This document shows positions 1 through 36,213 of a DNA stretch of 36,213 nucleotides, piece after piece (the stretch's first letter is position 1; each line of letters opens with the position of its first letter). Below the pieces are notes generated by a model. It saw only the letters and a program-made list of their open reading frames with translations, had not been told where the DNA came from and searched no databases. The stretch covers positions 1 through 36,213 of the forward strand of contig JAKADO010000025.1 in assembly GCA_021820485.1 (NCBI GenBank). The letters run 5' to 3'. Source of the stretch: Bacillota bacterium (GTDB lineage: Bacteria > Bacillota > Sulfobacillia > Sulfobacillales > Sulfobacillaceae). Made by a program: the position numbers and the translations under genes.

Positions 1-885
1 ATTGGCGTGGCTGACAATCACCTCGTCGGCGTAAATCATGGAAAATCGCCCCGTCTTGATGTTCTGTTCCTGCGAGAGCGTCAACAGCCCATAGAGGAAC
101 TTCTCATCGCTCTTCAGCATCTCAATGAATTCCATCAAGCCGCGATTGGCAATGTTCAATTCCCCATCAAACCGATAGGCGCGGGGATCCGACTCCGACC
201 CATACTCGCCAATGGTCGCCAAATCAATGGACCCCGTCAGTTCACTAATGTCCTGGCTTTTGGGGTCGCTAGGCGAGAACGTGCCGATTCCCACGCGGTT
301 TTTCTCGGAGAAGAGAATGCGTTCGACAGGGACGTTGTCTATCTGCCCGCCATAGACTTCCGCGAGCCGTTGCCGGCAGACCGGACACAGGTCACCCTCG
401 ATATAGATGCCGTATTCGCGCTGCACCTCGGCGCGCAGAGCATCGGGAATGAGGTGCAGCGGCTCTTCGTGCATCGGACAGTCCCGAATCGCATAGGCTG
501 CCCCCTGGTCGGTGCGGGAGTATGCCTCCAAGCCCCGCTTAAGGAGCGCCACCAGGGTTGACTTGCCCCCACCGACCGGCCCCATCAGGAGCAAGATGCG
601 CTTGCGCACCTCGAGCCGCTGGGCGGCGGAGTGAAAATAGTCCACCAATTGGTCTAAGGCGTGATCGAGGCCAAAAATTTCCCCGTCAAAGAAACGGTAA
701 TGGCGGACCCCATCGGCTGGGGTGTCGACGCCATGGTCAGCAATCATGTCGTAGATGCGGGCATGCGACAGCCGCGCCAACCGCGGCTGCTCGCGGACTC
801 TGTTGAAATACTCGCGAAAGGTGCCTTGCCACCGCAAATCACCTTCTTGACTCCGGTAATCCTGCAGGCGTTCCCACAGATCCAT
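1..885 (-). CDS. prkA: PrkA family serine protein kinase / AAA+ protein, N-terminal part (cut by window edge)
   Basis: The frame opens with ATG at 885 and runs off the left edge, so 295 residues are visible of a family that is usually about 630. The start is supported by an AGGGAGG Shine-Dalgarno just upstream (about 893-900). The P-loop GPVGGGKST lies at residues 102-110. The PrkA-typical CPMHEEPLHLIP and GDLCPVC stretches follow, as does the segment ending in SHAN at the edge. PrkA proteins combine an AAA+ ATPase domain with a C-terminal kinase-like domain and act early in sporulation in Bacillus, in the mother cell under sigma E. The C-terminal domain is outside this window. It is the last gene of yhbH-spoVR-prkA, 185 bases behind spoVR. 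That gene trio is a known conserved association, and the family call is secure. Confidence 0.95.
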   Translation of the reverse strand, partial: MDLWERLQDYRSQEGDLRWQGTFREYFNRVREQPRLARLSHARIYDMIADHGVDTPADGVRHYRFFDGEIFGLDHALDQLVDYFHSAAQRLEVRKRILLLMGPVGGGKSTLVALLKRGLEAYSRTDQGAAYAIRDCPMHEEPLHLIPDALRAEVQREYGIYIEGDLCPVCRQRLAEVYGGQIDNVPVERILFSEKNRVGIGTFSPSDPKSQDISELTGSIDLATIGEYGSESDPRAYRFDGELNIANRGLMEFIEMLKSDEKFLYGLLTLSQEQNIKTGRFSMIYADEVIVSHAN

Positions 886-931
886 GATAGGTCCCTCCCT
901 TGAAGAATGACTTGGTTTCCTGTGCGTACGC

Positions 932-947
932 GGAACCTCTAGGTTCC
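932..947. promoter_or_regulatory. Perfect short inverted repeat upstream of prkA
   Basis: Bases 932-938 (GGAACCT) and 941-947 (AGGTTCC) are exact reverse complements separated by two bases. The element lies 47-62 bases upstream of the prkA ATG, inside the 185-base spoVR-prkA spacer (886-1070). It could be an operator for a dimeric regulator or a small mRNA hairpin. There is no T tract, so it does not look like a terminator. I see no convincing promoter in the rest of this spacer. Confidence 0.35.
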
Positions 948-1070
948 CTCCAGTGAACAACCGCTGCGCCCGACGGCACCGCGGGGTTTGCCGGCGGAAA
1001 TGGGTGAGCGCCCCATGGGAGATGCCCAACGCTTTTGCATCGCATTACTGCATTGAAGACACGAGGTCCG

Positions 1071-2399
1071 TTAAAGCACCACCTTGCTGTCGGCCTTGCC
1101 ATCAAAGCTAAGAATCAGACGCTTGTGATCCGCCCGGGTTTCGAGATGCACGGGTCGGCCCCAGATCTGCTGGACATAGTGCAGTGTCCGTTCCGCGTAG
1201 GGAATGTCGAGATCAATGCCTTCGTGACGGTGGATGAGATAGAGCTCTCCGCGCTGGTTGAAATCGCCGTCATCGACGTGAATCACCGGGATTCCTCCGT
1301 GCACCAGTTCTCGGACCAACTGCTCCCGCACCATTTCCGCCGCGCGACTCTTGAGAATCACTTCATCCTGCTCCGCGCCATAAACCATCATATTGAGCGA
1401 CGCCACCACGTCTTCGGTCAGATAGTTGCGAATGAAGGACACATCATCATCCACAGTGCGGGCCAGAAAGATGGCGTCGCGGCCTTCGCGCTGCTCCAAG
1501 TCGCAATAGATGGCGTATCCGAGCGCATAGGGGTTCACCTGATACATCATGGGCGCCGTGACCTGACTATGCAGTCGGGCAAAATCGAGATAGTCATCGT
1601 CGGTGAGTTGCATCTCCCGCATCAGGGCCACATGCCAATAGCTGGCCCACCCTTCATTCATTATCTTGGTGCGGATCTGCGGCCAAAAGTACAACATCTC
1701 GTCGCGCACCATGCCGATGATGTCGCGCTGCCAATCCTCCAGATGCCGGCTTTCGCGCAGAAGAAACAACAGCAAGTCGTCATCCTGTTCGGTTCCCGCC
1801 TTGACCTCGGGCACTCGGTTGGGCTCGGGACGCCAGCCCCAATCTGCGCCGCGAATCGACGCATGGAGCCGTTCAGGACGGCCGCGGGCACGCCCCGTCC
1901 TCCCCACCACGGGGCCAGGCGGACTCACATGCTCCTCGAGCGCCAGCACCGCATCCAGAAATCGCTCCACCTGCTCGCGCCCGACCTCAAATTCATACTG
2001 GCGGACCCGGTCCGCATGCCGGGACACCACATCAATCATGTCTGGGACAGTATGCTGGAAACACTGATTGTGACGAAAGAAATCAACGTGGCCCATGACG
2101 TGGGCTCGAACAAAGGTGTTTTCCAAATCAGAATTGGACTCCAGGAGAAAGGCATAAGCCGGATTGGAGTTGATGACCATTTCATAGAGTTTGTTGAGTC
2201 CATAATCGTAGCGGGTCTTCATCGCGTGGTACGCCTTGCCGTAAGACCAGTGGGACATGCGCCCCGGGATGAGATACGCCGCAAATTCGTACAACACGGC
2301 CGCGGGCACACTTTCAAACAAGACCGGATAGGGGTCGAGCCCCATCTCCCGTGCCAGGCTCCAGATGTCCCGATCGCTGGGATAAGTGCGGTGCGACAT
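1071..2399 (-). CDS. spoVR: SpoVR family protein (spore cortex formation)
   Basis: This is a 442-residue SpoVR family protein, close to the usual 450-510. Recognisable family segments include MSHWSYGKAY near residue 50, NPAYAFLLESNSDLE, and HVMGHVDFFRHN near residue 100. Bacillus SpoVR is a mother-cell protein needed for normal spore cortex, with an unknown biochemical activity. It has no signal peptide or membrane segments, so it should be cytosolic. The ATG at 2399 has a strong GGAGGG Shine-Dalgarno inside the end of yhbH. The yhbH stop (2401-2403) is one base away, so the two are translationally coupled. Together with yhbH and prkA it forms the conserved trio found in endospore formers and in many proteobacteria as a stress/stationary-phase cluster. 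Confidence 0.95.
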   Translation of the reverse strand: MSHRTYPSDRDIWSLAREMGLDPYPVLFESVPAAVLYEFAAYLIPGRMSHWSYGKAYHAMKTRYDYGLNKLYEMVINSNPAYAFLLESNSDLENTFVRAHVMGHVDFFRHNQCFQHTVPDMIDVVSRHADRVRQYEFEVGREQVERFLDAVLALEEHVSPPGPVVGRTGRARGRPERLHASIRGADWGWRPEPNRVPEVKAGTEQDDDLLLFLLRESRHLEDWQRDIIGMVRDEMLYFWPQIRTKIMNEGWASYWHVALMREMQLTDDDYLDFARLHSQVTAPMMYQVNPYALGYAIYCDLEQREGRDAIFLARTVDDDVSFIRNYLTEDVVASLNMMVYGAEQDEVILKSRAAEMVREQLVRELVHGGIPVIHVDDGDFNQRGELYLIHRHEGIDLDIPYAERTLHYVQQIWGRPVHLETRADHKRLILSFDGKADSKVVL

Positions 2400-2400
2400 G

Positions 2401-3534
2401 CTATCCCTCCTTTCGTGGAAAGAAGGTTTTCAATGCCGGGTAGACATCCTGCCTCTGCGTGATGGTCACCATCCTGAATCGCGGATGCTTGACCCGGCTG
2501 AACGCCGACATCAAGGTGCTGGTATAGCCCCCTTCCCGAATTTCCGTGTAGCCAAACACATTCACCACCGGCAGCAGCGTTTCCAAAATCTCCACCGTGC
2601 GGCGATTGTCGGCATCAGACCAATTGTCGCCATCGGAGAAGTGAATCGGATAAATGTTCCATCGGGCGGGCGAATAGCGGGTTTCGATGACTTCCTGACA
2701 CAACTGGTAGACCGAGGAGACTTTGGTCCCTCCACTCTCACCCAACTGGAAGAACTCGTCCTCCGTCACCTCCCGCGCTTGAGTGTGGTGAACCAGGAAC
2801 ACGACCTCCACCGCCTGGTACTGGGTGCGCAGGAACTTCAACATCCAAAACGCGAAGGTCCGAGCCATCAGTTTTTTGAAGTCCCCCATGGACCCGGAGA
2901 TGTCGCGCATGGCGATGACGACCGCGTTGTCCTCCGGCTGCGGTTCTTCCACCCAGGTCTTGAAACGCAAGTCCGATTCGCGCCATCCGCCCACTTTCGG
3001 TGGACCATTCTTGGCATTGCGCAAGAGGTTTTCACGCAGGCTTCGGCGTTTGTCCAAGTTTCCCATCAAACCCTTGGGACTAATGTCCTTGAACTTCCAG
3101 GTCGGCTGGGGCAGCGAAGCCTGCGGCTTGGGCTTTAGATAGGGCAGACCCAGCTCGTCGAACAGCAACCCGGCAATGTCGTCCAACGTCACCTCGGCCT
3201 CGATGTAGTCGACGCCGGGACTCTCTCCGGGCTTTCCGCCCTTACCGCTGCCTTGGCCGGCCTTCGGAAGCTTTCCCAGGACATCGCCGGGCTGACCTTG
3301 ACCTTGGTCCTGACCGACGCGGTCACCTTGCCATGGATGAAAGCGGAACTTGTACTGCTCGAGGGATCGGATCGGCACCTTCAGGACGCGCTTTCCATCC
3401 GACGCGACGATGCTCTCTTCCGAGATTAGGTCAGGAAGCCGCTCTTTCAGCGCTTGCTTGATTTTCTCGAGGTGGCGCCGTTGATCTGTGGCGCCCTTGC
3501 GTTGCAAAGACCAATCGGGAACGAACCCCGCCAT
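2401..3534 (-). CDS. yhbH: YhbH family (UPF0229) protein with a von Willebrand A-like domain
   Basis: The protein is 377 residues from the chosen ATG at 3534. A GTG at 3543 is in frame, but it abuts the AGGGAGG Shine-Dalgarno with no spacer, whereas ATG 3534 has an 8-base spacer. The N-terminal third is basic. Residues about 70-107 form a Gly/Gln/Lys-rich low-complexity linker. The C-terminal half holds a VWA-like fold with a MIDAS-type DISGS at about residues 211-215 and a later FSDGDNW segment. Proteins of this family (YeaH in enterics, YhbH in Bacillus) accompany PrkA and SpoVR and are expressed early in sporulation or under stress; the molecular role is unknown. It is the first gene of the yhbH-spoVR-prkA operon. 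Confidence 0.93.
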   Translation of the reverse strand: MAGFVPDWSLQRKGATDQRRHLEKIKQALKERLPDLISEESIVASDGKRVLKVPIRSLEQYKFRFHPWQGDRVGQDQGQGQPGDVLGKLPKAGQGSGKGGKPGESPGVDYIEAEVTLDDIAGLLFDELGLPYLKPKPQASLPQPTWKFKDISPKGLMGNLDKRRSLRENLLRNAKNGPPKVGGWRESDLRFKTWVEEPQPEDNAVVIAMRDISGSMGDFKKLMARTFAFWMLKFLRTQYQAVEVVFLVHHTQAREVTEDEFFQLGESGGTKVSSVYQLCQEVIETRYSPARWNIYPIHFSDGDNWSDADNRRTVEILETLLPVVNVFGYTEIREGGYTSTLMSAFSRVKHPRFRMVTITQRQDVYPALKTFFPRKEG

Positions 3535-3566
3535 AATGGACACCTCCCTTCTTATGAGAGTGATCC

Positions 3567-3596
3567 ATCCTATGCGCGATTCGCCCCAATTTTGCC
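3567..3596 (-). promoter_or_regulatory. Candidate sigma-E/K type promoter for yhbH-spoVR-prkA
   Basis: On the minus strand GGCAAAATT (3596-3588) is followed after 13 bases by CATAGGAT (3574-3567). This resembles the sigma-E pattern of a -35 close to GTCATATT and a -10 close to CATACAAT, and the -10 also fits the sigma-K CATAnnnT form. It lies 33 bases upstream of the yhbH start in the 147-base spacer 3535-3681. The Bacillus homologues of this operon are mother-cell genes, which agrees. The match is imperfect and was found by eye. Confidence 0.35.
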
Positions 3597-3681
3597 TTAG
3601 GCTAGCAAAAAATGCGCTCGTCCGCCCCTATTCGCCACGCCTGTCTCGAACGCCTTCATCCATCATGGCGGGCGGGTTCGG

Positions 3682-5856
3682 TCAACTATCGACCGATTCT
3701 CCCCGCCGTTCCTCCGCCATTTCGCGATACTGGTCCACCGTGAGGTACACCTCACGCGGACGAGCGCCGTCGGCCGGCCCGATGAAGCCGCGCGCCTCCA
3801 TGGCGTCGATGAGTCGGGCCGCGCGCGTGTAACCCACGCGCATGCGGCGCTGCAGCATCGAGGTCGAGGCTTGCTGGCTTTCTACCACAATCCGCACCGC
3901 GTCCAAAAAGAGGGCATCAGTCTCGTCCGGCGGCGCGGACTCCCCGTTGGCCGCAGAAAAATCGAGCGGCGCTTCTTCTTGGGCGGGTGAGTCCACATGA
4001 TCGCGAAGGTACTTGACCACGGTCTCGATTTCCTTTTCGGTCACGAATGCTCCCTGCACCCGCTGCGGCTTGGGTGATCCGACCGGCGAAAAGAGCATGT
4101 CGCCCCGTCCCAAGAGCTTTTCCGCGCCCGCGGCATCCAGAATGGTGCGCGAGTCAACCTGGCTGGAAACGGCGAAGGCAATCCGTGACGGCACATTGGC
4201 CTTAATGGTGCCGGTAATCACGTCGACGGAAGGACGCTGCGTCGCCACCACCAAGTGCAGCCCGGCCGCCCGCGCCATCTGGGCAAGTCTCGCAATCGAC
4301 TCCTCAACATCCTGAGGGGCCACCATCATCAGGTCAGCCAACTCGTCAATGATAATGACAATCAGCGGCAAGTGCTCCTCGCCCACCTGGTTGTAGCGCG
4401 TCACGTCGCGCACCCCCTGAGCGGCAAAGAGACGATAGCGCCGCTCCATCTCCTGAACAGCCCACCGCAATGCTCCCGCCGCCTTCTTGGGCTCCGTGAC
4501 CACCGGGCTGATCAGATGGGGGATGCCATTGTAGACCGACAACTCCACCACCTTCGGGTCGATGAGCAAGAGACGCACCACGTCCGGACTGGAGCGATAC
4601 AGGAGGCTGGTAATCAGCACATTAATGAGCACACTCTTGCCCGACCCGGTCGCTCCCGCCACCAACAAGTGCGGCATCTGGTCCAGCCTGGCCACAATCG
4701 GCGTTCCGGCCACGTCACGCCCCAACGCTACGGTAAGCGGTGACTCGGAGTCGGTGAAGGGTGCGCTTTCCAATACTTCACGCAGCAGCACTGCCGAAAT
4801 CTGGTCGTTGGGCACTTCAATGCCAATCGCCGACTTGCCGGGAATTGGCGCCTCAATGCGAACGCCAGTGGCGGCCAGCGACAGGGCAATGTCGTCTGCC
4901 AAATTGACAATCCGGGACACTTTCACGCCGGGCGGCGGCACAATCTCAAATCGCGTGATGGCCGGTCCTTGGCTCACCTCGCTCAACCGCACCTCGATGC
5001 CAAACTGCCGCAATGACTCAATGAGGACGCGCCCGCGCTCCTCGGCCGATGGCCCGCGACCAGAGGCCCGCCCTCCGCTGGGAGCCGCCAGGAGCGCCAT
5101 CGGCGGGGGCAGGTAGGGTTGTCCTCCTCGCGAGAAAACGGGCGGCTGCACCGTGGTCGGCTTGGACACCTGTTCACGCTGCTGCACAGGAACGGTGAGC
5201 AGGACCGGGTCCTCCTCATCATCCAACGGCGGCAGCACCACCGGCCGTTCCGTCTTGGGACGCCTCGGCTTAGGCGACGCCTTTTCCCTCACCGGAGCCT
5301 CTGGCGCCTCTTCCACGGGGTAAACCCAATCCCGAATCCATAACACAAACCGCGCCAATCCCCGCAGCACCGCCTTCAATGCCGCCAGTCCGGCCTGGCC
5401 GAATTGGCGCGCGCCGGCCACGATGCTTCCTCCGGTAATCAGCATGACGCCAAAAATAATTAGGACCAGCCCCAGAATAATGGAGCCGGGATGGCCCAAT
5501 CCTCTGGCGGTCAGCAACAGCAAGTGGGTGCCCAACCATCCCCCGACGGGAAGCCCACCAAACCCAAAGAGCACCGTAAAGCCCAAATAGACCAGCAGCA
5601 CGCCCCAAGCGCGCCGCTGCCGGCTTAAACTCGGCTGGTTATAGAGCCGCAAGATACCAGTCACAATGATAGCCGCTGGCACCAGCCAAGCCAGCAACCC
5701 AAACACGACAATCAATCCCCGCCCTAAATCCCGGCCCAACACGCCGCTGTGCGGAAAAGCCAGTGACAAATAGCCGAGAATGCCCAATGCCACCAGCACC
5801 ACACCGGCCATTTCCCGGCGCATGTCGCCGGTGATTTGCTTCAAGACAGAACGCAC
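3682..5856 (-). CDS. spoIIIE: FtsK/SpoIIIE DNA translocase
   Basis: This membrane-anchored ATPase pumps chromosomal DNA through the division or sporulation septum. The protein is 724 residues from a GTG at 5856. Four hydrophobic segments lie at about 17-34, 46-69, 83-98 and 123-145. A Pro/Glu-rich linker covers 180-270, then the motor domain with Walker A GATGSGKS at 401-408 and Walker B in [11 protein letters not shown] near 495. A C-terminal winged-helix gamma domain of the KOPS/SRS-reading type covers about 640-705. The GTG start sits five bases after the uppP stop. Its GGGGGAT Shine-Dalgarno is the end of uppP, so translation is probably coupled. An in-frame ATG at 5877 would overlap uppP by 19 bases. 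The open frame extends still further upstream, but that part overlaps uppP and does not look like SpoIIIE. Confidence 0.95.
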
Positions 5857-5858
5857 CC

Positions 5859-6629
5859 TTATCCCCCAATGATCCATGTGGCCAGGGCGGCCAGTGCCGT
5901 ATAGACGCCAAAGGCCCGCCACGCCCGCGGACGAGTCACAACCCCTTTCACCCATTGTATCGCAACCACACCGGTAATCGCAGCCAACAGTGCGGCTATC
6001 AGCAATGTCATCAGGGGTATGCGCGCATGGAGCAGGGCCGGCGCTTCGATGAGGGAGGCCCCCAGCACCGCTGGAATCGCCAAGAGGAAGGAGAACTGGG
6101 CCGCATCCTCCGGCGCCACCCCCAGCACCCGCGCCATGGCAATCGTGCTGCCTGACCGCGAGAGACCCGGCCATAACGCCAACGCCTGAGCACACCCCAC
6201 AATCCCCGCCTCCCACCAACCGATCCGATTCAGAGAGTGCTCATCCTGGGCACTTTTGGGCGTAATCCAGAGCAGCACGCTGGTGGCGACCCAGCCCAGC
6301 AACACCGCCTCCACGGTAAAGTAGCGCGCCACCATCTCTCCCAGCAAGAGGCCCAGAATTCCCGCCGGGACCGATCCCACCACCAGCCGGCCCATGAGGT
6401 CCCAGGCAGCGCGCTCCTTCGCTCGCAACTGGCCCAGCCACTCCACGAACCAGTGCCTGTAGGCCCAAAACACCGCCAACAGTGTCCCGGCATGCAGCGC
6501 CACCTCCAGTGCCGCCCCTGGCGAGGCGACGCCGAACAGTGTCTTGAGAACAACTAGATGCCCCGATGAGCTAATCGGCAGAAACTCGGTGAGCCCCTGG
6601 ATCACACCCAGTCCCAAGACTGCCCACAT
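5859..6629 (-). CDS. uppP: Undecaprenyl-diphosphatase UppP/BacA
   Basis: This integral membrane enzyme dephosphorylates undecaprenyl diphosphate to recycle the lipid carrier for peptidoglycan and wall polymers, and it can confer bacitracin tolerance. The protein is 256 residues, slightly shorter than typical (265-275). Motif 1 [15 protein letters not shown] is at residues 11-25 and motif 2 is [17 protein letters not shown]. Six or more hydrophobic segments are evident. ATG 6629 has a GGGGAGG Shine-Dalgarno at good spacing; the in-frame ATG at 6677 does not. A terminator lies upstream (6700-6727), so uppP starts a new unit that reads into spoIIIE. In the leader, GTCATGTC (6680-6673) and GATACGTT (6658-6651), 14 bases apart, are a weak sigma-E-like pair. 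In Bacillus the tepA-ylzJ-spoIIIE order lacks uppP, so it is an insertion here. Confidence 0.95.
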
Positions 6630-6699
6630 GGACCTCCCCCCTTGTACTACAACGTATCGAAGGAGGCCCAGAGACATGACCGGCCGGGGTGCAGGGGAT

Positions 6700-6727
6700 A
6701 AAAAAAAAGCGCCCGGCTAGCGGGCGC
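6700..6727 (-). terminator. Rho-independent terminator after ylzJ
   Basis: On the minus strand a 7-bp GCGCCCG/CGGGCGC stem (6727-6721 with 6715-6709) has a 5-base loop and is followed directly by a run of nine T (6708-6700). It starts four bases after the ylzJ stop and should end the rnj/tepA/ylzJ transcript before uppP. Confidence 0.93.
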
Positions 6728-6730
6728 TGG

Positions 6731-6937
6731 CTAGAAGCGGATCAGGGTGTCGGGTTGATAGGCAGGGTCCCAGTAATCCTCCGGATCAGTCGACAGGAGC
6801 CGTTCCAACCGCGGCATTCCATCCGGGCCGCGCCTCACCAGGCACAGCCGGCCATCGACCCACATTTCCATCAGGGGTGTCTCATCGGGAGGATTGGGAA
6901 ACACGTCTTCGAACGCCAATGGCGTGTAAAGCACCAT
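6731..6937 (-). CDS. ylzJ: YlzJ-like protein
   Basis: This is a 68-residue acidic protein beginning MVLYTPLAFEDVF, the pattern of the YlzJ-like family found in spore-forming Firmicutes between tepA and spoIIIE. The family's function is unknown. The internal phrase MEMWVDGRLCLVRR and the closing aromatic-rich DPEDYWDPAYQPDTLIRF agree with a small single-domain protein; there is no membrane segment or signal. ATG 6937 has an AGGAG Shine-Dalgarno and lies 20 bases after the tepA stop. A strong terminator follows. Conserved position plus sequence makes the call fairly sure despite the short length. Confidence 0.85.
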   Translation of the reverse strand: MVLYTPLAFEDVFPNPPDETPLMEMWVDGRLCLVRRGPDGMPRLERLLSTDPEDYWDPAYQPDTLIRF

Positions 6938-6957
6938 GGGATCATCTCCTTCATGCG

Positions 6958-7713
6958 CTAATGAACCTTCGGCTGCCGATGCGCCTTTTTGGACCGGGAC
7001 GGTCGGGAGGGCAACAACTGATGCAATTTCTTCAACGCATCGTCGATGCCGCCGACTTCGTTGATCAAGTGCACATCCACGGCATCCTGTCCCACCAGCA
7101 CTGTGCCAATGTCCCGCGCGAGCTCCCCGGTTCTGAACATCAATTCTCGAAACTTCTCCTCGTCAATGCTCGAATGCTCAATGACAAAGCGCACTACGCG
7201 ATCCTGCATCTTGTCGAGGTATTCATATGTTTGGGGCACCCCAATCACCAGCCCGTTCATGCGAATCGGGTGCACCGTCATGGTTGCCGTGGGCGCGATG
7301 TAGCTGTAGTCGGCCGCCACCGCCACCGGCACCCCAATGGAATGCCCGCCGCCCAAGACCAGCGAGACCGTTGGCTTCGACAGACTGGCAATCATCTCGG
7401 ACAACGCCAGTCCCGCCTCCACATCGCCGCCGACAGTATTCAGCACCAGAAGAAGACCCTCGATCTCCGGATTCTCCTCAATGGCCACTAGTTGCGGGAT
7501 GACATGTTCATACTTCGTGGTTTTGTTCTGCGAGGGCAGCACCACATGGCCTTCAATCTGACCGATAATGACCAGCGTCTGGATCGGCGACTTCTGCTGA
7601 GGAACCCGCGTCGTGCCAAACTCTGTGATGTTCTCGGCCACATCCTGCTTCGTCTTGCGGCGTGTCTCCGGCTCTCGTTCTGCCTCCATGGAGAGTGTGT
7701 GTCGATGACGCAT
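6958..7713 (-). CDS. tepA: TepA/ClpP-family serine protease
   Basis: This 251-residue ClpP-fold protein corresponds to Bacillus TepA (YmfB), which has been linked to protein translocation and small acid-soluble spore protein turnover. The first 45 residues are charged and probably disordered. The core follows from about residue 46. The nucleophile is Ser125 in GGGHSIG and the likely catalytic His is 148 in VHPI. The substrate pocket segment [13 protein letters not shown] is at 91-103. The C-terminus is basic (about residues 235-251). ATG 7713 has a GGAGG Shine-Dalgarno with 8-base spacing. It leads ylzJ by 20 bases. It is separated from rnj, its usual upstream neighbour, by the divergently oriented ytrH-ytrI pair, and I could not identify its own promoter in 7714-7808. 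Confidence 0.92.
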
Positions 7714-7761
7714 CCTGTGCCTCCTCTCAACAATTCCCCCCTAGTGTGTCCGCAGTGACGA

Positions 7762-7790
7762 GTGTTATTAGACAACCCCCCGCATAAAGC
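7762..7790 (+). promoter_or_regulatory. Candidate sigma-E promoter for ytrH-ytrI
   Basis: GTGTTATT (7762-7769) and CATAAAGC (7783-7790) are separated by 13 bases and resemble the mother-cell sigma-E -35 (GTCATATT) and -10 (CATACAAT). They lie 19 bases upstream of the ytrH start codon, so transcription would begin near 7797, just before or in the AGGGGGA ribosome site (7797-7803). Bacillus ytrHI is a sigma-E operon, which supports the reading. Confidence 0.5.
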
Positions 7791-7808
7791 TGATACAGGG
7801 GGAAACGC

Positions 7809-8147
7809 ATGAAATGGTGGTGGATCGCTCCGAAGATGCTCCGGCTCATCGGGCCCCCGCTATTCTTGGCCTTTGGGGTTACGCTGGGCGGAGGGCTTAT
7901 GGGGGCGTTTGGACATTGGATTGTAGGCCAAGAGCGCCAAGCGGACCCAAGCCAAATTGCGTTCAAAATCCGCATCTGGGCTGTCGCGGTGGCTATCGGG
8001 GGCGCACTCACGGCGCTGGAGAATTTCGAGCGCAGCGTCTCCACCAAGGCCTTGGTGGACCTGGCCAGGGGCGGGCTCACGCTCTTGGCTGCCTATAGCG
8101 GGGCCCAGTTGGGGTATTGGCTTCTCTTGTGGTGGATTAAGCCATGA
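7809..8147 (+). CDS. ytrH: YtrH family sporulation membrane protein
   Basis: The protein is 112 residues, essentially the length of Bacillus YtrH. Three hydrophobic segments are visible: about 14-38 (glycine-rich, LFLAFGVTLGGGLMGAFG), 53-68 and 88-109. A conserved-looking KIRIWAVAVAIGGALTALENFE stretch spans residues 48-69. YtrH is a small mother-cell membrane protein needed for efficient sporulation in Bacillus; its mechanism is not established. ATG 7809 follows AGGGGGA by five bases. Its stop overlaps the ytrI start (ATGA). It is one of only two genes in the window on the plus strand, placed between tepA and rnj. Confidence 0.85.
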   Translation: MKWWWIAPKMLRLIGPPLFLAFGVTLGGGLMGAFGHWIVGQERQADPSQIAFKIRIWAVAVAIGGALTALENFERSVSTKALVDLARGGLTLLAAYSGAQLGYWLLLWWIKP

Positions 8148-8614
8148 GCCGTGATCTGAGACCGTATGCGGGCCTCATTCTAGGCGGCGTGCTGGGGAGC
8201 GCCCTCGTGCAGGCCCATACTTGGAACACGCGCAATACGCTGCTCACGCAGACCCGCCTGAGCCAATTGGACGCGCAGCACTGGCGCCAGGAGTCCTTGC
8301 GGCTTCGCGACCAGTTGGCCACCATTAACCGCGCCAACGCTCGAAAAACCTACGTGCAGACAGTCAATCTGGAGGTGATGAAAAGTCCAGTGCCGCTGAT
8401 TGATGTCGAAGCAGCACTGGAACCTTATACCGAGTCGATTTTGGGGGTCTCCCTCAACGATGTCAAGCTGGCCATGGTCTTTCAGCTTTTCAATGGACGC
8501 CGCATCGTTCTAGGAGACCATATCTACCGTGTCGAGGTGAAAGCGCTTCTGGTCAGCCCCGACGTGGTCATCCTGCTCCACTTGGCCCATCTGGGCCGCG
8601 CTCAGAGGAGTTGA
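8144..8614 (+). CDS. ytrI: Probable YtrI family sporulation membrane protein
   Basis: The protein is 156 residues with one N-terminal membrane segment (about 8-24). A charged helical, possibly coiled-coil stretch follows (about 28-70, SQLDAQHWRQESLRLRDQL). A C-terminal globular part carries LIDVEAALEPYTESILG and ends near 156. That layout and its coupling to ytrH through an ATGA overlap fit YtrI, the partner of YtrH required for sporulation in Bacillus. I recognise the family mainly from architecture and position rather than from a catalytic motif. The gene converges on rnj with only four bases between the stop codons and no terminator visible between them. Confidence 0.7.
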   Translation: MSRDLRPYAGLILGGVLGSALVQAHTWNTRNTLLTQTRLSQLDAQHWRQESLRLRDQLATINRANARKTYVQTVNLEVMKSPVPLIDVEAALEPYTESILGVSLNDVKLAMVFQLFNGRRIVLGDHIYRVEVKALLVSPDVVILLHLAHLGRAQRS

Positions 8615-8618
8615 GTGG

Positions 8619-10301
8619 CTAAACCTCCATGATGATGGGCAAAATCATCGGACGACGCTTGGTCTTGTCCCACAGAAACCGCCCCAATGTCTCTCGTACG
8701 GCCGACTTGATGGCCGACCATTCAGACAGGTTGTTGCCTTCCAACTGCGACAAGGCGGACTTCACCCGCTGCCGCGCTTCGTCCAGCAACGCTTCCGATT
8801 CCCGGACGTAGACAAAGCCGCGCGATACGATGTCGGGGCCTGACACCAAAAGTCCGCTTTGGGCGTCCATGCCAACCACGACAATGAGAATGCCGTCATT
8901 GGAGAGCTGCTTTCGGTCCCTTAGCACAATGTTACCCACATCGCCCACACCCACGCCATCCACCAGAACCTTGCCCGACGGCACACTGCCCACAATCGCG
9001 CCCGACTCCTTGGTGAACTCGAACACGGAGCCATTCTCGCCAATCAAAATGTGCGACGGCTCGATGCCCACGTCCTGCGCCAAGCGGGAGTGATGGACCA
9101 AGTGCCGGTACTCGCCGTGAACGGGAACAAAGTATTGCGGCCGCACCAAGTTGAGCATCAGCTTCAACTCTTCTTGGCAGGCGTGTCCAGATACGTGGAT
9201 GTTGGAGGCTGAACCGTACACCACATGGGCACCCAACCGGTATAGGTTGTCAATCGTTCGCGCCACGTACTTCTCGTTGCCGGGAATGGCAGTGGCGGAA
9301 ATAATCACCGTGTCGCCGGGCACAATGGTGACCTTGCGGTGGTCAGCGGTCGACATGCGGGTCAACGCGGACATCGGTTCACCCTGCGAGCCGGTGGTCA
9401 CAATGACAATCTGTTCCGCGGGGAGTTTCTTCACCTCTTCGATGTCCATCCAAGTTCCCGGCGGAAAATCGAGGTATCCCAACTCGATTGCCTTTTGGAC
9501 CACGTTTTCCATGCTCCGCCCCACGACCGCGACACGCCGATGATGGCGAACCGCCGCCTCCACCACTTGCCGCACCCGGTGCACCTGGGATGCGAAGGAC
9601 GCTACGATGACGCGGCCCTCGGCGCCTTCCATGACACGATCGAAGGTCTTACCGACCGTCTTTTCCGACGGCGTATATCCGGGTCGCTCCGCGTTGGTGC
9701 TGTCAGCTAACAAGAGCAGCACGCCCTCGCGCCCCACTTCCGCCAACCGATGAAAGTCCGCCACCCGGCCATCAACCGGAGTGTGGTCAAATTTGAAGTC
9801 GCCGGTGTGCACCACGGTGCCAACCGGATTCTTGATGATGAGGCCACAGGCGTCCGGAATGGAGTGGTTGACGCGGAACAGTTCGACAGAAAAGCTGCCG
9901 GCCCGCACGACTTCACCCGGCTCCAGGGCTCGCGATGACGGGTGCAGGCTGATTTGGTGCTCCTGCAGCTTCAATTCCACCATGCCAATCGTCAACCGCG
10001 CTCCATATACTGGGACACTCATTTGCCGCAGCACATAAGGCAACGCGCCGATGTGGTCCTCGTGCCCGTGGGTCAGAAAGATTGCGCGCACACGGTCACG
10101 GTTCTCCAGCAAAAACGAAATGTCCGGCAGGACGATGTCAATGCCGGGCATGTCCTCCTCCGGAAAAGCCAGTCCTGAGTCAATCAAAATGATGTCGTTT
10201 CCATGAACGACAGCCGCCATATTTTTTCCAATTTCCCCAAGTCCTCCCAGGGGAATAAATTGGAGTTTGCCTGGGGATAGTTTCGTAGCCAGACTCTCCA
10301 C
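8619..10301 (-). CDS. rnj: Ribonuclease J
   Basis: RNase J is a zinc-dependent endo/5'-exoribonuclease central to RNA decay and rRNA maturation in Firmicutes. The protein is 560 residues from the GTG at 10301. The beta-lactamase metal motif HGHEDH is at residues 78-83. PLGGLGEIGKN is at 17-27, the beta-CASP domain covers the middle, and a C-terminal domain holds SRGFVYV and RRPMILPIIMEV. The GTG at 10301 shares its first base with the AGGAGG ribosome site (10306-10301), leaving no spacer. The only codon at a normal distance is a CTG at 10292, 8 bases from the site, which would give 557 residues and an N-terminus close to known RNase J proteins. It occupies the Bacillus ymfA/rnjB position downstream of dapA, with its own promoter. 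Confidence 0.93.
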   Translation of the reverse strand: MESLATKLSPGKLQFIPLGGLGEIGKNMAAVVHGNDIILIDSGLAFPEEDMPGIDIVLPDISFLLENRDRVRAIFLTHGHEDHIGALPYVLRQMSVPVYGARLTIGMVELKLQEHQISLHPSSRALEPGEVVRAGSFSVELFRVNHSIPDACGLIIKNPVGTVVHTGDFKFDHTPVDGRVADFHRLAEVGREGVLLLLADSTNAERPGYTPSEKTVGKTFDRVMEGAEGRVIVASFASQVHRVRQVVEAAVRHHRRVAVVGRSMENVVQKAIELGYLDFPPGTWMDIEEVKKLPAEQIVIVTTGSQGEPMSALTRMSTADHRKVTIVPGDTVIISATAIPGNEKYVARTIDNLYRLGAHVVYGSASNIHVSGHACQEELKLMLNLVRPQYFVPVHGEYRHLVHHSRLAQDVGIEPSHILIGENGSVFEFTKESGAIVGSVPSGKVLVDGVGVGDVGNIVLRDRKQLSNDGILIVVVGMDAQSGLLVSGPDIVSRGFVYVRESEALLDEARQRVKSALSQLEGNNLSEWSAIKSAVRETLGRFLWDKTKRRPMILPIIMEV

Positions 10302-10324
10302 CTCCTGTAATAGTCATGCACAAG

Positions 10325-10350
10325 AAAACGCCCCTAGTCTTTGACTAGGG
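10325..10350 (-). terminator. Terminator-like hairpin between dapA and rnj
   Basis: CCCTAGTC and GACTAGGG (10350-10343 with 10339-10332 on the minus strand) form a perfect 8-bp stem with a 3-base loop. It is followed by GCG and four T. It could end part of the dap operon transcript. It also lies downstream of the rnj promoter, inside the rnj leader, so it may instead be a leader structure or partial attenuator. The T run is short, so strong termination is unlikely. Confidence 0.45.
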
Positions 10351-10457
10351 ACTTATGCCAGGGGTCATACAATCCGAACCTGTTCCATCGGCCCCGGTCG
10401 CTCTCAATGCCAATGGTCTGGGCTCAATTTCCCTCCGAGCACTAAGTCATCATCCGT

Positions 10458-10486
10458 ATTGTACCCTACTGAGATGCCCAATGCAA
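10458..10486 (-). promoter_or_regulatory. Candidate sigma-A promoter for rnj
   Basis: On the minus strand TTGCAT (10486-10481) and TACAAT (10463-10458) are separated by exactly 17 bases. The -10 matches TATAAT in 5 of 6 positions, the -35 only in the TTG. It overlaps the last bases before and after the dapA stop (10489-10491 starts three bases upstream). Transcription would begin near 10451, giving a leader of about 150 bases that contains the hairpin at 10332-10350. Confidence 0.5.
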
Positions 10487-10488
10487 TC

Positions 10489-11391
10489 TTACGCGCGGAG
10501 AGATTGGTCGTCGTTTCCATTGAGGTGCTGATACGCCTCCCAAAGGGGCTCCAACCGACTCGTGCCGCCCATCGCCAAAGGCGGGCGCACGCCGCCTACA
10601 TTCAGCCCCAATCGGTTCATCAGCCACTTCAAGGGAATGGGGTTTGACTCCAAAAAGAGCGCATTGGCCAGCGGCCAAAAGACCTCGTGCAGGCGGATGG
10701 CCTCCGCCTGCCGCCCGGATCGATACGCCTCTACCAGCGCCCGCATGTGGCCAGCGGCGACGTGCGACGCCACCGAAACAATCCCAGTGGCCCCGACTGC
10801 CAAACTGGGCAGCAGCAAGGCATCGTCACCGCTGTACAGCATCACTTCTGGCGGCAGTGCACGGTGCATGGCAATCATGGCGGTGATGGTGCCGGCCGCT
10901 TCCTTGACCGCCAGAATGTTGGCGGCTTGGCGATGAGCTTCAACCACCACCTCAGGCGGAATCTGCACGCCGGTGCGTCCCGGAACGTCATAAATCATCA
11001 CCGGCCGTGTGGTGTGCCGCGCGGCTTCCCGAAAGTGCGACACCAGGCCCGCCGCCGGCGGCTTGTTGTAATAGGGCGCCACGATGAGCATGCCGTCCGC
11101 TCCCCAACTGTCCGCCGCCTCGGTCAGGCGGATGGTTTCTCGGGTGTCGTTGCTGCCCGTGCCGATCCAGACCGGGACTTCAGCGGGGAGAGCGGCGCGA
11201 ACCGCTCGAAAGAGGCGCTCGCGCTCGCTGAGCGAAAGACCATAGGCTTCGCCCGTGGACCCGGCCACTACGAACCCGTCGGAGCCTTCGTACCAGAGCT
11301 TCCGAGCGAGGTCGGCGGCCTGAACGGGGTTGACTTCCCCAGTCGGGTCGTATGGCGTGACCAACGCGGTGACAATGGTCGGCCAATTCAT
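10489..11391 (-). CDS. dapA: 4-hydroxy-tetrahydrodipicolinate synthase
   Basis: DapA condenses pyruvate with aspartate semialdehyde at the entry to the diaminopimelate/lysine pathway. Its product is also the precursor of dipicolinic acid. The protein is 300 residues, the typical length. The Schiff-base lysine is Lys163 (AVKEA), the catalytic Tyr is 134 in YDVPGRT, and GSTGE is at 44-48. Most DapA proteins have GTTGE there, so the first triad hydroxyl is Ser45 rather than Thr, a conservative change. The ATG at 11391 overlaps the dapG stop (ATGA). It is the last gene of the spoVFA-spoVFB-asd-dapG-dapA operon. A non-DapA aldolase of the same superfamily is unlikely given the neighbours. Confidence 0.94.
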   Translation of the reverse strand: MNWPTIVTALVTPYDPTGEVNPVQAADLARKLWYEGSDGFVVAGSTGEAYGLSLSERERLFRAVRAALPAEVPVWIGTGSNDTRETIRLTEAADSWGADGMLIVAPYYNKPPAAGLVSHFREAARHTTRPVMIYDVPGRTGVQIPPEVVVEAHRQAANILAVKEAAGTITAMIAMHRALPPEVMLYSGDDALLLPSLAVGATGIVSVASHVAAGHMRALVEAYRSGRQAEAIRLHEVFWPLANALFLESNPIPLKWLMNRLGLNVGGVRPPLAMGGTSRLEPLWEAYQHLNGNDDQSLRA

Positions 11392-12623
11392 AGAGAGGGC
11401 ACCTCCCGGTCCAATCCAAACTGCTGATGCAAGGCACGCACCGCAGGTTCCATGTCCTTTTTTTCCAACAACAGGGTAATGGTGGCGTGAGAGTCAGCCG
11501 ACTGCAGCACATCTATCCCTTCCCGCGCCAGCGCCTCCATCACCCGCCCCACCACCCCGGGCAGGCCCTCAATGGCCGAGCCCACCACAGAAACCTTGGC
11601 GCGGTCGTCAAAGACCGCATAAGGGAAGTCGAGTTCCGTCAACGCCCCTTCCACGATGGGCCGGACCGGAACCGCCACGCAAAAGAACACATGGTCGGTA
11701 AAGAGGTTGATAAGGTCAACCGACACCCCGCGCTTTCCCAACAAGTCGAACAGGCGATACACCCAGCGATTGCCCACCGTTTCCGGACGCTTGACCTGAA
11801 ACTGGATGAGATCGCGCAATTGGGTCACCCCGGTCACGGCGTGGTCCGGGTCGCGATGCCCCCACGAATCGAGAACGCGGCGACCGGGTCCGACCAGGGT
11901 GCCGGCCGCACTTGAGAATGTCGAACGAATGCGTACGGGCACCGAAAATTGCCGTGCCAATTCGACAGCCCGCGGATGAATGACCCGAGCGCCAAGATTC
12001 GCCAATTGAAACACCTCTTGATAGTCCATCTCGCGGATGGTGCGGGCTTCCGGCACAATGCGCGGATCGGCCGTCTTAATGCCATCCACATCTGTAAAAA
12101 TTTCCACCACATCAGCCCCGAGCGCGGCGCCTAACGCAACCGCCGTCGTATCGCTGCCACCGCGCCCCAGCGTGGTGACCAGGCCGTCATCCCCAACCCC
12201 CTGGAATCCGGCCACCACCGGCACTCGCCCCGACTCCAGCGAGGCCTTGAGGCGATCCGGCTCAAGCTTGATAATTTGGGCATCGCCGTGCCGGCTGTCG
12301 GTGAGAATGCCGGCTTGACCGCCCGTCATGACTTCCGGGTCCAGCCCATGCTCCCGCAAATGCCCCGCCATCACCACCGCGCTGATTAACTCTCCGCAAC
12401 TGACCAGTAGATCGGTTTCCACCTCAGGAGAATGCGGCAGGGCGCTCAAGAGACCAAGCAAGGTGTCCGTAGCGTACGGATCGCCGCGACGCCCCATCGC
12501 GGACACGACGACCACCGGCCGAAAGCCGTTTTGGATGGCAGTGCTCACCCAATCGACCACCAGCCGGCGCTGCGCCGCCTCGCGGACCGACGTGCCTCCG
12601 AACTTCTGCACAACAACTCTCAT
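11388..12623 (-). CDS. dapG: Aspartate kinase (DapG type)
   Basis: The enzyme phosphorylates aspartate, the first step to diaminopimelate, lysine, threonine and methionine. The protein is 411 residues from ATG 12623. The start is supported by GGAGGAGG ten bases upstream and by the ATGA overlap with the asd stop. KFGGTS is at residues 7-12. The middle contains TTLGRGGSDTTA and FTDVDG, and the C-terminal third carries two ACT domains with the conserved VSVVGSAIEGLPGVVGRVMEAL phrase divided between them. In Bacillus the isozyme at this locus is the diaminopimelate-inhibited DapG. That assignment rests on position, since feedback specificity cannot be read from sequence by eye. Confidence 0.93.
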   Translation of the reverse strand: MRVVVQKFGGTSVREAAQRRLVVDWVSTAIQNGFRPVVVVSAMGRRGDPYATDTLLGLLSALPHSPEVETDLLVSCGELISAVVMAGHLREHGLDPEVMTGGQAGILTDSRHGDAQIIKLEPDRLKASLESGRVPVVAGFQGVGDDGLVTTLGRGGSDTTAVALGAALGADVVEIFTDVDGIKTADPRIVPEARTIREMDYQEVFQLANLGARVIHPRAVELARQFSVPVRIRSTFSSAAGTLVGPGRRVLDSWGHRDPDHAVTGVTQLRDLIQFQVKRPETVGNRWVYRLFDLLGKRGVSVDLINLFTDHVFFCVAVPVRPIVEGALTELDFPYAVFDDRAKVSVVGSAIEGLPGVVGRVMEALAREGIDVLQSADSHATITLLLEKKDMEPAVRALHQQFGLDREVPSL

Positions 12624-13642
12624 CGAACGGCCGCCTCCTCCACAGACCAACGAGCGGCCAGCATTCGCATGATGTCGATGGCATTGGTCGCTGCCCCACG
12701 GCGCAAGTTGTCGGCCACCACAAACAGATGCAAGCCGCGCGGATGGTGGGGATCCTTGCGGATTCGACCCACCAGCACATCGTCCTGCCCCGCCGCATCC
12801 CGAGGCGTTGGCACCAGTCCTCGTGCCGGATCATCCACAATCCGCACCGATGGTCCTTTCCCAAGCGCCGCGCGAACGGCGTCCATGCTCCACGGCTCCC
12901 GGGTCTCAATGTAGACCGACTCAGCGTGCCCGACATACACCGGCACACGTACGGCGGTCGCGCTCAAAGCCAACTCTTCGCCCAGAATCTTGCTGGTTTC
13001 CCGCATGAGTTTCCATTCTTCTCCGGTATAATCCCCATCCCCAAAGCTGTCGCAAAACGGCAGCACGTTATGGGCGATGGGCACCGGGTAAACGACGGGA
13101 TTGAGCGCCTCACCGCGAATCTGATGACGGGTCTCGTCCTCAAGTTCTGTCACCGCTTCCCGGCCCGTTCCCGAGACGGCTTGGTACGTGGAGACAATGA
13201 TCCGTTCGAGTCCAAACTGCCGAGCCAGCGGCGCCAACGCAATCACCAACTGAATGGTTGAGCAATTGGGACTGGCAATCAAGCGCGCATCGCCGATGGT
13301 GGCTCCATTAACCTCCGGCACCACCAACGGCACATCGGGAACCATCCTAAACCGGCTTGACTTGTCAATGACTGTAACGCCTGCTTCGGTGGCCTTCGGC
13401 GCATACGCTTCGCTGACGGGGTTCCCTGCGGCAAAGAAGGCCACATCCACGCGCGACCAGTCCATGCCGTCGAGCGGCTCGACCGGAATCGACCGGCCTC
13501 CGAAGATCACGGAGCGGCCGCCTCCCTCTCTAGCCAAGGCCACCAACTCCGACACTGGCACACGGTATTCCTGCAGCACCTCTAAAATCGTCTGCCCGAC
13601 CAACCCGGTCGCTCCCACGATGGCAATCCGATATCCTGACAC
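12620..13642 (-). CDS. asd: Aspartate-semialdehyde dehydrogenase
   Basis: The enzyme reduces aspartyl phosphate to aspartate semialdehyde with NADPH. From GTG 13642 it is 340 residues, typical of the family. The Rossmann GATGLVG is at 10-16. The catalytic Cys127 lies in SPNCST. QAVSGTGREA, and VPVYVGHAESV further on, are also family signatures. A GTG at 13651 is in frame, but the TAGGAG site would be only one base away. GTG 13642 has about ten bases of spacing and an N-terminus that matches homologues. The stop overlaps the dapG start (ATGA), and the gene sits just behind spoVFB. Confidence 0.94.
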   Translation of the reverse strand: MSGYRIAIVGATGLVGQTILEVLQEYRVPVSELVALAREGGGRSVIFGGRSIPVEPLDGMDWSRVDVAFFAAGNPVSEAYAPKATEAGVTVIDKSSRFRMVPDVPLVVPEVNGATIGDARLIASPNCSTIQLVIALAPLARQFGLERIIVSTYQAVSGTGREAVTELEDETRHQIRGEALNPVVYPVPIAHNVLPFCDSFGDGDYTGEEWKLMRETSKILGEELALSATAVRVPVYVGHAESVYIETREPWSMDAVRAALGKGPSVRIVDDPARGLVPTPRDAAGQDDVLVGRIRKDPHHPRGLHLFVVADNLRRGAATNAIDIMRMLAARWSVEEAAVR

Positions 13643-13662
13643 AGACGTCACACTCCTACGAA

Positions 13663-14256
13663 TTATTTCCAGGGCACCAAGAGAGGCTGCAGTTGTTCGC
13701 CCCGCAATGCTTTCTGGACACTCGGCACCATAAGTTCCAGGTGCGCATCCAACGAGCGGGGTTTCTGGACTGGATCGTCTTGGCCAAACGGAACGAAATA
13801 GATGTTGCGGGCGGTCAGCAAACGGCCCAGGTTCACCGCGTTCATTCCCAACAAGTCGTTGGACGTAATGGCCAACAGCACGGGATGGCCGTTTCTCAGC
13901 TGCGCCTTGACGGCCATTGTCACGGGCGAATCATTAATGGCATTGGCGATTTTGGCAAGGGTGTTGCCCGTGCAGGGCATCACCAGGACCACGTCAAACC
14001 AGTGCTTGGGACCGCTGGGTTCCACATCCGGAATGGACAGCAGCATCTCGCGATTGGCAGCTTGGGTTATGGCCGAGCGCCAGTAATCCGGGGTGCCAAA
14101 GCGCGTTTCTACGGTGAGAATGCTGTGCGATACAATCGGCGTGACTTCCGCCCCTTCATCCACCAACTCTTTCATTGTAGCGACTGCGCGCGCCAAATTA
14201 CAGTGGGAAGCCGCCATTGCGACCCCAATTCGCACTCCCGATAGGTTTCCCATCAT
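13663..14256 (-). CDS. spoVFB: Dipicolinate synthase subunit B
   Basis: With SpoVFA this flavoprotein-like subunit makes dipicolinic acid from hydroxy-tetrahydrodipicolinate in the mother cell. The acid then fills the spore core as the calcium chelate. The protein is 197 residues, the Bacillus length. Family segments are GVRIGVAMAASHC at the N-terminus, PCTGNTLAKIANAINDSPVT in the middle, and VPFGQDDPVQKP near the end. ATG 14256 (or 14253) follows AGGAGG at usable spacing. It overlaps the end of spoVFA by 59 bases in another frame, so translation is probably coupled. The gene is 20 bases ahead of asd. The identification is secure. Confidence 0.95.
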   Translation of the reverse strand: MMGNLSGVRIGVAMAASHCNLARAVATMKELVDEGAEVTPIVSHSILTVETRFGTPDYWRSAITQAANREMLLSIPDVEPSGPKHWFDVVLVMPCTGNTLAKIANAINDSPVTMAVKAQLRNGHPVLLAITSNDLLGMNAVNLGRLLTARNIYFVPFGQDDPVQKPRSLDAHLELMVPSVQKALRGEQLQPLLVPWK

Positions 14257-15091
14257 CCCACTCCTCCTCTAACACCAACCCCAGCGTCTCCCATACAATC
14301 TCCGCCGCCCGAATGGGCGCCACTTTTCCGGGAATGCTGAGGATCTGCTGGTACTTCATCCGCATGGACTCGCTCATCGCCAATTCCGGCACCAACCCCC
14401 CTGGAATGGAAGCTAGGTCAATGATCCATTCCGGCCCTGAGCCGTGGAACCAACTGGCGTTCAGGACCGGTGCCGGCGCGGTATTGAAAACACCGTCCAA
14501 GTGGGGACGGGGTGTCACTTCCAAGGGATAGGCCGGGTGTCCGAGAGCTCGAGCCATGGCCCGTTTTTCAATCAGACGCTCGAACACGACCACGCGAGCG
14601 CCGTATCGCGATAGGCGATCCGCGAGCACCATGCCGACGCGGCCAAACCCGATTACACCCACAGGTCGGTCAAAGAGGGTTTTTCCGGATCGGCCGATGG
14701 CCGCCTGAATGGCGCCCTCGGCGGTCGGGATAGCGTTGAGCCACATGAAACTGGATTCCAAGCGATATTGCACGGTACGAATGCCTATCGCCCGGCACCA
14801 TTCCATCACGCGGCTGCCGATCAGTCCAGCCGCCACAAGCCCACCCGTCCCCATGCGCTCCAGCACGTCGCGTGTGAGTGTGACGGTTCCGTTGATGGTT
14901 TGCATCCCGCCGTCGGAACCGATGCCAGTCATTGGTCCGATGACCACATCGGGGGCAGGGTCGGCCGGCACATAGGGTGGGACCCCTTCCGCCTCGAGCC
15001 CCCAACCGCGCACGTGATAACCACGGTCGCGAAGCATCTGGCACAGCCAGACGTCGCGGGTGTCGCCACCCGCCACAACAATACTGCGCAT
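14198..15091 (-). CDS. spoVFA: Dipicolinate synthase subunit A
   Basis: This NAD(P)H-dependent subunit of dipicolinate synthase is 297 residues from ATG 15091, the Bacillus length. It begins MRSIVVAGGDTRDVWLCQML, which aligns with the IAVIGGDARQ start of Bacillus SpoVFA. The nucleotide-binding GFGRVG is at residues 148-153, preceded by IPTAEGAIQAAI. IDLASIPGG lies near 240. In-frame starts at 15106 (ATG) and 15112 (GTG) exist. If the sigma-K-like promoter at 15120-15128 is real, transcripts begin near 15113. That would leave a ribosome site only for 15091 (GGGAG at 15104-15100). It is the first gene of an operon linking spore dipicolinate to the diaminopimelate pathway. Confidence 0.93.
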   Translation of the reverse strand: MRSIVVAGGDTRDVWLCQMLRDRGYHVRGWGLEAEGVPPYVPADPAPDVVIGPMTGIGSDGGMQTINGTVTLTRDVLERMGTGGLVAAGLIGSRVMEWCRAIGIRTVQYRLESSFMWLNAIPTAEGAIQAAIGRSGKTLFDRPVGVIGFGRVGMVLADRLSRYGARVVVFERLIEKRAMARALGHPAYPLEVTPRPHLDGVFNTAPAPVLNASWFHGSGPEWIIDLASIPGGLVPELAMSESMRMKYQQILSIPGKVAPIRAAEIVWETLGLVLEEEWDDGKPIGSANWGRNGGFPL

Positions 15092-15119
15092 CCTCTCCAC
15101 TCCCATCCTCACTCCCGTG

Positions 15120-15147
15120 TATCATACGGAAGCCCGAGGTCAGGCGT
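15120..15147 (-). promoter_or_regulatory. Candidate sigma-K promoter for spoVFA-spoVFB-asd-dapG-dapA
   Basis: On the minus strand CGTATGATA (15128-15120) matches the sigma-K -10 form CATAnnnTA except for one base. An AC dinucleotide (about 15147-15146, in GGCACGCC) lies 17 bases upstream, as expected. The same bases contain TATGAT, a good sigma-A -10, but with no matching -35. Bacillus spoVF is sigma-K controlled. A vegetative promoter for asd-dapG-dapA must then lie elsewhere, and I did not find it. Confidence 0.4.
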
Positions 15148-15216
15148 GCCTCGAGAATGGCAAAAAGACCCCGGCCGGGCAAAGCCCGCGAGGCTGAATC
15201 GGATTGGACCCGATCT

Positions 15217-15246
15217 AGAAAGAAGGGAGAGGCCTTCGCCTCTCCC
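15217..15246 (-). terminator. Rho-independent terminator after the GSP17M-like gene
   Basis: GGGAGAGGC and GCCTCTCCC (15246-15238 with 15233-15225) form a perfect 9-bp stem with a GAAG tetraloop on the minus strand, followed by TTCTTTCT. It begins two bases after the stop codon at 15249 and isolates that gene from spoVFA. Confidence 0.9.
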
Positions 15247-15248
15247 GA

Positions 15249-15728
15249 CTAGTGCACGTAGATATCGTGAGCGCCATGATCTTTAAAAAGCTGCTTGGCT
15301 TTGTCCACCTCTTGGCTGTCAGTTTGCACCATCACCAGCACGTTGCCTTCCTTGACGCGCTGTTCCAGATGCTCGCTCTCCGCACGCGGAATCCCGTAGT
15401 CCATCAATCCCCCAACCAGCCCGCCGGCGGCGGCACCGGTCAGGGTTGCGGCCAACGGCCCCATCGCCAAAATCGGCCCGATGCCGGGAATGGCCAAGGC
15501 ACCGGCGCTGGCAAGAAGACCGACTGTGCCTCCAGCAGCCGCGCCCCAGCCCAAGCCGCTCGACAGGTCGTGCGTGCCGTGGCCGGTCGGATGTCCCTTC
15601 TCGGTGTGCCCATCATGCCGGGCAACAACCGAAATCTTCTTGTCGGACACGCCGCGATGCTCCAGTTCATGCACAACCTGATCAGCCGTGTGATGATCCG
15701 GAAAAGCCCCAACAACTGTTTTTGACAT
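15249..15728 (-). CDS. GSP17M/YflT-like general stress protein
   Basis: The protein is 159 residues. The N-terminal 45 residues (TVVGAFPDHHTADQVVHELEHRGVSDKKISVVAR) form the alpha/beta domain shared by Bacillus general stress protein 17M and many low-molecular stress proteins. A His/Gly-rich stretch follows. Then comes a Gly/Ala-rich hydrophobic region (about 63-115) that may insert in or associate with membranes. A C-terminal half-domain ends VLVMVQTDSQEVDKAKQLFKDHGAHDIYV. Function is not established; stress or stationary-phase expression is the family theme. ATG 15728 follows a GGGGGG ribosome site. An ATG at 15755 is in frame but lacks a site. The ribosome site is locked in a 12-bp leader stem (15729-15787), and a strong terminator follows the gene. 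Confidence 0.8.
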   Translation of the reverse strand: MSKTVVGAFPDHHTADQVVHELEHRGVSDKKISVVARHDGHTEKGHPTGHGTHDLSSGLGWGAAAGGTVGLLASAGALAIPGIGPILAMGPLAATLTGAAAGGLVGGLMDYGIPRAESEHLEQRVKEGNVLVMVQTDSQEVDKAKQLFKDHGAHDIYVH

Positions 15729-15787
15729 AAAGCGCCCCCCTTTCATATCTGCCATGCGTGGCTAGCATGTGAATCGGGGGGCGCTTT
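15729..15787 (-). promoter_or_regulatory. Leader hairpin sequestering the ribosome site of the stress gene
   Basis: On the minus strand 15787-15776 (AAAGCGCCCCCC) and 15740-15729 (GGGGGGCGCTTT) are perfect reverse complements: a 12-bp, mostly GC stem around a 35-base loop. The loop itself can form a 5-bp CATGC/GCATG stem. The 3' arm contains the whole GGGGGG Shine-Dalgarno and ends directly at the start codon (15728). No U tract follows, so it does not look like a terminator. It could be a thermometer-like or ligand/protein-controlled translation switch, or simply a processing element behind ymxH. Confidence 0.55.
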
Positions 15788-15795
15788 TCAATCGG

Positions 15796-16053
15796 TTAAT
15801 TTTGACCAGAATTCGCGATTTTTGGCACGTCCGCCAGGTCCACAATCATCACTTCTGGTCCGACGCGGCGAATGGCCGACCAGGGAATCTCAATCCGCTG
15901 GCCGCGGTTGAGGCGGCCGCGTTGCGGGACGATAATCGCCTGAATCGTGCCAGTTTCGGGATCAATGACCAAGTCGCTGTCGCCCAGCGACCCGAGGCGG
16001 CCACCATTGGTCAAATTGATAATGTCTTTAGAGGCCAACTCACTCATCCGCAT
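15796..16053 (-). CDS. ymxH: YlmC/YmxH family PRC-barrel sporulation protein
   Basis: This 85-residue protein is the same length as Bacillus YmxH and begins MRMSELASKDIINLTNGGRLGSLGDSDLVID. A PRC-barrel-like beta domain carries IEIPWSAIRRVGPEVMIVDL. YmxH/YlmC proteins are conserved in spore formers next to the M16 peptidase gene; their molecular role is unknown. ATG 16053 has AGGAGG with eight bases of spacing, and the in-frame ATG at 16071 lacks one. The family position (M16 peptidase, then ymxH, then spoVFA) is kept here. However, a dUTPase-like gene lies upstream and a stress gene has been inserted downstream. Confidence 0.9.
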   Translation of the reverse strand: MRMSELASKDIINLTNGGRLGSLGDSDLVIDPETGTIQAIIVPQRGRLNRGQRIEIPWSAIRRVGPEVMIVDLADVPKIANSGQN

Positions 16054-16097
16054 AACGCGCCCCTCCTTCACCAGAGGTTATGTCCGCCAGGTCGAAT

Positions 16098-16478
16098 TCA
16101 GACCTCCGGCGCGCCTGGCACGGCGTATCCCGCCTTGTCCGACAATCCCTGCTGCCGCCGAAAATTCTCCTGGTTTTTGGCCAGGTAGCCCTGATAGAGA
16201 GATTCCGCATCCAGGCCGGCGTCAATGCACAGGCTGATGAAGAAATGCAGGACGTCGACCAACTCTTCGTGGAGCTTGGCGTCGTCAATGGGCTGGGCAT
16301 TCTTCCACCACTTGAACCGAGCTTCCTCCACCACTTCCCCTAGTTCCACCATCAGCGCCAGCGCTTCCTTTTGGATCCAGGTGCTGCGATCAAATGCGAG
16401 GTGCCGATCCCGCCGCACTTGATCGTTGAACCGTCGTTGCCATTCAAATATCTCAGCCAATCGGTCCTGCATGCTCAT
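16098..16478 (-). CDS. dUTPase/MazG-like all-alpha NTP pyrophosphohydrolase
   Basis: The protein is 126 residues from ATG 16478. It shows the all-alpha dUTPase_2/MazG-type metal pattern: Glu45 and Glu48 in VELGEVVEE (ExxE) and Glu72 and Asp75 in HEELVDVLHF (ExxD). It also has the WWKN phrase and the C-terminal YLAKNQENFRRQQ helix common in dimeric dUTPase-like proteins. It should hydrolyse a (d)NTP, most plausibly dUTP, to the monophosphate; the substrate cannot be fixed from sequence. ATG 16478 overlaps the M16 peptidase stop (ATGA). ATG 16472 has the better nine-base spacing to GGAGG, so the start is uncertain by two codons. It is not part of the Bacillus version of this operon. Confidence 0.85.
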   Translation of the reverse strand: MSMQDRLAEIFEWQRRFNDQVRRDRHLAFDRSTWIQKEALALMVELGEVVEEARFKWWKNAQPIDDAKLHEELVDVLHFFISLCIDAGLDAESLYQGYLAKNQENFRRQQGLSDKAGYAVPGAPEV

Positions 16479-17725
16479 TCCCCTCCGAGAGACCCACTCA
16501 GGGCCGCCCACATGTCGTCATCCATCGGTCCCGCCGCGGCCGCTGCCATCCGGCGCGTGTCCCGCCATGCCTCAGCTTGTCGGCGAACAGCCTGCGCGCT
16601 GACCGCCGCCAATTGCTCGCCGATATCCATAAGCAGCGGCGGCCGCCGCCCGTCCAAACCATACCGGCCCATGCGCATGACACGCGCATCAGGCGTCTCC
16701 TGGTTCATCACCAGCACCGTGTTGAGATACATGCGCGTATGCGCCAACTCCTCCGCTTCCGGCCCGACAAGGGCCAACTGCCCCACTTCATCGTCGACGG
16801 CCTGAAGCGCCCTCGTCAAGTGGTCGGGGCCGAGCCCCAAGTAGGTCATCATGTCGCCAAAGTCCGATTCGGGCGCATACTGCGTGGATACACCGTAGAC
16901 CAACCCCTCCTGCTCGCGCAGACGTTGCCAAAGCCGGGAGGTGTTTTGCCCGCCCAGCAGACTTGCCAGCACCAGACTGGCCCCATATTCCGCATCGTAA
17001 CGTCCGGGGGCCGGAATGGCGAGTGCCAGCTTGACCTGCTCCCAGTCCGCCCAGAGACGGCGTTTTTGGAACTGAACCTGCGGCCGCAGGCGTCTCATGG
17101 GGAGTTGCGACGGCACACCCGGACCATGCCCGAAGTCTGCCTCCGCCGCCGCCAGCAGCGCGTCCCGGGCGCCGCCTGATACGGAAAACACCATATTCTG
17201 CGGCTGATAGAAGGCCGCGAAGAAGGCCTTAAGATGGGCGGCGTCCGCCGCAGCCAACGATGCTGTGGTGCCTAGGATGTCGTGGGTATAGGACTCATCC
17301 CTGTAAAGCGCCTCGGTAATGAGCGTATCCAGTACCTCATCCGGATCATCCAGACTCTCCTTCATCTCTTCCAGAACCACATTCTTTTCACGAGCCAAAT
17401 CCTCCGCTCGCAGCCACGGGCTGGTCACCAGATCGCGGAGCAGCTCATAGGCAGTCACCGCCTCGGAGTCGAGAACCTTGGCATAAAAGCAGGTATAGTC
17501 CCGCGTCGTGAAGGCATTGATGTCCGACCCCAACCTGTCCATCTGGCGAGCAATGGCGCGGTGGTCCAACTCACCGGCTCCCTTGAAGACCAAATGCTCC
17601 AACAAATGCGCCATGCCCCATTGAGCCGGCGTCTCGTCGCGGCTCCCCACCGCCACATGAAAAGCCAACGCGGTGGTGCCGACGGAAGGAATGTCGTCGT
17701 GCACCACCGTGAGTCCTGAGGACAA
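16475..17725 (-). CDS. mlpA: M16 family zinc metallopeptidase (MlpA/YmxG type)
   Basis: The inverted zinc motif is HLLEH at 40-44, numbered from the TTG at 17725. The third ligand is probably a Glu in VVLEEMKE (119-120). The C-terminal half is the second, non-catalytic M16 repeat with REQEGLVYGVS. The protein has 416 residues from that TTG, the usual single-chain length. Members of this group process peptides or signal/pro-sequences; in Bacillus the gene (mlpA/ymxG) precedes ymxH and spoVFA. The start is odd. A perfect AGGAGG at 17756-17751 has its normal-distance codon at 17743, which is ATC in frame, giving an N-terminus IEFLTQLSSGLTVV. That matches homologues better than the TTG, which is 25 bases from the site. 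No ATG, GTG or other TTG is available before an upstream TAG. Confidence 0.9.
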   Translation of the reverse strand: MSSGLTVVHDDIPSVGTTALAFHVAVGSRDETPAQWGMAHLLEHLVFKGAGELDHRAIARQMDRLGSDINAFTTRDYTCFYAKVLDSEAVTAYELLRDLVTSPWLRAEDLAREKNVVLEEMKESLDDPDEVLDTLITEALYRDESYTHDILGTTASLAAADAAHLKAFFAAFYQPQNMVFSVSGGARDALLAAAEADFGHGPGVPSQLPMRRLRPQVQFQKRRLWADWEQVKLALAIPAPGRYDAEYGASLVLASLLGGQNTSRLWQRLREQEGLVYGVSTQYAPESDFGDMMTYLGLGPDHLTRALQAVDDEVGQLALVGPEAEELAHTRMYLNTVLVMNQETPDARVMRMGRYGLDGRRPPLLMDIGEQLAAVSAQAVRRQAEAWRDTRRMAAAAAGPMDDDMWAALSGSLGGE

Positions 17726-17784
17726 TTGTGTTAGGAATTCGATGTTGCTTCCTCCTGTCTATGACCCCATTTTACCATGCCGGA

Positions 17785-18525
17785 CTAAGAGTCTGTCCGC
17801 GGGGTGCCCATTTTCAGGAGTTGACTCACCGTGACGAGTTGGTAGCCCTTTTGCTGCAGCCCGGCGATTATTTGCGGCAACGCCAAAACGGTGCGATCAG
17901 TTGGATGCATGAGCACGATCGAGCCCGCCTGCGCGCGAGCGAGAACTTTGTTCACCATATAGCTGACCGAAGACGAGGGCCGCCAGTCGATGGTGTCTAT
18001 GGTCCACATCACCAGTGTCATGCCGGCTGCCTGCGCGGCATTCAGCACCGTCTGGTTGAACTCGCCATAGGGCGGGGCGTAGATGGTGGGCCGTACCTGT
18101 GCGATAGCTTCCACCATCCGATTGGTCCGAGTAATGTCCTGCACATTGCCGTCGAAGCCGAGCTGGTTGGGGTGCCGATGGTTCCATCCGTGATTGCCAA
18201 TTTGGTCCCCATCCTGGCGCATTTGCTTGACCAATTCTGGGTGCGCTTCGGCCCATGCGCCGCCCACCATAAAGGTGGCGACCGCATGATGCGCTTTCAA
18301 CTCGGCCATCAGCTTGGGAACATACTCGGTGCCCCACACCACGTTAATGGTGAGCGCCATGGCAGTCTTAATGGTCTCTACACGGTACACGGGTATGGGG
18401 CGCGTAGGAGGTGCTGCGGTCGCATGGAGCCTCGGATTGATTAGCCATGCGGCCAACAGCAATGCGAACACCAAGAGAACCAAACGCGCCATGGGTGACC
18501 TGAGCGAAATCACGCGAAAGTGCAT
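17785..18525 (-). CDS. ylxY: YlxY-type polysaccharide deacetylase-like protein, membrane-anchored
   Basis: The protein is 246 residues from ATG 18525, six bases after AGGGGGG. ATG 18531 directly abuts that site. A single N-terminal membrane segment (about 13-30) anchors an extracytoplasmic NodB/CE4 domain. The metal histidines His112 and His116 are present in NHGWNH, and APPYGEFN and LVMWTIDTIDW follow. The canonical TFDD motif with the catalytic Asp and first metal Asp is replaced by TINVVWG (59-65). This variant occurs in the YlxY subgroup, so it may be inactive or use another mechanism. YlxY lies between pnp and the M16 peptidase in Bacillus, as it does here. A spore-wall or cell-wall role is likely but unproven. 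Confidence 0.87.
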   Translation of the reverse strand: MHFRVISLRSPMARLVLLVFALLLAAWLINPRLHATAAPPTRPIPVYRVETIKTAMALTINVVWGTEYVPKLMAELKAHHAVATFMVGGAWAEAHPELVKQMRQDGDQIGNHGWNHRHPNQLGFDGNVQDITRTNRMVEAIAQVRPTIYAPPYGEFNQTVLNAAQAAGMTLVMWTIDTIDWRPSSSVSYMVNKVLARAQAGSIVLMHPTDRTVLALPQIIAGLQQKGYQLVTVSQLLKMGTPRTDS

Positions 18526-18605
18526 CAACATCCCCCCTAGTTGTCCCTATGCCAAGGAAGGACAGGGTAGAACGCAACAGCACGGTGCCGCCCATTCTGC
18601 CCCAT

Positions 18606-19082
18606 TCATCCCGCGGTACGCATCGCCGCCATCATGAGGGCCACAATTTGACGGCAGGCGGCTTTCCAGTGGGCCGGTCCACCGTCCACCCATTCCTTGG
18701 CCCAACCGCCCAGCGTTTTGCCCGCGCCGCCCGCATAATAGGCGCCTCCGGGCGAAAAGTACTGGGAGGCCATGGCCTCCAATGCCACCCTGATGCCCTC
18801 CTCATCACTGGCGAAGGTGCGCGCCGCATCGGGCCTCTGAAAATAGGCTTCGTACCCATACCAATTGTGCCTGTTCTGGGCAAAATTAGACCGGCCCCAA
18901 CCGCTTTCCAAAATAGCTTCCGCGAGCGCGAACGCGGGATCGATGTCCAGCGCAAGCGCCGTGTCGTGGATGATTCCCGACACGGCGCAAATAGGATGTC
19001 CTGTGGTGTAAGTGAGCGCCTGCTCGCGGTTGATGCGCTGCACCCCGCATATGATCGAACCTTCTCCTAAAGTCTCCTCCAT
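18606..19082 (-). CDS. Glucosaminidase-domain protein (GH73-like)
   Basis: The protein is 158 residues. From about residue 45 it shows the beta-N-acetylglucosaminidase (GH73/LytD-type) core: DPAFALAEAILESGWGRSNFAQN with the likely acid Glu59, then NWYGYEAYF and the closing WVDGGPAHWKAACRQIV. The domain would cleave peptidoglycan glycan strands, but I see no signal peptide or membrane segment. Export, lysis-dependent release or mother-cell action in the engulfed spore are all open. ATG 19082 lies 12 bases from AAGGAGG, a long spacing, and that site sits in a leader hairpin (19089-19137). It is not part of the Bacillus gene order; it was inserted between the GH15 gene and ylxY. Confidence 0.8.
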   Translation of the reverse strand: MEETLGEGSIICGVQRINREQALTYTTGHPICAVSGIIHDTALALDIDPAFALAEAILESGWGRSNFAQNRHNWYGYEAYFQRPDAARTFASDEEGIRVALEAMASQYFSPGGAYYAGGAGKTLGGWAKEWVDGGPAHWKAACRQIVALMMAAMRTAG

Positions 19083-19088
19083 ATTGCA

Positions 19089-19137
19089 ATCGGGCCTCCT
19101 TGGGCTTCGTCTTGCTTCACCATATGGAGGGCCCGAT
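19089..19137 (-). promoter_or_regulatory. Leader hairpin covering the glucosaminidase ribosome site
   Basis: On the minus strand ATCGGGCCCTCC (19137-19126) pairs with GGAGGCCCGAT (19099-19089): 7 bp, one bulged C, then 4 bp, around a 26-base loop. The GGAGG of the ribosome site is in the 3' arm. No T tract follows, so it is not a standard terminator. The leader upstream (19138-19168) has no clear promoter; TTGAGA at 19172-19167 with TATGGT 15 bases on is the best I see and it is weak. Confidence 0.45.
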
Positions 19138-19168
19138 CATTGAGTACCATATTAAGGAAAGACGGCTC

Positions 19169-20944
19169 TCAAAGACCCTTGGGCAAGGGCTCGCCCCGCC
19201 TGAGTCGCGCACGCTCCACCAGCGTCGTGACCAAGCCGGCATGAGGAAACAATTGGGGGAAATTGCCATGGGGTTCGCCGCTGAGGGGATCCACGTGTTC
19301 GGCGAAGAGTCGGAGGTCGGTGCTCAATTCCAACTGGCGCTGGATGAGCCGATCTGCTTTATCGAACTCACCCAGCCGCAGGTAGACGCGGGCCAGCCAA
19401 AATCCTGCCAGTGTAAAGGGATGGCGAACCGGGCCAAGCTGGTCCGTGCGGTAGCGAAACACCGTCCCATCCACCACCAGTTGGTCCTCAATGGCACGCA
19501 GCGTGCCCAGAAAGAGCGGATCATCCACCCGCACAAATCCATATAAAGGGAGGGTCAACAAAGCTGCATCGACCACCGCCGACCGGGCCGACTGCGTGTA
19601 GAAGCTCTCGCCTGACGCGCGTTGAGAAGCCATGATGTGGTCCCGCACGCGCCTCTGCGAATCCTTCCACCGGCGAACCAGGTCGCGGCGATTGAGCACC
19701 TCGCCCGCCAGCGCAATCCCCGCCCCGATGCCGACCCAGCACAACACTTGGGAATGGGTATACACGTCCGGCGGTCCGCGAAATTCCCAAAGCGATGCAT
19801 CGGGATCATTCCAGTGCTGGGTCAGCCACTCCACCAGGGTATCGACCACCCACCAGTAATCACGGATGAGCGTGCGATCGCCGGTCATGCGCCAGTACAT
19901 CAACAAGAGCCACAACAACTCCCCTTCCAGGTCCATCTGCACCTGGTGGCTCGCGGCATTGCCGACGCGCACCGGACGGCTCCCGCGATAGCCGGAGAGC
20001 CACAAGAGCTCGCGCTCCCCATGGGCTCGCGATCCATCCACCCGCACGAACGGACTGGGATAGGGCTTGCCGACCAGGTCAACCAGGTTGAACATGAATT
20101 CGAGGTATTGCCGGCACGCCACGGGATCACCGGCCAGCAACAGGGCCTCGGCTCCGTAGGCCCCGTCGCGCACCCAGACGAACCGATAGTCCCATTGCCG
20201 CGTCTCCCCCACGGCCTCCGGCAACGAGGTGGTGGCGGACGCCAGCAACGCCCCGTTGGTTCGATAGCTCAATCCGCGAATTGTTAGGATGCTGCGATCG
20301 AACCACTCTTTCCAGGGCCCATCGTAGCGGAGCAATGCGCCTTTCCAATAGCGCGCCGTCACCGCCTCAAGCGCATCGCCATCTTCGACGGGTAGACTCA
20401 GTTCCCCCTTCTCTTGGCCCCACTCTGCCCCGTAGCGGAGTTCGATCTCCACGTGCCCCGGCCCTACTCGCCAAGCGTCGCGCTCACCCAGCTTCCGGGT
20501 GTCGCCCCGCATCGCCAGCACCACAGCCTCCACCCCAGCGGGATGGTGAAAGAGCGCGCCGGATTCGGTCAACTCATAGGAAGCGGCGGCGTACCCAAAT
20601 CCAAAAGTCGGGTGGCAGCAGAGAAGTAGCGGAATGTCCGTGGCGATGCGCCGCCGGTAGGCGTGACGGCCAATGGGAAGAAAATCGGTGAGGTGGGCCA
20701 CGCCTTCCGCCGTCTCCAACGTCGTCTCCAAAATTAACGTCCCAGGGCGGTAACACTGATAATGCGCAATGAGGGGAGAGAATGGCAACGTACTAAAAAA
20801 GCCGCCCTGGGCTTCATCCAGCAAGCGGCAAAATACAGCCTCGCCATCAAACCGCGGCCAAGCCAACCATTCCACCACCCCCACGGGCGACAGCAGCGCG
20901 GCGGTGCAGCGGTTGGAAAGAAAGCCGTAAAAGGCTTGGTTCAC
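19169..20944 (-). CDS. Glycoside hydrolase family 15 protein (glucoamylase/trehalase type)
   Basis: The protein is 591 residues from GTG 20944, which follows AGGGGG by seven bases and lies two bases after the nfo stop. It has the bacterial GH15 layout. A beta-rich N-terminal domain (1-about 215) is followed by an (alpha/alpha)6 barrel with WDYRFVWVRDGAYG near 251-264. The putative acid Glu387 lies in LWEFR, and the C-terminal EHVDPLSGEPHGNFPQLFPHAGL (about 549-571) holds the putative base. Enzymes of this form release glucose from alpha-glucans or cleave trehalose; the sequence alone does not decide which. No signal peptide is visible, so it probably acts inside the cell on glycogen or trehalose stores. 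It is translationally linked to nfo and pnp and is an accessory insertion in this locus. Confidence 0.92.
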   Translation of the reverse strand: MNQAFYGFLSNRCTAALLSPVGVVEWLAWPRFDGEAVFCRLLDEAQGGFFSTLPFSPLIAHYQCYRPGTLILETTLETAEGVAHLTDFLPIGRHAYRRRIATDIPLLLCCHPTFGFGYAAASYELTESGALFHHPAGVEAVVLAMRGDTRKLGERDAWRVGPGHVEIELRYGAEWGQEKGELSLPVEDGDALEAVTARYWKGALLRYDGPWKEWFDRSILTIRGLSYRTNGALLASATTSLPEAVGETRQWDYRFVWVRDGAYGAEALLLAGDPVACRQYLEFMFNLVDLVGKPYPSPFVRVDGSRAHGERELLWLSGYRGSRPVRVGNAASHQVQMDLEGELLWLLLMYWRMTGDRTLIRDYWWVVDTLVEWLTQHWNDPDASLWEFRGPPDVYTHSQVLCWVGIGAGIALAGEVLNRRDLVRRWKDSQRRVRDHIMASQRASGESFYTQSARSAVVDAALLTLPLYGFVRVDDPLFLGTLRAIEDQLVVDGTVFRYRTDQLGPVRHPFTLAGFWLARVYLRLGEFDKADRLIQRQLELSTDLRLFAEHVDPLSGEPHGNFPQLFPHAGLVTTLVERARLRRGEPLPKGL

Positions 20945-20946
20945 AC

Positions 20947-21783
20947 TCAGTCCCCCTGGTGGAGCTCCCGTATGACCAGGATGTCGTCCTGCCGCTGGGC
21001 CACGTCGCGGCCCGGCGTCTCCAACACCAAGGGACAATCGGTTTGATCGGCCCAGGCCACAAGCCTTTTGAGCGCGGGCAATCCCAATGCGCCTGTCAGC
21101 AGGTGGGCATGGCGGTCACGATGGGAGCCGACCGGATATAGGCTATCATTTAAGTGTATGCCAGACACTCGGTCTAAGCCCACCTTCCGATCGACCGCTT
21201 CCAAGAACGCATCCGCATCGTCAGCAGTGGTCAGCGCATAGCCTTGGGCCATAGCATGCGCGGTATCCAGCATCAATCCGACCCGCCGCGTTCGTCCAAT
21301 GCCGCGAAATATCTCTTCTAGCTCATCGAGGTCGCCACCGAGTTCCTTGCCTTGACCCGCGCTGTTTTCGACCAACACCCTGCCCGGCGCTTCCAGCATG
21401 GCGACAACCGTGCCCACGAAGGCTTGGACTGACTCAGCCCGACGGCCCGCTTGCTGCCAATGGCCGGCATGCAGCACCACGTAGTCCGCTGACAGACGCT
21501 TGGCGCGGCGCATCTCCTGCTTCAACGCCTGCCTCGCTCGGTCCAGCATGGCCGGATCGGTCGCGGCCGGGTTCACAAAGTAGGGCGCATGAATGTACAG
21601 CACCGCAATGCCAGCCTCCCGCAACACCGGTCGCAGCTGGCCCGCTTTGGGGAGCGTCCGGCTTTGTCCGCCGACCGGGTTCCGGCTAAAGAGCTGCAAT
21701 GAACGAAGGCCGGCATCGCCGGCCTCCCGTATGGTGGTTTCATATCCCCTGGCTTGAGAGACCTGGGCCCCGAGTCGGATCAC
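20947..21783 (-). CDS. nfo: Endonuclease IV (AP endonuclease)
   Basis: The enzyme cleaves DNA 5' of abasic sites in base-excision repair using a three-zinc cluster. The protein is 278 residues, the normal size. Ligand-bearing motifs are all present: IHAPYF (64-69), VLHAGHW (103-109), [26 protein letters not shown] and LETPG near the end. It begins with GTG 21783, overlapping the pnp stop (GTGA). There is no good Shine-Dalgarno, so translation probably depends on pnp. The GH15 gene follows after two bases. Nfo is common in spore formers, where it repairs germinating spore DNA, but its place behind pnp is unusual. Confidence 0.95.
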
Positions 21784-24005
21784 CGACTATCGCGCCGTGG
21801 TCCTGTCCCCGGCCCATTGCGTCGCGGCGGGCGATTGCCTTGATGACGTTCCGGCCGCGGGCTGCGACCTTCCGGCGGAGCCCCAGCCGGGACCGGCTCC
21901 AAACCCTCCGGACGCGGCAGCAAATCCTTATGAGAGAGGTTGATGCGACCCATGTTGTCGATTTCGACAACCTTGACAGCCAATGTATCGCCCGGCTGCA
22001 CGACATCTTCGACCTTGCCCACCCGCTGGTGAGCCAGTTGGGAGATGTGCACCAGTCCCTCTTTGCCGGGGAGAATTTCGACAAAGGCGCCAAAATTCAT
22101 CAGCCGCGTAACGCGTCCCGTATAGACTTGTCCCACTTCCACCGTCCGGGTCAGATCCTGAATCATCTCCATGGCGCGCTGCCCGGCTTCCTGATTGATC
22201 GCGGCGATGTAAATGGTGCCATCATCCTGAATGTCGATGTCCACCTTCTTGTCGCCCACCTTGGTGGCGTCAATAATCTTGTTGATGGTCTTCCCGCCAG
22301 GTCCGATGACCTCGCGGATCTTGTCCGGATCAATGTGAATGGTAATGATGCGCGGCGCGTGCGGGGACAACTGTTGCCGCGGCTCTGGGAGAACCGACAG
22401 CATGCGGTCCAGGATGTAGAGCCGCGCATCGCGGGCCTGGGCCAAGGCCTGTTCCAAAATCTCGCGATCCAGGCCATGAATCTTGATGTCCATTTGGATG
22501 GCGGTAATGCCGTCACGGGTTCCCGCCACCTTGAAGTCCATGTCGCCGAGGAAGTCCTCGAGGCCCTGGATGTCCGTCAAGATGGCAAAACCGGACTCAT
22601 CCTTGACGAGCCCCATGGCAATGCCAGCCACTGGCGCCTTGATGGGCACCCCGCCGTCCATGAGGGCCAGCGTGCTCCCACAAACCGACGCCATGGAACT
22701 CGAACCGTTGGATTCCAGAATGTCCGACACCAGGCGCAGGGCGTACGGAAACTCTTCTTCCGGGGGAATAACAGGCTCCAGCGCCCGTTCCGCCAAGGCT
22801 CCATGGCCGATGGCGCGGCGGTTGGGACCGCGCATGGGCCCCGATTCTCCGGTGGCAAATGGCGGAAAGTTGTAGTGATGCATATAGCGCTTGGACTCTT
22901 CTTCCCCGATGCCGTCAAGCATCTGTTGATCGGAGAGCGGTCCCAGCGTCATCGCCGTCAGGGCCTGCGTCTGGCCCCGGGTGAAGAGGCCCGTCCCATG
23001 CACGCGCGGCAGGACCCCAACTTCAATGGTGAGCGGCCGAATTTCGGTGAAAGTGCGGCCATCGGGACGAATTTGTTCGTGAATGATGGCGTAACGCACC
23101 ACTTTTTTCAGCTGCTTCTTCAGAACCGCGGGAATGAGGTCCGCTTCGTCGGGGAATTCCTCCTGGAGCACCGCGGTGATATCCGCATTCACCGCATCAA
23201 TCTGACTTTCCCGGGTTTCCTTGTCGGCAGACCGCATGGCCTCTTTGAGCCGGTCTTCGGCCAACTCACGGGTGCGTTCCACCAGTTGCTCCGAGGGCAA
23301 ATAGAGGGGATATTCCCGTTTGGGTTTGCCGGCCACCTCTTGGAACTCGCGAATGCCCTCGATAATATGGCGAATCTCTTGATGGCCAAACAAAATCGCG
23401 TTCAGCATGGTGTCTTCCGGCACAACCGAAGCGCCCGCTTCGATCATCAGCACCGCTTCATAAGTTCCCGCGATCATCAGCTTCAAACGACTCACAGCCG
23501 ACTGTTCGGAGGTCGGGTTAATGACGAGCTGATCCTCGACCAACCCCACTTCCACGGCAGCAATTGGTCCCTCAAACGGAATGTCGCTGATGCTCAGCGC
23601 GGCCGAGGCGCCAATCATGCCGCAGACTTCTGGTGAGTGGTCATGGTCAACCGACAGGACGCTGGCGACCACGTGCACGTCATTCCGAAAACCATCCGGA
23701 AACAACGGACGAATGGGTCGGTCGGTCAGCCGAGCTGCCAAAATGGCCCGCTCACTGGGACGCCCTTCACGTTTGATGTACCCCCCCGGGATCTTTCCCA
23801 CGGCATACATGCGTTCTTCAAAATCAACGGTTAGCGGAAAAAAGTCAATTCCCATCCGCGGCGCCTTGCTGGCTACGGCGGTCACCAGCACCGCAGTGTC
23901 CCCATACCGCACCAACACTGCTCCATTGGCCTGCCGAGCCATTCGGCCCGTCTCCAATGTCATCGTCCGGCCGCCGACCAATATGTCTCTCTTGTGGATA
24001 TCCAT
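21780..24005 (-). CDS. pnp: Polyribonucleotide nucleotidyltransferase (PNPase)
   Basis: PNPase is the phosphorolytic 3'-5' exoribonuclease. The protein is 741 residues. It has two RNase PH-like domains (about 10-145 and 305-530, with [11 protein letters not shown] and the catalytic-region [13 protein letters not shown]). An alpha-helical linker lies between them. A KH domain covers about 549-623 ([11 protein letters not shown]), and an S1 domain about 624-693 ([13 protein letters not shown]). A roughly 48-residue Pro/Arg/Gly-rich tail follows. ATG 24005 follows a GGGGG site. It lies behind rpsO, as in most bacteria, with a terminator-like hairpin in the 69-base gap, so it is partly read through from the rpsO promoter. 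Its stop overlaps the nfo start. Confidence 0.97.
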
Positions 24006-24052
24006 ATGTTCCCCCTACCTACCTCACCAGGCCATACCTTGTTACGTTTAAC

Positions 24053-24076
24053 AAAAGAGCGGGGGATTCCCGCTCT
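24053..24076 (-). terminator. rpsO-pnp intergenic terminator hairpin
   Basis: AGAGCGGG and CCCGCTCT (24076-24069 with 24063-24056) form a perfect 8-bp stem with a 5-base loop, starting inside the rpsO stop codon. TTTTGTT follows on the minus strand. A leaky terminator or processing hairpin between rpsO and pnp is the common bacterial arrangement. Confidence 0.75.
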
Positions 24077-24344
24077 ATCGACGTAAGCCGAGCCGTTCAA
24101 TCACCGCGTGGTACCGCTGGTTGTCCTTGTCTTTCAGATAGTTCAACAGCGCGCGGCGATGCCCTACCATCTTTAACAACCCACGACGGGAGTGATGGTC
24201 CTTTTTGTGTGTTTTCAGGTGCTCAGTCAGTTCTGCAATGCGCGTCGTCAAGAGCGCAATTTGAACCTCCGGCGACCCCGTGTCCGATTCATGCAGCCGA
24301 TAAGCCGCAATGATGGCCTGCTTCTTTTCATCTTCGAGGGCCAT
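24075..24344 (-). CDS. rpsO: 30S ribosomal protein S15
   Basis: This is an 89-residue S15, the universal length, with the conserved [38 protein letters not shown] and the end [13 protein letters not shown]. It binds the central domain of 16S rRNA during small-subunit assembly. ATG 24344 follows GGGAGG with seven bases of spacing. The open frame continues upstream, but that part is not S15. It lies 25 bases after a small hypothetical gene and 69 bases ahead of pnp. Confidence 0.98.
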
Positions 24345-24369
24345 CGCGTTACCTCCCTTCTCCCTTGAT

Positions 24370-24570
24370 TCAGTGCAACTGGATGGAGACTGGTTCATCC
24401 TCTTCAGCCAGCAGCGACAATAGGGCGTCTTGGTAGGCTTGGACGGCAGGTTGCGGCACTCCGGCCCGTCGATACAGCTCCTCAAGCTCACGCTGCAATC
24501 GTTTAAACTGCCCGGTGACGCATATGGCTGAAACCTTGGAAACCATCGCGCGCCATGTGTCGGAATGCAC
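24370..24570 (-). CDS. Small hypothetical protein upstream of rpsO
   Basis: I do not recognise this gene. The frame could start at ATG 24600, but that lies on the -10 box of a likely promoter. GTG 24570, seven bases after GGGGG, gives a 66-residue protein. Its middle ([17 protein letters not shown]) is strongly helical and possibly coiled-coil, and its end ([17 protein letters not shown]) is acidic. It has no membrane segment or signal. It sits 25 bases ahead of rpsO, as if co-transcribed. It could instead be a long rpsO leader with a chance open frame. Confidence 0.45.
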
Positions 24571-24598
24571 AAAAACGCCCCCAATCCAAAGACACTTC

Positions 24599-24628
24599 AT
24601 TCTATCATACGCGATTTTCTGAAGGCAA
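24599..24628 (-). promoter_or_regulatory. Candidate sigma-A promoter for rpsO-pnp
   Basis: On the minus strand TTGCCT (24628-24623) is followed after 18 bases by TAGAAT (24604-24599). TGA stands directly before it, giving an extended -10 (TGnTAGAAT). An overlapping TATGAT offers a second -10. The element spans the end of ribF and lies about 255 bases upstream of rpsO. Confidence 0.5.
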
Positions 24629-24630
24629 GC

Positions 24631-25563
24631 TCAACGCCGCGACGCCAAAAGCTCCCGAGCCTGCTGGACATCCGCGGCAATTTGCCCAACCAGTGCCTCG
24701 GTGGTGTCAAACTTGCGTTCTTCGCGCAGTCGGCAGCAGAAGTCAAAACGCACCGTTTGTCCGTAGTGACCAAAGGCCATGGGTTCCAGCGCGTGCGCCT
24801 CCAAGATCGGGTCGATGCCTCCAAAAGTAGGTCGTACCCCCCAATTGGCCACCGCCATGAGGGTCTCGTCCTCCACCGCCACCCAGCCTGCATAGACACC
24901 ATAGGGCGGCATCACTTGCACGGCTGGCGGTTTTAGGTTGAGCGTGGGCACTTCCATGGCGCGTCCACGCTGGTCGCCCTGCAATACCGGGCCCTCCACA
25001 GAGAACGCGTGGCCAAGGAGACGCTCGGCCCCGTCCACCGCTCCGGCAGCGAGCTCTTGGCGAACCATGGTGCTGGATACGGCCTGGTGCGTCTCGGCAT
25101 CCACATAAGGTGGGGCAATCACCACCTCGATGCCGTGCCGCTCTCCCCATTGCTCCAACATGGCGGCATTCCCGCGGCCTCCCCGTCCAAACGAGAAGTT
25201 GAATCCCACCACGACCGTCGACGCCTGGAACTGCTCTTTCAGCACCGCATCCAAAAATCGTTCTGGCTCCATCGCAGCAAAAGCGGGCGTAAAAGGAATC
25301 ACGGCAAGGTTCTCAACGCCGGCACGCTCCAAGTAGTGCGCCTTCAAGCCGCCTGGAGTAAGAAGGAAATTGGCCACCATCCCCTTTAACACCGTCACGG
25401 GGTGCGGCTCAAACGTCATCGCGAGCATCTCCTGCCCCCGTCGACGCGCCCGTTCCTGCGCGGTCATGATAAGGGCCTGATGTCCACGGTGCACACCGTC
25501 AAAATTTCCGATGGTGACCACGGCTGGCGTCGTGCGCCGGCTATCGCCGCTCCATATCTGCAT
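24631..25563 (-). CDS. ribF: Bifunctional riboflavin kinase / FAD synthetase
   Basis: The protein is 310 residues from ATG 25563, which has GGAGGG at good spacing. The longer in-frame start at 25584 lies deep in truB. The N-terminal adenylyltransferase domain has VTIGNFDGVHRGHQAL and GFNFSFGRGGRG. The C-terminal flavokinase domain has MEVPTLNL, PPYGVYAG and NWGVRPTFGG. It makes FMN and FAD from riboflavin in the cytosol. It overlaps truB by 23 bases and sits in the conserved truB-ribF-rpsO order. Kinase-domain threonine and arginine positions look intact by eye. Confidence 0.95.
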   Translation of the reverse strand: MQIWSGDSRRTTPAVVTIGNFDGVHRGHQALIMTAQERARRRGQEMLAMTFEPHPVTVLKGMVANFLLTPGGLKAHYLERAGVENLAVIPFTPAFAAMEPERFLDAVLKEQFQASTVVVGFNFSFGRGGRGNAAMLEQWGERHGIEVVIAPPYVDAETHQAVSSTMVRQELAAGAVDGAERLLGHAFSVEGPVLQGDQRGRAMEVPTLNLKPPAVQVMPPYGVYAGWVAVEDETLMAVANWGVRPTFGGIDPILEAHALEPMAFGHYGQTVRFDFCCRLREERKFDTTEALVGQIAADVQQARELLASRR

Positions 25564-26437
25564 GGCTTCCCTCCTCCACGACAAGACGATACCGCCACGG
25601 ACTCCCTTCGACGATGGCGGCCAACGCTCCCTGATGGGTCAATGCCACCACGCCGCCGGACGGCCAGCCCGATCCTCCCAGCACCCGCATGTCACCGTGA
25701 CGCACGCGTTCCGCCTCCTCGTCCGAGAGGACCACCACCCCATCAGTGCGGAGGTGCGACGCCCATGACTCCAGCCGCACGGTCCATTGCTCTCCCAACG
25801 CCGCCAGATCCTCCAATGACACCGCGCTCGCCTCCGTCCAGCGACCCACTTGAATCCGCGTCAGGGCGCTGAGATGCGCGGCAACGCCCATGAGATAGCC
25901 CCAATCACGAACCAACGCGCGAACATAGGTGCCGGATCCCACTTCCGCCTCGAACGACCAGCCCCGGTCTGAGAGACAGATGTTGCGGAGGGCGTGAACC
26001 ACAATGCGCCGCGGCTCCGGCCATACCACCTCACGGTTCCGCACTGCCTCGTAATGCCGGCGTCCCCCCTGCTTCAGCGCCGAGACTTGGGGCGGCACCT
26101 GCCAAATTGACCCGGTGAGCCAATGGCCCGTTCGCTCCAGCGTCTTCAGATCCATGGGCCAGGACCGCGAACGGCCCACAATGCGGCCCGCGGCATCTCC
26201 CGTATGCGTAAGCGCCCCAACCGCTACCTCGGCACGGTAGACCTTGGGGGTTAAGTCAGCATAGGGCAAGAGCCGCGTATACGCTCCCAGCGCCATCGGC
26301 AGCACGCCTACCGCATCCGGGTCCAGCGTCCCGGCATGGCCGACCTGGCGCATTCCCGCGATGCGACGCACCTGCGCCACCGCGCCGTGAGAGGTCATGC
26401 CGGCCGGCTTCCACACGTTGAGGAACCCGCTAGCCAT
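25541..26437 (-). CDS. truB: tRNA pseudouridine(55) synthase
   Basis: TruB converts U55 of the tRNA T loop to pseudouridine. The protein is 298 residues from ATG 26437, which follows GGAG by ten bases. A TTG at 26446 is too close to that site. It begins GFLNVWKPAGMTSH, and the catalytic Asp39 is in HAGTLDPDAVGVLP. The C-terminal region has the PUA-like RLESWASHLRTDGV segment and a VRHGDMRVLG motif. The start overlaps the nrnA stop region, and the end overlaps ribF, indicating a coupled operon. Confidence 0.95.
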   Translation of the reverse strand: MASGFLNVWKPAGMTSHGAVAQVRRIAGMRQVGHAGTLDPDAVGVLPMALGAYTRLLPYADLTPKVYRAEVAVGALTHTGDAAGRIVGRSRSWPMDLKTLERTGHWLTGSIWQVPPQVSALKQGGRRHYEAVRNREVVWPEPRRIVVHALRNICLSDRGWSFEAEVGSGTYVRALVRDWGYLMGVAAHLSALTRIQVGRWTEASAVSLEDLAALGEQWTVRLESWASHLRTDGVVVLSDEEAERVRHGDMRVLGGSGWPSGGVVALTHQGALAAIVEGSPWRYRLVVEEGSHADMERR

Positions 26438-27401
26438 GCGCCTCAATCTCCAACCGCTGCAGCACCGACTGCAGCACCTCCGGCAACGTGCCGGTCACCT
26501 GGGCTGCGGCCGCATAGGCATGTCCTCCGCCGCCGAACTGGGACGCCAAATTCGCGACGTTCCAAGGCCGCTTGCCGCGCCAGCTGACCTTGACATGGCC
26601 AGATGGCAGCGCTTCCTTGGCTAGAACAGCTACCTCAACACTTGCGATGGACATGAGGTGGTGAACGATGGTGTCAACGCCGCTGTCATCCACCTGAAAC
26701 CGCTCCATGATTTCCCGCGTCACGCCCAGCCACGCAAATCGCCCGTCGGGACTTACCTCCGTGGCCATCAGGGCCCATCCCACAAAGCGCAGCTCGTCGT
26801 GCGAGCGATTGTCCCAGATGCGCTGGTTAATGTCGCCTAGATCGAGCCCAGCTTCAGCCAGCCAATGGGCAACCTTCAAGGTGCTTTTTTGGGTGTTGAT
26901 TTGGCGGAACGACAGCGTGTCCGTGCTAATGGCCGTATACAGGCAGACCGCCTCTTCCGCCGTTGCCTGCCAGCCTGCCTCCCAAAACAATTCAGCCATC
27001 ATTTCGCCGGTCGAGCTTTTGTCTCCCTCGACCCAGTTGATGGTGCCGAATTGGGAGTTTTGGCTGTGGTGGTCGATGTTAATGAGCGGAAGGCCTTGCT
27101 GCCAGAACTCCTCGGGCGCGCCAAGGCGGCCGCGGCTCCCGCAATCCACCGCGACCACCCAGTCATATGATGACTTCAGCGCCTCATCCCAGCGAATGGG
27201 AGTTTGGCTTTCCGGCAGGAAGCCCAGCCGCTCAGGAATGGGATCCCGAGCCACCCAGGCCACCTCCCGGCCCATGCGTTTCAATGCCAATCCCAAAGCC
27301 AGCCCGGAACCCGCACTGTCGCCGTCCGGGGCTGCATGCATGGCAATCAATACCCGCGATGCCTGGCTCAGGGCTTCGAGCACCTGTCGCTTAGGGTTCA
27401 T
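26430..27401 (-). CDS. nrnA: NrnA-type nanoRNase / pAp phosphatase (DHH family)
   Basis: The protein is 323 residues. The DHH-family metal motifs are HAAPDGDSAGS (22-32), VAVDCGS and INIDHHSQNS. The C-terminal DHHA1 domain ends with QFGGGGHAYAAAA. NrnA degrades short oligoribonucleotides and dephosphorylates 3'-phosphoadenosine 5'-phosphate. Gene order infB-rbfA-nrnA-truB-ribF is as in Bacillus and many Firmicutes. ATG 27401 overlaps the rbfA end by 11 bases with CGGAG as a modest ribosome site, so coupling is likely. Confidence 0.94.
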   Translation of the reverse strand: MNPKRQVLEALSQASRVLIAMHAAPDGDSAGSGLALGLALKRMGREVAWVARDPIPERLGFLPESQTPIRWDEALKSSYDWVVAVDCGSRGRLGAPEEFWQQGLPLINIDHHSQNSQFGTINWVEGDKSSTGEMMAELFWEAGWQATAEEAVCLYTAISTDTLSFRQINTQKSTLKVAHWLAEAGLDLGDINQRIWDNRSHDELRFVGWALMATEVSPDGRFAWLGVTREIMERFQVDDSGVDTIVHHLMSIASVEVAVLAKEALPSGHVKVSWRGKRPWNVANLASQFGGGGHAYAAAAQVTGTLPEVLQSVLQRLEIEAHG

Positions 27402-27750
27402 GATCTCCGTCCTTCGGCAACGACCGAATCAAATCCTGAATATGCATGCTCTCCGCGATGCCAACATCCTCGCGAAAGAGCAGTTCCGGAGCTTGCCGAA
27501 GGCCAAGCCGTCGCCCCACTTCACCGCGGAGAAAGGAGGCGGCGCTTTTCAATCCCGCCAAACTGGCCTCCTTCTGCTCCCGGCTTCCCAAGACGCTGAC
27601 GAAGGCCCGCGCTTGACTCAGATCGCGCGTCACCTCAACCCGGGTGATGCTCACAAATCCTATGCGCGGATCTTTGACTTCGGTGAGCAGCATCTCGCCA
27701 AGCTCCCGCTGCATCAATTGGCCTACGCGCTCTGCCCGAGACTGGTTCAT
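27391..27750 (-). CDS. rbfA: 30S ribosome-binding factor A
   Basis: RbfA is a KH-fold factor for late 30S maturation and 16S 5'-end processing. The protein is 119 residues, typical. It begins NQSRAERVGQLMQRELGEML and contains KDPRIGFVSITRVEVTRDLSQARAFVSVLG and the closing LRQAPELLFREDVGIAESMHIQDLI. ATG 27750 follows GAGGGAG by four to six bases and lies 11 bases after the infB stop. Confidence 0.96.
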   Translation of the reverse strand: MNQSRAERVGQLMQRELGEMLLTEVKDPRIGFVSITRVEVTRDLSQARAFVSVLGSREQKEASLAGLKSAASFLRGEVGRRLGLRQAPELLFREDVGIAESMHIQDLIRSLPKDGDHEP

Positions 27751-27761
27751 GCTTCTCCCTC

Positions 27762-30383
27762 TTAACTGGCTTTGACTTCTTCTTGGGTGTACACCTCAAA
27801 GATGTCGCCAACCTTGATGTCGTTGAACTTCTCAAGGCCAATGCCGCACTCGTATCCGGTGGCTACTTCCCGCACGTCATCCTTGAATCGCTTCAGGGAG
27901 GCAATGGCTCCTTCGTGGATGACCGCACCATCGCGGATGACCCGCACTTGACCGGAACGCAGTATCTTGCCTTCCGTTACGTAGCAACCGCCAACCGCGC
28001 CAATCTTCGGCACACGGAACACTTCCCGCACTTCGGCGCGTCCCAAAAAGAGTTCTTGGAACTTCGGCGTCAAGAGTCCGGTCAAGGCTTGCTTGACGTC
28101 ATCGAGCGCCTCGTAGATGATCCGATACTGCCTCACGTCCACGTGCTCGCGCTCGGCCAACTGACGCGCCTTGGACTCCACCCCGACGCCAAAGCCGATG
28201 ATGATGGCCCCGGACGCCTGCGCCAACATCACATCCGATTCCGTCACGGAACCGACCCCAGTGTGCAGGACCCGCACCCGCACCTCCTCGTTGGAGAGCT
28301 TGATGACCGATTGGGCCAGTGCTTCCGCCGAGCCGTGCACGTCAGCCTTGATAACCAGGTTCAGATCGCGCATCGCTTCATCCTTCAAGCGCTGATAGAA
28401 CTCGTCAAGCGATACGCCACGGTTGCCCGGCTCAGAGGAGAGGCGGCTGCGATTGGCGCGAGCGTCCGCAATCGATTTGGCCTGGCGCTCGTCTTCGAGA
28501 ATGACGAAGTCGTCGCCCGCCTCCGGCAGCTGATTGAAGCCCAGCACCTCCACAGGCATTGAGGGGCCGACCTCCTTGACCCGTTCCCCGCGGTCGTTGA
28601 TGAGCGCCCGCACGCGACCGTAGACCGCGCCGGACAGGAATACATCGCCCACATGCAGGGTGCCGCGGTTCACCAGAACGGTCGCCACCGGTCCACGGCC
28701 GCGGTCAAGCTGCGCTTCGATGATGGTGCCCGAAGCCGCCCGGTTGGGGTTGGCCTTCAATTCCATGATGTCCGCCTGCAGCAGCAGCGATTCCAAAAGC
28801 TTGTCGATGCCCTCGCCGGTGCGCGCCGACACGGGAACCATAATGGTGTCTCCGCCCCATTCTTCCGACACTAAACCGTGTTCGGTCAAGTCGGTGCGGA
28901 CCCGATCCGGATTGGCTTCCGGCAGGTCAATCTTGTTGATGGCCACCACAATGGGCACATTCGCCGCCTTGGCGTGATTGATGGCCTCAATGGTCTGCGG
29001 CATCACGCCGTCGTTGGCCGCCACCACCAAAACAGCGATGTCGGTGACCTGAGCGCCGCGTGCCCGCATGGCCGTAAACGCCTCGTGGCCCGGCGTGTCC
29101 AGGAACACAACAGAACGGCCTTCCCATTCAATCACGGATGCGCCAATGTGCTGGGTAATGCCGCCAGCCTCGCTAGCCGTCACCCGCGTGGTCCGAATTT
29201 TATCCAAGAGCGACGTCTTACCGTGGTCGACGTGTCCCATCACCGTGACCACCGGTGGACGTTCAACCAATTCGTGCGCCTGGTCCTCTTCCCCTTGAAT
29301 GAGAATTTCTTCGCGCTCCTCCACCGAGGCGCGCTCCTCCACCTCCGCCCCCATTTCGGTGGCGACGATCACTGCGGTCTCCTTGTCGATCTCGTTGTTC
29401 ACGCCCACCATGACGCCCAGCCCAATCAAATGCTTGATTAAGTCGGTGGCCTTGGCACCCAGCTGCTCCGCCAAATCCTTGACGACAATCGAACCGCTGA
29501 TGACCACCCGTCGCTGCACCGGCGGCATGGATGCTTCCGCACGCTGCGATTGCGACCTGTGGTTCTTCTTGCGCTTGTTGCCAAAACGCTCGTCGTCCAT
29601 CCAATTGCGGTTGCTGCGCTTGTCGTCGAAACTGCTGCGGCGATCCCGGTTTTGCGGTCCGCGGCGGTTCTGGTCCTTTCCAGGACGTGCCGTGGTCGTC
29701 GGCGGCGGGGGAACCGCCAATGGCCGATTGCCGCGCGGAGCGCCTGGCCGTGGTGCCGCCCCAGGACGCGAAGGTCCCTGGGAACGCGGGGGACCGGAAG
29801 GCCGAGGGCCGCCGTTTCCCGTCGCGCCACCCGGACGCGGCGCGCCGCCCATGGGCCGCGACGGAGGGCCGCTTCGCCGCTGTTCCGAGGAACCCGGACG
29901 CGGCGGTCCGCCACTGCCATAACGGTTCTGTCCCGGGGCCCCATTGGGCCGAGGACCGTTGGAGTGGGGCCGTGCATTATTATAGGGCCGCGGGCTACCG
30001 TGGTCGTTTTGACGCGGAGGAACGCCCTGGCGATTTCCGGTCGGCCGGTCTCCGCCCATCGGGGGACGTGTGTCGTGGGGCGCCGGTCGGCGCTGGTCCG
30101 CTGGACGCGGTGCGGGGGGCGCGCTCGGGCGAGGCCTTTCCGCCTGCACCGGAGCCGGACGCGGACTTTGCGCCGGCTTTTGTTCGGCCTTGGGTTCCGG
30201 CGGCAGTTTGCCCTCCATGATGTCGCGGACCGTTTTTACCGCCTCGGGCTCCACCGTGCTCATGTGGTTTTTGATGTTCTCCACCTTCAACCGATGAAGT
30301 AGGTCGATGAGTCGACGACTGTCCAGTTTGAGTTCTTTGGCGAGTTCGTAAACCCGCACTTTGTCTTTCTCTTTTTCTGTCAA
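27762..30383 (-). CDS. infB: Translation initiation factor IF-2
   Basis: IF-2 is the GTPase that places initiator tRNA on the ribosome. The protein is 873 residues from TTG 30383, seven bases after GGGGGG; TTG 30389 is one base from it. An IF2_N domain ([21 protein letters not shown]) covers about 9-44. A very Pro/Arg/Gly/Gln/Asn-rich, almost certainly disordered linker covers about 60-280. A second IF2_N lies near 290-350. The G domain has GHVDHGKT (383-390), DTPGHEAF and NKIDLP, followed by domains II-IV. The first roughly 130 codons overlap the reading frame of the upstream L7Ae gene. It sits in the nusA-ylxR-ylxQ-infB-rbfA operon. Confidence 0.97.
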
Positions 30384-30702
30384 GAACAATCCCCCCTGAG
30401 CTTTTGCGCATTTCCTCTACGATTCGCCCGGCAAACTCTTCGTCCACAATCGCAAGTACCGCGTGCGGCCCCATGCCAATCGCGTGACCCAAGGTCACCT
30501 TGGTTTCGATTCGAGCTAGCGGTACGTCCAGATCCTGGGCCCACAAGTGGTACTTGCGGTACAACGACGGTCCGGCATCCTGCGCGATAATCAATAATTT
30601 CGCTTCCTGACGCTTCATCGCCAAGGTCACTTGGTTTTCTCCCGGAGCAACCTTACCGGCGCGGCGCGCCAATCCCAACAAATTCAGCCACGCGGCGGTC
30701 AT
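29995..30702 (-). CDS. ylxQ: L7Ae family RNA-binding protein (YlxQ/RplGA) with an overlapping C-terminal extension
   Basis: Residues 1-about 104 are a normal L7Ae/L30e kink-turn-binding domain (LLGLARRAGKVAPGENQV, KLLIIAQDAG, TKVTLGHAIGMGPHAVLAI). Proteins of this family in Bacillus are about 100 residues long and end near here. This frame has no stop at the expected place. It runs a further roughly 131 residues through the first part of infB in a different frame, giving a basic Arg/Lys/Gly/Ser/His-rich tail. A run of six G (30396-30391, also the infB ribosome site) lies at the junction. One extra G would give a stop after MRKSSGGDCS and a 107-residue protein, so a base-count error or slippage is possible. 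The ATG overlaps the ylxR stop (ATGA). The domain is certain; the length is not. Confidence 0.85.
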   Translation of the reverse strand: MTAAWLNLLGLARRAGKVAPGENQVTLAMKRQEAKLLIIAQDAGPSLYRKYHLWAQDLDVPLARIETKVTLGHAIGMGPHAVLAIVDEEFAGRIVEEMRKSSGGIVLDRKRERQSAGLRTRQRTQTGQSSTHRPTSSVEGGEHQKPHEHGGARGGKNGPRHHGGQTAAGTQGRTKAGAKSASGSGAGGKASPERAPRTASSGPAPTGAPRHTSPDGRRPADRKSPGRSSASKRPR

Positions 30703-30968
30703 ACGGTCGCCTCGTCAATCCGGCGCAGCTCCTCCACCAACTCTTGGGTCAGCGGGACCTCCAACGCACGCTCCAAACGGTGGCTCTTCAGAGCCTTCTC
30801 CACACACTCAAGACTGGGACAGAGATATGCCCCACGCCCTGACACCTTGCCTCGACGATCCAGCAGCAATTGGCCCTCCACGGTTCGCACCACCCTCACC
30901 AGCTCTTTCTTGGGTCGCGTGGTTGTGCACGCCACGCAGGTGCGCATCGGCACCTTGCGAATGGTCAT
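30699..30968 (-). CDS. ylxR: YlxR family RNA-binding protein (RnpM)
   Basis: This is an 89-residue YlxR. The signature RTCVACTTTRPKKEL is at residues 9-23, GRGAYLCPSLECVEKAL lies in the middle, and the C-terminus is acidic. The family binds RNA, and in Bacillus it has been reported to modulate RNase P. ATG 30968 has GGAGG nine bases upstream inside nusA and overlaps the nusA stop (ATGA). Its own stop overlaps the L7Ae gene start. Position between nusA and ylxQ is universal in Firmicutes. Confidence 0.95.
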   Translation of the reverse strand: MTIRKVPMRTCVACTTTRPKKELVRVVRTVEGQLLLDRRGKVSGRGAYLCPSLECVEKALKSHRLERALEVPLTQELVEELRRIDEATV

Positions 30969-32017
30969 GACCAGAACCCTCCGCGCCCAACCTGCGACTC
31001 AGAGTGCAAATCCACCCGCCAACCGGTCAATTTGGCTGCCAAGCGCGCGTTTTGTCCCTCCTTGCCAATCCCTAAGGACAGTTGATTGTCCGGCACAATG
31101 ACCCGCGCCGAACGGTTGTCCTCCTCAATGGTGACTTCGGTGACATGGGCCGGCGACAAGGCGTTGGACACAAATACCGCCGGGTCCGGGTCCCATGCGA
31201 TGATGTCCAGCTTTTCACCCTTCAGCTCATTGACGATGGCCTGCACCCGCTGCCCTTTGGCACCGACGCAAGCGCCGACTGGATCCACATTGGCATCCTC
31301 CGCCCACACGGCAATCTTGGTGCGCGCTCCCGCTTCCCGCGCTATGCCGCGAATCTCCACCACGCCGTCGTGAATTTCCGGGACTTCCAGCTCAAACAAC
31401 CGGCGTATCAATCCGGGATGACTGCGAGACAAATAGACCTGGGGACCTTTGGTGGTCTTCTTGACTTCGACGACATAGAGCTTGACCCGTTCATTGGGAC
31501 GCAGCATTTCGCCGGGCACCTGCTCGCTCGGCATCAGGATGGCCTCTGTCCGACCCAAGTCGATGAAGACCAACCCCCGCTCGACCCGTTGCACCATGCC
31601 GGTGACGATATCGCCCTCGCGGCCTGAATACTCATCATAAATCATGCCGCGCTCGGCCTCGCGGATGCGCTGCACAATGACCTGCTTGGCCGTTTGCGCC
31701 GCGATGCGCCCAAAGTTCTTCGGGGTAATCTCAAACTCGACAATGTCGCCCTCCAAGGCGCCAGGCTGTACGTCGCGGGCTTCGTCAACACTGACCTCAA
31801 GACGGTGGTCTTGGACCTGGGATACCACGGTTTTTTGTGCGTACACCTCAGTGCCGCCAGTTTGTCGGTTTATCTGCACACGCACATTTTGCGCCGAGCC
31901 AAAGTTCCGACGATAGGCGGAAATCAAGGCCGATTCAATAGCCTGAAAGAGAACTTCCTTGTCAACCCCTTTTTCGCGCTCCAGATCCTCGAGCGCCTGC
32001 ATCAACTCCGTGTTCAT
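30965..32017 (-). CDS. nusA: Transcription termination/antitermination factor NusA
   Basis: NusA binds RNA polymerase and nascent RNA to control pausing, termination and antitermination. The protein is 350 residues from ATG 32017, which follows AGGGGG by about eight bases. The upstream in-frame extension is not NusA-like. The N-terminal domain has MNTELMQALEDLEREKGVDKEVL (first residues). An S1 domain (GDIVTGMVQRVERGLVFIDLG) and two KH domains (ACVGAKGQRVQAIVNELKGE and LSLGIGKEGQNARLAAKLTGW) follow. It lacks the C-terminal acidic repeats of proteobacteria, as is normal for Firmicutes. It opens the nusA-infB operon with its own promoter. Confidence 0.97.
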   Translation of the reverse strand: MNTELMQALEDLEREKGVDKEVLFQAIESALISAYRRNFGSAQNVRVQINRQTGGTEVYAQKTVVSQVQDHRLEVSVDEARDVQPGALEGDIVEFEITPKNFGRIAAQTAKQVIVQRIREAERGMIYDEYSGREGDIVTGMVQRVERGLVFIDLGRTEAILMPSEQVPGEMLRPNERVKLYVVEVKKTTKGPQVYLSRSHPGLIRRLFELEVPEIHDGVVEIRGIAREAGARTKIAVWAEDANVDPVGACVGAKGQRVQAIVNELKGEKLDIIAWDPDPAVFVSNALSPAHVTEVTIEEDNRSARVIVPDNQLSLGIGKEGQNARLAAKLTGWRVDLHSESQVGRGGFWS

Positions 32018-32058
32018 CCACAGATCCCCCTTAAACCGTCGTCGGCCCTTGTCAAGCG

Positions 32059-32085
32059 AAAAGAGTGGGCTCAAGCTCCCCACTC
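32059..32085 (-). terminator. Attenuator-like hairpin in the nusA leader
   Basis: GAGTGGG and CCCACTC (32085-32079 with 32069-32063) form a 7-bp stem around a 9-base loop, followed by TTTT on the minus strand. It lies between the nusA promoter and start codon. It may be a leaky terminator giving feedback by NusA. A nearby GAGTC/GACTC pair just upstream could form a competing stem. It could also end read-through from polC and the transporter gene. Confidence 0.5.
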
Positions 32086-32145
32086 CGAGTCACCGACTAG
32101 ACTCCCGAAATCCCAGGCCAGCACGCGACCGTACTTTCTATCAAT

Positions 32146-32174
32146 ATCATACCACATTCATCCTAGTGTCACAA
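32146..32174 (-). promoter_or_regulatory. Candidate sigma-A promoter for the nusA operon
   Basis: On the minus strand TTGTGA (32174-32169) and TATGAT (32151-32146) are 17 bases apart. TGG precedes the -10, giving an extended -10. The -35 overlaps the last codon and stop of the MFS gene. Transcription would begin near 32139, leaving a leader of about 120 bases that contains the hairpin at 32063-32085. Confidence 0.55.
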
Positions 32175-33359
32175 CTTCTGGGCGACTCGCCGGCCGCTGC
32201 GCCACACCAACCCAACGCCGACCGTGGTGGCCAACAGCACGGACGCGCCCAGATAGAAGGGATGATTGGGCCGGCTCACCAACAGCGGCCCGCTGGCCAG
32301 TGCCATCAGCGTGGCGCCGAACGTGCCGCTGGCCTGAAACAACCCCTGCACAGCTCCATGCACGGAGTCGGGGCTGTGATCCATCACCGAGGCGGACAGC
32401 GCAGGGCCCGTCAGACTCATTGCCGCCGCTTCAATAATAGACACGGCAATCGAAAACCACGGCGAATGCGAAATAATGTAGAACACCACAGTGATGGCCT
32501 GCAGACCCGTCCCCCACAGGATGGTCGCGTGCCGGCGGCTGACACGGTCCGCGAGCCGACCGCCGAAGATGTTGAAAAACAGCAGCGGCAGGGCAAAGAG
32601 CGTAAACGACAGGCCAATCACCCACTTGGTCGCCCCCAGCCACTGCATGTAGAGGCTCCAACTGGTGTCATACATCCCGGTAATCCCCATCCAGGCAAAC
32701 ATCACCGAAAAATAGGGCCACAGATACCGGAGCAGCGGAAGCACCCGGGCCCGCGCCGCGGCGTGGGCCCCGCCATGGCCTCGACTGCCGGGCAGCAGGA
32801 GCATGGTCGCCGCCGCTGCCACCACATTCAGCACCGCGCCAATCACAAACGGTGCCCCCAAGCCAAACTCGGCTCCCGCCAGTCCTCCCAGCATAGGGCC
32901 GACCGCAAAACCCGCACTGCCCGCCGCCGCCATCCAGCCATAGGCTCGACCCCGACCCTCTTCAGGAACGAAGTCGGCCACCAGCGCATTGGCCGCGGGC
33001 ACAATGGCCGCACTGCCCAATCCCTGCAGCACCCGACAGAACACGAACCACAGCACCGAACCGTGCAAAAGGAACCCTGCGGTGCCGGCTGCTTCCACCA
33101 CACTTCCCAACACCATGGCTCGCCGGCGCCCAAACCGGTCGGTGAGCGGTCCAAGCCCCACCTGGCCGACAAAGGATACAGCGGCATAGGATGCCGCCAT
33201 GATCCCCATGTCGGACAGGGGAAATCCATGCTTGTGCACAAACTGCGGCAAAAGCGGAAGAATGGCGCCAAAGCCCGTTTGCACCACAAAAACCGCAAAG
33301 AACCCCCCGCCCAAGATGCGGCGGTAGCGCGCGCTGGCGGTAGAACTTGCCGACATCAT
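32169..33359 (-). CDS. Major facilitator superfamily transporter
   Basis: The protein is 396 residues with about twelve hydrophobic segments in two halves. The MFS signature lies after helix 2 (GLGPLTDRFGRRRAMVLG) with a matching LADRVSRRHATILWG in the second half. CRVLQGLGSAAIVPAANALVADFVPEEGRGRAYG lies in the first half. It resembles drug or metabolite antiporters of the 12-helix type; the substrate cannot be told from sequence. ATG 33359 shares a base with the polC stop and follows GGGG by eight bases, so it is coupled to polC. It sits exactly where rimP is found in the Bacillus polC-rimP-nusA order. Confidence 0.9.
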   Translation of the reverse strand: MMSASSTASARYRRILGGGFFAVFVVQTGFGAILPLLPQFVHKHGFPLSDMGIMAASYAAVSFVGQVGLGPLTDRFGRRRAMVLGSVVEAAGTAGFLLHGSVLWFVFCRVLQGLGSAAIVPAANALVADFVPEEGRGRAYGWMAAAGSAGFAVGPMLGGLAGAEFGLGAPFVIGAVLNVVAAAATMLLLPGSRGHGGAHAAARARVLPLLRYLWPYFSVMFAWMGITGMYDTSWSLYMQWLGATKWVIGLSFTLFALPLLFFNIFGGRLADRVSRRHATILWGTGLQAITVVFYIISHSPWFSIAVSIIEAAAMSLTGPALSASVMDHSPDSVHGAVQGLFQASGTFGATLMALASGPLLVSRPNHPFYLGASVLLATTVGVGLVWRSGRRVAQKL

Positions 33360-36213
33360 TAAAAGAACCCCAGTTGGCTGGTCTCGCCCAAGTCCTTGAG
33401 AGCTCCATGCGCCCGCAGAAGCTCGACGATGCTCTTCGACAGCCGCGCCCGCTGTCGCAGGTCGTCAATGGAGAGAAAGGCCTGCTCCTGGCGGGCCTCG
33501 ATGATGTGCTGCGCCGCGTTCACGCCGAGACCCGGCAAAGCCGCGAAGGGTATCAGAAGCCCATCGGATTCAATCAGGAACCGGGTCGCATGGGAACGCT
33601 CCAAGTCAATCGGATAGAAGCGATAGCCGCGGGCCATCATCTCGCGAACGATTTCCAGCACGGTGACCAAGTTCTTCTCCTTGGCGGTCGCCTCGTTTCC
33701 CTTGTCCTCAATCGCCGCCAGCATCTGGTTGACCTTCTTGATGCCGCCGAGCGCGGTGTCCGCGTCAAAATCACCGGCCCGCACGGAGAAATAGGTGGCG
33801 TAGTACGCCAGCGGATAATGCACCTTGAACCAGGCAATGCGCCATCCCATGGTGACGTAGGCGGCGGCGTGCGCCTTCGGGAATAGATAGCTGATGCGCC
33901 GACAGGATTCGATATACCATGCCGGCACGCCGTGGTCCTTCATCACCGACTCCTGATCAGGCTTCAATCCCTTCCCCTTCCGCACCGACTCGGAGATGCT
34001 GAAGGCCACCTTGGGAGGCATTCCGCGCGACAAGAGATAGGTCATGATGTCGTCACGCGTGGCAATCACGTCCGAAAGGGTGGCGACCTTTTGGCGAATC
34101 AGTTCCTGCGCGTTGTTGGTCCATACTTCCGTACCATGGGACAACCCCGAGATGCGGACCAACTCGGCGAAGGTCTTTGGCCGGGTATCCACCAGCATCT
34201 GTCGGACAAACCGGGTGCCGAATTCCGGGATGCCCAGACTGCCCACTGGGGTTCCGATCTCTTCCGGCTTCACCTTGAGTGCCGAGACATCCCGAAAAAG
34301 GCTCATGGTCTCGTCATCCTGAAAAGGCACTGACTTCGGGTTGATGCCGGTCAAATCCTCCAGCATGCGGATGGCGGTCGGGTCATCGTGTCCCAACAGG
34401 TCCAGCTTCAATAAGCGGCCTTCAATGGAATGGTAGTCAAAGTGGGTTGTGATGACGTCGGAACTCTTGTCATCCGCGGGCCGCTGCACCGGACAGAAGT
34501 GATGGATGTCCTCATCGCTGGGCACGACCATCAGGCCTCCCGGGTGCTGGCCGGTCGTGCGTTTGACTCCCGTTATGCCTTGCGCCAACCAATCCACCTC
34601 GGCGGGCGACGGATCCCGTCCGGTTTCCCGGGCCCAACCCTTCACCAAGCCAAAGGCGGTTTTTTCCGCTACCGTGGCGATCGTTCCTGCTCGAAACACA
34701 TGGCCCTGCCCAAACAGAACTTCAGTATAGCGATGAATCTCCGGCTGATATTCGCCCGAAAAGTTTAGGTCAATATCTGGGACCTTGTCCCCCTCAAAAC
34801 CCAAGAAGGTTTCAAAGGGGATGTCCTGCCCGTCCCCAATCAAGGGCGTCCCGCACCCGGGACAGTCGCGGGCCGGCAAGTCGAAACCCGAGCCCGCTGA
34901 ACCATCGTTGACAAATTCGGTGAACCGGCAGGCGGGGCACCGATAGTGGGGCGGCAGGGGATTGACCTCCGTGATGTTAAGAAATGTGGCCACCAAGGAG
35001 GACCCGACGGACCCTCGCGATCCCACCAGGTAACCATCGTCGAGCGACTTCTGCACCAAACGATGGGCGATGTAGTAAATGCTTGAGAATCCGTTGCTGA
35101 CAATGGAATGCACCTCTTTTTTCAAGCGCGCTTCCACAACCTCCGGCAGTGTGTCGCCATAGAGCTCCCGGGCGCGACGATAGGGCTCCTCCGACACCAC
35201 CCGTTCGGCTTCCGGCAAGTTTGGCGAAAAAAGTCCTGTAGGCACGGGCTGGACCGGTTCCATGGCATCCGCCAGGGCCGCCGGGGCCTCATAGATCACC
35301 CACTCGCGGTCCCCATCCGGGAGGAACGCCAACTCCTCTTCCAACTCGTAAGAGGTTCTGAGAAAGAGATGGTCATGCCGGTGATGCAGCTCGCCCTTGG
35401 CCGTAGCCGCCAAGATGTCGCGATAGACCTTGTGCTGGGGACGGAGGTAATGGGCGTCCGATACCGCGGCCACCGGCTTCCCCGCGGACCGCCCCCATTG
35501 CACCATCGTCCGCAAATAGTCTTCGAGCGGATTCTGACCATCAAAGAACTCTTCGGCCGCCAGCCCTTCGGCCGCAGCTGGCGCCACCACTTCCCAATAG
35601 TCGTAGAAGTCTTCGAGATTCTTGCGCTCCGTGGGGCCAGCAGCCCGAAAAATCGCATCCGCCACCTCCCCATCGTGAAATGGGGATCCCACCAGCCAAT
35701 GCTCCCGGCCTGCAGCGATGAGATGCCGGGGAATGCGCGGCACCCGATGGAAATACTCCAAATGGGACGCCGAGATGAGCCGGTACAGCTCGGACACACC
35801 CGCCTGATTCTTGATGAAAAGCGTGATGGGCGTCGGCCGTCCCACCGTGTGGCTCACGGGCAGAGCTTGTCCCGGGCGATAGTCCGGGACTTGCTCGTCT
35901 AGGTCGCGCAAGAGGCGCAGGGCCAAATGAGCCGTAGCCTCCGCATCCGCCAGAGCGCGATGGTGCTGCGAGAGCGGGATTTTGTAATGGTCTGAGAGCG
36001 GTCCTAAGCCGTAGCTCTTCAATCCTGGCAGCACAGCCCGGGCCAATCCCAACGTATCCAACACAATCGGCTCGAAATCCCCCTCCGGATGGAGTTGTCG
36101 AAATCCCTGCCGCAAGAACCCCATATCGAAACGGGCGTTGTGCGCCGCCAAAACCGCCCCGTCGGCAAAGGCAAAGAATGATTCCCACAACTCGCGCTCG
36201 GCCACGCCGTCCA
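33359..36213 (-). CDS. polC: DNA polymerase III alpha subunit PolC, C-terminal two thirds (cut by window edge)
   Basis: This is the Gram-positive replicative polymerase with built-in proofreading. About 951 codons are visible to the stop at 33359, of a protein usually near 1400; the N-terminus lies beyond 36213. From the left end the visible part holds the proofreading exonuclease (AHNARFDMGFL and HRALADAEATAHL with the metal Asp residues). The second half of the PHP domain follows, then the polymerase core (YLVGSRGSVGSS). A Cys4 zinc-finger-like pair (CPAC and CPGC) precedes the catalytic Asp residues in PDIDLNFSGEY. A C-terminal helix-hairpin-helix region (GLGVNAAQHIIEA) precedes the end SQLGFF. 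PolC rather than DnaE is indicated by the inserted exonuclease and zinc finger. The MFS gene overlaps its stop. Confidence 0.97.
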   Translation of the reverse strand, partial: DGVAERELWESFFAFADGAVLAAHNARFDMGFLRQGFRQLHPEGDFEPIVLDTLGLARAVLPGLKSYGLGPLSDHYKIPLSQHHRALADAEATAHLALRLLRDLDEQVPDYRPGQALPVSHTVGRPTPITLFIKNQAGVSELYRLISASHLEYFHRVPRIPRHLIAAGREHWLVGSPFHDGEVADAIFRAAGPTERKNLEDFYDYWEVVAPAAAEGLAAEEFFDGQNPLEDYLRTMVQWGRSAGKPVAAVSDAHYLRPQHKVYRDILAATAKGELHHRHDHLFLRTSYELEEELAFLPDGDREWVIYEAPAALADAMEPVQPVPTGLFSPNLPEAERVVSEEPYRRARELYGDTLPEVVEARLKKEVHSIVSNGFSSIYYIAHRLVQKSLDDGYLVGSRGSVGSSLVATFLNITEVNPLPPHYRCPACRFTEFVNDGSAGSGFDLPARDCPGCGTPLIGDGQDIPFETFLGFEGDKVPDIDLNFSGEYQPEIHRYTEVLFGQGHVFRAGTIATVAEKTAFGLVKGWARETGRDPSPAEVDWLAQGITGVKRTTGQHPGGLMVVPSDEDIHHFCPVQRPADDKSSDVITTHFDYHSIEGRLLKLDLLGHDDPTAIRMLEDLTGINPKSVPFQDDETMSLFRDVSALKVKPEEIGTPVGSLGIPEFGTRFVRQMLVDTRPKTFAELVRISGLSHGTEVWTNNAQELIRQKVATLSDVIATRDDIMTYLLSRGMPPKVAFSISESVRKGKGLKPDQESVMKDHGVPAWYIESCRRISYLFPKAHAAAYVTMGWRIAWFKVHYPLAYYATYFSVRAGDFDADTALGGIKKVNQMLAAIEDKGNEATAKEKNLVTVLEIVREMMARGYRFYPIDLERSHATRFLIESDGLLIPFAALPGLGVNAAQHIIEARQEQAFLSIDDLRQRARLSKSIVELLRAHGALKDLGETSQLGFF

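Follow-up and report, generated by a model that had tools for sequence, protein, structure and literature searches.

The locus and its genes

The leader considered here belongs to the minus strand of a stretch of DNA of 36,213 nucleotides, which was analysed as a whole and is called the window, and lies in the gap between ymxH and a co-directional gene encoding a protein of 159 residues; the features referred to in what follows are collected in Table 1. Upstream of ymxH there is a gene of the dUTPase_2 family, and the genes upstream presumably also include ymxG (M16 peptidase-like), while a gene resembling that for dipicolinate synthase A lies downstream. The group to which the DNA belongs was linked to Sulfobacillus by a named search (S. 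harzensis, several MAGs).

The 159-residue protein scores above the Pfam cut-off for DUF1269 and falls slightly short of it for YflT, the heat-induced stress protein (23.1 bits against a cut-off of 26.2 bits). An earlier, preliminary description of this DNA had called the gene “GSP17M-like”, a label that fits in part. The same description had regarded the gene as a separately controlled unit with a terminator of its own; this view is supported, and a terminator-like site does lie 3′ of the gene.

As to the company that the gene keeps, dipicolinate synthase genes are mother-cell genes in B. subtilis. The relevant passages of one paper describe ylmC, a paralog of ymxH, as sigma-E dependent in both B. 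subtilis and C. perfringens, and suggest that YmxH and YlmC are redundant in the mother cell (PMC9332280). When the minus strand of the window was searched using a simple pattern for a sigma-E-like promoter, none was found. No paper dealing with either this leader or DUF1269 as a forespore protein came up in the literature searches that were made.

Table 1 Features of the DUF1269 locus, with positions numbered from the first nucleotide of the window.
Feature	Position	Strand	Remark
dpaA/spoVFA-like gene (dipicolinate synthase A), downstream	14198..15112	-	
Terminator-like site 3′ of DUF1269 gene	15225..15246	-	Terminator scan
DUF1269 / YflT-like gene, 159 aa	15249..15728	-	Pfam
3′ arm of stem, GGGGGGCGCTTT on minus-strand RNA	15729..15740	-	Abuts start codon
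Shine-Dalgarno (SD) AAGGGGGG	15735..15742	-	6 nt spacing to ATG; overlaps 3′ arm
Loop between the two arms, 35 nt	15741..15775	-	
Predicted transcript start, without 5′ arm	15754..15758	-	Inferred, 6–7 nt after -10; folding
CATGCTA, -10-like, forespore (sigma-G/F) type	15763..15769	-	CATACTA at same place in most relatives
5′ arm of stem, AAAGCGCCCCCC on minus-strand RNA	15776..15787	-	Between ymxH and DUF1269 gene
ymxH (YlmC/YmxH family), co-directional, upstream	15796..16047	-	Stop 67 nt before DUF1269 start codon
dUTPase_2 family gene, upstream of ymxH	16098..16472	-	Family match

The stem in the window

The preliminary description had reported a perfect 12-bp stem ending at the AUG, with the SD in its 3′ arm and the other arm between ymxH and the gene, and this is confirmed in every particular: the arms are complementary at 12 of 12 positions, and the ATG of the DUF1269 gene (15728-15726, minus strand) lies directly 3′ of the 3′ arm. 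Among the 14 inverted repeats listed for the 36-kb window, for which the arms were to be at most 80 nt apart, this stem is the sole perfect one of at least 12 nt. Folding of the minus-strand leader gives -39.7 kcal/mol (z = -3.46, with 1 of 200 shuffles equally good), and for the duplex that the 5′ region forms with the RBS the z value is -5.77, matched by none of 200 shuffles.

Two other ways of looking at the leader were tried and set aside. A repeat element was rejected because the 76-nt leader, when compared with its own genome, gives a single match, namely itself, while an alternative in-frame start at an ATG within the loop (at 15755) is, by inspection, not a feature that the leaders of relatives have in common.

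Relatives and their linkage to ymxH

Homologs of the DUF1269 protein were found in 85 of the 101 genomes searched. Of these, 34 come from the family to which the window belongs, and in 25 of the 34, spanning seven genera, the gene directly follows ymxH. These 25 (L002–L026, where L002 is the window itself) are referred to below as the linked copies. In all of them the upstream ymxH is co-directional, and in 24 (L017 not being counted) it is separated from the gene by 61–71 nt; in the window, the terminator scan called nothing between the two genes. The 55 other loci comprise 7 unlinked copies from the family and 48 others. Loci L032–L036 were excluded from the leader comparison as apparent duplicates of genomes already counted, L037 was excluded from the folding set, and the paralog loci L088–L097 were left out because their start positions are unreliable.

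A promoter-like element in the loop

The part of the leader that varies least among the linked copies is a sequence in the loop, CATACTA or a near variant of it. CATACTA combined with a GHATR -35 element is the sigma-G consensus, which is in good part common to sigma-F, and the SASP genes, which are sigma-G genes, offer a standard of comparison within the same genomes. A -10-like site is present 37–44 nt before the start in all 25 linked copies, and in 23 of them it fits the pattern [ACG]A[TC][AG][CA]TA, for which the shuffled mean is 0.57. In the window the site, CATGCTA, is one letter off CATACTA, and it conforms to the CATNNTA type seen before SASP genes of the same genomes. Further afield, a GHATR element followed at a spacing of 15–19 nt by the -10 (GHATR-N15-19-(-10)) was seen in 18 of the 55 homologs that are more distant, as against a shuffled mean of 0.09.

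A -35-like pentamer is present in 9 of the linked copies (the mean in shuffles being 1.45), the other 16 of 25 being without one. In the window no match to GHATR or GNGTR was found 16–19 nt upstream of the -10, and it is because of this result that the window site is not classed as a consensus sigma-G promoter; its type is probably that seen in its relatives, from which it is assigned by sequence comparison.

The SASP leaders themselves (30 were read) contain an [ACG]ATA[AC]TA box in 22 cases, about as far from the start as the -10 considered here, and 15 of the 22 having this exact -10 also have a GN[AG]T[AG] -35. The -10 boxes before SASP genes in the same genomes read CATACTA, GATACTA or GATAATA, and in the genome of the window itself CATACTA precedes two SASP genes. 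SASP genes of the family (leaders L098–L127) show a -35 of the type G-N-G-T-A at 17–18 nt, a slight departure from the GHATR consensus, and the -10/-35 pattern of these genes could be used as a model of the forespore promoter for Sulfobacillus. Separately, it was observed that in the SASP leaders L114, L115, L120, L128 and L149 there is strong pairing around GATAATA, with GTGGGT pairing with CCACTACC and the SD core partly involved.

On a genomic scale, the strict pattern TGAAT-N16-20-CATACTA gave 0 matches in the window's own genome and 1 with the reversed control. In eight genomes of the genus a looser -10/SD/ATG pattern had 162 matches and its reversed form, used as the control, had 50.

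Sequestration of the SD and coevolution of the arms

The extent to which the SD is sequestered was expressed as its probability of pairing with sequence lying 5′ of the end of the -10. By this measure the probability is at least 0.5 in 24 of the 25 linked copies, with a mean of 0.78, as against means of 0.30 in 30 SASP leaders and 0.33 in 38 other -10/SD/ATG sites of the genus. The Mann-Whitney test gives p = 4.9e-07 (against SASP leaders) and 2.7e-05 (against genus sites) when all 25 linked copies are used, and 1.8e-04 and 5.4e-03, respectively, when these are reduced to 12 diverged representatives. A paired SD is also found in some of the controls (8 of 30 SASP leaders and 14 of 38 genus sites).

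The sequences of the arms vary between genera. MAFFT alignments of the leaders fail to line up the arms and were excluded from the pair counts. When the arms of 12 leaders less than 75% identical were swapped among one another, the duplex energy was -16.3 kcal/mol, compared with -21.4 kcal/mol for each leader with its own arm, a result equalled in none of 20,000 permutations; in the full set there are five leaders (L004, L008, L010, L024 and L026) for which the own arm is about equal to, or worse than, the average foreign arm. In the 25 linked copies the pair at position three of the SD core is G-C in 8 cases, A-T in 11 and G-T in 1, while in 5 there is no pair, the partner being mostly C where the SD reads GGGGG and mostly U where it reads GGAGG. 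The stem is a conserved RNA structure with coevolving arms across seven genera. The preliminary description had reckoned with the possibility that the arms might not be conserved in relatives, which is excluded by the retention of an SD-sequestering arm in 24 of 25 copies and by the coevolution of the arms.

The exception is L026, where sequestration by an upstream arm is 0.00 and the SD pairs instead with bases at and 3′ of the -10; in this leader (1432-1503) the partner of the SD arm is ACTAACCCC, the start of which falls inside the -10 box.

Outside the linked set the picture is more varied. Two loci, L027 and L028, have ymxH upstream yet lack a clear hairpin. Of the seven family homologs situated away from ymxH (L056, L059, L067, L069, L071, L072 and L075), five show little upstream pairing of the SD, while in L069 and L072, where the adjoining gene is divergent and is not ymxH, the SD is largely paired; in several of these seven the simple score has probably misplaced the -10, and for this reason no conclusion is drawn from them as to any link between the hairpin and the upstream gene. 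In genera g4 and g6 (L059, L069 and L072) the homolog lies next to a divergent gene whose translation, judged by eye, resembles enoyl-CoA hydratase, and in L069 and L072 there is a possible promoter, GCATA ... CATGCTT. The SD is paired in 23 of 48 distant homologs. Clear hairpins enclosing the -10 are found at L046, where the arms are CTCCCAG/CTGGGAG, and at L063, where they are CCTCCTTCT/AGAAGGAGG. These two loci represent two distant families, and what lies directly upstream at L063 (start 2000) and L046 (start 1997) is a small membrane-protein-like ORF of some 106–129 aa, with no recognised ymxH.

Folding of the two possible RNAs

If the element in the loop is a promoter, the gene could be carried on two kinds of RNA, one reading through from ymxH and another that was modelled as beginning 6 nt after the -10. 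According to the folding model, the SD of the linked copies is unpaired to a mean extent of 0.18 in the read-through RNA and 0.66 in the promoter RNA, and it is the less accessible in the former in all 25 cases; in the window, and in 24 of the 25 linked copies, it is predicted to lie in the 3′ arm of a stem that is stable only in the longer RNA. For the window the dependence on start position was modelled at 50 °C: the SD becomes free when the start is no more than 48 nt from the ATG, at 51 nt the result is intermediate, and from 54 nt outwards the SD stays paired. Temperature was found to matter little: from 0.146 at 30 °C and 0.145 at 37 °C, the modelled unpaired fraction of the window's SD goes up to 0.175 when the temperature is 80 °C. 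As modelled, then, the hairpin sorts transcripts by their start position, and is no thermometer.

Interpretation

The stem, its conservation, the coevolution of its arms, the conserved -10 and the accessibility of the SD in the two RNAs, all of which were computed, are best explained (with a probability that we would put at roughly 0.7) by a latch against read-through, built around a probable forespore promoter. Polymerase running on from ymxH would make a long RNA whose RBS is paired with the 5′ arm, and on this RNA the DUF1269 gene would be silent. A promoter of sigma-G/F type, with its -10 in the loop, would give rise to a shorter RNA that begins just within the loop, leaving out the 5′ arm, so that the SD would be open and the gene translated. 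In this way the mother-cell (or vegetative) RNA of the ymxH cluster would yield no forespore protein, and translation of the gene would probably be confined to the developing spore. As regards the sigma factor, the start site, the occurrence of read-through and the type of cell, the scheme is inferred. A forespore gene placed beside mother-cell genes would presumably be read by the mother-cell polymerase unless insulated in some way. Several results count against the latch: the window has no -35 match and a -10 that is one letter off, 16 of the 25 linked copies are without the -35 pentamer, L026 does not hide its SD by means of an upstream arm, some of the control leaders have a paired SD as well, the pattern search gave no sigma-E-like promoter, and the presence of the hairpin does not strictly track the upstream gene (L027, L028, L069 and L072).

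A more specific version of the latch may be formulated, in which ymxH transcripts made by sigma-E polymerase in the mother cell would carry the forespore gene in silent form, only a start by forespore polymerase within the loop would yield a translatable RNA, and the arrangement would be kept by the coevolving arms and may have arisen repeatedly in the class (L046 and L063); this we regard as tentative, its chances being somewhat short of even.

Other explanations have to be weighed against the latch. The hairpin might be a constant damper, the main transcript start lying upstream of the 5′ arm and translation always being kept low, much as the small hairpin of B. subtilis sigG acts according to the part of PMC5942855 that deals with it. 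The stable and conserved sequestration of the SD would fit such a role; however, neither the fixed position of a -10 inside the loop of 25 linked copies, nor the presence of this type of promoter in distant homologs, of which many are without a strong hairpin, would be explained, and a damper seems to us unlikely. L026 is possibly a case where the hairpin does act as a damper instead of a latch, since its arm begins within the -10 and part of the arm would therefore stay in the promoter transcript.

The proposal originally made in the preliminary description was that of a switch, either an RNA thermometer or a ligand-sensing element, acting on the gene's only transcript. It drew on the hiding of the SD in the stem and on the nearness of the protein to stress-protein families, but opening by heat is not supported by an accessibility that in the model hardly changes between 30 and 80 °C, nor opening by a ligand by a search of the window against Rfam, which gave 0 matches to known families at gathering score; moreover the loop, a possible site for a ligand pocket, owes its conservation mainly to the -10 element, and the arms vary from genus to genus. 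The conserved forespore-type -10 points, in addition, to a transcript start within the loop, something that the preliminary description had itself seen as telling against its idea; on this evidence the switch falls, leaving it very improbable, while the hairpin gains a different job, the silencing of read-through RNA.

Were the inverted repeat instead a repressor-binding DNA operator surrounding the promoter, the folding of the RNA would be incidental and the flanking of the -10 by the arms would be accounted for; but a binding protein common to the genera should have kept the arm sequences from changing, so the divergence of the arms between genera, with pairing kept and each arm on the whole fitting its own partner best, speaks against it and we give this reading very little credence. 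Just as hard to credit is a terminator of ymxH set against the next gene, for which there are five T near the end of the leader in L003 and four in L006 and L008 but runs of only 1 to 3 T in the other 22 of 25 copies (in the window UUU, then AUG), with no conserved U-run after the stem and, in the window, no long U-run and no call by the terminator scan at the stem, just as the preliminary description had seen nothing terminator-like there.

Comparison with known systems

The read-through latch preferred here has relatives among known systems. In the transposase genes of IS10 and IS50 a stem in read-through RNA covers the RBS, while the element's own transcript is without the stem; these are mobile elements, whereas the DUF1269 leader would belong to a developmental gene. 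A second example is the large hairpin of B. subtilis sigG (spoIIIG), for which PMC5942855 cites Sun 1991 and Masuda 1988. As set out in the pertinent sections of PMC5942855, sigG lies downstream of spoIIGA-sigE, and the hairpin, of 20 or more pairs, was proposed to block translation from read-through RNA, being unable to form in RNA from sigG's own promoter. The likeness is evident, in that a sporulation gene has a sigma-F/G promoter (a predicted one in the present case) and a hairpin confined to the read-through RNA; the differences are that the gene is DUF1269, the upstream gene ymxH and the lineage another one, and that coevolving arms are seen in seven genera, the present case being a prediction from sequence. 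The small hairpin at the sigG RBS is, in the account given in those sections, a different matter, as it is contained entirely in the transcript from the promoter, which it dampens 2-4 fold (PMC5942855); it too hides the RBS of a forespore gene (as DUF1269 is predicted to be), but the 5′ arm of the DUF1269 hairpin is outside the predicted promoter transcript.

A further parallel comes from phage T4, where gene e (and also soc, 49 and I-TevI) has, according to the relevant portion of PMC3014915, a late promoter within the region that encodes the 5′ strand of a hairpin, such that the RBS of gene e is hidden in long early RNAs and late RNAs without the 5′ part are translated. What is governed there is the timing of phage genes, as shown by experiment, whereas here it would be the cell type in a spore former, as a prediction. 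Since the same logic is found in sigG and in T4 gene e, the kind of device is known, and the DUF1269 leader would be a new member of it.

The wider interest lies in the fact that in spore formers mother-cell and forespore genes can adjoin on one strand, and that without a terminator between them read-through would put proteins in the wrong cell. This locus would offer a compact answer, namely a hairpin that is carried only by the wrong transcript. A principle proposed for one B. subtilis gene, sigG, is apparently kept here in seven genera by compensatory change, and can therefore serve as a search pattern; a survey of RBS hairpins that enclose a forespore -10 would gauge how common such insulation is.
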